DNA from: Planomicrobium sp. YIM 101495
GTDB taxonomy: Bacteria > Bacillota > Bacilli > Bacillales_A > Planococcaceae
Assembly: GCF_009707665.1 (NCBI RefSeq)
Contig: NZ_WLZW01000001.1
Coordinates: 1,798,001-1,862,000, forward strand
Direction: 5' to 3'
Length of the DNA stretch: 64,000 nt
In this document: positions 1 to 64,000 of the stretch, in pieces
Numbering within the stretch: position 1 is the first letter of the stretch
How the letters are laid out: each line of letters starts with the position of its first letter
The notes under the pieces: generated by a model
The model's input: the letters and a program-made list of their open reading frames with translations, nothing else
The model's database searches: none
What the model was told of the DNA's origin: nothing
Made by a program: the position numbers and the translations under genes

Positions 1-1
1 G

Positions 2-3000
2 CCGAACGGACATGGCTATGCGGATGGATCGACATTCTCATTCCAGCTTCCGAAAGAGCTGAATGTATATGAAAAGATCGAGAAATTACCACTTAAAAAG
101 AATAATGAAACAGTCGCTTATCTGGATGTAAGCATGGATGGCACCGCTACACTTACGTTCACGAAATTCATTGAAGAAAACTCTAATATTAGCGGGAATT
201 TCTCCATCTGGTCCCAATTAAAACGGGAAACCATCATCAATGAAGACAGAACGATCGTCATCACACCGATTGCTGGAGGAGCAAGCATCGTAATCCCGCT
301 GAATTTCAATCCCGGCGGTCCTGATATCTCGAAAAAAGGAACACCGAACCGTGCCTACAACGCGGAAACGATCGATTGGACAGTGGATTTCAACAAGTCC
401 ATGCAAACACTTTCGAATGCAGTACTGGAAGATATCTTACCGAGCGACCAGGCTCTGCAAGATGGATCGATCAAAATGTATCACTTGATCACCAACATGG
501 ACGGCTCGACAACACTCGGTGCACTTGTGAATCCGAATGATTACACAATCAGCGAGCCGGACTTTTCGATTGCGTTCAAAAATGAAATCGATTCCGCTTA
601 CCGGGTGGTGTTCACGGTAGATATCACGAATGACTCTGCCAAGAACCTGATCAATAACGCCACATTGAAAGCTGACGGCAAAAAAGATGCAACAGCTTCC
701 GCGACTGTCACAGTCGGCCGCGGCGAACCGCTTCAAAAGACATCAATCAATTATGACAATCGCACGCAAACAATCGGCTGGGAAATCAAATACAATTACA
801 ACCAGCGAACAGTCAGCCCATCCGATGCGATCCTGACTGACTTGTTTGATGCTTCCCAAGATGTGCTCTTAGACACGTTCGTCGTGAAAAAAATCAGCAT
901 TGATGCAAACGGCAAAGAAGTCGGCAGCGGTGAAACCGTCAATGACTACAGCATCGTGCCGATCACGAAAGACGGCAAAAACGGTTTTACCCTGCAATTC
1001 AATGGTACAATCGATTCCGCTTACAAAATCACGTACAAAACAACTGCGAATGAACGTGTTTTTGAAGATGGCAAAATCACTAACGTCGTAACAAGCGAAT
1101 CATACAAATCAACTGGAACGCGCAATATTTCCCAGCAGATTTTATCTAAAACAAACAACAGTCCCAACTACAAAGACAAAACGGTCAATTGGGAAATCAA
1201 CTTCAATAATGACAGACAGGAAATGAACAACTTGGTCTTGAAAGACGTCTTCACGAACGGTGGTCTCACGTTCCTGCCAGATAGCCTGAAAATCTCAGGC
1301 TTGACTGCTGGAACAGATTACGTCGTCGAAGCGACTGGCAACAACGGCTTTGATATCCGCTTCCTGAAGACCATTACACGTGAACATAAGATCACGTACA
1401 AGACAGCCTTCAACTACGAAGCGCGCGATAACCGCTCACTCAACTATCTGCAAAACGACGCGACACTCACTTGGGTGAACGCAGACGGTGAGCAGAAAGA
1501 AAAGAAAGCCGTCAGCAACTTCACACCTGACAATTACACACAATCCAACGGTTTCAAGAACGGCTCTTATAATGCAGTGACGAAAGAAATCACATGGAAA
1601 GTCGGCATCAACTACAACTTGAAGACGCTAGAGAAAGCACAAGTTGAAGATGAAATCGCAAGCAATCAGAAATTCCTGAAAGACACGCTTGCCGTTTATG
1701 AAATGAGCCTTACCGGCGGTGCGAACGGTACAGAAGTGAAAGAATTGACGCCTGGAACGGATTACTCGGTCAGCTGGGTTTCCGATTCGAAGTTCATCGT
1801 CGAATTCAAAAACACTTTGACAAAGCCGTATATGATTTCCTACAACACAAGCTTGAAAGATCTTCCGTACGTGGAAAGCACGTACAAAAACACTGCTACG
1901 TTGACGAGCGGAGGCACTGCTGAAACGGCGCTTGAAGCGTCAGTCGACATCCCTCATGGCGGCGGTTATGCAACAAAAACTGGCGCGCAGAACGGTAAAA
2001 TCCTGAACTGGGCAGTCAACATCAACTTTGCTCAGGCAACAATCCAAAATGCGACACTGACGGATACACCAGATGCCAATCAGGAAGTGTTGGCTGACAC
2101 GATCCGCCTGTACGCTACAACGATCGGAACGGGCGGTCAAGTGACGAAAGGCGCTTTACTGACAGAAGGAACGGATTATACACTTGCTGTCTCAGAAGAG
2201 GCACCATCTTCGTTCACCATTGCATTCAAGGAAACGATCAATAAGCCTTATATCCTTGAGTATCAGTCATTCATTCTGAAAGCTCCTACTTCCATCTCCA
2301 ATGATGTGAAGCTCGACGGACAGAATCTAAGAGAAGATAAAACAGAAACAACGAAAAGTGTTGAAGTCAGACGTACACAAGGAATGGGAGAAGCAACCGG
2401 CGAACTCGGCGGCCTGCTTATCACGAAAACAGACAAAACGACTGGTAACGTTCTTTCAGGTGCAACATTCGAGCTGAAAGATCCAGACAGCGGCATCACA
2501 GTGAAAACCGGCACGACTGGTGCTGACGGGACGATTCAATTCGAACGATTGCTGTTCGGTGAATACAATCTGGTCGAAACATCCGCACCATCCGGTTATT
2601 TGAACGAAGGCAAAACGACTGCTATCACAATCGATAACGGTTATGAAAAAGATAACAGCGAAGAATCAGGCAATGCAGTTACAATTACAAACAGCAAACT
2701 GATCCACGCAGTTCAATTGGAGAAAGTCGACGGTGAAGAGTCGGCCAAGAAATTGGCAGGAGCACAATTCTCCCTTTATGAAACAACAAGTGGGACTCCT
2801 GAATTGCGCAGCCTTCACAAAACGGATGCACAAGGCCAAATCTACATCGAAGGTCTTGCACCAGGAGATTATCAATTCGTCGAAATTACAGCACCGTTCG
2901 GTTATGCACTCGACAATACACCGATTCCATTCACGATCGGCGAGAAACAATTGGAAATGCTGAAACTGGATCCGGTCAAGAACTTCCGAGTCAAAGGCGG

Positions 3001-5392
3001 CGTCGAATTGACGAAAGAAGACTTTGACATTCCGCTTCTCGGCTTGCAAGGTGCTGTATTCGACCTGCAGGACGCCAGCGGCAAAGTGATTCTAGCGGAT
3101 CTGACAACAGATGAAAACGGGAAAATCACCATTAGCGGCTTGACGCCTGGCGATTACCGATTCGTCGAAACAGCAGCGCCGTTCGGCTATCATTTGGATG
3201 CTGCTCCGATTCCTTTCACAATCGTGGATGCACAAAATGAAATCCTGAAAGTACTAGTGAAAAACCGCATCATCAAAGGCGGCGTCGAATTGACGAAAAC
3301 GGATGCAGATGACAGCGCCCTTCTTGAAGGCGCAGTGTTCGAATTGCAGACAGCTGAAGGAACAGTCATTCAATCCGGACTCACAACAAACGAACAAGGC
3401 AAATTAGCCATCAACAATTTGCGCCCTGGCGCTTATCAATTAGTGGAAACGAAAGCACCGGCCTTCTATCAGCTGGCTGCAGAGCCTTTCGCTTTCACGA
3501 TCGAAAATGGAACAACTGCACAAATCACGAAAGTGAATGCACCGAACGCGTTGATCACTGGTTCTGTCGAATTGACAAAAGCTGAGACAAACAACGCGGC
3601 GAATGTGCTTGCTGGTGCCATCTTCGAATTACAGGATGCAGAAGGCAATGCACTTGAAACAAACTTGGTCACAGATGCTTCAGGCGTCCTGACGGTAACA
3701 GACTTGAAGCCGGGCTCGTACCAGCTTGTCGAGACTGCTGCACCTACAGGATATGTACTCGATGCAACGCCATACAGCTTCACGATCGAGCCTACACGCA
3801 CGGTCGCTGAAATCAAAACAGTAACAATCAACGCTTGGAACGAAATGAAACCAGGCAGTGTCGAATTGACGAAAGTAGCTGCTGAAGATACAGCGCTTGT
3901 CTTGGAAGGCGCTGTATTCGAATTACAGGATGCAGAGGGCAATACACTTCAAGAAGGTTTGACGACGAACGCTGAAGGTAAATTCGTCGTGGACGGCCTT
4001 GCTCCTGGCGCTTATCAATTCGTTGAAACGGCAGCACCATTCGGCTACGCACGATCCATCGAGCCGATTGCATTCGAAATAGCCTTCAACCAGCCAGAAA
4101 TGCTGACAATTGAAGTGACGAACGAATTGGCGAACGGCTTTGTGGAACTTGTCAAAGTCGATAGCCGAGACAGCGACATCACGCTTGCCGGAGCCGTATT
4201 CCAGCTTTTGGACGAGCAAGGAAATGTCCTTGTTGAACGCATGGAAACAGATGCAGAAGGAAAAATCAAAGCAGAATTGAAACCCGGCAATTATCAATTC
4301 ATCGAAGTCGAAGCACCATTCGGCTATGAATTGAACAGCACACCAATTCCATTCACAATCGAAATCGCACAAGAAACTGCTGTAGAATTAACAGCTCAAA
4401 ACGTTATCATTCCAGGAGCAGTGGAACTTCTGAAAGTCGACAGCAATAGACCAGAACGTGTCCTTGCCGGCGCTGTCTTCAAATTGCTCGACGCACAAGG
4501 AAATGTGCTTCAAGAAAGACTCGTCACCGATAGCGAAGGAAAAATCTTTGTCGACGAATTGCTTCCAGGAAAGTATCAATTCATCGAAACTAAAGCTCCT
4601 TCCAGATACCGTCTGGACCGTACGCCAGTCGATTTCGAAATCGTATTAGGCCAAACAGAAACGCTCGAAGTGACGAAAACGAACCGCCGCTTCATCCCGG
4701 AATTCCCGGACAAACCGGAAATTCCAGTACCACCGACCGACCCTGAAGTACCAGTAGATCCTGAGAAACCTACGGACCCTGAAAAGCCGGTTGACCCTGA
4801 GAAACCAACTGATCCTGAAAAACCAGTTGACCCAGAAAAGCCAACTGACCCAGAAAAACCAGTTGATCCTGAAAAACCAACTGATCCTGAAACGCCGGTT
4901 GACCCTGAGAAACCAACTGATCCTGAAACACCGGTTGATCCAGAGAAACCTACGGACCCTGTAACGCCAGTTGATCCAGAGAAACCGACTGATCCTGAAA
5001 CACCAGTAGATCCAGAGAAACCGACTGAACCGGAAACGCCAGTTGATCCTGAACAGCCAACTGAGCCGGAAACGCCAGTTGATCCTGAACAGCCAACTGA
5101 ACCGGAAACGCCAGTTGATCCTGAACAGCCAACTGAACCTGTAACGCCAGTAACACCTGAAACACCAAAAACGCCTGATGTGTCCGGTGTTACACCAGAT
5201 ACAGGAAAAGATAAAGCCGACAAGCCTTCAGCAGGCAAAGTCGAAAATCCGAAACAACCTGTAAAACAACAAACAGATGCAGAGAAACTGCCGCAAACAG
5301 GTGAAGAACATGTGCCGTTCCTAATGATCTTAGGATTCGTTCTCCTCTTCGCTGCGAGAAGACTACTGACTGCTGATCACACGAAAAACTAA
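2..5392 (+). CDS. LPXTG-anchored giant adhesin, 5' truncated by the window edge
   Basis: The reading frame is open from base 2, so the signal peptide and N-terminus lie outside the window. The visible part starts with about five tandem Ig-like modules of the collagen-binding type (about 300-700, 710-1100, 1120-1510, 1530-1940 and 1950-2390), each opening with a W-x-V/I-x-[FY]-N pattern. Eight SpaA/Cna_B-like modules follow (starts near 2404, 2701, 2996, 3280, 3559, 3856, 4135, 4417). Each has an early Lys in the ELTK strand, a central Glu in VETxAP and usually a late Asn, as expected for intramolecular isopeptide bonds. Then come a Pro-Asp-Glu-Lys wall-spanning repeat (4735-5160), the LPQTG sorting signal (5288-5302), a hydrophobic helix and a basic tail. 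It is a covalently anchored surface protein, probably for adhesion. The ligand is unknown, because collagen-type modules do not always bind collagen. A sortase gene follows directly. It is one of the few plus-strand genes here. Confidence 0.93.
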   Translation, partial: PNGHGYADGSTFSFQLPKELNVYEKIEKLPLKKNNETVAYLDVSMDGTATLTFTKFIEENSNISGNFSIWSQLKRETIINEDRTIVITPIAGGASIVIPLNFNPGGPDISKKGTPNRAYNAETIDWTVDFNKSMQTLSNAVLEDILPSDQALQDGSIKMYHLITNMDGSTTLGALVNPNDYTISEPDFSIAFKNEIDSAYRVVFTVDITNDSAKNLINNATLKADGKKDATASATVTVGRGEPLQKTSINYDNRTQTIGWEIKYNYNQRTVSPSDAILTDLFDASQDVLLDTFVVKKISIDANGKEVGSGETVNDYSIVPITKDGKNGFTLQFNGTIDSAYKITYKTTANERVFEDGKITNVVTSESYKSTGTRNISQQILSKTNNSPNYKDKTVNWEINFNNDRQEMNNLVLKDVFTNGGLTFLPDSLKISGLTAGTDYVVEATGNNGFDIRFLKTITREHKITYKTAFNYEARDNRSLNYLQNDATLTWVNADGEQKEKKAVSNFTPDNYTQSNGFKNGSYNAVTKEITWKVGINYNLKTLEKAQVEDEIASNQKFLKDTLAVYEMSLTGGANGTEVKELTPGTDYSVSWVSDSKFIVEFKNTLTKPYMISYNTSLKDLPYVESTYKNTATLTSGGTAETALEASVDIPHGGGYATKTGAQNGKILNWAVNINFAQATIQNATLTDTPDANQEVLADTIRLYATTIGTGGQVTKGALLTEGTDYTLAVSEEAPSSFTIAFKETINKPYILEYQSFILKAPTSISNDVKLDGQNLREDKTETTKSVEVRRTQGMGEATGELGGLLITKTDKTTGNVLSGATFELKDPDSGITVKTGTTGADGTIQFERLLFGEYNLVETSAPSGYLNEGKTTAITIDNGYEKDNSEESGNAVTITNSKLIHAVQLEKVDGEESAKKLAGAQFSLYETTSGTPELRSLHKTDAQGQIYIEGLAPGDYQFVEITAPFGYALDNTPIPFTIGEKQLEMLKLDPVKNFRVKGGVELTKEDFDIPLLGLQGAVFDLQDASGKVILADLTTDENGKITISGLTPGDYRFVETAAPFGYHLDAAPIPFTIVDAQNEILKVLVKNRIIKGGVELTKTDADDSALLEGAVFELQTAEGTVIQSGLTTNEQGKLAINNLRPGAYQLVETKAPAFYQLAAEPFAFTIENGTTAQITKVNAPNALITGSVELTKAETNNAANVLAGAIFELQDAEGNALETNLVTDASGVLTVTDLKPGSYQLVETAAPTGYVLDATPYSFTIEPTRTVAEIKTVTINAWNEMKPGSVELTKVAAEDTALVLEGAVFELQDAEGNTLQEGLTTNAEGKFVVDGLAPGAYQFVETAAPFGYARSIEPIAFEIAFNQPEMLTIEVTNELANGFVELVKVDSRDSDITLAGAVFQLLDEQGNVLVERMETDAEGKIKAELKPGNYQFIEVEAPFGYELNSTPIPFTIEIAQETAVELTAQNVIIPGAVELLKVDSNRPERVLAGAVFKLLDAQGNVLQERLVTDSEGKIFVDELLPGKYQFIETKAPSRYRLDRTPVDFEIVLGQTETLEVTKTNRRFIPEFPDKPEIPVPPTDPEVPVDPEKPTDPEKPVDPEKPTDPEKPVDPEKPTDPEKPVDPEKPTDPETPVDPEKPTDPETPVDPEKPTDPVTPVDPEKPTDPETPVDPEKPTEPETPVDPEQPTEPETPVDPEQPTEPETPVDPEQPTEPVTPVTPETPKTPDVSGVTPDTGKDKADKPSAGKVENPKQPVKQQTDAEKLPQTGEEHVPFLMILGFVLLFAARRLLTADHTKN
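4735..5160 (+). repeat. Pro-Asp-Pro-Glu-Lys tandem repeat (18/36-bp period) inside the adhesin
   Basis: A six-residue unit P-[TV]-D-P-E-[KTQ] is repeated about 22 times, with alternating Thr and Val giving a 12-residue (36-bp) higher-order period. The 3' copies drift to TEPETP/VDPEQP. Codons vary between copies. This is the wall-spanning stalk before the LPQTG motif. Copy number is likely to vary between strains by slippage or recombination. Confidence 0.93.
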
Positions 5393-5412
5393 GGATGTGA
5401 GAAGGAGTGCTG

Positions 5413-6009
5413 ATGATGAAAGTGAAACGAATACTCGGCTGGCTGCTCTTGGCTACAGGACTCCTTTGCTTGGCCACTCCTCTGTGGATCGAGTGGCATC
5501 ATCACCAGGATGTAACAGCCCTGGAGGAAGCACTCTCGCTTGTCGCTGATGCGCAGGACGGCGAAACTTCTAAAGAAGTAGTTGCACAAAACGGTTTTAC
5601 CGTGCAGGAACTGGAACAAGTGATGGAGCTTGAAATTCCGTCCATCTCCCTCAAGCAATTCGTCTTAAGCGAGACGACGGAAGAAAACTTGAACATCGCC
5701 TTGACCCAGATCAAAGAACACCAACAGCCCGGCGCCGGCAATTTCACGATTGCCGGGCATCGTGGCTACCGGGACGGCAGACATTTCAGCAAGCTGGACC
5801 AAGTCGAAGCGGGTGAAGAAATACGACTGCACGCTGGAGGCAAAACGTATGTCTACGTCATCTCCGGAGCTGCCGTCATCGCTGAAACCGATGTCCACGT
5901 GCTCAATGACACACCAGACCGGACTGAAATCACCTTGATCACGTGCACCCCCTCTGGAAAGCAGCGTATCGCTGTTACAGGAGAGCTGCAGGAAGTCATT
6001 GATAGCTAA
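5413..6009 (+). CDS. Sortase (class A/D-like transpeptidase)
   Basis: The protein has about 198 residues with one N-terminal membrane helix (ILGWLLLATGLLCLATP) and a sortase fold. The catalytic His lies in IAGHRGYRDG, the Cys in TLITCTP and the Arg in KQRIAV, all correctly ordered. It cleaves LPXTG proteins and transfers them to peptidoglycan at the outer membrane face. It starts 20 bp after the LPQTG adhesin, the clear candidate substrate, and probably shares its transcript. Upstream GTG and CTG codons overlap the AAGGAG ribosome site, so an ATG at 5413 or 5416 is the better start. The TLITCTP and short C-terminus fit class A or D, and I cannot separate the two by eye. Confidence 0.9.
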   Translation: MMKVKRILGWLLLATGLLCLATPLWIEWHHHQDVTALEEALSLVADAQDGETSKEVVAQNGFTVQELEQVMELEIPSISLKQFVLSETTEENLNIALTQIKEHQQPGAGNFTIAGHRGYRDGRHFSKLDQVEAGEEIRLHAGGKTYVYVISGAAVIAETDVHVLNDTPDRTEITLITCTPSGKQRIAVTGELQEVIDS

Positions 6010-6014
6010 GACCA

Positions 6015-6059
6015 AAAGCCCGTACACGCACAGAAATGTGCTTGTACGGGCTTTTTTTA
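6015..6059 (+). terminator. Rho-independent terminator after sortase
   Basis: A GCCCGTACA...TGTACGGGC stem is followed by seven T on the plus strand, directly after the sortase stop. It ends the adhesin-sortase unit, and the facing minus-strand gene ends within it. Confidence 0.88.
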
Positions 6060-6893
6060 CGTTATACTTCCTCCATGCATTGAAAACAAGTAAAGTTCCT
6101 CTTCATCTCCGATTGTCCATCCGTCAAAATAGGAACTTGCATGGAACAAATCAAGAAATACATCATCCGCTTGCACAATCAATAGCGGGCAGTGGTCCAG
6201 CAGCAACACTTGCTTGATCTGTTTTCCTACTAACAACTCCTTAGCATCTTCCAAAGCGACTGCGTTGGATTTTATATCTGTTTCGCCAAGCAAAATCATC
6301 TCCGCGTTCCGGATACGCCATGGGCATTCTATTGTCAAAAACCCGCGTTCAAATTCAAGCGTAAGTTGTCCCGATGTATCGACCGAGACAATCTTCTGTT
6401 CAATGAACACATCGAAACAGAGCGGATGTATATGGAGTTGCCAGCGTTTCCTTGCATCCGCTACAATCCAATGTTGGAGGCTCTCTTTCGTATACGCATG
6501 GCTATTATCTCCATCCAAATAATCATCCGTCGCATCACTCAATTCCTGCCACTCTTCCTGAAGGTCGGATAACTCGTATGTAATTGCCGTTTGGTAAATC
6601 TCTCTGACTACCGAAATCGCATTTTCTCCTGAATACAGTAATTCCATATGAAGCTTTTTCACATAATGATGCACACAATCCAATTCAGCAGGAGTTTGCA
6701 GCCCCAACTCCTGCATCGCCTTTTGAAATATCTCTTCGATTTCGAAAAGATTGTGGTGATTTGTCAGCGACATTCCTGCAAGCACCTTTACATTGCGCGA
6801 AAATTTATACAGATTGCCGGTTGCCCAAGCTATATAATCTTTCGCTTCCGCACTTCCCCTATAACGCTTGAAATATAAATCCATTATATCCAT
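6057..6893 (-). CDS. Hypothetical protein, 278 aa
   Basis: I do not recognise this family. The first half is helical (KDYIAWATGNLYKFSRNVKVLAGMS...) and the second half is predominantly beta, with a pattern (LTIECPWRIR...LLVGKQIKQVLLLDHCPLLIV) somewhat like small beta-rich immunity or DUF6188-type domains; that comparison is weak. No signal peptide or membrane helix is seen. The ATG at 6893 has GCAGGTG seven bases upstream; a GTG nine bases earlier overlaps that ribosome site. It is monocistronic, convergent with sortase and downstream of mqo's terminator. The helical N-terminal half resembles proteins that score repeats of cell-based immunity, but nothing here proves such a role. Confidence 0.6.
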   Translation of the reverse strand: MDIMDLYFKRYRGSAEAKDYIAWATGNLYKFSRNVKVLAGMSLTNHHNLFEIEEIFQKAMQELGLQTPAELDCVHHYVKKLHMELLYSGENAISVVREIYQTAITYELSDLQEEWQELSDATDDYLDGDNSHAYTKESLQHWIVADARKRWQLHIHPLCFDVFIEQKIVSVDTSGQLTLEFERGFLTIECPWRIRNAEMILLGETDIKSNAVALEDAKELLVGKQIKQVLLLDHCPLLIVQADDVFLDLFHASSYFDGWTIGDEEELYLFSMHGGSIT

Positions 6894-6956
6894 TTTTCTC
6901 ACCTGCCCAATCAGTTCTTTATCTAATTTTACGTTTTAAAGATTCGTAGGTTCCAC

Positions 6957-6992
6957 AAAAAAAGAACTCCCATCTTTTCAGTAGGGAGTTCC
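6957..6992 (-). terminator. Terminator after mqo
   Basis: A perfect GAACTCCC...GGGAGTTC stem precedes a T-tract read on the minus strand, 12 bp after the mqo stop. Confidence 0.85.
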
Positions 6993-7004
6993 AGGTGATT
7001 GCGA

Positions 7005-8489
7005 TTAAGATTGGAATGTTTTTTTATCCAGCTCCAAAATTTCACCAGTAGATACTTGTACTTCTTTCAGCATCTCCGGATTTTCCATCAGTGACATACC
7101 AAGGGAAGGAATCATTTCCTTCAGCTTCGGCTCCCACTCTCCCACTTGATCAGGGAAGCAGCGGTTCATGACATCAAGCATCGCTGTAACGGCTGTAGAA
7201 GCACCTGGTGAAGCACCAAGAAGTGCCGCAACCGAACCATCAGCTGCCGCGACCACTTCCGTACCGAATTGAAGTGTCCCTTTGCCGCCTTTTTCCGTAT
7301 CCTTAATGACTTGTACACGTTGACCAGCCACGAGCATTTCCCAGTCTTCGCTCTTCGCGTTCGGGATGAACTCGCGCAGCTCCTGCATGCGCTTGTCTTT
7401 TGACAGCATCAATTGCTGGACGAGGTAAGACGTCAATGGAATGTTTTTGGCGCCGCCTGCAAGAAGCGTCGTCAAATTGTTCGGCTTGATCGAAGTGAAC
7501 AAATCAAGCAACGAGCCTGTTTTCAAGAACTTCGGTGAGAAGCCCGCAAACGGACCGAACAACAGTGAACGTTTGTTATCGATGAAGCGTGTGTCCAAGT
7601 GTGGAACCGACATCGGTGGTGCACCGACAGCCGCTTTTCCGTATACTTTCGCGTAATGCTTCTCAACGACTTCCGGGTTTTTGCAGACCATGAACAAGCC
7701 GCTGATCGGGAATCCGCCAAGGTGTTTGCTTTCCGGGATGCCTGTCTTCTGAAGAAGATGGAAGCTACCGCCACCGCCGCCCAGGAAGACGAATTTCGCC
7801 GTATGCGTCTCGATCTTGTCGTTGCTGCGCACTTTCACTTCCCAATCGCCTTCGCTCGTACGTTTCAAGTCTTCAACGGCGTGGTTGTAGCGGACATCGA
7901 CTTGCTGCTCTTCAAGGTGCTTGAATAGCATACGTGTCAAAGCACCGAAGTTGACATCTGTTCCTGCATCGATTTTCGTTGCAGCGATCGCTTCTTGTGG
8001 GTTGCGTTCTTCCATGATGAGCGGGATCCACTCTTTCAGTTTTTCCGCATCATCCGAGAACTCCATCGTATCGAACAAAGGGTTTTGCGACATCGCTTCG
8101 TAGCGTCGTTTCAGGAAGTCGACATTGTCCTCACCTTTCACCATGCTCATATGTGGCAAAGCCATGATGAAATCCTGCGGGTTCCGAAGTAAATTATTCT
8201 TGACGAGATACGACCAGAATTGCAGCGATACTTGAAACTGCTCGTTGACATTGATCGCTTTCGTCATGTCGATCGATCCGTCCGCATTTTCGCTTGTGTA
8301 GTTCAATTCGCAAAGTGCTGCGTGACCAGTACCTGCGTTGTTCCACTCATTCGAGCTCTCTTCTCCTGCTGCGCCCAGTTTCTCGAATACTTTGATATTC
8401 CAGTCCGGAGCCACTTCTTTCAGCATGGTGCCGAGCGTAGCGCTCATGATGCCTGCGCCAATCAAAATAACATCTGTACTGTTTTTCAT
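7005..8489 (-). CDS. mqo: Malate:quinone oxidoreductase
   Basis: The 494-residue protein oxidises L-malate to oxaloacetate and passes electrons to membrane quinone. It is a peripheral FAD enzyme of the TCA cycle. The N-terminal FAD-binding motif [15 protein letters not shown], the family block [23 protein letters not shown] and the late block [12 protein letters not shown] are all present, and the length matches the family (about 490-500). It is monocistronic, with a terminator below. A promoter candidate lies upstream (TTGACA reading on the minus strand at 8551-8546). The ribosome site AAGGA is rather distant (about 12 nt) from the ATG at 8489. Confidence 0.96.
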
Positions 8490-8648
8490 GATCCATAACC
8501 ATCCTTATTTTAAGATTTGCAAAGCTATCCTTGCGCCTCTTATTTTGTCAATACATTCTTTAACTAGTTTATCACAATTCGCAAAGTTGGGTTGAACATT
8601 TCGATTGGCCCGAATAGAAATAATCGGAAGGACAAAACCTGTTCTCAG

Positions 8649-8690
8649 AAAAAAAGAAAGACATGAACCGCAACGCGATCCGTGTCTTTC
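8649..8690 (-). terminator. Terminator of the thiamine salvage operon
   Basis: A GAAAGACA...TGTCTTTC stem is followed by seven T on the minus strand, shortly after the thiW stop. Confidence 0.85.
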
Positions 8691-8708
8691 TTTTCATTTG
8701 GCAAAGAA

Positions 8709-9197
8709 TCAGTACAGCAGTTTCGTTGCTTTCGAATTCACAAGCCGGTGAACGAGCACTGCACCAAGTATGGCTCCGCTGATGCTCGAAACGAGAAAAG
8801 CCGGCATGAAGAACAAAGCACCCGCTTCGGTACCCATCAAGATACGCGCATAAGGAACCGCAACAAGAGAGGCAATAATCCCGGTGCCGATTACTTCCCC
8901 GGCTCCTGCAAGCCATACCTTGCCGAACTTCAGATATAAAACGCCCGCGAAAAATGCGCCGATCATGCCCCCTGGAAACGCAAGCAGCGAGCCGGTTCCA
9001 GTCAGTACACGCACAGCTGCTGTCAGAAATGCGATCAGTACTGCCGGCCCCGGCCCGAATAGCACCGCTGCCAACACATTGACAGCGTGCTGGATCGGAT
9101 AAGCGCGCGCGACACCTGCAGGGAAATAAATAAAAACTGAACCGGCTACAGCGATGGCAGTAAACATGGCGATCAAGACCATTCTTTTCGTTGTCAT
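8709..9197 (-). CDS. thiW: ThiW, ECF-transporter S component for thiazole precursor
   Basis: The 162-residue integral membrane protein has about five helices. It has the ThiW pattern of FPAGVARAYPIQHAVNVLAAVLFGPGPAVLIAFLTA and GTGSLLAFPGGMIGAFFAG. ThiW is the predicted substrate-binding subunit of an energy-coupling-factor transporter for hydroxyethylthiazole. The ATPase and T subunits are normally encoded elsewhere and shared. Its ATG overlaps the thiE stop (ATGA), showing translational coupling. It is the last gene of the TPP-regulated operon. The imported thiazole would feed ThiM, which is in the same operon. Confidence 0.9.
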   Translation of the reverse strand: MTTKRMVLIAMFTAIAVAGSVFIYFPAGVARAYPIQHAVNVLAAVLFGPGPAVLIAFLTAAVRVLTGTGSLLAFPGGMIGAFFAGVLYLKFGKVWLAGAGEVIGTGIIASLVAVPYARILMGTEAGALFFMPAFLVSSISGAILGAVLVHRLVNSKATKLLY

Positions 9198-9844
9198 ACA
9201 GGAGCGCCTCCTTTACATGAAAGTCTGAATCGCTGGATCTGTCCTTTTATGTTATCAGCTTGTGCCAAAGAGGAAATCACGGCGACAGATGAGGCGCCTG
9301 CCTCCCATACCGCTCCAGCATTTTCTGGCGTAATTCCGCCGATTCCGACAATCGGAAGTTCCGGATACTGCAGGCTGACCGACCGGATCCCTTCTGTCCC
9401 AGCAGGCTTTTTTGCATCACTTTTTGTTTGTGTGCCGTAGACCGGCCCCATTCCGACATAGCCCGCTCCAGCAACTTTCGCCCGCTCCGCTTCCACAACA
9501 GAATGGACAGAAACACCAAGAATCTTGTCTTCTCCGATTCTCCGCCTTACTTCCGCACAATTCATATCGTCCTGGCCAACGTGTACACCGTCCGCATCGA
9601 TTCGGCAAGCGAGTTCAACGTCGTCGTTGATAATAAATGGCACGCTGTAAGCCTGGCATAGTGCTTGGCACTCCTTCGCGAATGTCTCAAGTGCGCTATC
9701 TGTTAATGCGCCATTTCCTTTCTCGCGCAGCTGGAACCAATCGATTCCGCCTTCCAGCGCTTCCCCGAGCAGCACGAGCGGCTCTTTTCCTCCGCAGTTT
9801 TCAGTTCCCATGATGAAATAGAGGGACGGCTTATCGAACAACAT
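9194..9844 (-). CDS. thiE: Thiamine-phosphate synthase
   Basis: The protein has 216 residues when started at the ATG at 9844, which has GGGAGGAAG just upstream. It joins HMP-PP and HET-P to give thiamine phosphate. The TIM-barrel signature blocks are visible: QLREKG, PFIINDDVELACRIDADGVHVGQDD, LGVSVHS, YVGMGPVYGTQTK and VGIGGITPENA. The start lies inside the 3' end of thiD (14-bp overlap) and the end overlaps thiW. It is the step where the two salvaged halves of thiamine are joined. Confidence 0.95.
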   Translation of the reverse strand: MLFDKPSLYFIMGTENCGGKEPLVLLGEALEGGIDWFQLREKGNGALTDSALETFAKECQALCQAYSVPFIINDDVELACRIDADGVHVGQDDMNCAEVRRRIGEDKILGVSVHSVVEAERAKVAGAGYVGMGPVYGTQTKSDAKKPAGTEGIRSVSLQYPELPIVGIGGITPENAGAVWEAGASSVAVISSLAQADNIKGQIQRFRLSCKGGAPV

Positions 9845-10658
9845 ATACTTCCTCCCTCTCTTCGGCGTTCCGAAACGCGCTATGATTCGTCGGGCCATGT
9901 CCGCCGCCGATATTCAGCGGATGCGCGAGTGCTGCCTGAATAAATTGTTTAGCGGTATGGAGTGCCATTTCGACCGCCTCACCCTTCGCTAATTCTGCCG
10001 CCAGTGCCGCTGAGAACGTGCAACCGGTGCCGTGCGTCTGGATCGTTTTGAGGCGCGCGGAACGAAGTAGGAGTGATTCACCATTTCTATCCAAATAAAA
10101 GTCTTCAGAGAAATCCGGGGAAGTCCCGTGGCCGCCTTTGATCACTACTCCCTCAGCTCCAAAGACCAGAATGCGTTCCGCCGCCTTTTGTCTGGAGACT
10201 GCATCATGAATTACCATCCCACTCAATACTTCCGCTTCCGGAATGTTCGGCGTGACCACTTTCGCAAGCGGCAACAAATACTTTTGCATCGCTTCCACCG
10301 CTTCATGCTGAAGGAGGGAGGCGCCGCCTTTGGCAATCATGACCGGGTCGGTGACAATATTTTGCCATCCGTAACGCTGAATGCCTTCCGCTGTTTCTTC
10401 AATCAGCTCCGCGTCAAACAGCATGCCTGTCTTCAGAGCAGCAATTTCAAAATCGTCCCCGATTGCATCGATCTGTTGCCGGACCGCATCCCGGCTCATC
10501 GGGAAAACGCCGTGCACCCCCAGCGTGTTTTGGGCCGTCACTGCCGTCAGAACAGAAGCTGAATAAACACCGAGTTCCTGGAATGTCTTAATATCTGCCT
10601 GGATGCCCGCTCCTCCGCCGGAATCCGAACCAGCGATCGTCAATACTTGCTTAGTCAT
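9831..10658 (-). CDS. thiD: Hydroxymethylpyrimidine / phosphomethylpyrimidine kinase
   Basis: The 275-residue ribokinase-fold kinase phosphorylates HMP and HMP-P. The N-terminus (LTIAGSDSGGGAGIQADIKTF), the KTGML motif, DPVMIAKGGASLL and the C-terminal anion-hole motif THGTGCTFSAALAAELAKG fit ThiD closely. A GGAGGTGG ribosome site precedes the ATG. It overlaps thiM by 8 bp and thiE by 14 bp. The C-terminus carries the family phrase HGPTNH, so this copy is complete. Confidence 0.95.
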   Translation of the reverse strand: MTKQVLTIAGSDSGGGAGIQADIKTFQELGVYSASVLTAVTAQNTLGVHGVFPMSRDAVRQQIDAIGDDFEIAALKTGMLFDAELIEETAEGIQRYGWQNIVTDPVMIAKGGASLLQHEAVEAMQKYLLPLAKVVTPNIPEAEVLSGMVIHDAVSRQKAAERILVFGAEGVVIKGGHGTSPDFSEDFYLDRNGESLLLRSARLKTIQTHGTGCTFSAALAAELAKGEAVEMALHTAKQFIQAALAHPLNIGGGHGPTNHSAFRNAEEREEVYVVR

Positions 10659-11439
10659 GTTGCGCCACCTCCATACGTACTCGTTCTGCCATGTCCGTCT
10701 CCGTCAAACAAGCGAGCTCATCGAGAAAGTGCTGCTGCAGACTGCCTGGCCCTCGCGACCGCTCCGCAGCCCGTTCTCCTGCAATTGCATAAAACCGCGA
10801 TGCTTCGGCAACAGCAGCGACAGAAGGTTTTGGCGAAACGGCGAGAAAAGCAGCGGCTACACTGCTGAGCAGACAGCCCATTCCGGTTACCGCACTCATG
10901 GCGCTGCTGCCGTACGGAATTCGTTCCACAGTTTCCCCGTCCGTGACGATGTCAATTTCACCCGTTACCGCAACGATCAATCCGTAGCGCCGCGCCGTTT
11001 CAATCGCGAGCTCTTCGATATTTGCTGCGCCGTCTCCTGCATCGACGCCTTTCGCTTGCCATTCCGCTCCTGCGATGGCTGCAAGCTCTCCCGCATTGCA
11101 CCGGAGCAGCGCGATCTCGATTTCCTCCAAAAGCTGACGGACCGTCGCCAGGCGAAACGGCGTCGCGCCCGCGCCGACCGGATCGAGTACGACCGGGATC
11201 CCTGCTTCATTCGCAGCTCCTCCCGACTTCAGCATGGAATCGCGTGAACGCTGTGTGAGTGTCCCGATATTCAACGACAATGCACCGGCGATGGATGTCA
11301 ACGCTTCCGTTTCTTCGATGGCATCTCCCATGATCGGCGATGCGCCGAGTGCGAGGAGGCCGTTCGCCTGGAAATTCGAGACGACGTGGTTCGTGATGCA
11401 GTGGATGATCGGGCCCTTTTCCCGTACTTCTCCCAGCAC
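10651..11439 (-). CDS. thiM: Hydroxyethylthiazole kinase
   Basis: The enzyme phosphorylates 4-methyl-5-hydroxyethylthiazole, the salvage entry for the thiazole half. Family blocks are ITNHVVSNFQANGLLALGASPIM, LNIGTL, PVVLDPVGAGATPFR and the AVTGMGCLLSSVAAAF loop. I prefer a GTG start at 11439, placed just after the tenA stop and 8 nt behind AAGGCAGG. A TTG at 11469 in the same frame would add ten residues and overlap tenA by 29 bp. The operon imports or recovers both thiamine halves; no de novo thiC, thiG or thiS is seen here. Confidence 0.93.
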   Translation of the reverse strand: MLGEVREKGPIIHCITNHVVSNFQANGLLALGASPIMGDAIEETEALTSIAGALSLNIGTLTQRSRDSMLKSGGAANEAGIPVVLDPVGAGATPFRLATVRQLLEEIEIALLRCNAGELAAIAGAEWQAKGVDAGDGAANIEELAIETARRYGLIVAVTGEIDIVTDGETVERIPYGSSAMSAVTGMGCLLSSVAAAFLAVSPKPSVAAVAEASRFYAIAGERAAERSRGPGSLQQHFLDELACLTETDMAERVRMEVAQHD

Positions 11440-11440
11440 A

Positions 11441-12124
11441 TCAAACACCTGCCTTATTCGAAGTTGCAACGTCCCAGCTTTCCATCGTCCACGCCTGCTG
11501 CCAGAAATGCCATTCGTAATAAACGCTGCGCCGGAAATGCGTTTTCAGCTCGTTTCGCCTTTCTTGCGGCAGCTTGTCCGCCAGTTCGTTCATCCGCCCG
11601 ATCTGTTCGTTCACAAGCTCTCCGAACCATTCCGAACCGTACGTGCCGATCCAGCGGTCATAAATCGGGTGATCCGGTTTCGCATCCTTCAGCCGCTCCC
11701 CGATCTCCCAGTACAGCCAGTAGCACGGCAAGATCGCCGCCAAAACATCCGCCAAATCCCCTTCCGCCGCGCGGTACATGTGCGACACGTAGGCGTAGGC
11801 GCTTGGAGACGGCTCGAAATTCTTCTTATCCGCCTCCGTCACGTCGAGCAGCTCCATGAAGGATGCGTGCAGCGCGAGTTCCGCCTCGCACGTCTGCCCG
11901 GCATGGTGCGCAAAACTCTTCGTCGTCTCCAAATCCGTTGCCTTCACCGCGCCAAGCGCCTGGACTTTGGCAAAATGCGTCAAGTAATAGGAATCCTGTA
12001 GTACATAAAAACGGAACACATCGAGCGGCAGCGTGCCATCCGCGATCCCTTTTACGAACGGATGATCGAAACTCGCTTCCCATAAACCGTTGTTCTCTGT
12101 CCTTACCTCTTCACAAAATGTCAT
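11441..12124 (-). CDS. tenA: Thiaminase II / aminopyrimidine aminohydrolase
   Basis: The 227-residue TenA-family protein hydrolyses damaged thiamine products (aminomethyl-HMP) to HMP for salvage. The hallmark patterns are present: FVKGIADGTLPLDVFRFYVLQDSYYL, the E-C-E motif at AGQTCEAELALH, LPCYWLYWEIGE and a C-terminal SVYYEWHFWQQAW. It is the first gene after the TPP riboswitch, with a good AAGGAGATAGGAAAG-ATG start. Its Cys (in QTCEAE) is the catalytic one in TenA-C type enzymes. Confidence 0.94.
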   Translation of the reverse strand: MTFCEEVRTENNGLWEASFDHPFVKGIADGTLPLDVFRFYVLQDSYYLTHFAKVQALGAVKATDLETTKSFAHHAGQTCEAELALHASFMELLDVTEADKKNFEPSPSAYAYVSHMYRAAEGDLADVLAAILPCYWLYWEIGERLKDAKPDHPIYDRWIGTYGSEWFGELVNEQIGRMNELADKLPQERRNELKTHFRRSVYYEWHFWQQAWTMESWDVATSNKAGV

Positions 12125-12149
12125 CTTTCCTATCTCCTTTCTTAGGCAA

Positions 12150-12182
12150 ATAAAAACACCGCTTTCCAGGAAAGGAAAGCGG
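12150..12182 (-). terminator. Riboswitch expression-platform terminator
   Basis: A perfect 9-bp CCGCTTTCC/GGAAAGCGG stem with a T-rich tail (TGTTTTTATTT) lies between the TPP aptamer and tenA on the minus strand. It is placed as a transcription-attenuation hairpin. Confidence 0.88.
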
Positions 12183-12223
12183 CGATTGAGGTCAGCAGAA
12201 AAACGGGAAAATGCTCACGTTCG

Positions 12224-12313
12224 CCCACTTTCCTCCGCTGGTATGATCCAGATCAGGTTCAAAGGGTCCAAGCTTCTGCTTGTCTCAGCCGGTACACGGC
12301 TCCCCTAGTGGTT
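12224..12313 (-). ncRNA. TPP riboswitch aptamer (THI element)
   Basis: Read on the minus strand, the conserved blocks occur in order: ACTAGGGGAGCC, GGCTGAGA, ACCCTTTGAACCTGATCTGG, ATCATACCAGCGGAGG and AAGTGG. This matches the THI-box consensus almost exactly. Ligand binding should favour the downstream terminator and switch off tenA-thiM-thiD-thiE-thiW. Confidence 0.97.
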
Positions 12314-12336
12314 TGCGGTATTCGTTTGTCGGGACT

Positions 12337-12365
12337 ACTATAGCACACAGGATTGGAAAGTTCAA
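12337..12365 (-). promoter_or_regulatory. SigA-type promoter of the thiamine salvage operon
   Basis: On the minus strand, TTGAAC (12365-12360) and TATAGT (12342-12337) are separated by 17 bp, just upstream of the TPP aptamer. Confidence 0.72.
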
Positions 12366-12398
12366 AATGTTTCTTTACTTCCTTAAATTGTCTGCTCA

Positions 12399-14051
12399 CT
12401 ATTCTTTTCCGAGCGGCTCTGCAGCTTCACGGATAGATTGTTCCAGTTCGGCTGCATATGCGTCGCGCTGCTCTGCTGTCCAGCCGAACTCCTGCTCCAT
12501 GAAGTCGATGACGGCCCGCTGGTGACGGCGAACCCAGCCGATTGCGAAAAACAGCGCACCGGTGCGCCGGATGAAGAAGTCTGACGGTTTATACGCAGCC
12601 TCATACTCAATTGCATAACGGAGCATCGCGTAAACGAATGGGTTCCCTAAGCTTGAGAGCCCTGCTTCCTGATAATAAGAAAAGACGGTTTCCACATTCG
12701 AGCCGTAGCGCTGGATCAAAAATTTCGCTTGTCGCTCATCGATTCCGGCCTCTTTCGCTTTCACCAGCATCGTAGATTTGAATTTTCGGAACCCGGCGGA
12801 CCCTCCGGTATCCCCGCCGGAAAGCGGCATCGATCTAGTACTGCTTGCTGGGTACATGCGGCCCGTTTCATCCGCCAATTGTTTAACGACGAGGTCTACA
12901 ATGGTTTCCGCCATCTTCCGGTAGCCGGTCAATTTCCCGCCGGCGATCGACAACAGCCCGGTGTCCGACAGGAACGTTTCGTCTTTACGCGAGATTTCCG
13001 AAGGCGATTTGCCGTCTTCGTGAATGAGCGGACGCAGCCCTGCCCAGCTGGATTCAACGTCTTCCGCTGTCATCCTCACTCCTGGAAAAATAAAGTTGAT
13101 TGCATCGAGCACATAATCGCGGTCCCGGGCAGTCACGACCGGGCGCGCAATGTCGCCTTTATAAACGGTATCAGTCGTACCGACATAGGTTTTCCCTTCC
13201 CTTGGAATCGCAAAAACCATCCGGCCATCCGGCGTATCGAAATACACTGCCTGCTTCAGCGGGAATCGCGTATTATCAAAAACAAGGTGAATGCCCTTTG
13301 TTAGCTGAAGCGACTTTCCTTTACGTGAGTGGTCCGCTTCCCGGAGCGTATCCACCCACGGGCCGGCCGCATTGATTGTTTTGGCTGCCCTCACTTCATG
13401 CACGCTTTGATCCAGTTCGTCCCGGACCTTCGCACCGATCACTTTGCCGCCTTCATAAAGAAATTCTGTGACTTTCATATAATTGATGGCCAATGCTCCG
13501 CACTCCACCGCTTTTTTCATCACCTCAAGCGTCAGACGGGCGTCATCCGTCTTATACTCCACGTAACGCCCTGCACCCTTGATGCCTTCCGATTTCAGCA
13601 GCGGCTCCTTTTTGAGCGCCTGTTCTGCTGACAGCATCCGGCGGCGTTCACCCTTTTTGACACCTGCCAAAAAATCGTAGACGCGAAGGCCAATGTTTGT
13701 CGTGAGCGGTCCGAATGTCCCTCCTTTGTAAAAAGGCAGCAGCATCCATTCCGGTGTCGTGACGTGCGGTCCGTTCTCATAAACGATCGCCCGCTCCTTC
13801 CCGACTTCCGCCACCACTCCGATTTCAAATTGCTTCAGGTAACGAAGGCCCCCGTGCACCAATTTTGTGGAACGGCTCGAAGTTCCCGCTGCAAAGTCCT
13901 GCATTTCGACGAGTGCAACTTTCAGTCCGCGCCCTGCTGCATCCAGAGCGATCCCTGCCCCCGTGATGCCTCCTCCGACAACGAGCAGATCAAAATGCTC
14001 CTTTTCAAGCTTTGCCACATGGGCTGTACGTTCCTTATTCGTAAATGACAT
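12399..14051 (-). CDS. glpD: Aerobic glycerol-3-phosphate dehydrogenase
   Basis: The 550-residue FAD enzyme oxidises sn-glycerol-3-phosphate to DHAP at the membrane and feeds quinone. The N-terminal FAD site FDLLVVGGGITGAGIALDAAGRGLKVALVE, the substrate-contacting block SSRSTKLVHGGLRYLKQFE and TINAAGPWVD are visible, with a C-terminal helical domain of normal length. AAAGGA precedes the ATG. A GlpP-type leader with its own promoter lies immediately upstream, so glpD is a separately controlled unit of the glycerol regulon. Confidence 0.96.
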   Translation of the reverse strand: MSFTNKERTAHVAKLEKEHFDLLVVGGGITGAGIALDAAGRGLKVALVEMQDFAAGTSSRSTKLVHGGLRYLKQFEIGVVAEVGKERAIVYENGPHVTTPEWMLLPFYKGGTFGPLTTNIGLRVYDFLAGVKKGERRRMLSAEQALKKEPLLKSEGIKGAGRYVEYKTDDARLTLEVMKKAVECGALAINYMKVTEFLYEGGKVIGAKVRDELDQSVHEVRAAKTINAAGPWVDTLREADHSRKGKSLQLTKGIHLVFDNTRFPLKQAVYFDTPDGRMVFAIPREGKTYVGTTDTVYKGDIARPVVTARDRDYVLDAINFIFPGVRMTAEDVESSWAGLRPLIHEDGKSPSEISRKDETFLSDTGLLSIAGGKLTGYRKMAETIVDLVVKQLADETGRMYPASSTRSMPLSGGDTGGSAGFRKFKSTMLVKAKEAGIDERQAKFLIQRYGSNVETVFSYYQEAGLSSLGNPFVYAMLRYAIEYEAAYKPSDFFIRRTGALFFAIGWVRRHQRAVIDFMEQEFGWTAEQRDAYAAELEQSIREAAEPLGKE

Positions 14052-14081
14052 TTCCGTCTCTTCCTTTCTTCTTGCAGAACG

Positions 14082-14170
14082 AAAAAAAGAGACCGCAAAG
14101 CTGCCCCACTTCCATTTGGAAGCAAGGCGCTGCGGTCTCTCTGATTCTCGGTCCGATTTATTAACTTGTC
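14082..14170 (-). promoter_or_regulatory. GlpP-type antitermination leader of glpD
   Basis: Read on the minus strand, a conserved element ACAAGTTAATAAATC (14169-14155) and a CCGAGA (14151-14146) precede a terminator hairpin with perfect 10-bp outer arms (14140-14131 and 14097-14088) and seven T. The first two elements recur in the leader at 17909-17992. This is the layout known for GlpP-dependent antitermination in Bacillus. That the conserved element is the GlpP contact is inference. Confidence 0.8.
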
Positions 14171-14173
14171 CCC

Positions 14174-14202
14174 ATTATAGCATAGTGGCTGACTTCTTTA
14201 AA
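14174..14202 (-). promoter_or_regulatory. Promoter of glpD
   Basis: A perfect TATAAT -10 (14179-14174, minus strand) has a weak TTTAAA 17 bp upstream as -35. It lies between the glpK stop and the GlpP-type leader. Confidence 0.68.
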
Positions 14203-14213
14203 GCTGTGCATTC

Positions 14214-15791
<1,578 letters not shown>

Positions 15792-15799
15792 TTAAACGT

Positions 15800-17812
15800 T
15801 TAAAAGATTGTGTAGAGCACTGTATTCGCCAGGGTGATCATTGTAAACAGAATCGTGTTCAAGAAAGCACCCAGGTACATATTTCCTGTTTTCCGGTAGA
15901 AATAGCGGTTGAACACTGCCGCAATCAACAGCACCGGCACCAATCCGATGACGATGATCGAGGACAGGGATTCCGCTGGATAGCCGCCGGTCCCGATGAT
16001 GAAGAGCAGACCGTAATGGTAAACCAGATACAGCAGCAAGCCTCCGATAAAGTGCAGAATGGCGGCCAGATAGCCTTTGATGCCATCGTATGCACGGCTC
16101 GCCGTATTCATATTGACCGCCAGTCCGACGATGAAATAATAGATCAGGAAGAGCGGTGCATAGCGCAGAAGCGCCCAGAAATGCTGCTCCTCGAACGTCT
16201 TGACAGCAAACGTCCAAAGCCGGAAGTCGACGTTGAAGACAGCATCGACTAAATACAGGATACCGTATCCAACTCCCACTGCGACGACGGCTGTTGCCAA
16301 TGCAGAAACAATCGTCTTGAAGCCTGCTTTGACACCGTACGTTGCAATCGTTGCGCCTTCTGCCTTTCTTGTAGCGAAATGATAGCCGACCAAAATCATC
16401 AGCATCACTATCGCCACGTTGATTGCCCAGTAAACGGTCGGGTTGACGGTCGCGCCGCCCATCCATTCCGTCGTTTCAAAGAAGCTCTCCTGCGCGCGCA
16501 GGAAGACGTATTGTACGATACTGAGGGCAAGAATCAAACCGGATCCGAGCTTGACGGAACGGCTGGCTCCTTTGACAAGACCGGCGATCAGGATGAATCC
16601 TGATAATCCGATGGAAATCATGCTGATCTGGCGGAGCAGCCGCATGCCTGTTTCATCCCCGCTGTAGAGGGCGGTGAAGAACAGGGCCGGATACAGTGCG
16701 CCGACGAGCAATAAAATATAGCCGATCAGCCTTGCTCCGTCCGTTTTCGGTGCATCGAATGCTTCCGGACGGGATGTGTAGACCCAATTGAAGAATGGCA
16801 GTTTCGTCAATAGCCCGATGAGCGGGATGAACAGCAGGAAAAAGCCGATCAATGCAACGAATGAGAACCACTCTTTCCACATCCATGTCTGATCATCTTC
16901 GCCGATTTGGATCAGTCCCTCGTGTTCGGCAAACGCCATGTCATAAAAATCGATTGCATAGCCGGTGGACGTTTTCGAGAAGTGGTTCCACGGGTGTGTT
17001 TCTTTTGGCTGGTAAATGACGCGCTGTCCACCGTCCACTTCATAAACTGTGCCCGCTTCGGCGCTTTCAAGGCCGCCTAGGAATCCGAGCCCTTCCGGCG
17101 TGCTGACGTAGTCCTTTTTCGCTACCGGCCCGGCAGCCCCTTCTGCGTTGAAGAAGAATTCATCATACACACCGGCGATTTTTCCGGATGGCCGCGGACC
17201 ATATGCGACATTGATTTCTTCATCCGTGTAGCCCATTGTTTTCAGCCACTGATAGTCCGACCCCATCGTCAGGGAGCTTTGGATTTTACGGATCCCCGAT
17301 TGTTCATAATCCAATTCATCGAGCATCACAGCGTGTGTGGAGGAGAACCCTCCCATCGAATGACCCGAAACTGCGATCATCCCGTTGCCCTCTTCATCTT
17401 TCAGAACGAAATCCTGCTCATACATATACTGAACCGCGTCATACATCGCGAGCGGCCAGAATGAGAAGAACGGAACCGGTTTTTCCATCGTGCCTGTGGA
17501 ATGACCGTGATCATACATATCCAGCGCCAAGACGACATAGCCGCGTTTCGCCATCTCGATCGCCTGTGCATCCTGCATCTCCCCGGAGTTCAAATAGCCG
17601 TGGGTCGCGATCACTGCCGGCCTCGGTTCTGCATCAGCACCGTCCGGCTTGTAAAGAAGCCCGGAAAGTTCTCCGCGTTCCGTTTCAAAATAAATCCGTG
17701 AAACGTCTGCGTTTCCGCCTGCCTGGTTGAAATGGGATGCTGCGATGCTTCCCACTAAAATAAGAGCAAGTGATATAACCAGTAACACAAACGACTTTTT
17801 CATTTTTCGCAT
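15800..17812 (-). CDS. Membrane-embedded alpha/beta hydrolase in the glycerol regulon
   Basis: This 670-residue protein begins with one membrane helix (about residues 7-26), followed by an extracytoplasmic alpha/beta-hydrolase domain (about 40-310). It has the oxyanion HG turn in IATHGYLNSGEM and the nucleophile elbow GHSMGG near residue 150. A C-terminal half follows with about ten hydrophobic helices. The substrate is unknown; lipase, esterase or peptidase activity are all possible. Context is the clue: it lies between glpP and glpK, directly behind a leader that resembles GlpP antitermination leaders, where glpF usually sits. A role in releasing or moving glycerol or a glycerol ester is an inference. 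The upstream ribosome site is GAGGGAG before ATG 17812. I know of no characterised member with this membrane half. Confidence 0.82.
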   Translation of the reverse strand: MRKMKKSFVLLVISLALILVGSIAASHFNQAGGNADVSRIYFETERGELSGLLYKPDGADAEPRPAVIATHGYLNSGEMQDAQAIEMAKRGYVVLALDMYDHGHSTGTMEKPVPFFSFWPLAMYDAVQYMYEQDFVLKDEEGNGMIAVSGHSMGGFSSTHAVMLDELDYEQSGIRKIQSSLTMGSDYQWLKTMGYTDEEINVAYGPRPSGKIAGVYDEFFFNAEGAAGPVAKKDYVSTPEGLGFLGGLESAEAGTVYEVDGGQRVIYQPKETHPWNHFSKTSTGYAIDFYDMAFAEHEGLIQIGEDDQTWMWKEWFSFVALIGFFLLFIPLIGLLTKLPFFNWVYTSRPEAFDAPKTDGARLIGYILLLVGALYPALFFTALYSGDETGMRLLRQISMISIGLSGFILIAGLVKGASRSVKLGSGLILALSIVQYVFLRAQESFFETTEWMGGATVNPTVYWAINVAIVMLMILVGYHFATRKAEGATIATYGVKAGFKTIVSALATAVVAVGVGYGILYLVDAVFNVDFRLWTFAVKTFEEQHFWALLRYAPLFLIYYFIVGLAVNMNTASRAYDGIKGYLAAILHFIGGLLLYLVYHYGLLFIIGTGGYPAESLSSIIVIGLVPVLLIAAVFNRYFYRKTGNMYLGAFLNTILFTMITLANTVLYTIF

Positions 17813-17908
17813 TTTCTTCTCCCTCTCTTCCTGAGTGTTTTCAATCCGGCAGCCGGCGGACTTCCTCTTTGTTACCGCCCTTTGACTTCACGCACATGCG
17901 CGCAAGAA

Positions 17909-17992
17909 AAAAATAGACACATCGAATCAGCCTGGCATCCGCCAGGGCAGTCAATGTGTCTCATTTATCTCGGCACGGATTTATTAACTTGT
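17909..17992 (-). promoter_or_regulatory. GlpP-type antitermination leader of the hydrolase-glpK unit
   Basis: On the minus strand the element ACAAGTTAATAAATC (17992-17978) and CCGAGA (17973-17968) precede a long hairpin (GACACAT/ATGTGTC outer arms, CCTGGC/GCCAGG inner arms) ending in seven T. It matches the glpD leader in the conserved blocks but not in the stem sequence, as expected for a regulator-read element. Confidence 0.82.
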
Positions 17993-17996
17993 GCTC

Positions 17997-18025
17997 AGTA
18001 TAGCGGACAGTGAAAACGCTGTCAA
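17997..18025 (-). promoter_or_regulatory. SigA promoter of the hydrolase-glpK unit
   Basis: TTGACA (18025-18020, minus strand) and TATACT (18002-17997) are separated by exactly 17 bp. This is a near-consensus vegetative promoter just upstream of the GlpP-type leader. Confidence 0.88.
18011..18024. promoter_or_regulatory. cre-like CcpA site overlapping the promoter -35
   Basis: TGAAAACGCTGTCA fits the cre consensus TGWAANCGNTNNCA at every fixed position and overlaps the -35 hexamer. This is consistent with CcpA blocking initiation in the presence of preferred sugars. Confidence 0.78.
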
Positions 18026-18063
18026 TACGAGTAGGTCGAATTTTGCAAATTCAAAAACAGCCC

Positions 18064-18597
18064 TTACCACAAATCCACATTCGAAGTCGTCACCGCGTGT
18101 GCACCGTTGCGGATGGCAATCTCCACATCATTCTGTGTCCGGATCAGCCCGCCTGCAATTACAGGAATGCCTGTTTCCTCGCGGATTTCCTGAATGATTC
18201 CAGGGAGCACGCCAGGCAGCACTTCGATGTAATCCGGCTGCAGCTTTTTGCATGCCTTCAAATTGTGATCGAGCGCATGGCTGTCCAGTGCAAACAAGCG
18301 CTGGATCCCGATAATATTGCGCTTTCTTGCAAATGAAATTACATTCGCCCTTGTCGAAATGATGCCATCCACTTTCACATTATTGACCAGGTATTCAAGT
18401 CCGTATTCATCCACCTTCAAGCCTTGAATCAAGTCCACGTGCATATAAACTTGCTTGCCCTTTTTCTTGGCATATTTCACGGTACTTTCGACAGTCGATA
18501 AACGGGTTTCCAGAAAAATGATTTTTTCGTGGTCTGTTTGGAGCGCTTTCTCGAAGTCTTTCATGTTGCGGATTGCTGGAATAACTGATTTATTCAT
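18064..18597 (-). CDS. glpP: GlpP, glycerol operon antiterminator
   Basis: The 177-residue protein matches GlpP over its length: PAIRNMKDFEKAL, IIFLETRLSTVE, VYMHVDLIQGLKVDEYGLEYL, DGIISTRANVI, RLFALDSHALDHNL, DYIEVLPGVLPGII and PVIAGGLIRTQNDVE. It is a TIM-barrel-like RNA-binding protein that, with glycerol-3-phosphate, lets RNA polymerase pass leader terminators of glp genes. The two leaders that carry the shared element lie just downstream. GGAGGG precedes the ATG. Confidence 0.95.
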   Translation of the reverse strand: MNKSVIPAIRNMKDFEKALQTDHEKIIFLETRLSTVESTVKYAKKKGKQVYMHVDLIQGLKVDEYGLEYLVNNVKVDGIISTRANVISFARKRNIIGIQRLFALDSHALDHNLKACKKLQPDYIEVLPGVLPGIIQEIREETGIPVIAGGLIRTQNDVEIAIRNGAHAVTTSNVDLW

Positions 18598-18670
18598 TGC
18601 GTTCCCTCCGTCTCCCTATTCTGCGAGATTTAAAGGGAAATGACAAGAAAGTTGATTGCACTCTCTCTTT

Positions 18671-18686
18671 TGTTTCACGTGAAACA
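18671..18686. promoter_or_regulatory. parS site 1 (ParB/Spo0J binding)
   Basis: TGTTTCACGTGAAACA is a perfect 16-bp palindrome and matches the bacterial parS consensus. It overlaps the U-tract of the aldo/keto reductase terminator. ParB loading here would organise the origin region. Confidence 0.95.
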
Positions 18687-18733
18687 AAACGCACCCGCAC
18701 AGGAAGCTTCAGTTGCTTCTGTACGGATGCGTT
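18680..18733 (-). terminator. Terminator of the aldo/keto reductase gene, fused to parS
   Basis: On the minus strand a long stem (AACGCA/TGCGTT ends, G-U pairs inside, one bulge) is followed by TTTTGTTT, whose last bases are the parS half-site. The wobble pairs make it stable only as minus-strand RNA. Confidence 0.8.
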
Positions 18734-18740
18734 TGCAATC

Positions 18741-19811
18741 TTACTCGTCCATCCCCATCGATTCCTTGTACTTCTCCAAATACACCTTCTCAGAAGGACT
18801 CGCCATTTCCAACCCGGTCATGGCACGATGCCAGTTCGGATACAGCGGCTTCGGACGCGCGACGCGTTCGATGCGGTCGTGCTCTTCTTCGGTCAGTTGG
18901 ATGTCAAAGGAAGCAATGTTTTCCTTCAGCTGCTCCTCGTTTCTTGCAGCGATGACGACCGGCCCGACGTTCGGACGGTCCCTGACCCATGCGTAGGCAA
19001 TCTGCGGCACGGATGCGCTGTGGTTCGAAGCGACTTCTTCGAGGGCGTCGATCACTTGATACAGCCGCTCCTCGTCCTGCACCCAAGGCTCCGGCCAGCC
19101 GCCGCCTTGGCGCGTGTTCTCGGGCGCTTCCTTGCCTCGGCCGATTTTGCCGTTCAAGAGACCTTCGCCGAGCGGACTCCAGATCATCGACGAGACGCCG
19201 AGTTCGGTTCCTGCCGGCAGCAACTCATATTCCGCTTCCCGCGCTTCCGGCGTATAGTAAATCTGCTGGGTGATCGGCGGAATAAAGCCGTTTTCTACAG
19301 CGAACGTGTGCGTTTTCGCGAGCGCCCAGCCGCTGTAGTTCGAAACGCCCCAATGGCGGATCTTCCCGGATTTCACGAGCGTCGTCATCGTCTCGACCGT
19401 CTCCTCGACGGGCGTCTGACCATCCCATAAATGGACGAAATACAAGTCCAAATAATCCGTGCCGAGCCGCTCCAATGTTTCATCCAGCGACTTGACGATA
19501 TTGCTGCGCGACGCTCCCCGCTCCCACGGATTGTCACTGAGCGGAAAGCCCGCCTTCGACGAAATAAGCACATCACTCCGGTGCCCTTTGACTGCTGCTC
19601 CGAGCACCCGTTCTGCATCCCCTTTCGAGTAAAGGTTTGCTGTATCGAACATATTGATGCCCGCTTCAAGACTCATATCGACCATCCGGCGCGCCTGTTC
19701 TTCTTGAACATCTCCAGCTGCTTCGAAACCATTCGTTCCGCTGAACGGAATCGTTCCCAGAATGTACTTCGGCACGCGGAGACCCGACTTACCAAGATAG
19801 ATATATTCCAT
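18741..19811 (-). CDS. Aldo/keto reductase
   Basis: The 356-residue NADPH-dependent reductase is a TIM-barrel member of the AKR family. The catalytic tetrad is visible: Asp and Tyr in FDTANLYSKGDAE, Lys in LISSKAGF and His in LYFVHLWDG. The C-terminal NADP-binding segment (PQIAYAWVRDRPNVGPVVIAARNEEQLKENI) is present. I chose ATG 19811, which has GGGAGG upstream; a longer reading frame has no ribosome site. The substrate is unknown, and aldehydes or glyceraldehyde-type ketoses are possible. It lies alone between parS and a LURP-one gene. Confidence 0.9.
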   Translation of the reverse strand: MEYIYLGKSGLRVPKYILGTIPFSGTNGFEAAGDVQEEQARRMVDMSLEAGINMFDTANLYSKGDAERVLGAAVKGHRSDVLISSKAGFPLSDNPWERGASRSNIVKSLDETLERLGTDYLDLYFVHLWDGQTPVEETVETMTTLVKSGKIRHWGVSNYSGWALAKTHTFAVENGFIPPITQQIYYTPEAREAEYELLPAGTELGVSSMIWSPLGEGLLNGKIGRGKEAPENTRQGGGWPEPWVQDEERLYQVIDALEEVASNHSASVPQIAYAWVRDRPNVGPVVIAARNEEQLKENIASFDIQLTEEEHDRIERVARPKPLYPNWHRAMTGLEMASPSEKVYLEKYKESMGMDE

Positions 19812-19904
19812 TACGTGATTCCTCCCATTGTTTTCAGCTTTTCGAACAAACTTCAACAATAGTAGAATACCCCTCAACCGCTCGGGCAAAACGGCTGCCG
19901 CTCC

Positions 19905-19932
19905 AAAAAACCGCAGACAGGATTGTCTGCGG
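19905..19932 (-). terminator. Terminator after the LURP-one gene
   Basis: A perfect CCGCAGACA/TGTCTGCGG stem with a GGTTTTTTGG tail lies on the minus strand. Confidence 0.87.
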
Positions 19933-19941
19933 GACCTTTAT

Positions 19942-20436
19942 TCAAGTTGCTGCTGAAGACGCTGCAGCCTGATCAGCTTTTACACAATCGATCGCGATGA
20001 CGATTCCAATGATCAGATGCTCAAGGTCCTCTTCGAGAATCTCCACCTGGTAGCTGTCTCCCCAGCTGAACCATTGCTTGCTGACGCTGCCGATCACTTC
20101 GCTGCGGCGCAGCACTTGGAAGTTCATGTCCCAAACATTCCCTTCCACCGTCACGTCTTCTGCATCGATCTGGTAACGCGCCTTGAAGAAAGAAAATTCC
20201 TTCTTGATTGTCACCATCTCACGCCCGTCCACCTCCAGATAAAATGTCGGCAGGAAACTGAACGTCTTCTTCGTGATGACTGCAATCTGTTCATTTTCTT
20301 CATCATAAACCGAGAATGTCTTCGGAATCTGCAGAAAACTGCCCTCTACAAAATACACATCACGTTCGGCTTCATCTCTCACCGTAAATTTGCCGCTCAA
20401 ACTGAATACTTTCTGTTTGATATACAACCGCTTCAT
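19942..20436 (-). CDS. LURP-one-related / YxjI-like protein
   Basis: The 164-residue protein has the Tubby-like LOR fold pattern: LYIKQKVFSLSGKFTVRDE, YFVEGSFLQIPKTFSVYDE, AVITKKTFSFLPTFYLEVDG and VEGNVWDMNFQVL. It is predicted to be a beta-barrel around a central helix. Molecular function is unknown in bacteria. ATG 20436 lies eight bases after AGAAGGAG; a GTG nine bases earlier overlaps that site. It is monocistronic. Confidence 0.85.
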   Translation of the reverse strand: MKRLYIKQKVFSLSGKFTVRDEAERDVYFVEGSFLQIPKTFSVYDEENEQIAVITKKTFSFLPTFYLEVDGREMVTIKKEFSFFKARYQIDAEDVTVEGNVWDMNFQVLRRSEVIGSVSKQWFSWGDSYQVEILEEDLEHLIIGIVIAIDCVKADQAAASSAAT

Positions 20437-20495
20437 GCCGCTCACTCCTTCTTTATTGTTACTTCAAGAAAGAGGACCGGAATCCCTGCTGGAAA

Positions 20496-20527
20496 AGAAA
20501 AAAAGCATGCTGTCATGCAACATGCTT
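20496..20527 (-). terminator. Terminator after the diguanylate cyclase gene
   Basis: An AAGCATG/CATGCTT stem with eight T-rich bases on the minus strand follows the gene. Confidence 0.82.
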
Positions 20528-20546
20528 TCCAATAAACAAGTTCATA

Positions 20547-22109
20547 TTAAACGGACGGGTTTCGGTACACTTCCACCCGGTTACGCCCTTGCCGTTTCGC
20601 AGCGTACAAGGCTAGATCTGCTTTGTTCAGCAGCTGATCGATCGATTCCCCGTCCTCTTGCGAAAGTTCAGCTACGCCACTGCTCAGCGTTACAGAAATC
20701 ACTCCTGTCGCTGTTTCCAATGACGTCTGCTCGATCTGCCTGCGCAGCCGTTCTGCGAGCTCCTGACCTGCTGCCGCGTCCAATCCTTCAAGTACAAGCA
20801 CGAACTCTTCCCCGCCGTAGCGGGCAAACAGCATGCCTTCCTCCAGCTGCTCTTCGCACACCTTTACGATATGCCGCAGCAGCCGATCGCCGACATGATG
20901 ACCATACGTATCATTCACCCGCTTAAAGTGATCGATGTCGATGAGCACGATCGTGAAGTGCACTCCCTGTTCTTTCGCAGACGCGAGCTGCCTGTTGCTT
21001 TGTGCGAAAAACGCACGGCGGTTGTAAATACCTGTCAGATCGTCGTAATAGACAAGTTCCTCAAGCTTCATCTTCAGATTCTTCTCCTCGGTGATGTCGT
21101 TCAGGATAAGCAACAGCCCTTTCGCGGTGTTCGCGTGCTGCAACGAGGAGATGCGCACTTGATATACCCGCTCCGATTGATCTGTTTTCAACTGCAGCTC
21201 CTGGGCGATTTCTGTTTTCCATTCGAATGGAAATGCCTTGCCGGAAAGTTCTTTCCACACTGTTTCAAAATCCCGGCCGAAAAACGATTTGTCTAAGGCC
21301 GGAAACATCTGCTTACTCGCTCTATTGAACTCGATCAGGCGATGTGATTCATCCAGCACGATGACGCCATCATTGATGCTGTTGAAAATCGCATCCTTCG
21401 CGACCGGCATGAGCGCAAACAGTCGGGCTGAACTGATCGCCCATAAATAGAGCAGCGAGGAAAGACACAACGCCATCGGCACCGGGTCAACTCCTTGTGG
21501 ACGCAGGCCAAGCAAATAAACGAAGCCGGCTCCCAGCGGAATCAGCTGTCCATATAGTAAGGCCATCAATTGCGGCCGATACGTCACTTCTGTTTCCTTC
21601 CAGCGAAGAAGGATGAGCAGGACCGCCCCAAACAGGCACACGCAGGTGTAGATCCCATGGACGATATACCAAATGCCGATTTCGACATGGATGAACGGCG
21701 CACCAAGCGCAGGGTCAATTTCGAAGATGCGGTAATGCAGATGGTGCCAATCGTTCGTCGCCACCATCAGGAAACTCATGACCGGGATGACGAAGAGCGC
21801 AAATTGACTCTTCCATGTCAGCTTGATACCCAAATAATGCATGATGAACACCAATCCGAGAGCAGTAGAGGCCGGCATCCCGATGTATTGGATGATTGTC
21901 CATAATTTCGCCTGCTCCACGTTCGTCGCGGATAGAGCGAATGCTGCAGCGAAGCAATAGATCACGATGGCTCCTGTATAGAGGATAAAATATTTGGCGA
22001 TGCGCCGATTGTAATGATGCCGCTTGACAAAAACATAGACGCACAGGAACAAGTTCAAGACACCTGACACACTGATCAGTGAGATATATGCCGTTAATGG
22101 GAGACTCAT
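20547..22109 (-). CDS. 7TM-sensor diguanylate cyclase (PAS-GGDEF)
   Basis: The 520-residue protein starts with seven membrane helices of the 7TM histidine-kinase sensor type (about residues 1-220), then a PAS domain (about 225-340) and a GGDEF domain (about 350-517). The active site reads ARYGGEEF and the nucleotide motif DIDHFKRVNDTYGHHVGD is intact, so it should make cyclic-di-GMP. The RxxD inhibitory site normally found just before the active site is absent (QLEEGM there). The signal is unknown. GGAAGG precedes the ATG. It is monocistronic, ending in a terminator. Confidence 0.92.
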   Translation of the reverse strand: MSLPLTAYISLISVSGVLNLFLCVYVFVKRHHYNRRIAKYFILYTGAIVIYCFAAAFALSATNVEQAKLWTIIQYIGMPASTALGLVFIMHYLGIKLTWKSQFALFVIPVMSFLMVATNDWHHLHYRIFEIDPALGAPFIHVEIGIWYIVHGIYTCVCLFGAVLLILLRWKETEVTYRPQLMALLYGQLIPLGAGFVYLLGLRPQGVDPVPMALCLSSLLYLWAISSARLFALMPVAKDAIFNSINDGVIVLDESHRLIEFNRASKQMFPALDKSFFGRDFETVWKELSGKAFPFEWKTEIAQELQLKTDQSERVYQVRISSLQHANTAKGLLLILNDITEEKNLKMKLEELVYYDDLTGIYNRRAFFAQSNRQLASAKEQGVHFTIVLIDIDHFKRVNDTYGHHVGDRLLRHIVKVCEEQLEEGMLFARYGGEEFVLVLEGLDAAAGQELAERLRRQIEQTSLETATGVISVTLSSGVAELSQEDGESIDQLLNKADLALYAAKRQGRNRVEVYRNPSV

Positions 22110-22177
22110 AAGCGCCTACCTTCCGAACGTTTAATTTGTTTCTAACTTAGCACATCGGGAGGAGATAGACCACCCTA

Positions 22178-22534
22178 TCAGCCTTCCATCCTGTCCTTGA
22201 CTTTGTGCGGAATCATGACCACTTCCGTCTGTAAGTCCACTGGCCGGAACGACTTCTCGATACATTGCTCCCAGTATTCCATGTGTTTGCGGTCGATCCA
22301 GTGGCCGGATTCCTCGACTTCGACTCCTCCTTCTCCTTGAACCGAATACCAATACAAATATTCCTTGCCGTCCAGCTGTTCCCTGAAAATTGTCTCGACG
22401 TACATCTTCTCGCCTTCCAGTGTCACCAACACATCTTCCATGTGCTCATTCAGAAAATGCATCCATTCATCCACGACAGATGATTTTCCTTCCTTCACCT
22501 GGAATCTCGTCAGTTCTACATTCACCTTGCTCAC
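22178..22534 (-). CDS. DUF6176-like small protein
   Basis: The 118-residue protein carries the pattern VNVELTRFQVKEGKSSVVDEWM and EKMYVETIFREQLDGKEYLYWYSVQGEGG, typical of the DUF6176 family. Its function is unknown. I chose the GTG at 22534, which overlaps the TGA of the upstream regulator gene (GTGA) and suggests coupling. The ferredoxin-like alpha-beta pattern resembles stress-responsive dabb or antibiotic monooxygenase folds. It probably shares the operon of the DUF2087 regulator. Confidence 0.75.
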   Translation of the reverse strand: MSKVNVELTRFQVKEGKSSVVDEWMHFLNEHMEDVLVTLEGEKMYVETIFREQLDGKEYLYWYSVQGEGGVEVEESGHWIDRKHMEYWEQCIEKSFRPVDLQTEVVMIPHKVKDRMEG

Positions 22535-23259
22535 CCTTTCACCCAATAAGATGACCCGTCATCATTCCGGTCCATGAAGCCGTACTCGATCAAGTGCCTG
22601 CGGAGGGAAACATAGTCCTCATGCACACCCTTCAGAACGGCATTCACTTCCTTCTCGCTGTAAGTCTGCCCTCGTTTGAAACGCGTGATAATCTGCTGCA
22701 GAATGATGAGCTTTTTCTTCTCCTTGCTCGGAATGGAGCTGATCGAACCGTCCACCCCATCCTTGAAATAGGTTTTCAGCACTTTCTCCCGCTCCGCCCC
22801 TTCGATGCTATACCGTTCGTCCACTTGCCTTGCCCCCTTGTGTACGGTGTACTTGTCCCTTTCCTTCAGCGCCTCCATGAGCGCCAGGAACAGCTTCGCC
22901 TGCCGCTCTTTTTCGCGCAGCTTGAAGCGATGCTGCCGGACGGTCGAGACGCTGTTGACGCTGCTTCTCTCCACGATCTCTGCATCCCCGGTCTCGTCAA
23001 AGAAATGCTGAAGCATCTCAACTTGGACGCTCGACAAGCCCGTCATCTTTTTATCCAGCGCGATGATCGCATGAAACGGCGACCGGTGCTGTTCTGCGAT
23101 ATGCTGTTTTACCATGCCTTCCGCTGTGAAAAAATGTTGTTCCATTTGAAAAACTTCATCCTGATCGAACAATTCCCCGCAAAACAAACAGTGAAAATGT
23201 CCATTCAACGTATGATACCCTTTGACCAACTCATCAACAGACACATCCTGAAAATCCAC
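22531..23259 (-). CDS. DUF2087-domain transcriptional regulator
   Basis: The 242-residue protein has an N-terminal zinc-finger-like segment (CLFCGELF...H...H), a central helix-turn-helix-like stretch (SSVQVEMLQHFFDETGDAEIVERSSVNSVSTVRQH) and a C-terminal DUF2087 (KEKKKLIILQQIITRF...YSEKEVNAVLKGVHEDYVSLRRHLIEYGFMDR). This architecture is found in a family of Bacillales regulators. The ATG at 23280 has no good ribosome site; GTG 23259 has GGGAGAGG five bases before it and is my preferred start. An AT-rich perfect inverted repeat lies just upstream and may be its operator. Confidence 0.82.
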   Translation of the reverse strand: MDFQDVSVDELVKGYHTLNGHFHCLFCGELFDQDEVFQMEQHFFTAEGMVKQHIAEQHRSPFHAIIALDKKMTGLSSVQVEMLQHFFDETGDAEIVERSSVNSVSTVRQHRFKLREKERQAKLFLALMEALKERDKYTVHKGARQVDERYSIEGAEREKVLKTYFKDGVDGSISSIPSKEKKKLIILQQIITRFKRGQTYSEKEVNAVLKGVHEDYVSLRRHLIEYGFMDRNDDGSSYWVKG

Positions 23260-23283
23260 CAGATCCTCTCCCACATCCATATT

Positions 23284-23312
23284 TTATAAACAATTATATA
23301 TTACGTTTATAA
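23284..23312. promoter_or_regulatory. Inverted repeat upstream of the DUF2087 regulator
   Basis: TTATAAAC (23284-23291) and GTTTATAA (23305-23312) form perfect 8-bp arms around 13 bp, between two divergent genes. It is a possible autoregulatory operator; no functional evidence exists beyond position and symmetry. Confidence 0.5.
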
Positions 23313-23431
23313 ATAAGTAAATATCAATCGTTATATCTATTTTAGAGAAAGTAAGAATAGAAAGATTTCTTGTGGTAAAATGAGATCACTCACTAATTAT
23401 TCTGGAAAGTAAAATAGATTGGAGCAATTAC

Positions 23432-24709
23432 ATGTTTACAAAAACCGAGATTTTCAATGATATTGTCCAGATCATGCGGACAGACTACTCCGGAGCTTTT
23501 GAAAAAAAGAACGTTAACAAACCTGAAAACTACCGGATCACCGATGGCATGACAGACCGAGCGTTTATCGAGACGGTTCAGTCCTATTTGCTTGATTTCG
23601 CAGACGGTCACTTATCATTCGATGCAAAAGATGCCGTCATCCCGAACAGAGGATTCAGAGTAAGACGGTTTGAAGACGCACTGTACGTAACGGAAGCGAC
23701 CGAAGAAACACGTTTACGACGGGGTGACGTCATTGTGGAAGTCGATGGCATGACAATCGAAGCGGCAGGACAGCTATGGGCGAAGATTTTGGAAGACACT
23801 GTACACGAACGCCAATTTTGGAACGTCGCACTGCGGTCTGCGACAGAACTGGTCGTACAGCGGGAAGAAGAAAGCTTCCGTTTGCCTCTTGCCACTTATG
23901 AGCACGCATCTTATGAACCGAGTTACACCGCTGAAAAATTGAATGATGAGACGCTTTACATGAAACTGACTGATTTCGCGCAGGAAAAGCCGATTCTCGA
24001 TCTTCTTGAGCAGCAAAAAGACGCACTCGATCACGTCGACAATTTAATCGTCGATGTGCGCGTAAACAATGGTGGGAACGACATGTTCTATTTCCCCTTG
24101 CTTGATTACATTTTCGACCAACCCACCTCCTTCAAAAGCCTCTTCAAAGAAGACGAAGTCATGTACACCAATTACACCGAGCGGAATTGCCGGCTTTGGA
24201 TAAACGAACTGAACGAATACTTGGAGCAGGAACTTGACGAAGAAACAAAGAAATGGGCGCATGGCGAAATGGCTTTGTTTGAGAAGAGTGCCGGGAAAGG
24301 AATGGTCGCTGTAACAGAGGAAGAAGATTATCCGATTCATGGTCGACTTACACCACAAAACGTCTACGTGCTAACGGATGTGGCCTGTGGAAGTTCAGGA
24401 GACACATTCGTCAACAACGTCAAAAAATCGCCGAAAGTTACGGTCGTCGGGCGTGCCACGATGGGGATCGTGGATTTCTGCAATGTCGTCACACAGGATT
24501 ACGGTGCGTATGAATTCGTTTACAGCGTTTCCAAAATGCATGAGAAATACTATACGAACGCAACAGGCGTCACACCGCACGTTCATATCCCTTGGACACC
24601 CGAGCATTTGGAGCGGGATGTGGATCTGGAATATGTGCTTAACTTAACAAAAGAACATAAGGAAGAGCGGGGGAACGCACATGTCGCAAGGGCTTCTACA
24701 CCACATTGA
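23432..24709 (+). CDS. S41-family peptidase
   Basis: The 425-residue protein has an N-terminal helical part, a short PDZ-like segment (RRGDVIVEVDGMTIE near residue 92) and an S41/TSPc protease core (about 180-400). The core carries NLIVDVRVNNGGND and the catalytic Ser region CGSSGDTFVNN. No signal peptide is seen, so it probably acts in the cytoplasm or is exported by an unknown route. It ends inside the VOC gene (29-bp overlap), suggesting coexpression. The substrate is unknown. Confidence 0.85.
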   Translation: MFTKTEIFNDIVQIMRTDYSGAFEKKNVNKPENYRITDGMTDRAFIETVQSYLLDFADGHLSFDAKDAVIPNRGFRVRRFEDALYVTEATEETRLRRGDVIVEVDGMTIEAAGQLWAKILEDTVHERQFWNVALRSATELVVQREEESFRLPLATYEHASYEPSYTAEKLNDETLYMKLTDFAQEKPILDLLEQQKDALDHVDNLIVDVRVNNGGNDMFYFPLLDYIFDQPTSFKSLFKEDEVMYTNYTERNCRLWINELNEYLEQELDEETKKWAHGEMALFEKSAGKGMVAVTEEEDYPIHGRLTPQNVYVLTDVACGSSGDTFVNNVKKSPKVTVVGRATMGIVDFCNVVTQDYGAYEFVYSVSKMHEKYYTNATGVTPHVHIPWTPEHLERDVDLEYVLNLTKEHKEERGNAHVARASTPH

Positions 24710-25082
24710 ACTGTATGTATCCGACTTGAAACGTTCGGCCGATTTCTGGGGGTGGCTGCTTGAGGAGTTGGGTTACGCGCCTTTTCAAAAATGGGAGCAA
24801 GGGCAAAGCTGGAAACTCGGGGACACCTATCTTGTGTTCGTCCAAACGGAAGAGCGCTATCTGGACGTTCCTTACCACAGATCCCGGACAGGGCTGAACC
24901 ACCTGGCGTTTCATGCGCGTTCCCGCACGCATGTAGACGACATGACGAAGAAACTGGAGGAGCGGAACGTCCGCATCCTTTACACTGATAAGCATCCTTA
25001 TGCCGGTGGGGAAGATTATTATGCTGTGTTCTTCGAAGACCCTGATAGAATGAAAGTCGAACTGGTTGCACCGCCAATTTAA
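24681..25082 (+). CDS. VOC-family (glyoxalase-like) protein
   Basis: The 133-residue protein has one complete vicinal-oxygen-chelate fold: HHIELYVSDLKRSADFWGWLLEELG, LNHLAFHARS and YYAVFFEDPDRMKVELV. Metal ligands would be His 8, His near residue 74 and Glu near 128. Substrate is unknown; members include glyoxalases, fosfomycin resistance proteins and dioxygenases. Its start lies inside the S41 peptidase gene. Confidence 0.88.
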   Translation: MSQGLLHHIELYVSDLKRSADFWGWLLEELGYAPFQKWEQGQSWKLGDTYLVFVQTEERYLDVPYHRSRTGLNHLAFHARSRTHVDDMTKKLEERNVRILYTDKHPYAGGEDYYAVFFEDPDRMKVELVAPPI

Positions 25083-25090
25083 CTTTTCCT

Positions 25091-25132
25091 AAAAAGAATG
25101 CCCGGCCTGCTCAAATGAAGCAGGCCGGGCAT
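25091..25132. terminator. Bidirectional terminator
   Basis: A perfect 14-bp stem ATGCCCGGCCTGCT/AGCAGGCCGGGCAT lies between convergent genes. The minus side has TTCTTTTT after the stem, so it best serves the XRE gene. Confidence 0.88.
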
Positions 25133-25143
25133 CCGTCTATCCT

Positions 25144-25611
25144 TCATTCACTTTTTACCGATTTCCGCTCAAGCATCTGCAAATGCAGCTTCGCTTCTTC
25201 TTGTTCGAACGAGCTGAACCAGCGATAGTTCGCGTCGTCGATGATCCGGAAATGCTGACTGATCATATTTTGCTGAAGCTTGAATTCCCCCCGCTTCTCG
25301 ACCTCTTTCCACCAGACTTTCCCGCCCAACGTTTTCATCGTAGGCTGTTCGATCGTATCGAACGTGACGAGCCGTACCACTTCGAGCGGCTCATCCCCTA
25401 GTCCATTCTGCAGAATCTCACTTTGTTCGAACAAGGCGACACAAGTGACGATCACGTTCCAACTCGCCAAGGTACGTTCTTTCTCAATCTGGACCAATGT
25501 CTTTTTGGAAAGACCCAGAATTTTTGACATTTCCTCCTGAGAAAGTTCTCCTTCCAACCTGATCAGCCGCATCCTCTTTGAAACGATTTCGATTACTTCC
25601 TCCTGAATCAT
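25144..25611 (-). CDS. XRE-family transcriptional regulator
   Basis: The 155-residue protein has an N-terminal Cro/C1 helix-turn-helix (MRLIRLEGELSQEEMSKILGLSKKTLVQIEKER, residues 14-46) and a C-terminal part (KTLGGKVWWKEVEKRGEFKLQQNMISQHFRIID) of unknown fold. The gene is alone. An 18-bp near-perfect palindrome lies 30 bp upstream and recurs upstream of the membrane protein gene at 30763, so this protein probably represses itself and that gene. A ligand or trigger is unknown. Confidence 0.88.
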   Translation of the reverse strand: MIQEEVIEIVSKRMRLIRLEGELSQEEMSKILGLSKKTLVQIEKERTLASWNVIVTCVALFEQSEILQNGLGDEPLEVVRLVTFDTIEQPTMKTLGGKVWWKEVEKRGEFKLQQNMISQHFRIIDDANYRWFSSFEQEEAKLHLQMLERKSVKSE

Positions 25612-25640
25612 GTTCCCACCTCGGTTTCATTCAAATTATA

Positions 25641-25658
25641 TAGTGTAATATTACACCA
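25641..25658. promoter_or_regulatory. Palindromic operator candidate, copy 1
   Basis: TAGTGTAATATTACACCA contains a perfect 14-bp palindrome GTGTAATATTACAC and sits 30 bp upstream of the XRE gene. The same core recurs at 31111-31128. Confidence 0.75.
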
Positions 25659-25730
25659 TATATCCTTTGCTAGCTATTGTCTTTTTTGAAATTTTCTAAG
25701 CGGAAGTACAGGTCTACATATTTATAGACA

Positions 25731-25774
25731 CAAAAAACAGTTTCCAAAAGCTTTGACTCTGCCTTTGAAAACTG
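25731..25774 (-). terminator. Terminator after the DUF5694 gene
   Basis: An 8-bp stem with one G-U pair (CAGTTTTC/GGAAACTG, minus strand) is followed by TTTTTTG. Confidence 0.75.
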
Positions 25775-25810
25775 TGGTAAACAAATTATTAAAATTTCCT
25801 TTATTCGAGT

Positions 25811-26584
25811 CTATCTCTCCATCTGTGCAGCCGGTTTTTCCGTCAAATAATCACTGGCAACTTCTACGTTTACAAGCCCGCTTTCCCGCAGGAACTGAAT
25901 CAAGAGGTGAAGATGCCCCGCTCCATAAAGGACGAAGATCCGGTCAGAAGAGGAGGCGGCCAGTGCAATGATATTTTTGTAGATGAGCAGATTCCGGTAG
26001 TACCAATACTGCGCTGTCCACATTGTGCCCGCTGGATTTTCCTCATCTCCAACCAGCGCCATTTTCATGTAAAATTCCTGGTTCTTCCTGATGTTGTCCG
26101 GATGATTGAGCCATAGCAGAAACTCCGTCAAGGTATGGCTTTTCAAGTATGCTTCGGATTGCTCTGCCATGGTTTGTCCTTCTTTCAGTATTTGGCGGAG
26201 TTGATTTGAACCGTTTTCCGATGCCCAAACACTGATATCAGGAATCCCTTCGACATCGCCATTCCAATCAACCGCCTCCACTTCCGAAAGGCCCGTCTCC
26301 TTCGCTAAGCGGAAGCCGATCTGATGATGCTCGGATGCCGTCAGCTCGAATTCGCCGTTCGCGTAAGCATCGTATTCTTCGTTCAATTCTTTTGTGTATT
26401 CTGCCAAAACTTCCAAAGCGACTTTTGTCGGTTTGAAATCTTGAAGAACGTGGATGAGATTTTGAATTTCCTGTTGGCGTGTCTCACCTAATACGTTGTC
26501 CGTCTCCACTTTAAATAAATCCCCGTTTTCCGGATTTGCCAAATGGCTTGATCCCAGAATCAGAACTGTCGGTTTTCCGTTCAT
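25811..26584 (-). CDS. DUF5694 (TraB/PrgY-like) protein
   Basis: The 257-residue soluble protein starts TVLILGSSHLANPENGD and ends with the matching FVLYGAGHLHLLIQFLRESG, the His-containing signature pattern of this family, which is related to the TraB/ChaN fold. A role in peptide or heme-like ligand handling has been suggested for relatives, but the function is not known. AAAGGAGTGGACA precedes the ATG. It stands alone with its own terminator. Confidence 0.8.
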   Translation of the reverse strand: MNGKPTVLILGSSHLANPENGDLFKVETDNVLGETRQQEIQNLIHVLQDFKPTKVALEVLAEYTKELNEEYDAYANGEFELTASEHHQIGFRLAKETGLSEVEAVDWNGDVEGIPDISVWASENGSNQLRQILKEGQTMAEQSEAYLKSHTLTEFLLWLNHPDNIRKNQEFYMKMALVGDEENPAGTMWTAQYWYYRNLLIYKNIIALAASSSDRIFVLYGAGHLHLLIQFLRESGLVNVEVASDYLTEKPAAQMER

Positions 26585-26747
26585 TGTCCACTCCTTTCTA
26601 ATATAGGCGAAGCCAGCTGATCAATTGCATCAGCTTCTTGAGTTTGCAGTAAAGACGTTTATCATGAACAGCAGGCCAAGCCCAGCGGAAGAACGATGAG
26701 ATTGACTTTAAAAAACGGACGCCAATTGAGCAATGCATTCAGTAAAT

Positions 26748-27461
26748 TCAAGAAGGACATGAAACAGCTTTGATGATCAAGAAATTCGGCTCTGCCATAA
26801 GTCTCTCGTAACGTTCAGGAGCCAGCTCCTTGAAGCGCTGCGTCGGCTTCGGCTCGATCACTTCCTTGATGGAAAAGTGCTCGAGTGTTTTGGCGAAGAT
26901 TTCGTTGAGCGGCCTTCTGTAAAAAGGGACTTCGTGGATTTTTCCGCTCTTTTTCCATTTGTCGATAACCAATTCCGTCGAGAAGTAATGGGCTTCTTCC
27001 AATAACTTAATGTCGGTGAATGGATGATGCACTGAAAACAACAAGACTCCACCGGGATTCAGGATCCGATTGAACTCTTCGAATGTTTTGGTCCAATCCT
27101 TGATGTAATGCAACGTTAGCGAACTGAGCACAAGATCGAAAGATGCATCTTTGAATGGCAGCTCCCCTTCCAAATCCACGCACAGCACTTCCGCTCCTCC
27201 TCCGGTGCGCCGGATAGCCGAACTGACCATTTCCGGACTGACATCGATTGCTGTAACCGCAGCTCCTCTTTTCATCAATTCGAGAGCGTACCAGCCGGCT
27301 GCGCAACCTGCGTCAAGAATGCGCAGGCCATCCATTCGTTCAGGCAATTCCGCCAGCATGGCAGGCCTTTCGTATTCGCTGTTGTATAAGTTTTCGTGGT
27401 CCACTGAATGCTCATAATCTGCAGAGAGATTATTGAATGTCTCGATGATTTTTTCTTTCAT
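26748..27461 (-). CDS. Class I SAM-dependent methyltransferase
   Basis: The 237-residue protein has a Rossmann methyltransferase core: motif I LRILDAGCAAGWYALEL, the acidic VTAIDVSPEMV, motif IV FDLVLSSLTLHYIKD and the post-motif NPGGVLLFSVHHPF. The substrate is unknown; UbiE/small-molecule enzymes are nearest. Its ATG overlaps the stop of the DUF402 gene (ATGA), so the two are coexpressed. Confidence 0.9.
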   Translation of the reverse strand: MKEKIIETFNNLSADYEHSVDHENLYNSEYERPAMLAELPERMDGLRILDAGCAAGWYALELMKRGAAVTAIDVSPEMVSSAIRRTGGGAEVLCVDLEGELPFKDASFDLVLSSLTLHYIKDWTKTFEEFNRILNPGGVLLFSVHHPFTDIKLLEEAHYFSTELVIDKWKKSGKIHEVPFYRRPLNEIFAKTLEHFSIKEVIEPKPTQRFKELAPERYERLMAEPNFLIIKAVSCPS

Positions 27462-27994
27462 CTTTCACTCACCCATTTTTCGTTTAAAAGCTCTTGGAAA
27501 CCGGCCAGAATCCGCTCCATCTCCCCGAATGGAAACAGTTTGTTTTCCACTTTCCTCTTTAAATCTTCCAGCGCTCCGACAGCCGAACATTTCAGCTCAG
27601 CAGGATAGCAGTAGCGGATACTGTTTGTCTCGAACTCCTCCCCATCGACTACTTGCCACTGCGCTCCGCGTGCTTTCACAAAGTCGAGGTCAAGATCGAC
27701 GAAGCTGAGGACATCATTAGTTATTCTGGAAGGTATGGCGATATTACAATAATATGAAACAATTTCCCCCTGCTCGATTTCCATTGCGGCTGTAAACCAT
27801 TCGTTCAGCGAGAAATATTCCAGCGACACGTCGTTGAGCGTGAACGTTTTATTTTTACTGAAATGCTTTAATTGCCTTCCCGGCAAACAAAGAACCAGGA
27901 CATACTCTTCTGTTTGTTCGATGACTTCCCCCTGCCACTCGTAATGCGGGATATCGGGGAATTTTAATGCTTTGATTGTGATTAAATTTCCCAT
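27458..27994 (-). CDS. DUF402-domain protein (Ntdp-like)
   Basis: The 178-residue protein has the DUF402 core: PHYEWQGEVIEQTEEY, LEYFSLNEWFTAAMEIEQGEIVSYYCNIA and FVDLDLDFV, whose Asp/Glu residues bind metal in nucleoside di- and triphosphate hydrolases of this family. The start at ATG 27994 (MGNLITIKALKFPD) follows AGCAGG. An N-terminal extension of the frame carries no family sequence. It is the first gene of a two-gene operon with the methyltransferase. Confidence 0.83.
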   Translation of the reverse strand: MGNLITIKALKFPDIPHYEWQGEVIEQTEEYVLVLCLPGRQLKHFSKNKTFTLNDVSLEYFSLNEWFTAAMEIEQGEIVSYYCNIAIPSRITNDVLSFVDLDLDFVKARGAQWQVVDGEEFETNSIRYCYPAELKCSAVGALEDLKRKVENKLFPFGEMERILAGFQELLNEKWVSER

Positions 27995-28293
27995 TTTTCG
28001 CCTGCTCTCTTTTTGTGAATTTTTGCGGTAAGCGAAGTGAAAATGTTCCTCATTGAAATGGCATTGGGGATGAATATACAAGACGCCATACATGACTGGA
28101 TCCAATTGCTTCTCCTTGGCCTCACCTTTTGAAATTCATGTCATTTTTTATCATACCACGGAGGAGCTGCTATCTTTCTTTCTAAACTGAATTTTCCGAA
28201 CGAAAAAATTAAGAAAACCTTCATTTGTTCCCGCACCATTTCTTCACGTATTTCCTGTATTGTTAACGGTAGATGGAACAGGAGGAAGACGAG

Positions 28294-29181
28294 ATGAAAA
28301 AATGGGCATTATTATGCGTGCTCGTGGCAAGCGCAGGACTTTTCTATGCGCTGGATGAACCATTCTCCAGCACCAACACCGAAACGCCGTCAGAAGAGGT
28401 ACAAGAGCTCCAGGAAGCGCCGGAAGAACCCGCTCCCGAACCGGAACGGAAAATCGAGCTGACGGAAGTGGATATCCGACAAGGCAATCTGTTGCTCGTC
28501 AATCAGGACTACCCCGTGCTGCCCGAAAGCATCCGGACCGATGTCATAGATGTATTGCCGCAGAGCGAATGGACGGACGGCTACGCATTGTTGAGCGAAG
28601 ACATCCAGCTATCCGAGGATCTGGTGAAACGCTTTTCTGAAATGGTCGCGGTCGCGAAGCAGGACGGGATCGATAATTTCCTTCTGACGAGCGGTTTCCG
28701 TAGTTTCGAAGAACAGGAAGTCCTGTTTGCAGAAATGGGTGCGGATTATGCTCTCCCACCCGGCTACAGCGAGCATAATCTTGGACTATCACTTGACGTC
28801 AGCTCGACCGAGATGCTGATGGAAGTCGCACCGGAAGGCAGGTGGGTCGCTGATCATGCGTGGGAATTCGGCTTTGTCGTACGCTATCCGGCAGACAAAA
28901 CGGAAATCACCGGCATCCAGTACGAGCCTTGGCATCTGCGCTATGTCGGCCTGCCACACAGCGCCATTATGAAAGAAAAAAATTTTGTGCTGGAAGAGTA
29001 CCTCGCCTATTTGAAGGAGGAACAGGAAATCAGTGCACAAGTGGATGGAGAAATTTATACCGTCACCTACCACCCGGTCAACGGTTCAACGACCGTCACA
29101 CTACCGCCTGAAGGAACATTTGAATTGTCGGGTACTAACGTCGACGGTGTCATCCTGACGCTTTCAGAGTCGGATGAGTAA
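28294..29181 (+). CDS. VanY-type D,D-carboxypeptidase (M15B)
   Basis: The 295-residue exported protein has a membrane or signal helix (residues 2-18), an acidic Pro/Glu linker (about 22-50) and a VanY/LdcB domain. The zinc motif reads SEHNLGLSLDV, with a second His in EPWHLRYVG; SGFRS is the substrate-facing loop. It trims D-Ala from peptidoglycan stem peptides or cleaves LD/DD bonds. ATG 28294 lies eight bases after AGGAGG; an earlier ATG at 28273 precedes that site. The last 55 residues form a small extra domain. A strong terminator follows. Confidence 0.92.
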   Translation: MKKWALLCVLVASAGLFYALDEPFSSTNTETPSEEVQELQEAPEEPAPEPERKIELTEVDIRQGNLLLVNQDYPVLPESIRTDVIDVLPQSEWTDGYALLSEDIQLSEDLVKRFSEMVAVAKQDGIDNFLLTSGFRSFEEQEVLFAEMGADYALPPGYSEHNLGLSLDVSSTEMLMEVAPEGRWVADHAWEFGFVVRYPADKTEITGIQYEPWHLRYVGLPHSAIMKEKNFVLEEYLAYLKEEQEISAQVDGEIYTVTYHPVNGSTTVTLPPEGTFELSGTNVDGVILTLSESDE

Positions 29182-29224
29182 AAAAAGGAACGAAGCAGAC
29201 AACTAACTGCTTCGTTCCTTTTCC
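29181..29224. terminator. Bidirectional terminator
   Basis: A 14-bp stem AAGGAACGAAGCAG/CTGCTTCGTTCCTT is flanked by A and T tracts, serving the convergent carboxypeptidase and MaoC genes. Confidence 0.88.
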
Positions 29225-29235
29225 TATTATGTAAT

Positions 29236-29619
29236 TCAAGAAGCCAAAATGACCCCCGCAAACTCTCCCATCAGCACGTCTTTTTTATGCTGGTTCCGGC
29301 ACCTGAACGACGCGCGAATGGAGATTCGGCCATTTTCCTGATTGTCGTATTGCTCGATTTCCACTTCACAAATGATCGTGTCTTCCGTGAAGACCGGCCG
29401 CAGAAATTCGAAGTTCATCGTACGCGCCAGGACGTTGTTGTCGCCTCCCACTTTGGTTGGCAGCGTCGCAGTCAACAGCCCTTGCACCACTAGCCGCCCC
29501 TGCTCATCAGGAGTCAGATGATGCACCCCTTCGTCACGTGAAACTTTCGTGAACAATTCTACATCCTCTTTCGTGAACGTCCGTTCAAATGAAATAATCT
29601 CGCCAACTTGTAAAGACAT
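29236..29619 (-). CDS. MaoC / FAS1-like dehydratase domain protein
   Basis: The 127-residue single hot-dog domain has the pattern EIISFERTFTKEDVELFTKVSRDEGVHH and VVQGLLTATLPTKVGG, typical of MaoC-like hydratase or dehydratase and related to (R)-specific enoyl-CoA hydratases. The catalytic D...H pair is visible as D-E-G-V-H. The substrate is uncertain. It lies alone, divergent from the decayed dehalogenase-like gene. AAGGAG precedes its ATG. Confidence 0.84.
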   Translation of the reverse strand: MSLQVGEIISFERTFTKEDVELFTKVSRDEGVHHLTPDEQGRLVVQGLLTATLPTKVGGDNNVLARTMNFEFLRPVFTEDTIICEVEIEQYDNQENGRISIRASFRCRNQHKKDVLMGEFAGVILAS

Positions 29620-29837
29620 CGCTGATTCTCCTTATTTGTTTATTGGGCGCTGCTTTCTTGCTTTTGCACTCCACTTCTCCCTCTTATACCATTCTTTATT
29701 ACTTTGCTAATCATTTCGACTTTCAAATTATATACTTCAAAAATTCATCAAAACTAAGTATATCAAATTCTCAGAACACTTTAAGTTTGTTTCAGCTTTT
29801 TAGCGGTACTCCATATTTATAGAGGGAGGAACAAAAA

Positions 29838-30695
29838 TTGATCATGGACGACTTCCAACTAAAAACCATAGACACCGGCACAGTGAAAATCCGTCTGCGC
29901 TATGGTGGCGAAGGCCCGCCACTGCTTCTTTTGCACGGTCACCCGCAGACGCATATGATGTGGCACCTCGTCGCTCCGCTGCTCGCGAAGGACTTCACAG
30001 TGGTCATGCCTGACTTGAGAGGATACGGGGACAGTTCCAAACCACAGACGGACCCTGATCATTTTCCTTACTCAAAACGTGCAATGGCGGAAGACCAAAT
30101 AGCTGTCATGAAAGAGCTTGGCTTCACTCGATTCGCAGTTGCCGGGCACGACAGAGGTGGCCGGTGTGCCTACCGCCTCGCCCTTGATTTCCTTGAAGCC
30201 ATCACAAAACTTGCGGTTCTCGACATCATTCCGACCGGGGAAGCGTTCAGGCGCACGAACAAAGAATTCGCGACGGATTTCTGGCATTGGTTCTTTTTGG
30301 CGCAGCCTTATGATTTTCCTGAAAAGCTGATCGGTGCAAATCCGGATCAGTTTTATTTCCGGGAGACAGAAGCTTGTTTCATCCGGAAGCGTTGGCGGAC
30401 TATTTGCGCTGCATCCGTCTGCCCGGCACCATCCATGCGATGTGCGAGGACTACCGGGCAGGTGTCTCGATCGATTTCGAGCTGGATGAGAAGGATCGTG
30501 GTGTGAAAAAATCGCTTGTCCGGTTCTTGCTTTGTGGAGCAATCAAGGCGAAGTACGAAGTTATACGATGTGCTGGCCGTTTGGCGGGATTGGGCTGATG
30601 AAGTGGAAGGCCGCGGGATAGAATGTGGACATTATTTAGCGGAAGAAGCGCCTGCGGAAACTTATGAAGAGCTGCAGCGGTTTTTCAAAGTTTAA
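29838..30695 (+). pseudogene. Alpha/beta hydrolase of the haloacetate-dehalogenase type, frameshifted
   Basis: The intact first part (PPLLLLHGHPQTHMMWHLVAPLLAKDF, VMPDLRGYGDSSKP, FAVAGHDRGGRCAYRLALDF) carries the nucleophile Asp in GHDRGG. After about 30375 the frame is lost. The rest reads in order through two other frames and back: LFHPEALADYLRC, then IACPVLALWSNQGEV, then LYDVLAVWRDWADEVEGRGIECGHYLAEEAPAETYEEL. Three single-base losses at short T or A runs (near 30378, 30510 and 30553) explain it, with net loss of three bases. It is probably a decayed gene. Short-run sequencing errors are an alternative, but the surrounding genes are intact. Start: TTG 29838 with GGGAGG eight bases upstream. 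Confidence 0.82.
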
Positions 30696-30700
30696 CGACA

Positions 30701-30750
30701 AAAAACAGTTCCCGGAAGCAGCCGAATCCACTGCCGGGAACTGATCTTTT
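30701..30750. terminator. Bidirectional terminator
   Basis: A 10-bp CAGTTCCCGG/CCGGGAACTG stem is flanked by A and T tracts, between convergent genes. Confidence 0.85.
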
Positions 30751-30762
30751 TAAATTTTTGGC

Positions 30763-31074
30763 TCATCCCCACCACATCGCTGTCACGAAAAGGGCAAAAT
30801 AAGAAGACAGTACCGCTCCGATCGAATAGATTACGACAATGACTGCCAGCACTGGCGTGAGTTTTCCGCGCCGCTTGAACAAGCAAAAGAGGAAGTAAGC
30901 ACCCAGCAAGTAAAAAAGAAAGCCCGCAATCGACAAGCCCGTCAAGTAATAGAGCGCATCGATCGCAACGAACTGTTCATTCAAATAATACGCGATTCCC
31001 TGTCCGTTCCAACACAACCAAGTCGCTGCTGCAAAACTCACAAGCAAACCAATAATCAATTTCCTCACACACAT
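30763..31074 (-). CDS. Small membrane protein under the XRE-type palindrome
   Basis: The 103-residue protein (from ATG 31074) has three hydrophobic helices: LIIGLLVSFAAATWLCW, YYLTGLSIAGFLFYLLGAYFLFCL and VLAVIVVIYSIGAVLSSYFALFV. I do not recognise it. The start is uncertain; GTG codons at 31083 and 31068 are also possible. Its promoter region carries the same palindrome as the XRE regulator, so the regulator may control it. It may be a target in a small membrane-stress or toxin-type response, which is speculation. Confidence 0.65.
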   Translation of the reverse strand: MCVRKLIIGLLVSFAAATWLCWNGQGIAYYLNEQFVAIDALYYLTGLSIAGFLFYLLGAYFLFCLFKRRGKLTPVLAVIVVIYSIGAVLSSYFALFVTAMWWG

Positions 31075-31110
31075 TGCCCCCACTCTGATTCCAGTAACAT
31101 CTATTTCTTT

Positions 31111-31128
31111 TAGTGTAATATTACACTA
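31111..31128. promoter_or_regulatory. Palindromic operator candidate, copy 2
   Basis: TAGTGTAATATTACACTA is a perfect 18-bp palindrome, 28 bp upstream of the membrane protein gene. Its core equals the site at 25641-25658. Confidence 0.78.
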
Positions 31129-31156
31129 TAAGAGGTTTTTCAGCAATTCTTTTATT

Positions 31157-31204
31157 TAAAAAAGCAGTTCTTGAAGGTTGGAGACTCCACCTTCAAGAAC
31201 TGCT
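31157..31204 (-). terminator. Strong terminator after the DUF1871 gene
   Basis: A perfect 16-bp AGCAGTTCTTGAAGGT/ACCTTCAAGAACTGCT stem with a T-tract lies on the minus strand. Confidence 0.9.
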
Positions 31205-31222
31205 GATTGTGCACGTCCTATT

Positions 31223-31471
31223 CTATTTTGTCTTGCTCCATATCTCTATTGCTGGCAGCTGACATTTCTCGAGCGTCAAATCTTCACCGAACCATTCGAT
31301 GAACACATTCCGGATTCCTGCCGCCAGCTCATCAGCAGAGGTTGTACGATCCAAAAGCTTTACGATATCCCTTATTTCCGGATCATACTCATCCGGCGGG
31401 CAATCCATCGCCAATAAATCGATGGGATCCCATTTGTCCACGACCTTTTTCACTAAAAGATATTCTCTCAA
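31223..31471 (-). CDS. DUF1871 family protein
   Basis: The 82-residue protein carries VKKVVDKWDPIDLLAMDCPPDEYDPEIRDIVKLLDRTTS, the core of the DUF1871 family. Its function is unknown, and it is small, acidic and soluble. A TTG start at 31471 lies four bases behind AGGAG. It ends in a strong hairpin terminator. Confidence 0.78.
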   Translation of the reverse strand: MREYLLVKKVVDKWDPIDLLAMDCPPDEYDPEIRDIVKLLDRTTSADELAAGIRNVFIEWFGEDLTLEKCQLPAIEIWSKTK

Positions 31472-31514
31472 TTGTCTCCTCGCTTTCGAAATCCGATGCT
31501 TCCTATTTTCACTG

Positions 31515-31910
31515 TCAAGAAACTATCTCATTTCTCGCCGTGAAATACAAGACCACTGCCAAAATTAAAGCACTTACAGGAAAGACGATTAACACCCTTT
31601 CAGCGGCATCGTCCTGCATCGCTTCGGCAGAAAGCACCATCATGAGATGGACGATCACGAATAAAACAGAAAATAATACAGCACCCGCAAAAATGGCATA
31701 CTTACTGGAGCGATCACTCCGCCCGAAGAGCGTGATCAACACAAAAGGCATGGCACATAGCAAAGCCAGCATGCCATATTTCCAATCTGCTAACCCGCCT
31801 TGCAGCATATACGCACCAAAAAATAAATTAAATAAAATGGCAGTTCCATAAATAAGGATAAATGCTCCAATTACGCTTCCCGCCAGCATAGCGGCTTTTG
31901 ATTTCAACAT
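31515..31910 (-). CDS. Membrane protein of unknown function
   Basis: The 131-residue protein (ATG 31910, AAGGGTGG upstream) has four hydrophobic helices: MLAGSVIGAFILIYGTAILFNLFFGAYML, MLALLCAMPFVLITLF, AIFAGAVLFSVLFVIVHLMMVL and VLIVFPVSALILAVVLYF. No family recognised. It follows the anti-sigma stub gene by 35 bp and probably shares its ECF-type promoter, so it may be a target of the sigma factor encoded at 33.1-33.6 kb. Confidence 0.68.
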   Translation of the reverse strand: MLKSKAAMLAGSVIGAFILIYGTAILFNLFFGAYMLQGGLADWKYGMLALLCAMPFVLITLFGRSDRSSKYAIFAGAVLFSVLFVIVHLMMVLSAEAMQDDAAERVLIVFPVSALILAVVLYFTARNEIVS

Positions 31911-31945
31911 TTCTTCCACCCTTCCCTTTCTTCGAACTCAATTGA

Positions 31946-32086
31946 TTAGCGCCGAACGAGACAAAGAACAAACAAGCTTGCCCCCAGTGAAATCAGGATA
32001 TTCTTCAGTAATGCTCTTTGTTTTGCTCGCTTCACGAGTTTATTGAACCGGTCATTGTTCATCGGTACTCCTGCTTCTCTTTGCAT
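31946..32086 (-). CDS. 46-aa stub paralogue of the anti-sigma N-terminus
   Basis: The short protein from ATG 32086 (ribosome site GGGAGG) reads FNKLVKRAKQRALLKNILISLGASLFVL, closely matching FSKLVKKAKRKSLIRNGLISVIVSVILF in the adjacent anti-sigma gene, then stops three residues later. It keeps the cytoplasmic sigma-contacting segment and most of the membrane helix but lacks the whole extracellular domain. An ECF-type promoter-like motif precedes it. It could be a truncated duplicate, or a small membrane-tethered modulator of the sigma factor. Confidence 0.65.
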   Translation of the reverse strand: MQREAGVPMNNDRFNKLVKRAKQRALLKNILISLGASLFVLCLVRR

Positions 32087-32103
32087 TTCCTTCCTCCCTT
32101 CCC

Positions 32104-32137
32104 TATCAAAACGTTCAAGGCTTGAAAAAGTGAACAA
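32104..32137 (-). promoter_or_regulatory. ECF sigma-type promoter, copy 2
   Basis: On the minus strand TTGTTCAC (32137-32130), 16 bp, then CGTTTTGATA (32113-32104) precede the stub gene. The same arrangement precedes the sigma gene itself. Confidence 0.68.
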
Positions 32138-32161
32138 AAAAGGAGCTGAATATTCAGCTCC
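32133..32161 (-). terminator. Terminator after the anti-sigma gene
   Basis: A perfect GGAGCTGAA/TTCAGCTCC hairpin is followed by TTTTTTG on the minus strand. The T-tract runs into the next promoter-like motif. Confidence 0.83.
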
Positions 32162-32170
32162 AATCAATTA

Positions 32171-33112
32171 TCAGTAACGGTCGGTCGTCGCCCCAAGCAC
32201 AGCAGCCCGGATGTTCGGCAGCTCATTGAATTGCTGCAATTGTTCAGGCGTTCCAGTCACTACCGCTCCGATGATTTTCAGATTTTGTACTTCCGGCTCC
32301 AATTGCCCATTATCCGTGATGGCATCATACAAACGATTGGCTTCCTGCTGAAAGTCTCCCTTTTCTTCCCTCAGAGATTCGATCTGCCGGATGAAAAATT
32401 CCACCCGCTGTTCGCGTTCTTCTCCATGAAGAAAGCCATAGACATTGTTTCCAATGATCGGCTGATCTTCCGCACCGTTTTGGCTCAGTGGAGTCGCATC
32501 ATCCACCCAGTACCAGGACAATTGATCACCAAACATTTCCTGTACTTCCGCAATCGTGTAAGCTGTGTCAAAAGAATAGGCCAGCTCTACCAATTTGTTT
32601 TCATCGATTTCATCCAGCAATGACTTGTCATCCGGGATAAATTCGTAATTTCCGTCCGGGTGATAAAATTCAATCACCCGCTCTCCCAGAAAATAAAGCG
32701 GGATTCTCTCGTCCTCGATTTCCCCTTTCCCTGAAATTGAGTGAGAATGAATGGCCCGGGAAGGACCGAAAATGGTAAAAACCTTCTCATGATTTCCCCA
32801 TGGTACCGGCGTATCCGCTAAATATTTATTGATTTCAGTAGTGACTGTAGCCGAGAACGGTGTGTAATTAAATAACGATCCTCCGTATTCAACGTTTGCC
32901 CCGATAATGGATTGCCAGGCATAATCATAATTGCTTTCCTGCTCCATTTTTTTATACATCAGGAAAGTCCCCAACCAAAAAAGGCCAATAAATAGAATTA
33001 CACTGACAATCACGGAAATCAGTCCATTCCTGATCAGCGATTTTCTTTTCGCTTTCTTCACCAGCTTAGAAAAGTCGGCGTCTTTTGAAAACAACTCATT
33101 TTTTTTACTCAT
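32171..33112 (-). CDS. Membrane anti-sigma factor of the ECF sigma
   Basis: The 313-residue protein has an N-terminal cytoplasmic region (FSKLVKKAKRKSLIRNG, residues 14-30), one membrane helix (about 31-52) and a large external domain with the pattern seen in Bacillales anti-sigma C-terminal families. ATG 33112 follows GGAGG and overlaps the sigma stop (8-bp overlap), showing coupling. It should bind and hold the sigma factor at the membrane until an envelope signal releases it. The ligand is unknown. Confidence 0.83.
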   Translation of the reverse strand: MSKKNELFSKDADFSKLVKKAKRKSLIRNGLISVIVSVILFIGLFWLGTFLMYKKMEQESNYDYAWQSIIGANVEYGGSLFNYTPFSATVTTEINKYLADTPVPWGNHEKVFTIFGPSRAIHSHSISGKGEIEDERIPLYFLGERVIEFYHPDGNYEFIPDDKSLLDEIDENKLVELAYSFDTAYTIAEVQEMFGDQLSWYWVDDATPLSQNGAEDQPIIGNNVYGFLHGEEREQRVEFFIRQIESLREEKGDFQQEANRLYDAITDNGQLEPEVQNLKIIGAVVTGTPEQLQQFNELPNIRAAVLGATTDRY

Positions 33113-33608
33113 GCCCCTGCCTCCTGTACTCTTGAACAAATTCCTTGCGCGCACGGTACAAGGTCGTCTTCACCGAATCTTCCTTCATCTCATGCAGCTC
33201 CGCAATTTCTCTTATAGACAGATCCAAACTGTATTTCAAAAGCAGAAATTGCTGGTGTTTCGGCTTCAGCTTTTTTAAAACAGCATCCACCCCTTGTTTT
33301 ACTTCATTCTGCAGTATCGCTTCCTCTGGCGTATGCTCTTCGAATAATTGCCGGAAGTCGAATTTCAAGGAAATCGCCTGCCTCCTCGAACGCTTCCGGT
33401 ACAAATCATAATAGCCATTGACCGCCACTCGGAAAAGCCAGTTTTCCACATTCTTATGACTGATCGAATCGATGTAGAGGATGAATTTATACGCCGTATC
33501 CTGCACGATATCTTCTGCATCTTCTCTGGATGCGCCCATCTTCAGCAAATAAGATTTCACGATCTTCAAGTATTCATATAGCTTTTGGTCCATCAACGAA
33601 TCGCCCAT
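33105..33608 (-). CDS. ECF-family RNA polymerase sigma factor
   Basis: The 167-residue protein has sigma region 2 (YEYLKIVKSYLLKMGASREDAEDIVQDTAYKF, then WLFRVAVNGYYDLYRKRSRR) and region 4 (LKPKHQQFLLLKYSLDLSIREIAELHEMKEDSVKTTLYRARKEF). This fits the SigM/SigY/YlaC-like ECF group of Bacillales. GGAGG lies seven bases before ATG 33608. Its own promoter candidate carries the motif that recurs before the stub gene, suggesting positive autoregulation. Subgroup and stress signal are not readable from sequence. Confidence 0.92.
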   Translation of the reverse strand: MGDSLMDQKLYEYLKIVKSYLLKMGASREDAEDIVQDTAYKFILYIDSISHKNVENWLFRVAVNGYYDLYRKRSRRQAISLKFDFRQLFEEHTPEEAILQNEVKQGVDAVLKKLKPKHQQFLLLKYSLDLSIREIAELHEMKEDSVKTTLYRARKEFVQEYRRQGHE

Positions 33609-33625
33609 TCACCGGCCTCCCCCCT

Positions 33626-33657
33626 TATCAACGTTTCTGCCAAGGAAAAGTGAACAA
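33626..33657 (-). promoter_or_regulatory. ECF sigma-type promoter, copy 1 (autoregulatory)
   Basis: On the minus strand TTGTTCAC (33657-33650), 16 bp, then CGTTGATA (33633-33626) lie 18 bp upstream of the sigma gene start. The spacing equals that of ECF promoters. Confidence 0.7.
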
Positions 33658-33796
33658 GAAGATGTGATTATTTTTTTGAAAAATTCCAGGATCCAATGAT
33701 TTCATTTTATTCTTCCGCCGAGCCGTTTTATAAAAACCTTTTATGATTCATTTAAAAGCTATCTTCATATTACCAATAGCAAAGCTTTCCAGCCGA

Positions 33797-33812
33797 TGTT
33801 TCACGTGAAACA
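33797..33812. promoter_or_regulatory. parS site 2 (ParB/Spo0J binding)
   Basis: A second perfect TGTTTCACGTGAAACA occurs about 15 kb from the first. It is also fused to the U-tract of a minus-strand terminator. The 33609-33983 gap otherwise holds the ECF promoter, this terminator and an imperfect hairpin at 33950-33977. Confidence 0.95.
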
Positions 33813-33841
33813 AAAAACAGGCACCGAATGAACGGCACCTG
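33810..33841 (-). terminator. Minus-strand terminator fused to parS site 2
   Basis: CAGGTGCCG/CGGTGCCTG forms nine pairs including two G-U only in minus-strand RNA, followed by six T and then the parS palindrome. It ends transcripts from the gene at 33984-34862. Confidence 0.8.
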
Positions 33842-33983
33842 AGAGAGGGAAATCAAATCATTCTGTATTTTTCCGACCATTAATAATTATTATTTGGATC
33901 AATCATACGCTTGCTGCAAATAACCGAAGATAAAAAGTGAAATTGAGCACCCGCTGAAGCATCGGCTTTAGCGGGTTTCCCAA

Positions 33984-34862
33984 TTACTGTTGCATGGAGT
34001 CCCCTGAAATTAATTGCATCGTTTCAAAGAACAAGGACGGCTCCCAATTGTCGAAGCTTAACTCCTCGCTCCGTTTTGCCAGATCGCCATAGGCCAACTG
34101 TGTGCGAAGGTCATCAGTCAACGAAAGTTTGACAAATGGACCAGCTGGTGTCAGCCAGTTCAGTTGATCCAGACGATTCTGCAGCGAATGGGCAATCCAT
34201 TCATCTTCCGCTTCTTCCGTTTCGAATAGCGGCTCCTGCGCCGTCATCATCCACGTCTCGCTCTGATGCTTCGGAGGCAGCCAGTAAGCTTTCGCTAACA
34301 CGCCTTCTTCCAATGTGTATTCCGGAATTTCGTGGCGGAGCTCCTTCACCCAGTCCCCGTTGCCTAGCTGCAAGTCACGCGAAACGTAGACATTGCCCTG
34401 CAGGATTTCCCGGTCTGCTTTCGTAAAGACGCCGTAAGGGTTTCTTGTCGGATCCGAGCCGTATACTTCTTCGTCCAGCCTTTTCGCAGGTTCCGGATTC
34501 CACGTCTTGAAGTCGGCTCCGTCCAAGTTTTTGACATTCAACGATAATGCATACGGAATCCATCCGGTATTTGTCACTTCTTCGAAAAGAAGCGTTACGT
34601 CGTTTTCAAGCGTCCGTTCGACCAATGTGTATGTGCCGATCTCCATGCCGAGCACCGACAAGTCATAAACCGTCGTTTGGTCACGGCCTTCTTCCATCGC
34701 CGATTGTTCGCTAAAGCTGATGAACAACGGCTTCTCGACCGCCAAAGTCATTTCTTCATCGGTGTAGACTTCAACTTCGTCTTTCAAAAACATATTGAGT
34801 GTAAAAATGATTAGGACCATGAAAAATACGACCAGTGTTAAAATAACAGACTTTCTAAACAC
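33984..34862 (-). CDS. Membrane-anchored protein of unknown function
   Basis: The 292-residue protein, from GTG 34862 with AGAGGTGG upstream, has one N-terminal membrane helix (SVILTLVVFFMVLIIFTLNMFL) and a large external domain rich in Trp, Asp and Glu. I do not recognise a family. It stands alone, with a minus-strand terminator 140 bp downstream. The external domain resembles no anti-sigma or lipoprotein pattern I know. Confidence 0.65.
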   Translation of the reverse strand: MFRKSVILTLVVFFMVLIIFTLNMFLKDEVEVYTDEEMTLAVEKPLFISFSEQSAMEEGRDQTTVYDLSVLGMEIGTYTLVERTLENDVTLLFEEVTNTGWIPYALSLNVKNLDGADFKTWNPEPAKRLDEEVYGSDPTRNPYGVFTKADREILQGNVYVSRDLQLGNGDWVKELRHEIPEYTLEEGVLAKAYWLPPKHQSETWMMTAQEPLFETEEAEDEWIAHSLQNRLDQLNWLTPAGPFVKLSLTDDLRTQLAYGDLAKRSEELSFDNWEPSLFFETMQLISGDSMQQ

Positions 34863-35075
34863 GTTTGCCACCTCTATTTTTTCTGAGCTTCCGTAAAGAA
34901 ACAGGACTGGATGGTCTTGACCATCGTTGGATCCCGAATTTCCATGTGCTCTTCTCTTTCCAAAATCCATTGCACCACGGCCTCAATTATACCTCTTTCC
35001 GCCCAAGATAAGAGCTTTAAAGTATGAACTCTTAAGCAATATTATGGACTAAAAAGAAATAAAAAATGGATGAAA

Positions 35076-35106
35076 GAAAAAACCAGGAGAACGCTCTCCT
35101 GGTTTT
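35076..35106 (-). terminator. Terminator of the sugar-acid operon
   Basis: An AACCAGGAGA/TCTCCTGGTT stem, flanked by T-tracts on the minus strand, follows the GntP permease gene. Confidence 0.87.
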
Positions 35107-35108
35107 CC

Positions 35109-36428
35109 TTAAACAAACATATCCAAAATCAAGACACCCACAAGACCGACGATTGAAATGATCGTGACCATGACCGACCACGTCTTCAACGTTTGGCCGA
35201 TTGTCAGGTTGAAATACTCCTTGTAGATCCAGAAGCCGGCATCGTTGACGTGTGAGAAGGTGATACTTCCCGCACCTGCTGCAAGCACCATCAGCTCTGG
35301 ACTGACGCCTGTCACACCGATCAGCGGCGCTGCAATGCCCGCTGCAGTCATTCCTGCGATTGTCGCGGAACCTACTGCGACACGCAAGATCGCTGCGATA
35401 ATCCATGTCAGGATAAGCGGTGACAACGTCGAGCCCGACATGATGTCCGAGATGTACTGGTCAATATGACTATCGATCAGGACTTGCTTGAACGCGCCCC
35501 CTGCAGCGATGATGAGCAGGATCATCGCGATGCCTGTCACGGCTTCGCCGAGTGACTTCATGATTTCGTCCATCTTTCTGCCGCGGTTCAGGCCGAATGT
35601 GAAGAAGGCCAACAGAACCGATAGCAGTAAAGCGACGTTCGGGTTCCCGATGAAGTCGAAGAACGGCATGACCGCAGAATCCGGTGCTGCGATTTCCACG
35701 ATCACCTGCGAAGCGATCAGGATGACCGGCATCAATGACGTTAAGATACTCGTCATGAAACCAGGCATTTCCGCTTCCGTGAATTCTTTCGGATTGAACA
35801 AGCCTTTCGGAATTTTAACTTCCAGCGACTCTTTCTTGAACAGCTTCGTGAACAACGGACCACCGATGATGATGGCCGGGATCGCAATGATGATTCCGTA
35901 GATGAGTGTCTGGCCGATATTCGCTTCGAAGACGCTTGCGACCGCTGTCGGTCCCGGATGCGGCGGCACAAAGCCGTGCATCGTGATCAATGCGGCAATA
36001 ACTGGCATTCCAACATACAGAATCGGTACGCCTGCTGCTGCTGCAATCGTGAAGACCAGCGGAATCAAAACAACAACGCCAGTTTCGAAGAACAAAGCGA
36101 TACCTGTAACAGATGCCGTGACGACGGCTGCCAGCTGCACGCGGTTTTTCCCGAATGTGCTGATGAGCGTCGTTGCGATTCGTTGGGCACCGCCGGAATC
36201 GGTCATCAACTTACCAAGGATGGCACCGAAGATGATGATCATTGTCAGACTGCCGAGCGTACTGCCCAGGCCGCTCTGAACCGATGCCATGGCATCGATC
36301 GGCGACATGCCTTCCATGATTCCGACAATCAAAGCGACAATAATCAATGAAATGAAGGCATTCAACTTGAAGACCATCATCAAAATAAGCAATAGGGCGA
36401 CCCCTATACAAACGGAAACGATCGGCAT
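35109..36428 (-). CDS. GntP-family sugar-acid permease
   Basis: The 439-residue protein has about twelve helices and GntP-family patterns: LLLILMMVFKLNAFISLIIVALIVG, GFVPPHPGPTAVASVFEANIG, GSATIAGMTAAGIAAPLI and the terminal SHVNDAGFWIYKEYF. It imports gluconate-like acids with protons. Here its partners are a beta-hydroxyacid dehydrogenase and a four-carbon acid sugar kinase, so a threonate- or erythronate-like acid is the most likely substrate. It is the last gene of the operon. Confidence 0.92.
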   Translation of the reverse strand: MPIVSVCIGVALLLILMMVFKLNAFISLIIVALIVGIMEGMSPIDAMASVQSGLGSTLGSLTMIIIFGAILGKLMTDSGGAQRIATTLISTFGKNRVQLAAVVTASVTGIALFFETGVVVLIPLVFTIAAAAGVPILYVGMPVIAALITMHGFVPPHPGPTAVASVFEANIGQTLIYGIIIAIPAIIIGGPLFTKLFKKESLEVKIPKGLFNPKEFTEAEMPGFMTSILTSLMPVILIASQVIVEIAAPDSAVMPFFDFIGNPNVALLLSVLLAFFTFGLNRGRKMDEIMKSLGEAVTGIAMILLIIAAGGAFKQVLIDSHIDQYISDIMSGSTLSPLILTWIIAAILRVAVGSATIAGMTAAGIAAPLIGVTGVSPELMVLAAGAGSITFSHVNDAGFWIYKEYFNLTIGQTLKTWSVMVTIISIVGLVGVLILDMFV

Positions 36429-36511
36429 ATCTTTTTACTCCTTTTGGAAAGCCATGCTTGATGGCAAGATTCGAGTAGCACGTGAAGACCATGCGACACG
36501 TGCTATAAATT

Positions 36512-37348
36512 TCATTTTCCGGCGAACAGCCGGACGAATTTGGCCATGACCGGTTCCATCGCACGCTGCATGTCTTCCATGACCGTCGATAGATGCATCA
36601 TATCCTTATTTTCGAAATACGTCTGCAAATGTGACACGGCCGCCATCGAGACTTCCGTGTTCACGTTGATTTTCGTGATGCCTGACTGGATTGCCTCGCG
36701 TACTTTCTCTTCCGGTGTTCCGGAGCCGCCGTGCAGGACGAGCGGGATGTCCACTACTTGCTGAATGCGGCCGAGAAGTTCGATGTCGATCTTCGGTTCC
36801 CCTTGGTACATGCCGTGCACTGTGCCGATCGCTGCTGCCAGGAAATCGACGCCGGTCTGTTCGACGAATGCTTTCGCCGATTCCGGATCCGTTAACGTGC
36901 CGGTTCCTTCTTCTTCATCAGAAAAAGCACCTTTCGCAAGCGAACCGATTTCCGCTTCGACCGAGACGCCAGCCATATGAGCGATTTCGGTGATTTCCTT
37001 CGTCAAGCGGATGTTTTCCTCAAGCGGATGCGTCGAGCCGTCGAACATGACGGAAGAAAAGCCACAACGGATCGCGCGGATGATGGATTCCTTTTCGTAG
37101 GCGTGGTCAAGGTGCAGTGAGACCGGCACGCTTGCCTTTTCTGCCATTGCGCGGACCATTGCCGCAAATCCTTCGACATCGACGGTCGGGAAATAACGTT
37201 CCCCGAGCGCGATGATGACCGGTGTGTCTTCCTGTTCCGCCACGCGGATAGCCGCTTGTACGGTCTCCAGGCTATAGACGTTGAATGCGGCAACGCCATA
37301 TTTCCCTTTTTGGGCATTGATCAACATGTCTTTCGTATTCACTAACAT
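36512..37348 (-). CDS. Class II ketose-bisphosphate aldolase family protein
   Basis: The 278-residue protein has the class II FBP/tagatose aldolase core: YGVAAFNVYSLE, VPVSLHLDHAYEKESIIRAI, SVMFDGSTHPLEENI, SVEAEIGSLA, AAAIGTVHGMYQ and VLHGGSGTPEEKVREAI. The zinc ligands (two His in HLDHA and HGMY/LHGGSG, Glu in EAEIG) are in place. It should split a phosphorylated ketose, probably giving DHAP. In known threonate pathways this position is held by an OtnC-type decarboxylase, so this operon is a variant. Confidence 0.9.
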   Translation of the reverse strand: MLVNTKDMLINAQKGKYGVAAFNVYSLETVQAAIRVAEQEDTPVIIALGERYFPTVDVEGFAAMVRAMAEKASVPVSLHLDHAYEKESIIRAIRCGFSSVMFDGSTHPLEENIRLTKEITEIAHMAGVSVEAEIGSLAKGAFSDEEEGTGTLTDPESAKAFVEQTGVDFLAAAIGTVHGMYQGEPKIDIELLGRIQQVVDIPLVLHGGSGTPEEKVREAIQSGITKINVNTEVSMAAVSHLQTYFENKDMMHLSTVMEDMQRAMEPVMAKFVRLFAGK

Positions 37349-37382
37349 CTGATGTGCTCCTTTATTCGTAATAGTGGATGGG

Positions 37383-38828
37383 TCATCCTTCTAACAATTC
37401 AGCTGTTTCTTTCAAGGTCGTGACGGCACCGACATTCCCTGGAAAAATGACATAAGACAGCCCCGGGAATTTACTTTCTTCCCCTGTGTACCATACCGGA
37501 ATTCCCGGTTTGATCTGGCCTGCGACTGTCGCTTTTTTCACTTCCAACCCTTTGGTTCCGATATCGCTCGAAGTGATGCCACCTTTTGCGATGATGTAAC
37601 GCGGACGAGTCTGCAAGTTTTGGACGATGCTTGTAACAGCATCGGAAATCTTCACTGACAGCATCAATTCTTCTTCTTTTTTGCCTTCGCCGAGATCCAT
37701 GCGTTCGCGTCGCGTGTATACAGCGACGGTTTTGCCTGATTGGATGGAGCGTTCTGCCGTCTCTTGCACGCGCGCTGTTTCCTGCTCGAACTTCTCAGGC
37801 TCCAGCACAAGATGAACGTCAAATTCGATGAACTCGATAAAGTCACATTTCTTCAGCTCTTCCAGCTGCTCCGTCGTCTTCTTAACGTGGGAACCGACGA
37901 TGATCAATCCACCGTTTTCCGCCGGACCTGAGACCATCTCGTCTTTTGTCAACAAACCGCGGTCCGGGATGCCTCCAATCACTTTCGTCAGTGCTGCTGC
38001 ACTTCGAAACATGAACTGCTTGCCTGCCTTCATTGCACGGACGAGGGCAACGGCAAAGATTTCGATGTCGACATAATCGACTGCGTTGACGATGACTTTA
38101 TTGAAGTCACGGACGTCCATCAGCTGCTTCGTGATGGATTCGAAATCGAGTGCGCGCAAGCTTGCAAGTGTGATGTACGTCGCGTTATCCGCCAAGAAGC
38201 GACCTTCTGATTTCTCTTCTGCCCATTTGCCAAGGTGTGAGTTGCTGTAGCCGAATGTCCGGTCTTTTGCGAACTCTGTCTCCCCTGCTGGCACTAAGCC
38301 TTCTCCATACTGGACATAGTGGATGTCATCGATCGTGAAGCGTCCGCCTTCTTTGAAGAATGGCACGATCACTTCCCCGTCGAATGCGACAGAAGAACCT
38401 GCTTCGACCGTTTGTTTCAACGTTTCCGTCTCGAGCGGATAGTGCCCACGCAACGTCGAATCTCCGCGGCTAATCAAGAGGAACTCTTTGTCTTGCTGCT
38501 TGGAGACTGTTAGCGCATTATCCGCGATTTCCTGATGCGCACGTGCTGTTTCCGCCGCTGTGAAGCCGCGTGAATTCGTCAAGATGAAGAACATTGCCTG
38601 TTCTTCTGCGAATCCTTGCGAAATGCTTTCCACAGACCAGTCTGTATAAACCGAGACGCCGTGCACGGTCTGCACGCCTGTCGGGTCGTCATCAAGGACA
38701 ATGATTTTCTTATTCAACGAAGCGAGTTCGGTTTTCAATAGTTCTTGGACAGCACTTCGGTCTACTCCCGGAATTGTAGCGAATACTTCGTCGACCGGAC
38801 GTGTCTCTTCTTGGTTCACCTTGCTCAT
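37383..38828 (-). CDS. Four-carbon acid sugar kinase (DUF1537 family)
   Basis: The 481-residue protein carries the family's N-terminal domain start (KKIIVLDDDPTGVQTVHGVSVYTDW), SRGDSTLRGHYPLE and the C-terminal nucleotide-binding part (YIIAKGGITSSDIG, PGLSYVIFPGNVG). Characterised relatives phosphorylate 3-oxo-tetronates or D-threonate. It overlaps the dehydrogenase stop (ATGA) and precedes the aldolase. The exact sugar acid cannot be read from sequence. The N-terminal extension of about 40 residues is typical for Firmicutes members. Confidence 0.9.
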   Translation of the reverse strand: MSKVNQEETRPVDEVFATIPGVDRSAVQELLKTELASLNKKIIVLDDDPTGVQTVHGVSVYTDWSVESISQGFAEEQAMFFILTNSRGFTAAETARAHQEIADNALTVSKQQDKEFLLISRGDSTLRGHYPLETETLKQTVEAGSSVAFDGEVIVPFFKEGGRFTIDDIHYVQYGEGLVPAGETEFAKDRTFGYSNSHLGKWAEEKSEGRFLADNATYITLASLRALDFESITKQLMDVRDFNKVIVNAVDYVDIEIFAVALVRAMKAGKQFMFRSAAALTKVIGGIPDRGLLTKDEMVSGPAENGGLIIVGSHVKKTTEQLEELKKCDFIEFIEFDVHLVLEPEKFEQETARVQETAERSIQSGKTVAVYTRRERMDLGEGKKEEELMLSVKISDAVTSIVQNLQTRPRYIIAKGGITSSDIGTKGLEVKKATVAGQIKPGIPVWYTGEESKFPGLSYVIFPGNVGAVTTLKETAELLEG

Positions 38829-39721
38829 TTTTCGACTCTCCCCACTTCAACATTCGCAAGCTTCTCGAAATATTGAACAATCCCGCCGTGGTCGTCAGCC
38901 GACTTGCCGTCTACTTTCAGTGCATGGAAAATCTCCAGCAATTGGCTTGAAAGCGGCATAGGTACACCAATTTCGTGCGCCGTGTCGATGACGTTCGTGA
39001 TGTCTTTCATGTTGATATCGATTCTGCCGCCTGCCACGAAGTTGCGGTCAAGGATGAGTGGTGCTTTTGCGTCGAGCACGGCACTTCCTGCAAGGCCGCC
39101 GCGGATCGCCTGATACATTTTCTCTACATCGATTCCTGCTTTTGTCGCCAAGACCAATGCCTCGGACATTGCAGCGATGTTCAAGTTGACGATGACTTGG
39201 TTTGCAAGCTTCGCTGTCGTTCCGCTGCCGTTTCCTCCGACAAGCGTCACTTCCGTACCCATCGCGTAAAGGACATCTTTCACCTCTTCGAATACTTCCT
39301 CTTTGCCGCCGACCATGATTGCAAGCGTCGCGTCGATCGCTTTCGGCTCGCCACCGCTGACCGGTGCATCAAGCATTTCGACGCCTTTCTCAGCTGCAAG
39401 TGCCGCAACTTCCTTCGATACGACCGGTGTGATCGAGCTCATGTCGATGATGACCGTGCCCGGTTTAGCTGTTTGCAAGACGCCGTTATCTCCCAGCACG
39501 ACTTGTTTGACGTGTTTGTTGGCAGGAAGCATCGTGATGATGACCTCGCTGCGCTCTGCCACTTGCGCCGGTGACGCTGCACGCGTTGCTCCTGCTGCTA
39601 CAAGCTCGGCTACCGCCGTTTCGTTCAAATCATTGACTGTAACAGAATACCCTTTTGCAACTAAATTCGATGCCATCGGTTTGCCCATGATGCCCAAGCC
39701 GATAAATCCGATTTTCTTCAT
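38825..39721 (-). CDS. Beta-hydroxyacid dehydrogenase (LtnD/GarR-like)
   Basis: The 298-residue NAD(P) enzyme has the dinucleotide motif GFIGLGIMGKPMASNL, the substrate loop LDAPVSGGEPKA and the catalytic-Lys region GSGTTAKLANQ. It belongs with 3-hydroxyisobutyrate, tartronate-semialdehyde and L-threonate dehydrogenases. ATG 39721 follows TGGAGG. As the first gene of the operon it probably oxidises the incoming acid sugar before phosphorylation by the kinase. The operon reads dehydrogenase, kinase, aldolase, permease. Confidence 0.92.
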   Translation of the reverse strand: MKKIGFIGLGIMGKPMASNLVAKGYSVTVNDLNETAVAELVAAGATRAASPAQVAERSEVIITMLPANKHVKQVVLGDNGVLQTAKPGTVIIDMSSITPVVSKEVAALAAEKGVEMLDAPVSGGEPKAIDATLAIMVGGKEEVFEEVKDVLYAMGTEVTLVGGNGSGTTAKLANQVIVNLNIAAMSEALVLATKAGIDVEKMYQAIRGGLAGSAVLDAKAPLILDRNFVAGGRIDINMKDITNVIDTAHEIGVPMPLSSQLLEIFHALKVDGKSADDHGGIVQYFEKLANVEVGRVEK

Positions 39722-39809
39722 GATTGTCTCGCCTCCATAGCTAGTTAGTCCATATACAAATGAATCATTACGTGTGAATTGAATATAAAGAAAACCCTTA
39801 CATTCGACA

Positions 39810-39860
39810 TTGTATACTTTTACTAAAAAATTGTACACGATTTGATATCTTTTTGTATAC
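39810..39860. promoter_or_regulatory. Three phased operator-like boxes between the divergent GntR gene and its operon
   Basis: TTGTATAC (39810-39817), TTGTACAC (39831-39838) and TTGTATAC (39853-39860) recur at 21-22 bp, two helical turns apart, in the 270-bp divergent region. They are probable binding boxes for the GntR-type regulator. Confidence 0.68.
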
Positions 39861-39990
39861 ATTTTAGCATTTTATGTGCACATTGCAGTGATTTCTTTGA
39901 ATTTGTCTTCCAATTATTGTGTGTCTTTCTTTTCCTTGGTTTTTTTGATAAGTTTAAAGCAACAGTTTTCTACAAATAGAGGTGATCGGG

Positions 39991-40623
39991 ATGAGACAGG
40001 AAATAAAAAGCCGTACAGCCTCCCAGCAGGCGTACGAAGCAGTACGTGACCGCATTTTGAGCGGAGTAATTCCGAGTGGGACGAAAATCGTCGAGGAACG
40101 TCTCGCAGAAGAGCTCGGCTACAGCCGGACTCCAATCCGCGAAGCTCTACGTCAGTTGGAGTACGAGGGATTGATCGTCCGCAAGAAAGTCGTGCAGCCG
40201 AGCGAGAAGGATTTGCGGAACTTGTTCCAGGTGCGAATTTTGCTGGAAGGCTTCTCGAGTCAGTCCGCAGCGATTTATTTGCCGGAACGAGAGCTGGAAG
40301 AGCTGGCTGCGTGTATCCGCACCGGACGTGAAGCCAATTCAGATGAAGTGATGGTCGCGAATGCGCGGTTCCACGAAATCATCGTCCAGGCGAGCGGCAA
40401 CGCACAGATCATCGATATCATCGACCGGATGCAGTCGATCATCCATCTGTTCCGCAAAACCGTCGTGCTGCACAAGCGGCCGAACTTGATCGATGAACAT
40501 GAAAAGATTTACGAGGCGATCAAGGATCGTGATGGAGAATCGGCAAAGCGCCTGATGGAAGAGCACCTGCAGGCAGATCTGGATTTTTGTCTGCATATCA
40601 TCAGCAGCACGAATTTCGGATGA
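39991..40623 (+). CDS. GntR/FadR-type (FCD) transcriptional regulator
   Basis: The 210-residue regulator has a winged helix (AYEAVRDRILSGVIPSGTKIVEERLAEELGYSRTPIREALRQLEYEGLI) and a C-terminal FCD domain with metal-binding His and Asp (NARFHEIIVQASGN, LIDEHEKIYEAI, MEEHLQADLDF). It is divergent from the sugar-acid operon, whose substrate or product should be its ligand. ATG 39991 lies seven bases behind AGAGGTG. Confidence 0.92.
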   Translation: MRQEIKSRTASQQAYEAVRDRILSGVIPSGTKIVEERLAEELGYSRTPIREALRQLEYEGLIVRKKVVQPSEKDLRNLFQVRILLEGFSSQSAAIYLPERELEELAACIRTGREANSDEVMVANARFHEIIVQASGNAQIIDIIDRMQSIIHLFRKTVVLHKRPNLIDEHEKIYEAIKDRDGESAKRLMEEHLQADLDFCLHIISSTNFG

Positions 40624-40632
40624 GTGAGCGAA

Positions 40633-40697
40633 CGATAAAAACCTCATCGCGGCCGCTGCAGAGAACTAAACTGCAGTAAGGCGCGATGAGGTTTTTA
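40633..40697. terminator. Bidirectional terminator
   Basis: Outer arms AAAAACCTCATCGCG/CGCGATGAGGTTTTT and inner CTGCAG/CTGCAG form a long hairpin between convergent GntR and DUF4317 genes. Confidence 0.9.
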
Positions 40698-40704
40698 TGC
40701 CCTT

Positions 40705-41892
40705 TTATTCGTATAGCTCTTCTTCTATCAGCTTGAATCCTTCGATCATCATGTCTTCTTCCACTTCGATCATGATGTAGCGGCGGCCGTTATGATTCAC
40801 TTGCTTGACGTAGCGCAGATCCTGCGGGCTGATCTTGATTTCCGCCACTTTCGTCTCGATTTTGATCGATTTGGACGCGTAATTCGGGACGACGTGCGAA
40901 GCCTTCATTTCGTAGGCGTCATCTTCGGTCACTTGCCGGAACGCGCGCTCCACTTTTTCCGTATTCACTTCTTTGATGCCGCTCGCCTTCAGAACGCGCT
41001 CCATTTCCTTCGTATCGAGGACGGGCGCTTCCATCTCTTCGTCGTCTTCTTCCACGACGAGCATGGCATTGATTTCGTCGTAGACGTTGGCAAGCGTCTT
41101 CGAATTCATTTCTTCGCCGATGACCGCTTTAACGATTTCTTCGAACACCGCTTTATCTTCTTCCGCCGTCATGATCTCATCACCGTTCAGCACGTTCTCG
41201 ATAAACTGGAAATCCGGCTTGTTCACTTTTCCTGCGCTGTATAGGATGTGATGGATGTCTGCCCCGTTATCGCTAAAAGCCGGAAAAAAGAAGCCGCCAA
41301 TCGGTGACGTCAGTTTGATGACCGGATCCGTCATGAGATTCGATTTGAATTCTTTCTCAGTGAAGTCGAATACGAGCGAGCTTTTCGGGAGTTCCGTCTG
41401 GTTCATGCTGCAAAGGATGAAGGGAGTCTTAAATACTTCATCGCGCATGTCGATTTCCGTTTCGTCCGGTGCCCGCTTCGTCGTCTTGAAATAAGTGCCT
41501 TGGATGAATGTGACGACCATGTCTTTTTCATACGGCCGCTCCTCCACCATCTTCAGCGCGATCGCCTGCATATTCGCCTGCCATTCCTCTTTGTCGTCCG
41601 TCTCCAGCCCTTCATACAAGAGGTGCTGCGTATGATCGGCCTGCCCGTCTTCCTGCGGCTGGAATCTCACCTCGAACAGCTTCTGGTCCAGCTTACCGCC
41701 CAGCACTTTCTTGAAGTTATTGAGAAACAGCTCCTGCTGCTCCCGCTCTAATAACGAAAACGACTGGCTCTCCTCGTGGAAGATCTCCGTGCTTTCCTTC
41801 TGAATGTAGACGTTATAAATATCAGCGATTTTCAATAAATCGGTATCCAGCTTGAATCGTTTGCGGATATCCGCGATGTCGTTCTTGTTCAT
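40705..41892 (-). CDS. DUF4317 family protein
   Basis: The 395-residue soluble, highly acidic protein begins NKNDIADIRKRFKLDTDLLKIADIYNVYI and matches the DUF4317 family across its length. Its function is unknown. ATG 41892 lies twelve bases behind AAGGAG, a rather wide spacing. It lies just below the repeat array that follows the DUF559 gene. No transmembrane segment or known catalytic motif is visible. Confidence 0.82.
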   Translation of the reverse strand: MNKNDIADIRKRFKLDTDLLKIADIYNVYIQKESTEIFHEESQSFSLLEREQQELFLNNFKKVLGGKLDQKLFEVRFQPQEDGQADHTQHLLYEGLETDDKEEWQANMQAIALKMVEERPYEKDMVVTFIQGTYFKTTKRAPDETEIDMRDEVFKTPFILCSMNQTELPKSSLVFDFTEKEFKSNLMTDPVIKLTSPIGGFFFPAFSDNGADIHHILYSAGKVNKPDFQFIENVLNGDEIMTAEEDKAVFEEIVKAVIGEEMNSKTLANVYDEINAMLVVEEDDEEMEAPVLDTKEMERVLKASGIKEVNTEKVERAFRQVTEDDAYEMKASHVVPNYASKSIKIETKVAEIKISPQDLRYVKQVNHNGRRYIMIEVEEDMMIEGFKLIEEELYE

Positions 41893-42038
41893 TTGTCGTT
41901 CCAACTCCTTCGGTCGAAAATAAAAAAGAGCAGCCAAAGCTGCTTCAGCTTTTGGTGCTCTTTCATTATAACAAGTTCTTTAGGGGCGAGGGTTGTTCGA
42001 ATAAATCTGAGGATGCGATGGAACGAACCGGCTTGCAA

Positions 42039-42230
42039 AATAACAGGAATTTTTACCGCTATTCTTGCTGAAGAGCCTTCAATGGCTAATATAAGGGTAT
42101 TATTTACCCTTAAACACCGTAATTGGCGATTTTCTAGTGCTTTTTCATTGAATAAAGGTAATTTTTCCTGCTATTTCTTCAGATTTCGGCTCTAACTTCT
42201 AAATAACAGGAAATTTTCCTCTTATTTCGC
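42039..42230. repeat. Four semi-palindromic repeat units after the DUF559 gene
   Basis: Four related units start at about 42039, 42088, 42150 and 42201. The best-preserved, AATAACAGGAAATTTTCC at 42202 and its continuation CTCTTATTTCGC, is an imperfect palindrome of AATAA-AGGAAA / TTTCCT-TTATT. The unit at 42093-42111 is a perfect AAGGGTA-TTATT-TACCCTT hairpin. Units 1 and 3 share AGGAATTTTT.CC.GCTATT and a CTTC-rich tail. The array ends one base before the DUF559 stop codon. Confidence 0.72.
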
Positions 42231-42231
42231 T

Positions 42232-42891
42232 TCAATTGTTTTTCATCTCATGCGGTACCCGATATGAACGGATTCTATTGACTCCAGAAGCGGGAAATAA
42301 CATTTTCTTAGCGACTAATTGACCTAACAACTTTTTTATCGTTTTTTCACTCAAGTTCAAATGTGCTTCAAACTCTTTCGGAAAAATAGGTTCACCCTTT
42401 TGGATAGCGAAGCGCAGCATTTCCTTCTCCGTCAGGGATAAAGTGACTTGACCCAATTCATCCCCCAGACATTTTCCAATCACCTGCTGTACAATCTGTT
42501 GGCATCTGCGGGGACGTTCTTTTACTTGGTCATAAGAAAAGCGCATGACAGTCCACCCATCAATGACCAGCTGATTTTGACGTTCCAGATTATCAGAGAA
42601 ATTCCATCTGCTTATATTCCTTGAGTGTGGCCCGTAACCGTCAATCTCAAAGCAAATTCGGATACCTGGACGAATATAAGCAAAATCCAAGTACCTTTTG
42701 CCATCCTTAAAATCATCGACTTCGTATTCCGGATGGAGATACTGAAAATGACGAAACAGCGGCCACCATATTTGTTTCAAAAACAAAATCTCTGCCTGCT
42801 GATGCCCTTCTTCCAAACGTCTTAGCCTTTCTCCGGTCCTAGTCTGCCGATGCGCGTTTAAAAAAGCCTCATATTCTTTTTCGAATTCCAT
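42232..42891 (-). CDS. DUF559 (VSR-like endonuclease fold) protein with winged-helix C-terminus
   Basis: The 219-residue protein has a PD-(D/E)XK-like core at about residues 60-130: KRYLDFAYIRPGIRICFEIDGYGPH, then RQNQLVIDGWTVMRFSYDQV. The D...E-I-D acids and the QL..DGW strand are those of DUF559/Vsr nucleases. A winged-helix-like C-terminus follows (LTEKEMLRFAI...LNLSEKTIKKLLGQLV). AGAGGGAC precedes the ATG. The gene is AT-richer than its neighbours and lies directly before an array of short palindromic repeats. DNA cleavage or nicking is a family-based guess. Confidence 0.82.
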   Translation of the reverse strand: MEFEKEYEAFLNAHRQTRTGERLRRLEEGHQQAEILFLKQIWWPLFRHFQYLHPEYEVDDFKDGKRYLDFAYIRPGIRICFEIDGYGPHSRNISRWNFSDNLERQNQLVIDGWTVMRFSYDQVKERPRRCQQIVQQVIGKCLGDELGQVTLSLTEKEMLRFAIQKGEPIFPKEFEAHLNLSEKTIKKLLGQLVAKKMLFPASGVNRIRSYRVPHEMKNN

Positions 42892-43121
42892 AGAGTCCCT
42901 CTTTCAAAGAGATTTTTAAAAGTGCGGTTATTAATGCTTGAATAATTTTTATAAAGAGGTGAAAAGCGGATATTCAAAACAAATGGGGATGGTTGCAGAA
43001 GTTTCACTGGAGGATAAGTTTAGATTAACGAATTTTTAGAATTTATCAATTAATATTTTCTTTATAATTGCGATTAGTGAATATGGGTTTTCACCTTTGC
43101 TTATTGTTTTAAGCAAAAATA
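42892..43121. other. AT-rich intergenic region, no gene seen
   Basis: No open frame with a ribosome site or known motif is seen. It is AT-rich and probably holds the DUF559 promoter next to 42891. Confidence 0.6.
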
Positions 43122-43152
43122 AAAAATAGGCGAAGTTTGTTCGCCTATTTTT
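43122..43152. terminator. Terminator after the HIT gene remnant
   Basis: A 13-bp AAAAATAGGCGAA/TTCGCCTATTTTT stem is strong in both directions; it lies 65 bp below the HIT-like gene. Confidence 0.86.
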
Positions 43153-43216
43153 AGTTCAAAAACTTAAAGAATTTTTCATTCCATGCTTACCTCTTTGCTT
43201 CTCTAAAGAGATTTTC

Positions 43217-43576
43217 CTAAAGGTTATGAGTATTACGGAACGTTCTTTTATTTTGTTCTCCTTTAAACAAGTAGCGAATTCCTTTTCCAGCCAATAATTC
43301 ATCTTCATACCTCGGCAACACATGAAAATGTGCATGCGGGATATGCTGTCCTGCAACTTCACCGCAATTCCACCCTAAATTATAGCCGTCCGGTTCGTAA
43401 AGTTTGTCGAGATGCTGTTTAACTGCCTGAAGAAGATCATAAGTCGCGACCCACTCTTCCTGCGTTACATCAAATATTGTTTCTCTATGTATTTTTGGAA
43501 TAATAATTCCTGCTCCTTCTAGCGGGACACCTTTTTCACTGGCTTTTTCAAGCTGCAAAACAGACAAAGTTCATTT
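43217..43576 (-). pseudogene. HIT-family protein gene, 5' end lost and frameshifted
   Basis: The main frame (TTG 43567 onward) holds the HIT core GAGIIIPKIHRETIFDVTQEEW, YNLGWNCGEVAGQHIPHAHFHVLPR with the HxHxH triad, and AGKGIRYLFKGEQNKR. The expected upstream family phrase ENELCLFLQ is seen, but its first half (NELCLF) is in another frame; one missing T near 43558 explains it. The CxxC-type N-terminus before it is absent, replaced by the terminator at 43588-43631. The catalytic part is intact, so a shortened protein from TTG 43567 could still be made. HIT proteins hydrolyse nucleotide phosphoramidates or dinucleoside polyphosphates. Confidence 0.72.
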
Positions 43577-43587
43577 CCTTTAAACGA

Positions 43588-43631
43588 AATCGAAAAATCC
43601 CATGAGATAGTCTCATGGGATTTTTCGATTT
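43588..43631. terminator. 21-bp-stem terminator
   Basis: A perfect inverted repeat, 21-bp arms with a 2-nt loop, ends in TTTTTCGATTT. It lies directly after the deaminase gene on the minus strand. Confidence 0.88.
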
Positions 43632-43636
43632 CAATC

Positions 43637-44119
43637 TCATTGCTTCCTTTCGAACGAACGGATCTGGAGCTTGCGGATCTGTTCCGCCAGTTCCAGGACC
43701 GGCCCTTCCACCTGTGCATCTCTGATGACTTCCCCGATCGGGAGGCTGTAGACAGGACCCGGTTTGGCGCCCAGCTCACTCATCCATCCCGCCAATTGCT
43801 CCGAGGAACTTGCGTAGACGATCTTGCCCAATCCGACTTTCCCATGGGCCGCCGAACACATGGGACAATGTTCGCCGGAAGTATAAACGGTCGCTTTGCT
43901 TCTTTCCTCAGGCGGCATATTGTTCGCTGCCCACCTGGCGATGGCAAATTCGGGGTGCTGCGTGCTGTCGCCACCCCCGTTATGATTATGGTCTTCAAAA
44001 AGTACTTCTCCTGAAGCGGATACCAGGACAGAACCGAACGGCTCATCCCCCTTTTCCAACGCAGTCTCCGCCAATTCCACGCAGCGCCGCAAATGTTTCA
44101 AATCCGTTTCTGTGATCAT
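43637..44119 (-). CDS. Nucleoside/cytidine deaminase family protein
   Basis: The 160-residue zinc deaminase has the first zinc motif as STQHPEFAIARWA (His and catalytic Glu; HPE instead of HAE) and the second as SGEHCPMCSAAHG (two Cys; His replaces the usual Pro before the first Cys). The RCVELAETALEKGDEPFGSVLV start is typical. The substrate may be guanine, cytosine or adenosine-like bases. ATG 44119 lies seven bases behind GGAGGAGG; the longer frame lacks a ribosome site. It follows a decayed NAD(P)-binding gene. Confidence 0.87.
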   Translation of the reverse strand: MITETDLKHLRRCVELAETALEKGDEPFGSVLVSASGEVLFEDHNHNGGGDSTQHPEFAIARWAANNMPPEERSKATVYTSGEHCPMCSAAHGKVGLGKIVYASSSEQLAGWMSELGAKPGPVYSLPIGEVIRDAQVEGPVLELAEQIRKLQIRSFERKQ

Positions 44120-44144
44120 GCTGATTCCTCCTCCTGTTACTGTA

Positions 44145-44752
44145 TTAAGTTGCCAGGCCGATTGAACGGTTTTCGTAGCGCGGGTCGTCCAATGCTTTGA
44201 CGATAAAATGCGCCACATCCGCACGCGGGATGGACATCGATTTCTCCGGCACGCCTTCAGCCGTTTCCCGGTATTTCCCTGTAAATTCGCCGTTCGTCAA
44301 GCCCATCGGCCGGGTGATCGTATAGTTCAGCCCGTGAGACCGGATCTGCTCAACCGCCGCCCCGTGGTCCACCAGCGCGTTTTTCAGCATCGTCATCATC
44401 AACTTCCCGCTGACGCCCGTCAATTCCTGGTGGATGCCGGCAGAAGCCGTGTAGACGATGCGTTTCATGCCGTGTGCTTCCATGCCCGCTATGATATTCT
44501 TCGTCATTTCCTGAAGCTCAGTGGATTTTTTCATCCCTTTATTGGAGCCGAGGCACGACACGACCGCATCTTGGCCGGCAATCGCCGCAGCCACATCCCC
44601 GCGGATTGAACGCGTCTCCCTGCACCACCGTCAAGCTCTCGTGTTCGATCTCCAGCTTTGGTAGTGTCCGCACAAACGCCGTCACCTCATCGCCGCCTGT
44701 CTCACGACTTCCCGGCCGACACCGCCGGTTGCACTGAAATAATAATTTTCAT
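44145..44752 (-). pseudogene. NAD(P)-binding (NmrA/SDR-like) reductase, N-terminal part frameshifted
   Basis: The last 150 codons are intact (AAIAGQDAVVSCLGSNKGMKKSTELQ, GMKRIVYTASAGIHQ, YTITRPMGLTNGEFTGKY, ADVAHFIVKALDDPRYENRSIGLAT). Upstream, ATG 44752 opens MKIII, and the dinucleotide motif SATGGVGREVVRQA appears after a one-base loss. About 15-20 bases seem missing before GDEVTAFVR, and one extra G near 44604 breaks the frame before DVAAAIA. So three lesions disable the cofactor-binding half. The order of pieces is normal for this family, so it is a recently decayed gene. Confidence 0.8.
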
Positions 44753-44766
44753 TAAACGCTATAAGT

Positions 44767-44816
44767 GAAAAAACACCTGCCCTAGACGTCCATGTAAGAA
44801 GAAAAGGCAGGTGTTT
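44767..44816 (-). terminator. Terminator after the DUF1846 gene
   Basis: An AAACACCTGCC/GGCAGGTGTTT stem is followed by TTTC on the minus strand. Confidence 0.83.
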
Positions 44817-44824
44817 TCCAAAAC

Positions 44825-46333
44825 CTAATTGTAATACAGGTTCTCAGTCGGATATACCGGATCATTGGTGATGTCGATGCCAAGCTTCTTGAAGGTCTGT
44901 TCGTTTTCCCTGTTCAATATAACCGTGGAATGCGCTTGTGTATCTCTTAGATTTGGCAATTGCTTATAAGCCAGCTCAGAAGTAGGGTTGGTGACCGCGC
45001 TGATTGCCAGTGCAATCAACACCTCATTGGCGCTTAATGTCGGGACCCGGCTGTTCAGATCATCGGTTTTCAGCCGCTGAATCGTCTGCAGAATCATCGG
45101 TGACAACAAATTAATTTCATCGGAAATATTGGTCAATTTCTTCAGCCCGTTCAGAATCGCGGCTGCCGAAGCATCCATCAACGTGGTCGTCCGGCCGGTG
45201 ATCATCTCCCCATTCGGCAGTTCCAGTGCAATGACGGCCTGTAAATTCGTGCTGTCCAGGCTCTCTTGAATCGCTTTCGCATAATTACGGGCCGGCAATA
45301 CAGGCGCCCGGTCCTCTTTCTTTAAGCCGGTCTCTTCCAGAATCACTTGCATGTGGCGTACACTGTCTTCATCGGCAAGCCCTTTTTTATAATCGTTCTC
45401 TACGACGAAACTGCGCCGGATGATTTCCTGCCTGGCAGCTTCCTGCACGGCCATATCGTCGGTGATGCCCGATTTCAGACGGTTAACCCCCATATCAGTC
45501 GGTGAGCTGTAAACAGACTCTTTACCGGTAATCCTTTCAATAATCCGTTTGATGACAGGAAACGTCTCCATATCCCGATTATAATTGATCGCTACTTTCC
45601 CGTATGCTTCATAGTGATAATTGTCAATCATATTTACGTCTTTCAAATCGACGGTAGCCGCTTCATAAGCGATGTTTACCGGGTGTTTTAACGGCAGGTT
45701 CCAAACCGGAAAAGTCTCAAACTTGGCATAGCCGACTTTATTGCCCAGTTTATTCTCATGGTACATTTGGTTAAGGCAGGTGGCGAGCTTTCCACTGGCC
45801 GGGCCAGGCGCCGTGACAACCACGATCGGTTTTGTCGTTTCGATATAAGGATTTGTCGCAAATCCCTCTTCTCCAAGGACTGCATCCACGTTTGTAGGGT
45901 AGCCGTCGATTTCGCGGTGGATCCCGACGCTGATTCCGCTTCGCTCAAGCTTCGTCATGAATACCTTGACTGTCGGCTGTCCTTGGTAACGCGTGATCAG
46001 GACACTGTTGACCGAAATGCCATACGCCCGGTATTCATCGATCAAGCGCAGGACATCCTGGTCATAAGTGATGCCGTAATCTTCACGGACTTTGTTCCGT
46101 TCGATGTCTCCAGCGTACACACAGATGATGATTTCCGCATTTTCTTTCAGTGTGTGCAAAAGTTTGATTTTGGCATCTTCATCAAATCCCGGCAGGACAC
46201 GCTTTGCATGTTTGTCGCCTATCAATTTCCCGCCAAATTCCAGGTAAAGTTTATCATACTGTTGCACCCGTTCCAGGATGTAGGCAGATTGCTCCTGCAA
46301 ATATTTCTCCGAATCAAATCCAATTTTTTTCAT
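44825..46333 (-). CDS. DUF1846 domain protein
   Basis: The 502-residue cytoplasmic protein matches the DUF1846 family: [47 protein letters not shown] is the hallmark N-terminus, and the middle carries [23 protein letters not shown] with a P-loop-like turn. Its function is unknown. The ribosome site is weak. The gene lies alone between the decayed reductase and the region that starts with an rlmH 3' fragment. Confidence 0.88.
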
Positions 46334-46451
46334 TCAATTACCGTCCCGTCTTCTATACTTCAATCTCTCTCTTAACCTGATAGATAAAAGCACCTTAAGA
46401 GAAACTATCAATTATCATCCATCTTTACTCATTATAGAGCTTTTTTTAAAA

Positions 46452-46486
46452 AAGAAAAACCGGCCCAATTGGTTCATTGACCGGTT
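46452..46486 (-). terminator. Terminator after the UvrA-like gene
   Basis: An 8-bp stem AACCGGTC/GGCCGGTT (one G-U) with TTTC and further T-rich sequence lies on the minus strand, 115 bp below the gene. Confidence 0.75.
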
Positions 46487-46556
46487 GTTCCCAAGAAGCA
46501 TCGCTGACTTCCCATGGATGTGTTCAATTAAATGATGGAATTCAGAACAATGTGTT

Positions 46557-46597
46557 GGTCCATTCTTCATAATCCTGAAAGCCCCGCAAACCTGCTC
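46557..46597 (-). pseudogene. Fragment of an rlmH 3' end
   Basis: These 41 bases match 54114-54154 in intact rlmH at 35 of 41 positions. They encode EQVCGAFRIMKNG, compared with [13 protein letters not shown] in RlmH. The fragment starts six bases after the UvrA-like stop codon and lies in the same orientation as rlmH. No other rlmH sequence is found here. Confidence 0.75.
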
Positions 46598-46602
46598 CTT
46601 GC

Positions 46603-48858
46603 TCACTCCAACCACTTCGCTGTCGGTGTATCGGCATAGAGCATTTCCTTCGGTGTTCCTTCGAAAACGACTTCTCCGCCGTGTTTTCCTCCGCCCGGTC
46701 CAAGTTCAATGACCCAGTCACTTGCGGCAATAAAATCGAGGTTATGCTCAATAATCATGACCGAATTCCCCTGATCCACGAGGCGTTGGAACAAAGTTAA
46801 CAGTTTGGCGTTGTCCTGGACGTGCAAACCGGATGACGGCTCGTCCAAAATATAGATCTGCCCTTCTTTTTGCAGATGGCTAGCCAATTTCAGGCGCTGC
46901 ACTTCGCCGCCGCTCAATGAACTCGTCGTCTGTCCGAGAGTCAAATACTCAAGCCCCACATCTCTTAACGTATTGACACGGCTGATGATCTTCGGGCGAT
47001 CAAAAAAGTCACCGGCTTCCTCAATCGTCAGCTGTAAAACCTTCACGATATTTTTTCTTTTGTACGTATACGAAAGAGCTTCATCCGAATACCTCGTCCC
47101 CCCGCACGCTTCACAAGTCACCGTTACCGGATCGGCAAAAGCAACATCCGGCTTTGTCACGCCTTTTCCGTCGCAAACCGGACAGGCGCCTGCCGAGTTG
47201 AAAGAGAACAATCCGGCAAGCTGTCCTGTTTCGCGGGCAAAAATCGCCCGGATGTCATCCATGATGCCCATATAGGTCGCAAGTGTCGAGCGGCTGGAGA
47301 GACCGATCGGCGACTGGCTCACCATGATCGCTTCAGGATATTTTTGTGGGAATGCTCCGAGCATTAACGAACTTTTTCCTGATCCCGACACGCCGCAAAC
47401 AGACACGAGGACATTTTTCGGAATGGCCACTGCTATATTTTTCAGGTTATTCATCGACGCATGCCTGATGGAAAAAGATTCGGCGAATGGACGGGGATGC
47501 GGGTTGATCTCGCGTGTTTGCTGAAGGGCTGTTGCCGTTGACGAACGTTCCAACTCCCCTTGCTTCCCCTGAAAGATCACTTCCCCGCCGTGCACACCGG
47601 CACCCGGCCCCATTTCAATGATTTCATCGGCGATCTTCATGACCGATCGATCATGTTCGATCACGACGACCGTATTGTGCTGTTCCTTGATGCGCTTCAA
47701 CATTTGAAGAAGCAGATCCACTTCCCCGGGATGCAGACTTGCGGTAGGTTCATCGAAAATATACGTCATATTGTTCAGGCTGCTGCCCAAATGACGCGCG
47801 ATCTTCACACGCTGGGCTTCTCCCCCAGAGAGCGTCCCCATTTTCCGCGACAAACTTAAATAACTCAATCCGAGATCGATGAGCTGCCTGATCGAAGGAA
47901 TGGCCTGGCCAGCAATGGTGGACCCGACCGAATCCTTTATTTTTTCAAGCTCTGCCATTAACTCCGTCAGCTCGAACGCCTCATAATCTGCAATATTGAA
48001 GCCGTTGATTCTGCATGCGAGCACCTGGGGATTCAGCCCGGAGCCCTGGCACGTCGGGCATGACGCACGGGAAGTCATCGCCAGGACCTCATCCAGAGAG
48101 GTTTGGGCAAGTTTTGAAACATCCCGGTTAATGTACAGCCGCGTAAACCTCGGCAATAATCCATCCCATTCATGGGGCTGTGGACCATTTTTCGTATGGA
48201 ACGGTGCGAAGACCCGCTCGCCTTCGGGAGGACCATGAACGAACAATCGATAGTCTTCCTCCGAAAAGTCCTTCACCGGGATGTCCGGATCGAACAAGCC
48301 TCCCGTAATCATCCATCTGCCCTGCCAGCCGGACGGGGACAACGGTTTGAACTGAACCGCATAATCCCTCAATGATTTCTCCGCATCGATCAATTTATGG
48401 ATGTCCGGGGCAACGATTTCCCCGAACCCATTGCACGTTGGACAATGCCTGAATGAACCGTTTCGCGAAAAGTCGGTTGCAGACGTGATCGGCGGGTCGC
48501 CGATACGTGAAAACAGCAGCCGGATCAACGGATCAATATCCATATACGTACCAACTGTCGAGCGGGAATTCCCACCGATCGGCCGTTGTTCGATCACGAC
48601 GACCGGACTCAAATGCTTCATCAAGTCCGCTGGGGGGCGCTCGTACCGGGGCATTTGATTTCTGACATACATCGGATAATTCATCGTCATTTGCCGCCTG
48701 CTTTCCGCCGCAAGCGTATCAAAGACGACCGAGCTCTTCCCTGAACCCGAGACTCCTGCAAACACGGTGATTTGCTTTTTTTTAATGTTAAGATCAATAT
48801 TTTTCAAGTTGTTTGCTTTAAGGCCGCGTAAAATGATTTCGTCCTCTGTGTTCGACAT
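46603..48858 (-). CDS. UvrA2-like excinuclease ATPase
   Basis: The 751-residue protein has two ABC ATPase halves, each with Walker A (FAGVSGSGKSSVVFDTL; VCGVSGSGKSSLML), signature (LSGGEAQRVKIARHL; LSGGEVQRLKLASHL) and Walker B (IFDEPTASLHPGE; ILDEPSSGLHVQD). CxxC zinc modules (CPTCNGFGE, CPVCDGKG, CEACGG) are present. It is about 200 residues shorter than UvrA, lacking the UvrB-binding region, as in UvrA2 and drug-resistance UvrA-like proteins. A role in clearing DNA-bound drugs or in self-protection is possible. ATG 48858 follows AAAGG. It may be part of the block delimited by rlmH sequences. Confidence 0.88.
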   Translation of the reverse strand: MSNTEDEIILRGLKANNLKNIDLNIKKKQITVFAGVSGSGKSSVVFDTLAAESRRQMTMNYPMYVRNQMPRYERPPADLMKHLSPVVVIEQRPIGGNSRSTVGTYMDIDPLIRLLFSRIGDPPITSATDFSRNGSFRHCPTCNGFGEIVAPDIHKLIDAEKSLRDYAVQFKPLSPSGWQGRWMITGGLFDPDIPVKDFSEEDYRLFVHGPPEGERVFAPFHTKNGPQPHEWDGLLPRFTRLYINRDVSKLAQTSLDEVLAMTSRASCPTCQGSGLNPQVLACRINGFNIADYEAFELTELMAELEKIKDSVGSTIAGQAIPSIRQLIDLGLSYLSLSRKMGTLSGGEAQRVKIARHLGSSLNNMTYIFDEPTASLHPGEVDLLLQMLKRIKEQHNTVVVIEHDRSVMKIADEIIEMGPGAGVHGGEVIFQGKQGELERSSTATALQQTREINPHPRPFAESFSIRHASMNNLKNIAVAIPKNVLVSVCGVSGSGKSSLMLGAFPQKYPEAIMVSQSPIGLSSRSTLATYMGIMDDIRAIFARETGQLAGLFSFNSAGACPVCDGKGVTKPDVAFADPVTVTCEACGGTRYSDEALSYTYKRKNIVKVLQLTIEEAGDFFDRPKIISRVNTLRDVGLEYLTLGQTTSSLSGGEVQRLKLASHLQKEGQIYILDEPSSGLHVQDNAKLLTLFQRLVDQGNSVMIIEHNLDFIAASDWVIELGPGGGKHGGEVVFEGTPKEMLYADTPTAKWLE

Positions 48859-49545
48859 CCAATCATCCTTTCTCGTAGATCTCAGGCGCTGATTGCCTGC
48901 CAGCATATTGTCGTACTTCCCCGAGAGAGCATAAGCAGACATACAGGCTGTCCATTACAAAAAGAATTATGATCTTTGAGAAGCTTTGATAATCTGCGAA
49001 GAATTATATTTATATAAGTTGAACTTAAGATTCCGATATTCCGTAAAACAGCTCCGCGTCCAGTGCTTTTGCTCCTGCATCGCTTCGCTGCTTCGTCGCA
49101 GAAGAATCGGCTGAACTTCCTTCAGCCAATTCTTAGCTAACTTTGGCTCTTCGCCAAAGTGGATCTCGGCACTTCGCTTAGTCCACAGCAAAGCGATGCA
49201 ACGGTTTTCATGCTTCGAAGCCAGTGAATCGATGCAGAAGCAGGAGCACATCTTTGCTCTTCTCCGCTGTTTTACTCCATATCTTTTCATAATTGTTGGG
49301 GATGAGTGATGTGTGGCACTACCGTGCTCTCTCTTTAGAAGAAAGAGCGGAAAGCGTCCGCCTGGAGCACTTTCTTCCACCTTTCTAAAAATCCAATTCT
49401 TTAGTTCAATTTATTATAGTTAAGTAAGGACTGCTGAACACCCTCCTCATGCTGCATTTGAAAATAATAAGCTGTAAGGAACGAGCGGTTTCTTCCATGA
49501 CGGTCTGATTTACAAAGAATAAAGATGACGCACTTCTATCAAAAA
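48859..49545. other. Long intergenic region with a structured element
   Basis: This 690-bp gap between two minus-strand genes holds the structured element at 49070-49248 and a short hairpin at 49328-49348. The sequence GGAAAGCGTCCGCC at 49349-49362 resembles a dispersed intergenic repeat seen in Bacillales, from memory. No convincing gene is seen; the longest frame (48967-49380) has low-complexity composition and no ribosome site. Confidence 0.55.
49070..49248. repeat. Multi-stem structured element
   Basis: Nested pairings: TGCTCCTGC (49070-49078) with GCAGGAGCA (49240-49248); GCATCGCTTCGCTG (49077-49090) with CAGCAAAGCGATGC (49186-49199; 13 of 14); and two perfect inner hairpins, GGCTGAA/TTCAGCC (49109-49127) and ACTTTGGC/GCCAAAGT (49140-49160). 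Such a fold suggests a structured RNA or a repetitive DNA element. No gene function is known. Confidence 0.6.
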
Positions 49546-50151
49546 TCAAATCCACCCCTTCTCCACCGCCTTCTGCACAGCCTGCTGCCTCGTTTCGACC
49601 TCGAGTTTCTGGATGGATAACGACAGATAGTTGCGGATGGTGCCTTTGGTCAAAAATAAGCGCTTGCTGATTTCGTTCGTTGTGTAACCTTCCTTCACGA
49701 GCTTCAGCACATTGACCTCCCGCTCGTTCAGCGGGTTTTTTTCGTTCATGAACAAGGTTGCTGCAAGATCTTGGCTGATGACCCGTTCACTATTCATGAT
49801 TTTGCGCACGGCCCCGATGACGTATTCGATCGGCTCATCTTTCAAAATATACGCTTCGATGTTCAGGTCCATCGCCTCCTGCAAATAACCGGCCCGGGCA
49901 AACGTCGTCATGATCATGATTTTGCACGGGAAATCGTGTGCGCGTATTTTCGCGGCCACGTCCAGCCCAGACAAGTGCGGCATCTCGATGTCCAGAATAC
50001 AAACATCCGGCTGCTCCCGTTCAATCAAGGCCCACGCCTCCGCGCCATCTGCGGCCTCGCCGGCGATGATCAAATCCTCCTCAAGCTCCATGATGGAAAC
50101 CAATGCCCCTCTCAGCAGCTGCTGATCCTCAGCAATACAAATCCTGATCAT
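49546..50151 (-). CDS. DesR-like response regulator
   Basis: The 201-residue NarL/LuxR-type regulator has a receiver domain (phospho-acceptor Asp in PDVCILDIEMPHLSG, near residue 54) and a LuxR-type helix-turn-helix (NPLNEREVNVLKLVKEGYTTNEISKRLFLTKGTIRNYLS). Its sequence is very close to DesR of Bacillus. It overlaps the kinase stop (ATGA). DesK/DesR sense membrane fluidity and control the des desaturase, but no desaturase gene lies in this window; the partner gene here is a DUF418 protein. Confidence 0.9.
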   Translation of the reverse strand: MIRICIAEDQQLLRGALVSIMELEEDLIIAGEAADGAEAWALIEREQPDVCILDIEMPHLSGLDVAAKIRAHDFPCKIMIMTTFARAGYLQEAMDLNIEAYILKDEPIEYVIGAVRKIMNSERVISQDLAATLFMNEKNPLNEREVNVLKLVKEGYTTNEISKRLFLTKGTIRNYLSLSIQKLEVETRQQAVQKAVEKGWI

Positions 50152-51251
50152 CTTTTATCCTCCTGTGTCGGGTTGAGTAGGATAGACAGGAGCACCGTCG
50201 TTCCTGCCGCAGTATCCTTCACTTCTGCATTCCCTTTTAATGACTGCATCCGCTCTTTCATCGTGAACAGCCCGTTGCCTTGCCGCTTGTCCGCTAATCC
50301 GACGCCATTATCGCTGATCGCCACTTCCACTTGGCCTTCTGTGTAGGACAGCACGATTTTGCATGCAGTGGCACGGCTATGCTTCACGACATTCGTCACC
50401 GCTTCCCGGACGCTGTAGGCAAGCATCGTTTCCTGCACGCTCGACAGCAGCACCCCCGTCAGCCGATTGTCCACTTTCGCATCAATACCGGCATGCTCGA
50501 GCAGCTGATTGCAACTCGAAAGTTCCTTCTGCAACGACAAAAAATTCATTTCCGAAATGATTTCACGTACTTGTTTATGCGCCGTTCGGACTGCCAGGAT
50601 CACATCATTAAGCTCCTTCTGAATCCGCTCTTCCTCTTTTGGCACCAGCCGGGAGACGAGTTCGGTCTTCACTTTGATGACCGTCAAGGTGTGCCCTAAC
50701 GTATCGTGCAAGTCCCGCGCAATGCGCTGGCGTTCCTGCTGCATCGCAATGTGAACCTCTGCATCATCCACCTCGCGCTGAAGCAGCTTCGTTTTCTCTA
50801 TATAAAAACGCAGCCACGGCAGCAGCAAGATGAAGAGCATGATGGCCAGCGTGATCGCCTGTGCGTCCGAAAAGAGCACGTCCTGGAAGCGCCAGACCAG
50901 TGCGGTGAGAAGCAGGACGTTAACGAAGGTCGCAGTCCACAAAATTCGCCGGTTGACAGCCCGCCCCACAAGATCTGCGAAGGTGATCTGAAAGAGGACC
51001 CAGTGCGGCCCTCCCAAATAAGCCAAAAATACGGTCAACATCAATCCCGCGATGACAGCTGGAAGCAATGCGCCTTCCTGATGCCACAGCGCCGTGTAAT
51101 ACGCACCAAGATAAATTGCAATCAACACCAGCTTCAGCGCGAATGACGGCACCTGCTCCGTAATGATGACAGCATAACTGAACAGCAGGACGGTCAGGAC
51201 GTCGACGATCAAATAATACCTTGCCTGGTTTTTCGGATACCATTCCAGCAT
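50148..51251 (-). CDS. DesK-like sensor histidine kinase
   Basis: The 367-residue kinase has about five or six N-terminal helices (residues 10-150), a dimerisation helix with the phospho-acceptor His in ERQRIARDLHDTLGHTLTVI and a short HATPase with EAVTNVVKHSRA and DNGVGLADKRQGNGLFTMKERM. This architecture matches DesK, a membrane-thickness thermosensor. ATG 51251 lies nine bases after TAGGAG; the longer frame overlaps the DUF418 gene. It lies 11 bp below that gene and is coexpressed. Confidence 0.9.
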   Translation of the reverse strand: MLEWYPKNQARYYLIVDVLTVLLFSYAVIITEQVPSFALKLVLIAIYLGAYYTALWHQEGALLPAVIAGLMLTVFLAYLGGPHWVLFQITFADLVGRAVNRRILWTATFVNVLLLTALVWRFQDVLFSDAQAITLAIMLFILLLPWLRFYIEKTKLLQREVDDAEVHIAMQQERQRIARDLHDTLGHTLTVIKVKTELVSRLVPKEEERIQKELNDVILAVRTAHKQVREIISEMNFLSLQKELSSCNQLLEHAGIDAKVDNRLTGVLLSSVQETMLAYSVREAVTNVVKHSRATACKIVLSYTEGQVEVAISDNGVGLADKRQGNGLFTMKERMQSLKGNAEVKDTAAGTTVLLSILLNPTQEDKR

Positions 51252-51262
51252 GCGCCCCACTC

Positions 51263-52381
51263 CTACCTTTCCAGCTTCTGCAGCATTCCCTTCCGCAGCC
51301 ATTCGACCGGACCGTATGGAAATTTCGCCAACCAGCCATTTGCGAATATAATTTGCGCTGCTACTATCATACAAAATACGCCTACAATTTCTATACTATT
51401 CAGTTTACCACCAAGCCCGAGACCCCACCCATAAAAAATCGCGGTGCCCGTCAAGTTTTGCAAAATATAGCAGCTCAGCGACATCCGCCCGGTCATCTCA
51501 AGCCACTTCCAGACCCGCCACGTGCTGTACGTCCGGACAACGAACGCGATCAGCCCGATATAACCGAAAGCAAGGACCGGCGCAAACAAATAACGGATCG
51601 GCAAGTCGAACGCACCGCCTGGTATGAAAATCAATGCATTCAATGGCAAGCCGAGTCCCAGCCCCCAAACGAGCAGCTTCCGCTGAATCGCGATTCCCTG
51701 TGCATCGAAGGAAAAAGCGCCGCTGCGCATCAGCTTGACTCCGACAATGAACAAACAGATGTTCAACGGAATGATAAAGATCGATTCCGTCCGGAAGAAA
51801 ACAAAATTCATAAGACGGTTCCGGACTTGCTCAAGCCATGTACCTTCAGCATACAGCGCGATCAGCTGCGGTGAACTTGCGAGCGAAATCGCCGGCTCCA
51901 AAAGCATCGCCGCGAAAATCAGCGTAACCATGCCAACGTGCAATATCCCCGCAATCCATAACACCCGTGTCATCACTCGCTCTCCGCGCTTGATGATGGC
52001 CGCGATAATGGCCGCAGTGACGGCATAGCTCATCAGCACGTCGTATTCCATGACCAGTAAGTAGTGCAGGAAGCCCTCCATCATCAAAAAAAGGATGACC
52101 CATTTGTACATCCCGATCCACGGCTTGTTGCGGCGGATTGACTGCTGATACTTAATCTCCATCCCGACGCCGAACATGATCGTCAACATCCCGAGCAGCT
52201 TGCCGTTCACCATAAATAAGACAATCGTGCGGACGAAATCGTTCATGTTCGTCCAACTGCTGGCGCCTGCAGTCGTAATGTATAGAAGGTCCCCGAGATG
52301 CGCAAATATCCAAATATTCGTCCCAAGTGTCCCTAAAATCGCAATTCCTCTTAAAATATCGATCAACGCAATCCGCTTCAT
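51263..52381 (-). CDS. DUF418 membrane protein
   Basis: The 372-residue protein has about ten helices. It has the DUF418 hallmarks RIALIDILRGIAILGTLGTNIW at the start and a C-terminal region WKWLEMTGRMSLSCYILQNLTGTAIFYGWGLGL. The family is related to acyltransferase-3-like membrane proteins and is often near exporters or fatty-acid genes; its function is unknown. Its place at the head of a DesKR-like operon hints at a membrane-lipid role. GGAGG lies before the ATG. Confidence 0.87.
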   Translation of the reverse strand: MKRIALIDILRGIAILGTLGTNIWIFAHLGDLLYITTAGASSWTNMNDFVRTIVLFMVNGKLLGMLTIMFGVGMEIKYQQSIRRNKPWIGMYKWVILFLMMEGFLHYLLVMEYDVLMSYAVTAAIIAAIIKRGERVMTRVLWIAGILHVGMVTLIFAAMLLEPAISLASSPQLIALYAEGTWLEQVRNRLMNFVFFRTESIFIIPLNICLFIVGVKLMRSGAFSFDAQGIAIQRKLLVWGLGLGLPLNALIFIPGGAFDLPIRYLFAPVLAFGYIGLIAFVVRTYSTWRVWKWLEMTGRMSLSCYILQNLTGTAIFYGWGLGLGGKLNSIEIVGVFCMIVAAQIIFANGWLAKFPYGPVEWLRKGMLQKLER

Positions 52382-52483
52382 GTCGACGCCCTCCTTTTCT
52401 TACCTATATCGTAAGCTCAGGAGGCCCTGGAACATATCTACAGGCGTCAAGAAATGGTGATGACACGTGTCATTCAGTTGATC

Positions 52484-52531
52484 AAAAAAACCGGATGGAA
52501 CACTCGAAATACAAGCGTCCCGTCCGGTTTT
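52484..52531 (-). terminator. Terminator after the deacetylase gene
   Basis: An 8-bp AAACCGGA/TCCGGTTT stem and a seven-T tract lie on the minus strand, directly at the gene end. Confidence 0.85.
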
Positions 52532-53953
52532 CTATTTTGTATTCAGTTCAGAAACAGTCACAAACTCATAACCTTCTTCATCCAAAGATTTCAAAATCAA
52601 TTCCACTGCTGCAACGGTGGACTCATGAATATCGTGCATGAGAATTACAGACCCGTCTGTGACATTCTCTTCGACTATGCTTAAAACTTGATGGGGATCA
52701 TGTGATTTCCAATCCAATGTGTCAATTGTCCATAAGGTCGGATCCATGTCGATAGCGTCCCGTACCTGATCATTTAGCGCACCATATGGAGGCCGGAAAG
52801 CAGTAGGCCGTTCCCCCGTTGCCTTCCGGATGGCCTCATTCGTTGTTTCGATTTCCTTTACGATTTCTTCTCTTCCAAGGGCAGGTAAACTCTTGTGGCT
52901 CCATGTATGATTTCCCAGTTCATGGCCTTTTTCGGCAATCTTTTTGGTAAGTTCAGGATAGAACTCGACCCTGTTGCCCAGCATAAAAAAGGTGGCTTTC
53001 GCATCATACGTATCCAACAACTGAAGAATCTCGATTGTGTTAGTGGGGTGCGGTCCATCATCGAATGTCAGAGCAACCTGCTTAGCACTTAACGGGGCGG
53101 TCCCCTCCGGACTGTCATCCGGATCACTTCCATCGCTCAGTGTCGGCTGTTCTGGTGATGCCGGTACTTGATCATCTTCGAGGCCCATTCTTTTTTTCCA
53201 CTCATCTGTTATTAAATCCCGCATTTTTTCAAGTGGAATGGAGATTTCCGGTGATCCTGCAGCACCTGCTGTCACAACGTATTTATCGAATTTGAAGACT
53301 GCGGACTCGTCAGTGAGGAACATATTTGAAAACGCGTTGTTCTCATCTTCGATCCACTCCTCTAACTGATCTTTGAAAAAATACAAATTATATTCTGCAG
53401 ATTGTTCAAACTCATTTAGCAATAATTGATAAATTTCATTCCTGTTCTGCTCATTATCGATTAAAATCTCTGCCTGCTGCAGGAATTCGTCATTATTTGT
53501 ATTGGCCAAAAACACGCGCGAACTTTGGAGCCCATTTGCTCCCGAAACGAAACGTTCTTCATTGAAGACGATGGAATAAGTATCTTCGGCAAATTGATGG
53601 ATATCAAACAAAATGTGCAGTGAAGCAGGAAGGTCCATGAGAATTTCCTTGTTTCGGCTTACTTCGCTCAGGAATTCCTTTTCGGATGCCGTTACATATT
53701 CAGTGATTTCTTCATTTAAAGTTGGCTCAGTGAATTCCGGGTAATGGATGGCCATATTGTGCGTCTTTTCCTCTGTTATTTCAGTGATGATGTCGACATT
53801 GGGGTACGCAGAACGTTCCATTTCGTTGCTGCTCTCTTCATTGTTATTTAGTGATTCCTCGGCCTCGCCTTTCGAAAGAAAGTTGGACATCAGAACGATG
53901 CCCACCACACCAAGAATCATCAGAATGGAAATAGTTAATTTTATGGGTCTCAT
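52532..53953 (-). CDS. PdaC-like polysaccharide deacetylase
   Basis: The 473-residue membrane-anchored protein has an N-terminal helix (residues 5-25), a DUF3298-type middle (about 50-260) and a NodB domain (about 290-470). Catalytic motifs are visible: TFDDGPHPTNT, HTWSHKSLP (zinc His pair), RPPYG and LMHDIH. It deacetylates peptidoglycan or another glycan at the outer face, giving lysozyme resistance in characterised relatives. TAGGAG precedes the ATG. It lies directly downstream of rlmH, the usual insertion site of SCC-type elements. Confidence 0.92.
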   Translation of the reverse strand: MRPIKLTISILMILGVVGIVLMSNFLSKGEAEESLNNNEESSNEMERSAYPNVDIITEITEEKTHNMAIHYPEFTEPTLNEEITEYVTASEKEFLSEVSRNKEILMDLPASLHILFDIHQFAEDTYSIVFNEERFVSGANGLQSSRVFLANTNNDEFLQQAEILIDNEQNRNEIYQLLLNEFEQSAEYNLYFFKDQLEEWIEDENNAFSNMFLTDESAVFKFDKYVVTAGAAGSPEISIPLEKMRDLITDEWKKRMGLEDDQVPASPEQPTLSDGSDPDDSPEGTAPLSAKQVALTFDDGPHPTNTIEILQLLDTYDAKATFFMLGNRVEFYPELTKKIAEKGHELGNHTWSHKSLPALGREEIVKEIETTNEAIRKATGERPTAFRPPYGALNDQVRDAIDMDPTLWTIDTLDWKSHDPHQVLSIVEENVTDGSVILMHDIHESTVAAVELILKSLDEEGYEFVTVSELNTK

Positions 53954-54051
53954 AAAACTGCTCCTACTGGTTTTTTTGATTTAAACAAGATCAGCATCCC
54001 TGTCCACTGGATGCGTTATTGATCAGAATCACGGTTTATTTAGCAAACTCA

Positions 54052-54097
54052 TCGCAATCCATTCACGAAGATAGATTGGTTCGTGAATGGATTGCGA
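54052..54097. repeat. 18-bp perfect inverted repeat at the rlmH 3' end
   Basis: TCGCAATCCATTCACGAA (54052-54069) and TTCGTGAATGGATTGCGA (54080-54097) are perfect reverse complements around a 10-nt loop, three bases from the rlmH stop. No T-tract follows on either strand, so it is not a simple terminator. Confidence 0.85.
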
Positions 54098-54100
54098 ATA

Positions 54101-54580
54101 TTACTTATGATAAGGCTCATTCTTCATAATCCGGAACGCCCGGTAAACCTGCTCGACCAGCACCAACTTCATCAATTGATGCGGAAAAGTCAGCTTCGAA
54201 AACGACAGCTTTTCATTCGCTCGCTTCAGCACATCGTCGTGCAGACCAAGAGATCCGCCGATGACAAAGACGATTTTACTCTTGCCGTAAGTCATTAATG
54301 ACTCCATGTCTTTTGCCAGCCCTTCGGACGTCTTCATCTTGCCGTCGATGGCCAGGGCGATCACGTAAGCATCCGGGGAAATCTTCGCCAGGATGCGGTC
54401 CCCTTCCTTCTTTTTGATGATTTCCATGTCAGCTTCGCTCAACTGCTCCGGTGCTTTCTCATCCGCCACCTCGATTTCGGCGAACTTAGCGTAGCTGCCG
54501 AGCCGTTTTGCATACTCGGCGATGCCTTCTTTTAAATATTTTTCCTTTAATTTGCCTACACTGATAATTGAGATATTCAC
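54101..54580 (-). CDS. rlmH: 23S rRNA (pseudouridine-1915-N3)-methyltransferase
   Basis: The 159-residue SPOUT methyltransferase methylates m3-psi1915 of 23S rRNA. Typical motifs are [59 protein letters not shown] (SAM knot), [35 protein letters not shown]. It uses a GTG start with GAGAGGAT upstream. In staphylococci the 3' end is the SCC attachment site; here its last bases GAGCCTTATCATAAGTAA are close to the SCC attB pattern. Confidence 0.96.
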
Positions 54581-54616
54581 AGCTTATCCTCTCTTTACAA
54601 TTGTTTTACAAACAAG

Positions 54617-54997
54617 TTGTTCACAACTTCTATGCACATATCCACAAGCACTTCTATATCTTGTGTCTAATTATTTGTTTCCCACAAGATACATTGCGGG
54701 CTCTTCACAAAAATCACACTTTGTGGATAAGTTTTCATCATTTTCGATTTTCGTTAGGATAGGATAGCTTTCCGTTTTTGCAACATACTCGTCAAGTGCA
54801 CGCTCCACGTGGGTTTGGCAACTTTTCATCTCCATGTTCATTCCCCTTTCTAATTTCCGAATATTCCCCTTAGTTATGCACATTTCGTTCATCTTATCCA
54901 CAACTCATTGTAACAGAGTGATTAAATCCTTTCCAGACAGGCGTTGTTTCCAAGCACTTATGTGCACAGATTGAAAAAGGATCGAAAGTTATCCACA
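54617..54997. promoter_or_regulatory. DnaA-box cluster around the rlmH upstream region
   Basis: Four perfect TTATNCACA boxes occur at 54722-54730 (minus), 54874-54882, 54894-54902 and 54989-54997. Three one-mismatch boxes lie at 54617, 54630 and 54638. A DnaA-box cluster at rlmH (yydA) is reported in B. subtilis as a regulator of replication initiation, so this is probably the equivalent. Confidence 0.85.
54671..54835 (-). CDS. CxxH/CxxC small protein (BA_5709 family)
   Basis: The 54-residue protein has the family pattern CQTHVERALDEYVAKTESYP and CDFCEEPAMYLV, giving CxxH and CxxC metal-binding-like pairs. Its function is unknown; it is typically found beside rlmH. ATG 54835 lies seven bases after AAAGGGG, whereas the upstream frame is not conserved. 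It lies inside the DnaA-box cluster. Confidence 0.86.
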   Translation of the reverse strand: MEMKSCQTHVERALDEYVAKTESYPILTKIENDENLSTKCDFCEEPAMYLVGNK

Positions 54998-55105
54998 CAC
55001 TTTAAATGATCGAATTCCGAACAATTTTCAGTTTTATCTCAATAAACGTTACAAAATTTACAATACTATTACGAACTAATACAATATCTTTTCAAGACAA
55101 AGGAA

Positions 55106-55147
55106 AAGCTGTTCCGGAAAGGTGACGACCATTTGCCGGAACAGCTT
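55106..55147 (-). terminator. Terminator after the DinB-like gene
   Basis: A 12-bp AAGCTGTTCCGG/CCGGAACAGCTT stem with a TTTTCC tail lies on the minus strand. Confidence 0.86.
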
Positions 55148-55151
55148 CTAT

Positions 55152-55655
55152 TCATACTTCAGGTGGCATCGAGCCACGCGTCAGCCAATCTTCCTTCGAT
55201 GGACCATATAATCCTGGCACCATCAAGCCGGCTTGCCGCATCAACACCGTGATTTGTGCGCGGTGATGGATTTGGTGCGTGATGAGCACCCACAGCACAT
55301 TGCCGATTGTCCAATCCTCTCCGTACATATCCCGCTCTTCAAACAATGTCGCATCGCTCCACTGTTCACGGATCGCTTTGACCATCGCTTCGTTCTCCCG
55401 CTGATACGCATCCGAGATTTCGGCAGCGGTGGACGGCACTTCTGAGCCGAGTGCCGCTCCGTCGAACTTCAGACCAGCATGTCCGGTCATTTCATCGAGC
55501 GTCGTGACGATATGCCATGCCAGGCGGCCAATCGACCGGTGTTCCGGTGTGATCGTCTGGTTCAGTGACTCATCCGTCAACGCATCGAAAATCAATTGAG
55601 TAGAGGCTGCTTCGTCTTGCCAAATATCAAGAAATGACTGTAAAGAATTGAACAT
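55152..55655 (-). CDS. DinB-family protein
   Basis: The 167-residue four-helix-bundle protein has the DinB metal-binding His pattern: IGRLAWHIVTTLDEM (His), then ITHQIHHRAQITVLMRQAG (two His). These proteins bind divalent metal and may act as thiol-dependent transferases; substrate unknown. ATG 55655 follows AAAGG. It stands alone with a terminator. Confidence 0.88.
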   Translation of the reverse strand: MFNSLQSFLDIWQDEAASTQLIFDALTDESLNQTITPEHRSIGRLAWHIVTTLDEMTGHAGLKFDGAALGSEVPSTAAEISDAYQRENEAMVKAIREQWSDATLFEERDMYGEDWTIGNVLWVLITHQIHHRAQITVLMRQAGLMVPGLYGPSKEDWLTRGSMPPEV

Positions 55656-55720
55656 AGAGATCATCCTTTCTTTCACTGCTTCTAACTTAATCTATTCGGA
55701 AAAATTCCTTTAATCCCTTC

Positions 55721-56926
55721 TTACATGGACGAACTATCGGTCAGCTCGAGCGTGAATTCCACAAGCTCTCCGTTCCGGTAAGCTTGCACAGTCAGCATGT
55801 CGCCGATCCGTTTTTCATTGTATAAGTGTTTCCGCAGTTCAATCAGATTCCCGACCGCTTCACCATCCATCGAGATGATGACGTCGTACCGCTGCATGCC
55901 TGCGCGGTCTGCCGCACTTCCTGGAATGACATCGTTCACGACGATGCCTTGTTCGACGTCATCCGGCAAGTGGAGCGTTTCCTGGCGGTATATTTGGGGC
56001 ACTTGTGCCAGATCCAGTAACGTCACGCCCATTGAAGGCCGGATCATTTCACCTGTTTGTTCGATCGACTCGATGACCGGCAAGGCGGAATTGATCGGAA
56101 TGGAAAATCCGATGCCTTCCACTGCGGATGTCGCGATCTTCATCGAATTGATGCCAATCACTTGGCCGCCAAGGTTGACGAGTGCACCACCGCTGTTGCC
56201 GGGGTTGATGGCAGCGTCCGTCTGCAGCACTTCCGCCTGCCAATCTTCGCTGCCATCACCGTCCAGGTCGACCGGTACGACGCGGTCCGTCCCAGAGACC
56301 ACACCGGTCGTTACCGAGCCCGAGAACTCCAAGCCGAGCGGATTGCCGATCGCGATGACGGTTTCCCCTTGCTTCAGTGCGTCCGAATCGCCGAATTCAG
56401 CGACATCCGGAACTGTTGCACCATCCACTTGGATGACCGCCAGATCCGTCCAAATATCACTTCCAACGATGGTGGCTTCTGTTTTCGAGCCGTCCGCATA
56501 CGTCACTTCCAGTCCGGAAGCTCCTTCGATCACATGATGATTCGTCACGATGTATGCGACGCCTCCGTCATTTTTATAGATGACGCCGGAGCCCGTCCCG
56601 ACCGCTTGTGCCGTTCCCGGTGATTGCGACCAGAAGTCGTTGACCGTCTGCAAGTTCGTGATGCCGACGACTGCATCTCCTGCAGTCTCCACGGCCTCAG
56701 TCACACCGGTCGTGATGTCGAGTGAGACCACCTCGGTCGCCCCGCCCGTCTCCTCTACTTGCGAGTCACTCGTCCCGTCTGACCGGGTCTGTCCGTTCGG
56801 CAGCAGTTCCGGACGGCTGTAAAGCAGCAGCCATACAAGAAATGCCCCGATCACGATGCCGGCAAAACCGGCAAGAAAAACGCCGCCCCGCCGCTGCGGG
56901 GAATTCGGCGAATTGTAATAACCCAT
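55721..56926 (-). CDS. htrA: HtrA-like serine protease
   Basis: The 401-residue S1C protease has an N-terminal membrane helix (about residues 15-35), a trypsin-like domain with catalytic His in VTNHHVIEGA, Asp in WTDLAVIQV and Ser in NPGNSGGALV, and one C-terminal PDZ domain (VIPGSAADRAGMQRYDVIISMDGEAV). It degrades or refolds damaged envelope proteins. It follows walJ in the operon order usual for Bacillales, where it is the last wal-linked gene. Confidence 0.95.
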   Translation of the reverse strand: MGYYNSPNSPQRRGGVFLAGFAGIVIGAFLVWLLLYSRPELLPNGQTRSDGTSDSQVEETGGATEVVSLDITTGVTEAVETAGDAVVGITNLQTVNDFWSQSPGTAQAVGTGSGVIYKNDGGVAYIVTNHHVIEGASGLEVTYADGSKTEATIVGSDIWTDLAVIQVDGATVPDVAEFGDSDALKQGETVIAIGNPLGLEFSGSVTTGVVSGTDRVVPVDLDGDGSEDWQAEVLQTDAAINPGNSGGALVNLGGQVIGINSMKIATSAVEGIGFSIPINSALPVIESIEQTGEMIRPSMGVTLLDLAQVPQIYRQETLHLPDDVEQGIVVNDVIPGSAADRAGMQRYDVIISMDGEAVGNLIELRKHLYNEKRIGDMLTVQAYRNGELVEFTLELTDSSSM

Positions 56927-57009
56927 TACTTCACCTTCTCTCTCTTTGTCTATACCTATATTTTACTCATCCAAAACGGCACAGACAATGTTCCAAAGAA
57001 AATCGAGTC

Positions 57010-57039
57010 AAAAAAACGCCCCGCGCAAGACGCGGAGCG
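57010..57039 (-). terminator. Terminator after walJ
   Basis: A CGCTCCGCG/CGCGGGGCG stem with one G-U pair precedes seven T on the minus strand, 5 bp after walJ. It separates the walRKHIJ transcript from htrA. Confidence 0.86.
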
Positions 57040-57044
57040 ATTGT

Positions 57045-57833
57045 TCATACTGTAACGAGCGGTGTCGGGATTTCTGCATCCGTATCGAACAGATGGGTGT
57101 ATTCCCCGACGATGATGCCCTTCGTCTGCAGCGTCTGTTCGACGCTCATCCGGGCAAGCTCTTTCATGTTGTTGTCTTTACTCAAGTGCGACAAGTAGAT
57201 GCTCGTCGGCTTCTCTGCCATCACTTCACTCATCGCGACCGCGGCATCTTCATTCGATACGTGTCCCACATCGCTCAAGATCCGTCGTTTCACCGACCAC
57301 GGATAACGTCCCATCTGCAGCATGCTGATGTCGTGGTTGCTTTCGAAGACGTAGGCATCCGATGCTTGGATGATGCCTTTCATCCGGTCGCTGACATAGC
57401 CTGTATCCGTGATGAGCGACAGTTTGCGGCCATTCTCATGGAACACATAGAACATCGGGTCCGCTGCGTCATGCGACACACCGAACGACTCGATATCCAA
57501 GCCCCCGAAGCTCTTGACCGCCTCCATGTCGAACTGGAAGCGCTGCTCGGTCGGAATCGCACCGACGAGGCCGTCCATCGCTATCCATGTCTTTTCATTG
57601 GCATAAATCGGCACTTTGTACTTGCGGGCAAGAATGCCAAGCCCTTTAATATGATCACTATGCTCATGCGTCACAAGAATACCGTCCAAGTTGGCGACGG
57701 ACTTGCCGATGGAGGAAAACAACTGCTCCATCTTCCGTCCGCTCAGACCTGCATCCACAAGGAATGCATGCTCGTCATTTTCGATATAGATGGCATTGCC
57801 GCTTGAGCCGCTAGCCAAAACACTAAAACGCAT
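57045..57833 (-). CDS. walJ: WalJ metallo-beta-lactamase-fold protein
   Basis: The 262-residue MBL-fold protein has the metal motif [12 protein letters not shown] and the start [17 protein letters not shown], with [13 protein letters not shown] and FESNHD, fitting YycJ/WalJ. It is a predicted exonuclease or DNA-associated hydrolase involved in replication and cell-division coordination. ATG 57833 lies eight bases after GGAG; a TTG six bases upstream is less likely. It is in the walRKHIJ operon. Confidence 0.94.
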
Positions 57834-57845
57834 AATCAAAACTCC

Positions 57846-58652
57846 TTAATCTGTGCTGTCTTCTTCCCTGTTCGGTTCGATTACACCGTCTTTCACTGCG
57901 TTGACGAAATACTGTCGCGTCTCCCCATCTTCAAGCGTCGCCTCGACACGCCATGTCGGTGTCAGCATCTGCGTACTCTCGGATACTTGCACGAAGATCG
58001 AATAGCCCAGTTCCATTTTTTCCACTACACTATTCGGCTGCAGCTGGCTCTGTTGATAAAGCGTATTGAGCACTTGCATCGGCTGGACGATGTCTTTCAG
58101 CTGCTCCGCAGGCTTGACGTTCTCATACATCGATTGCTCGTAATGCGTGATTTCCCCCGCATCGTTCCAATGGACGGTCAATTTCCCGTTGTCGCTGTAA
58201 TAAACGGGGTGACCTTCGACTTGCTGAAAGAAAACCGCTTCCTGCTTATCTTCAGAGATGCTCCATAACGAGTAGGAGCCTCCTTCATGGACGACTTCTT
58301 CCGCAAAGTCCGTGAATGCTTCTTCCAGTTCCGCACCTTCAAGTGTGACAGGCGAATTGAACGTGACGGTCATATATTTATCTTCCCGGACCGTAACTTG
58401 GACGTTCTCCTGCGGTGCATCCTCCGGCGTGAATTGCTTCAGCTCCGCCTGGATATAAGGCAAGTCTTCCACTTCTTCCACGACTTCCTGATAGATGATA
58501 TTATCCGCGCTGAGCTTCTCGTCGATCGACGAGTCTCCCAGCACTTCCACGTTTTTCGCTTCGCTGTAGCGGTCGAGGTAAAGCGTGTAGAGGACCACGT
58601 TCAGGATGGCGAAGACGATGATGAAAATGGTTTTCGTTTTACTCCAGTCCAA
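57846..58652 (-). CDS. walI: WalI (YycI) regulator of WalK
   Basis: The 268-residue protein has one N-terminal helix (MDWSKTKTIFIIVFAILNVVLY) and an extracytoplasmic two-domain YycI fold. It uses a TTG start at 58652, with GGAGGGGG five bases upstream. It overlaps walH by 14 bp. With WalH it inhibits or tunes the WalK kinase in the membrane. Confidence 0.93.
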   Translation of the reverse strand: MDWSKTKTIFIIVFAILNVVLYTLYLDRYSEAKNVEVLGDSSIDEKLSADNIIYQEVVEEVEDLPYIQAELKQFTPEDAPQENVQVTVREDKYMTVTFNSPVTLEGAELEEAFTDFAEEVVHEGGSYSLWSISEDKQEAVFFQQVEGHPVYYSDNGKLTVHWNDAGEITHYEQSMYENVKPAEQLKDIVQPMQVLNTLYQQSQLQPNSVVEKMELGYSIFVQVSESTQMLTPTWRVEATLEDGETRQYFVNAVKDGVIEPNREEDSTD

Positions 58653-59958
58653 ACGGTCCCCCTCCGATCTCTTCACCTGTCAGCTTGATCCAGATGCCAT
58701 TAGACTGATAATACCATGCCGGCTGGAATTCCAGCAGCTGGTCTTTCCGGACAAGTTCATACGCTGCGATGATGTCGGTGATCTCCGTCAAGTCCCGGTC
58801 TTCCAGCCGCTTCATCGCGTTGACGACATCGAGTCCCGAAGGCATGTCCACAAGCTGTGTGCTGACTGTCGACTCGAGGACATAGACCGGTCGATCGTAT
58901 TGGTAGATCTGCTCTTCTCCGTTGTCCGTTCCCCATGTGATATCGATCGATGTCGAGAGCATCGAGCCGAAGACCGGTCGGTTGTTCAGGAACAATTGAT
59001 ACGTGATCTCCTGGTTCAACGGGTTCATCCCAAAGTAGCGGTAGTCGTTCGTCCACCCTCCGTGTCCATTGACGAAATCGAGTGTGTTCAACAACAGCTC
59101 GGATGGCACCGACGGATCGGCACTTTCTGCCTGCGGCTGTACGTAACTGATGCTTTTCGTCTTATGGACGCGCATGATCGCTGCGGAATCATCCGTATAC
59201 TCTTCATACATCGCCTCTCGTGTCGCCGAGACATTGTTCGGATTTTCGAACAATGCGTTGACGAAACGGTTCGGTGATACTTCATCAAGCAAATACGTAT
59301 ATTGCGTCATCTGTTTTTCCTCTGTCGGTACATAAATCGGGAGTTTCCCGATCGCTTCATTTATCGTATACGCATCGAAATCCATCGCTTCCACAAGCGT
59401 GCTCGCCTGGAACTCATCAAGGACCGAAGAGGTGATGAACGCTTTATAAATGCGTCCGGTCTCGCTGTTGATGAAATGCAGGACGAACTTATTACTCTCG
59501 ATCGTTCCCCACTCGATGATCAGCCGGTCGAAGGAGGATTCCGGAATCGCGCTGTCCGTGATTTCCATCACCGTGTCATAGATCGAGAAAGGAACCCCGC
59601 CGTTATAATAAAGGACGACACGATTCGAGTCATGCAAGTAAGCAGACATCGTGGCGGATGAAGCTTCTTCTTCGGCCAATGCCAAGTCTTGCACTTTCCA
59701 GCCGTCGACCGATTGAAGAAGGCGATCAATGTCAGCACGCTCTGTCGTGCCGGTGACCGTATCGCTGTAATGAAACAACGCTTTATGCGGCCGCACAACC
59801 TCTTCGACACGACGGTTTTCACCGATCGCGACGTCGGTGGACGGCGGTTCGATCATTTCGAACGTCGGCTTGAACGTCCAGATGGTGAACGTCAGGACGA
59901 CACTGAGCAGCACGAGCAATGCCAATGCGCCTGATTTGATATGCTCGATGTACTTCAT
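58639..59958 (-). CDS. walH: WalH (YycH) regulator of WalK
   Basis: The 439-residue protein starts MKYIEHIKSGALALLVLLSVVLTFTIWTF, with one membrane helix, and continues as the extracytoplasmic YycH fold. ATG 59958 overlaps the walK stop (ATGA), with GGAGG nine bases upstream. It acts with WalI on WalK. Confidence 0.94.
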   Translation of the reverse strand: MKYIEHIKSGALALLVLLSVVLTFTIWTFKPTFEMIEPPSTDVAIGENRRVEEVVRPHKALFHYSDTVTGTTERADIDRLLQSVDGWKVQDLALAEEEASSATMSAYLHDSNRVVLYYNGGVPFSIYDTVMEITDSAIPESSFDRLIIEWGTIESNKFVLHFINSETGRIYKAFITSSVLDEFQASTLVEAMDFDAYTINEAIGKLPIYVPTEEKQMTQYTYLLDEVSPNRFVNALFENPNNVSATREAMYEEYTDDSAAIMRVHKTKSISYVQPQAESADPSVPSELLLNTLDFVNGHGGWTNDYRYFGMNPLNQEITYQLFLNNRPVFGSMLSTSIDITWGTDNGEEQIYQYDRPVYVLESTVSTQLVDMPSGLDVVNAMKRLEDRDLTEITDIIAAYELVRKDQLLEFQPAWYYQSNGIWIKLTGEEIGGGPFGLE

Positions 59959-61775
59959 TCCCACTCACCTCCGTCGGCCATTTCGTAAGGCAACGTGAAG
60001 TAGATGGTCGTGCCTCTCCCGTATTCACTCTCTGCCCAGATGGTCCCGCCATGTGCCTGCACCATCTCTTTGGAAATCGCAAGACCGAGACCTGTTCCAC
60101 CCATTGCCCGTGAGCGTGCACGGTCGACACGGAAGAAACGGTCGAAAATGCGGTCCAGGTTCTCTTTCGGAATCCCCATCCCCTGGTCGCTAATGCAGAT
60201 TAGGAGCAGTTCTTCCCGCGCTTCCCATTCAAAGCGGATCGTGCCGCCTTCCGGTGAATATTTCAGCGCATTCGAAATGATGTTATCGACGACTTGTGTC
60301 ATCTTGTCCGCATCCATCTCGACGAAATACGTATCATCCGGGAAATTCCGCACGAACTGTACATTTTGCTTGCGCGACATTTCGAAGCGGTCGATGATGC
60401 GGTTGAAGAACTGGTTGAACTGGATGATCTCTTTATTGAGATCCGTCGCGTCCGAATCCATCTTCGAGAGCTTCAAGAGATCGTTGACAAGACGGATCAT
60501 CCGCTCTGTCTCGGTCTGTGTGATGCTCAGGAAGTTCGGTGCAAGCTCCGGCTCCTGCCAAGCCCCTTCAGCAAGCGCTTCTAAATAGCTGCGCATCGTC
60601 GTCAAAGGCGTACGCAGTTCGTGTGAGACGTTCGCGACGAATTCCCGCCGCTCCATATCGATTTTCTCCTGCTCGGTATGGTCATGCAGGACGGCGATCA
60701 GCCCGTTTACGAAGCCGGTCTCTTTTTGGATGACCGAAAAGCTCGTGCGGAGTAACGTCGTCTGCTCATGCGTACTGAAATCGAGCGTCATCGACTCTTT
60801 CTCGTGGATCAAGTCTTCGAACGTATAATCCGATTCCAGTCCAAGGACCGAGACGATCGGCCGGTTGATGACCATATCATACGTAACGTCAAGGAGACGC
60901 AACGCCGTTTCGTTGATCAAGATGACCCGCCCGCGTCTGTCCGTGGATAGGACACCGTCCGTCATGTTCGACAGGACGGACGCCAGTTTGCGCCGCTCAC
61001 TCTCGGTCGACTGCTGGGATTCCTGCAGACGGTTCGTCAAATGGTTGAACGCCCGCGCCAGCTGGCCGATCTCATCTTCCCCGTAAACGCGTACTTTACG
61101 CGAGAAGTTCCCTCTGGCCATCGCCTGTGCCTGCTTCCGCATATCCGAGATCGGCTTAGCGATCGTCTGTGCGACGAGCACCCCTAGTATCGCGGTAATG
61201 ACAAGCGAGAGCGCCGTTCCACCGGCCAGGATGCCATTGATCTCATCCATCTGGTCGTAGACATTCTCGATTTCTGCTTCCACATACAGGGCACCTAGCA
61301 CTTCACCGCCCGAAACGATCGGCTGGACCCGTACCCAGATCCTGTCTGTCTGTCCGTTGACGTACGTGTTCTCCAGCGCCGTCTGTCCCATGATCGAATC
61401 GCGTACTAAATTGAGCGTAGAGCGCTGGTTGACCAGCGACTGGTTCTCGATGGACGAAGATGCAAGGATCCGGAACCGTGAGTCGACGACGCGGATCTCA
61501 TTGATGTCGTCCGACTTGAATCCATACAGCACGGAGCGCAAACTCTGCTCCAGTGATGCATCTTCATCGCCTCTGATCCGGATCATTTCTTCCCTGACAC
61601 TGTACTCGACAATATTCATGCGATCTTCAATCGATCCATAGAAATTATCACTGAGCGTCTTCTCCAATTGCTGTGCAAAGTAAAGTCCGATGATTTGCAT
61701 CGCCAGAAGAATCAGTAAAATATAGATCAAGACGAATTTCACATGAATCGATTTAAAAAAACTGACTTTTTGCAT
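59955..61775 (-). CDS. walK: WalK essential sensor histidine kinase
   Basis: The 606-residue kinase has two membrane helices flanking an extracellular Cache-like domain (about residues 10-200), HAMP (TIAKPISDMRKQAQAMARGNF), PAS, HisKA with the phosphorylated His in FVANVSHELRTPLTTMRSYLEAL, and HATPase_c (DNIISNALKYSPEG, DQGMGIPKENLDRIFDRFFRVD). It senses cell-wall precursors and peptidoglycan metabolism and phosphorylates WalR. AGGAG lies eight bases before the ATG. It starts 6 bp below walR. Confidence 0.97.
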   Translation of the reverse strand: MQKVSFFKSIHVKFVLIYILLILLAMQIIGLYFAQQLEKTLSDNFYGSIEDRMNIVEYSVREEMIRIRGDEDASLEQSLRSVLYGFKSDDINEIRVVDSRFRILASSSIENQSLVNQRSTLNLVRDSIMGQTALENTYVNGQTDRIWVRVQPIVSGGEVLGALYVEAEIENVYDQMDEINGILAGGTALSLVITAILGVLVAQTIAKPISDMRKQAQAMARGNFSRKVRVYGEDEIGQLARAFNHLTNRLQESQQSTESERRKLASVLSNMTDGVLSTDRRGRVILINETALRLLDVTYDMVINRPIVSVLGLESDYTFEDLIHEKESMTLDFSTHEQTTLLRTSFSVIQKETGFVNGLIAVLHDHTEQEKIDMERREFVANVSHELRTPLTTMRSYLEALAEGAWQEPELAPNFLSITQTETERMIRLVNDLLKLSKMDSDATDLNKEIIQFNQFFNRIIDRFEMSRKQNVQFVRNFPDDTYFVEMDADKMTQVVDNIISNALKYSPEGGTIRFEWEAREELLLICISDQGMGIPKENLDRIFDRFFRVDRARSRAMGGTGLGLAISKEMVQAHGGTIWAESEYGRGTTIYFTLPYEMADGGEWE

Positions 61776-61780
61776 TGTCT

Positions 61781-62488
61781 TTACTCCTGTTCAGGATTGC
61801 GCAAATAATAACCAACGCCCCGTCGTGTCACGATCCATGCCGGGTGACTCGGGTTGTCTTCAATTTTCTCGCGGAGACGGCGGATCGTCACATCGACCGT
61901 CCGTACATCGCCGAAGTAGTCATAGCCCCAGACGGTCTGCAGCAAGTGCTCACGCGTCATGACCTGACCGATGTGCTTGCCGAGGTAATGGAGCAATTCG
62001 AACTCACGGTGTGTCAGTTCGATCGTCTCATCCCGCTTCAATACAAGGTATGCATCCGGTTGGATCGTCAAAGAGCCGATCTGGATGTCGTTCGAGTTGA
62101 CCGTCTCTTCTTCCGCAGGCGCTGCATTGCGGCGGCGCAAGTTCGCTTTCACACGCGCAATCAATTCACGTGTCGAGAACGGCTTTGTTACGTAATCATC
62201 TGCACCAAGCTCAAGGCCGAGCACTTTGTCGATTTCCGAATCTTTTGCTGTCAGCATGATGATCGGGAAGTCGAATTTCTTCCGGATTTCGCGGCATACT
62301 TCCATGCCATCACGGTTCGGCAGCATAATATCGAGCAGCATCAAATCCGGTTGGATCTCTTCTGCAATCTTGATCGCTTCATCCCCGTCATATGCACAGA
62401 CGACATTATAGCCTTCCTTCTTCAAGTTGAATTGTAAAATGTCTGCAATCGGTTTTTCATCGTCCACTACCAGGATCGTTTTGCTCAT
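61781..62488 (-). CDS. walR: WalR essential response regulator
   Basis: The 235-residue OmpR-type regulator starts [29 protein letters not shown] with the receiver Asp in [15 protein letters not shown], followed by a Trans_reg_C winged helix ([53 protein letters not shown]). It controls autolysin and cell-wall genes. GGAGGGG precedes ATG 62488. The operon is walR-walK-walH-walI-walJ. Confidence 0.97.
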
Positions 62489-62602
62489 AATTGGTCCCCT
62501 CCGTCTTTCATCTATTCTTTCTTTTCCATGCTGCCGTTTTTCTTGTCTACCCTTTACTTTATCATTCTTTGGAGCGTTTAGCACCTTTGAGGAAAGGATG
62601 TT

Positions 62603-62616
62603 ATTTCCCGGGAAAT
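62603..62616. promoter_or_regulatory. Noc-binding site (NBS)
   Basis: ATTTCCCGGGAAAT is a perfect match to the Noc consensus and extends one pair to TATTTCCCGGGAAATA. Noc binds such sites to exclude cell division over the nucleoid. It lies 10 bp beyond the T-tract of the M23 gene's terminator. Confidence 0.93.
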
Positions 62617-62629
62617 AGTTCTCCCAACA

Positions 62630-62654
62630 GAAAAAACCAGCCAAGTCGGCCGGT
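62630..62654 (-). terminator. Terminator after the G5/M23 peptidase gene
   Basis: An ACCGGCC/GGCTGGT stem (one G-U) with a six-T tract follows on the minus strand. Confidence 0.78.
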
Positions 62655-62662
62655 CTTCCCTC

Positions 62663-63946
62663 TTATTGACTAATATAATGGAGCGGATTTTTCAATACGC
62701 CATTTTTTGAGATTTCGAAATGAAGATGGATTCCTGTCGAACGGCCTGTTGTCCCCATAATGCCGAGCTTGCTTCCTTTTTGGACGACTTGCCCTGGCTG
62801 GACATCGATCGATGCGAGGTGTGCGTAAATCGTCTCATAGCCATTCTGGTGGTCGACGATGACACGGTTACCGAACGAGCCGTCAGCGCCCGCTGCACGG
62901 ACGATTCCGTGATCTGCTGCTTTGATCGTAAAGTCGGACGGACGGGCGATATCGATGCCTTTATGCATCCGTCCCCAACGCATGCCTTGCTCGCTGGAAA
63001 TGTATCCTCCGACTGCCGGCCAAGCGAAGACACCCGTCCCGACAGAAGGCAGGGGCTTCGTACCATTCAAGACGATCTCGTTGACCGCTTCCTGCGTCAC
63101 GTCATTGCCGATTTCGGTACGTCCGGATTGCTTGCCGTTCGTCTCCGTAATGGCATACGTCAATTCCCGGTTGCCGTCTTTCCCTTGCTGGTTCACTTTC
63201 GATTCCCCGACATACAGGTCAGCGGAGGTTTGTGTGATCTTTTCATGTTTGATCGCCTTGTTGATCTTCCGCTGTTTCTTGACGATGACTTCCACTTGTT
63301 TTTCATCCAAGAGGTAATCGACCGCTTCGTCCACCGTCATGACTTTTTCCGGCGCAATGCGTTTTGTCAGACCGGACACTTTCGGAGCGATGTACAGCTC
63401 CAGAATGCGCGTTTCGCCCGGCTGTAGCTCAGGCAACTGCTCCATCTCGCGTTCTTTCTCCCAAACAGCCATCTCTTCTTCCGAAACGAATGTGGCTTTG
63501 ATCCGGTGCAGCACTTCCTCGTAGTCTTCTTTATTGCTCAAATAAACCGTTTGTTCCTCGTCAAGCACGAGCGCGAAGGAGATTGCTTCAAGCTCCAAGT
63601 TCTCATCAAGTGCATCGATGATCGTTTGCTCTTCTTTTACTGTCGGCTCGAACACTTGCTCAGGCACGATTGTGAAGTCCTTGCTTGCACCGATCCGTAA
63701 TTTTTCGAAATCTTGCTCTTTTGCTGCCACTTTTTCCTCAACGAGCGTTTGTACTGGTTCAGGGTTTGATACAGCTCCGAGGTACTCACCTGCGTTATAA
63801 ACATGATAGATTGTCCCGAGACCATCCGCTTCGCTCTCTTTAGCGAAAACAGGGCTAGCCTGAATCACTGTAAATGATAAGACGAAAGCCACAGCGATTT
63901 TTATCGATTCAAACCCGCGATGCGGGATATGTGTATTCTTTTGCAA
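62663..63946 (-). CDS. Exported G5-domain M23 peptidoglycan endopeptidase
   Basis: The 427-residue protein has a signal peptide (GFESIKIAVAFVLSFTVIQASPVFA), an N-terminal repeat-containing half, a G5 domain (about 220-290) and a C-terminal M23/LytM domain (about 310-420) with zinc motifs MHKGIDIA and IHLHFEI. It should cleave peptidoglycan cross-bridges or stem peptides. A TTG start at 63946 lies ten bases after AGGAGG; an ATG at 63973 in the same frame has no clear ribosome site. It sits just upstream of walR, like cell-wall hydrolases that are WalRK-linked. Confidence 0.9.
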   Translation of the reverse strand: MQKNTHIPHRGFESIKIAVAFVLSFTVIQASPVFAKESEADGLGTIYHVYNAGEYLGAVSNPEPVQTLVEEKVAAKEQDFEKLRIGASKDFTIVPEQVFEPTVKEEQTIIDALDENLELEAISFALVLDEEQTVYLSNKEDYEEVLHRIKATFVSEEEMAVWEKEREMEQLPELQPGETRILELYIAPKVSGLTKRIAPEKVMTVDEAVDYLLDEKQVEVIVKKQRKINKAIKHEKITQTSADLYVGESKVNQQGKDGNRELTYAITETNGKQSGRTEIGNDVTQEAVNEIVLNGTKPLPSVGTGVFAWPAVGGYISSEQGMRWGRMHKGIDIARPSDFTIKAADHGIVRAAGADGSFGNRVIVDHQNGYETIYAHLASIDVQPGQVVQKGSKLGIMGTTGRSTGIHLHFEISKNGVLKNPLHYISQ

Positions 63947-64000
63947 CTTCTCATTTCCTCCTTGATTGGTCATTCTTACAGCGCTTCTTTTTCTCTCTAT

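Follow-up and report, generated by a model that had tools for sequence, protein, structure and literature searches.

A predicted DUF559-like nuclease gene is paired with a four-site palindromic array in genomes of Bacilli

Introduction

The REP/RAYT system is, to our knowledge, the main instance of palindromes that are dispersed through a genome and accompanied by a partner gene. In three accounts, REPs are described as short palindromes that occur between genes in high copy, with kindred palindromes beside a single nuclease gene, and the gene and the repeats are described as varying together (PMC2817692, PMC3733652, PMC3116915). The RAYTs (TnpA-REP) appear in two of these accounts as HUH tyrosine enzymes whose gene stands between two inverted REPs, which are mostly tagged with GTAG (PMC2817692, PMC3733652). 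How REP/RAYT elements spread is, according to a further paper, still poorly understood (PMC8266576). REPINs and the Vsr-like (EDxHD) homing endonuclease I-Bth0305I are also among the closest known systems.

Here, we describe a locus in Planomicrobium sp. YIM 101495 in which the gene for a predicted Vsr-like nuclease is directly followed by an array of four palindromic sites. The window, that is the whole stretch of DNA that was analysed, comprises 64,000 nucleotides of this genome. No report of a pairing between such a nuclease and such an array was found in searches of the open-access papers in PubMed Central.

The nuclease gene and its predicted protein

The gene and its leader lie on the reverse strand of the window, and the protein is predicted to consist of a nuclease domain and a winged helix:

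42232..42891, reverse strand: gene for a DUF559-like nuclease of 219 amino acids (ORF list)
About residues 1-143 of the nuclease: predicted N-terminal PD-(D/E)XK/Vsr-like domain (structure models, fold matches)
About residues 150-213 of the nuclease: predicted C-terminal winged helix (structure models, fold matches)
42892..43055, reverse strand: nuclease leader with a promoter-like start (TTGATA ... TAATCTAAACT), the TTGATA beginning at 43049

Structure models of the nuclease (mean pLDDT 84.8 and 87.8) gave fold matches to the nuclease fold of the DUF559 family, of which NGO0050 (3hrl) is presumably a member, and the winged helix resembles that of repressors of the MarR and MecI type. With the Pfam DUF559 profile the window protein scores 18.6 bits, just under the cut-off of 20.6. 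Residues D69, E82, D84, H89, R104, W113 and R117 are invariant in all 27 aligned proteins. The Pfam matches of five proteins belong to DUF559-like nuclease and winged-helix families, with no transposase family among them, in agreement with the fold matches, and the same five proteins gave no match to the PADLOC defence families. A profile search of solved structures with the nuclease returned nothing below E 0.05. Where homologues have been named, they are annotated as 'DNA-binding response regulator', 'very-short-patch-repair endonuclease' or hypothetical protein.

The TTGATA box of the window lies 158 bp ahead of the nuclease start codon. Conservation upstream of the gene, as seen in 72 aligned regions (nine loci with an uncertain start codon had been left out beforehand), begins at a like box, TTGACA...TATTAAACT, so the gene-array unit likely carries its own promoter.

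A four-site palindromic array behind the gene

The array and its units, each with a 21-bp core, are located as follows:

42034..42227, reverse strand: four-site palindromic array of about 196 bp, directly 3' of the nuclease stop codon (profile)
42204..42224: unit 1, nearest the gene, core TAACAGGAAATTTTCCTCTTA
42153..42173: unit 2, core TAAAGGTAATTTTTCCTGCTA, 51 bp from unit 1
42092..42112: unit 3, core TAAGGGTATTATTTACCCTTA, 61 bp from unit 2
42041..42061: unit 4, core TAACAGGAATTTTTACCGCTA, 51 bp from unit 3

A preliminary description of this DNA had noted four palindromic units right behind a VSR-like nuclease gene, and both the open reading frame and the four cores were recovered. The units are spaced by exactly 51, 61 and 51 bp, and owing to this symmetry the entire array is self-complementary, so that profile matches are often obtained on both strands. 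The region is indeed AT-richer than its surroundings, with a GC content of 0.335 compared with 0.42 for the gene and 0.492 for the window. The AGGAA/TTCCT palindrome of the same description is present but is merely one of several core variants, as GGTA/TACC occurs here too, and its 'CTTC-rich tail' had to be abandoned, being not conserved in an alignment of 36 array sequences.

A 22-bp unit consensus, with up to three mismatches allowed, matched the window four times, all within the array, whereas 0.07 matches were expected from 100 shuffles; the four matches represent three sites, one of which is read on both strands. Against the array profile, the window array scores 91.4 bits over model positions 2-195, and a profile made from the arrays of other species only still found it at E 5.8e-15. 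Chance repeats are ruled out by the shuffle expectation together with the held-out profile matches.

Pairing of gene and array among homologues

When 84,980 species genomes were searched for homologues, 111 relatives were confirmed. The best 80 of these 111 and the window make up 81 loci, of which 33 were used to train the profile and 48 were held out. An array starts within -10 to +120 bp of the nuclease stop codon at 74 of the 81 loci (41 of the 48 held-out loci, window included), and the idea that the nuclease is paired with its own repeats, first raised for the window, is thereby borne out. Among the seven exceptions, three arrays start 21-24 bp before the assigned stop position and one starts at +175, one locus has arrays upstream only, and two loci without a profile match show similar units by eye. 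Under an independent motif rule, palindromic sites number 2.2 per 260 bp behind the gene and 0.10 elsewhere in the loci, an approximately 20-fold difference (77 of 80 loci, those long enough). For distant homologues (38-74% identity; 16 of 19 loci long enough) the densities are 1.0 behind the gene and 0.02 elsewhere. By this motif rule, which is a strict one, eight of these 16 loci have no site and eight have at least one, including three with three sites, and in some of the eight site-less loci units can be read by eye; the most distant homologues are mostly without arrays by this rule. Hence, a lack of adjacent repeats, which had been named as an argument against the pairing, is not seen in the close relatives but is seen in part of the distant ones. 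Behind one homologue of 44% identity (L228:2241-2656), the repeats follow one another in tandem, mostly regularly, with a period of 52 bp.

The pair is found in many different neighbourhoods. When the three nearest open reading frames on each side were compared at the 68 of 80 loci with full flanks, 28 groups were obtained if one shared gene joins two loci and 49 if two shared genes are needed; with all 80 loci, contig ends included, the numbers are 32 and 58. Pairing through ancestry of one locus only is ruled out by these at least 28 groups among 68 loci. A second array is located upstream of the gene at 23 of 80 loci, in the same orientation in 22 cases and in the opposite orientation in one.

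Protein identity and array identity are correlated (rho 0.57, 0 of 500 permutations, n = 70, uncorrected for phylogeny). However, simple co-evolution is weakened by four pairs of nucleases, 86-93% identical and each pair from the same genome, because their arrays are only 58-80% alike (89% versus 58% in one pair). GGTA-type units were found in two of 20 genomes, G000 and G066, and the gene-linked arrays of both hold such units, a hint that the core type matches the resident nuclease; it is left as a hint because G064 and G085, whose gene-linked arrays have GGTA half-sites, yielded no GGTA-type units.

In a Rossellomorea vietnamensis genome (L109:6716-8092), an insert of about 1.37 kb, probably an insertion sequence, interrupts the nuclease-linked array, with roughly 8 bp duplicated. 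Within each of two pairs of loci, L095/L113 and L150/L163, the nuclease-array unit is flanked by the same two segments but with their sides exchanged, as though arrays had acted as recombination points.

Dispersed array copies and co-occurrence with the nuclease

The preliminary description had proposed to look for the repeat elsewhere in the genome, and copies are present: the fetched parts of this genome contain 12 further arrays (two partial), none of which adjoins a nuclease gene. Four other genomes contain 38 arrays in 1.6 Mb and ten in another 0.4 Mb; 39 of these 48 arrays are away from gene loci and nine are at gene loci, and at least four are partial. Outside open reading frames, as called by a mechanical ORF finder that also served for this genome, lie 33 of the 38 arrays from the 1.6 Mb (gene loci included), as compared with 6-11% of random windows. 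All 28 nuclease-bearing genomes gave array matches at E <=1e-5; both strands of the self-complementary array were counted, and either 89 or 150 candidates were scored in each genome. Ten or more such matches were obtained in 24 genomes and only two to three in the other four, which perhaps have little beyond the gene-linked array.

In a class-wide sample of 348 Bacilli genomes, arrays were detected in 19, the nuclease in 39 and both in 14, in a scan that scored seven candidates per genome under stricter filters and may have missed arrays. The nuclease is thus present in 14 of 19 genomes with arrays but in 25 of 329 without (p 3.6e-11, uncorrected for relatedness), and by genus in eight of 12 with arrays versus 12 of 122 without (p 2e-5). 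The 25 nuclease genomes without an array match all carry distant homologues, of 57% identity or less, for which the array model is insensitive. Five of the 19 array-bearing genomes show no intact nuclease; a nuclease fossil was seen in one of them (E 2e-5) and a weak match in another (E 0.04), and three showed nothing. The suspicion that the repeats might be common without any link to the gene is in part justified by these five genomes. Comparison of sequences demonstrates that gene and array are paired, that the pair persists across neighbourhoods and that arrays are dispersed and differ in tandem copy number between related genomes.

Two genomes, G182 and G370, gave eight nuclease matches each (among 13 and ten candidates scored, respectively), so each has several distant paralogues or fragments. 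Their loci L223 and L224 show, by eye, units of another core.

Probable gain in this lineage and possible traces of array spread

Among 46 genomes of the genus, only the one described here has the nuclease; in the 45 congeners, the gene was not found and neither was the array when searched by motif. The unit motif matches this genome 35 times, with both strands counted, and each of the 45 congeners at most twice, which is their control level. The insertion context is as follows:

40705..43636: insertion context, from the DUF4317 gene to the deaminase gene (congener comparison)
40705-41937, reverse strand: DUF4317 gene
43217-43567, reverse strand: HIT gene, lying along with the nuclease gene between the deaminase and DUF4317 genes
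43637-44224, reverse strand: deaminase gene

None of 29 congener loci around DUF4317 contains the nuclease, although 11 of these loci do have the deaminase gene on the upstream side of DUF4317; the HIT-domain gene was not found in these 29 loci, which cover about 1.5 kb beyond DUF4317. Because the congeners, including the 11 with a deaminase-DUF4317 locus, are without the nuclease, the unit was either gained in the lineage of this genome or lost in all others; gain is the simpler explanation and, judging from these comparisons, the likely one. A perfect 13-bp inverted repeat (AAAAATAGGCGAA/TTCGCCTATTTTT), terminator-like, is located between the HIT gene and the nuclease leader (window 43122-43152).

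Arrays differ in tandem number at syntenic loci of related genomes, with one array versus four full plus partial arrays at a period of 267 bp in one comparison and two versus three tandem arrays in another. In Neobacillus sp. OS1-33, at least 15 bp of the nuclease ORF end are kept at the left of 14 of 19 non-gene arrays, nine of which keep at least 35 bp, and the left and right ends differ between copies; these are the 19 best-scoring places (G068 set), in which gene-like copies are over-represented, and the ORF-end count has no shuffle control. ORF-end sequence beyond shuffles was seen at nine of 22 upstream arrays, and in four other genomes a nuclease remnant is present at eight of 48 arrays, seven of them at gene loci. 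The notion that non-gene arrays are 5'-truncated copies of the gene unit is kept out of the main claim because it was seen in one genome and is not general.

A TIR transposon as the general carrier is ruled out, as inverted flanks were found at one of 55 arrays. The single case (G411:C1:339346-339628) is an array within an insert of about 283 bp that has TIR-like ends (GGCTCTGTyAT-like) and is absent in a collinear relative, the alignable stretches being about 88-94% identical. It is the sole clean case, and the comparisons turned up no clean empty site free of terminal repeats; the dimorphic array sites in a pair of Cytobacillus gottheilii genomes are messy. Transport as phage or plasmid cargo was not supported, one of the checks having covered one array only.

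Proposed mechanism and alternative explanations

We hypothesize that, in the conserved unit of nuclease and array, the nuclease binds the palindromes and cuts or nicks at them so that repair copies the array, sometimes together with the gene, and we regard this as the probable explanation. The protein would bind the array, where two sites at a distance of 51 bp, or about five helical turns, could accommodate winged helices in a dimer or tetramer, and the nuclease would cut or nick at the array in double- or single-stranded DNA. Subsequently, break repair rather than a classical transposase reaction would copy the array to new places, and the gene may sometimes be copied along with it. Nuclease binding, cutting and array copying are what we infer, and copying by repair is favoured because terminal inverted repeats are absent and the copies have ragged ends in one genome. 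More specifically, the pair could be a new class of bacterial mobile element, in which a single nuclease of the Vsr/DUF559 type, equipped with a winged helix, cuts its own four-site array or the DNA next to it, but this we put forward with some reserve. The same caution applies to the idea that host break repair copies the array while the gene rides along, which would make the pair an analogue of REP/RAYT that is homing-like and relies on an unrelated nuclease. We are equally tentative in suggesting that such an element may have spread through Bacilli, with a range that extends from Neobacillus and Solibacillus as far as Ammoniphilus and genomes more distant still.

Could the array instead be the regulatory site of the nuclease, through which the winged helix controls its own gene, with copies scattered by unrelated recombination or transposition? 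The repressor-like winged helix would suit such a role, and the array found in a TIR-flanked, MITE-like insert and the five genomes that keep arrays without an intact nuclease would fit as well. However, the array is located behind the gene, whereas the promoter-like box stands ahead of it, in the window at a distance of 158 bp to the start codon; inverted flanks were seen at only one of 55 arrays, and a nuclease domain with invariant acidic residues would be unneeded for regulation. Taken together, this makes regulation of the gene an unlikely role for the array. A domesticated role is also improbable, in which the nuclease would act for the host, and not for its own spread, at arrays that serve the chromosome in repair, segregation or self-marking. 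The patchy distribution of the gene (39 of 348 genomes, one of 46 in the genus) and its many neighbourhoods are unlike those of a core host function, and the PADLOC search was without a match.

The position of the array directly behind the gene is also what would be expected of a 3' untranslated structure or an mRNA terminator that has spread passively, and single arrays do fold better than shuffled sequences. As DNA, the window array has a z of -4.2 and one Neobacillus array a z of -1.8, and as RNA the 36 arrays have a mean z of -2.8 versus dinucleotide shuffles, with 21 of them below -2. However, single arrays fold better than shuffles because any palindrome must, and the 36 arrays have only a weak fold in common (-3.4 kcal/mol, 10 pairs). 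Rfam gave no family at its cut-off for six loci and no match up to E 1 in the window array. As copies at a distance from the gene preserve both the cores and the spacing, an RNA element is very improbable. The sites may be dyads in double-stranded DNA or hairpins, on which the nicking enzyme suggested in the preliminary description would act; the fold data fit either.

Comparison with known systems

If the proposed cutting and copying by repair is correct, a function could be assigned to a conserved protein, and there would be an explanation for the intergenic repeats that number in the tens in many Bacilli genomes. As array and gene are short, binding, cutting and movement are directly testable in Bacillus subtilis 168.

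The window protein is predicted to have the nuclease fold of DUF559 proteins (PF04480), but it falls below the Pfam cut-off and adds a predicted winged helix and an array. Like MITEs, the arrays are short, non-coding, intergenic and dispersed, whereas terminal inverted repeats were seen at only one of 55 arrays.

The preliminary description had compared the locus with REP-associated transposases, and of the known systems REP/RAYT is indeed the closest in its workings, although the enzyme is unrelated and gene and repeats are arranged differently. As in REP/RAYT, palindromes occur in high copy between genes, except in the four of 28 nuclease genomes with two to three matches, and the presence of the gene correlates with that of the repeat (14 of 19 versus 25 of 329 genomes, with five exceptions). 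In contrast, the partner is, by prediction, a winged-helix nuclease of the PD-(D/E)XK type and no HUH tyrosine transposase of the IS200/IS605 type. The repeats also differ, as one four-site array of about 196 bp stands behind the gene, a second array upstream is nearly always in direct orientation, and inspection by eye of the 36-array consensus showed no GTAG head next to the units. The pairing can be placed with the known kind 'repeat with partner nuclease', and confirmation of the mechanism would set it apart as a separate class. A second, unrelated type of enzyme would then fill the role known from REP/RAYT, and such pairs would have arisen more than once.
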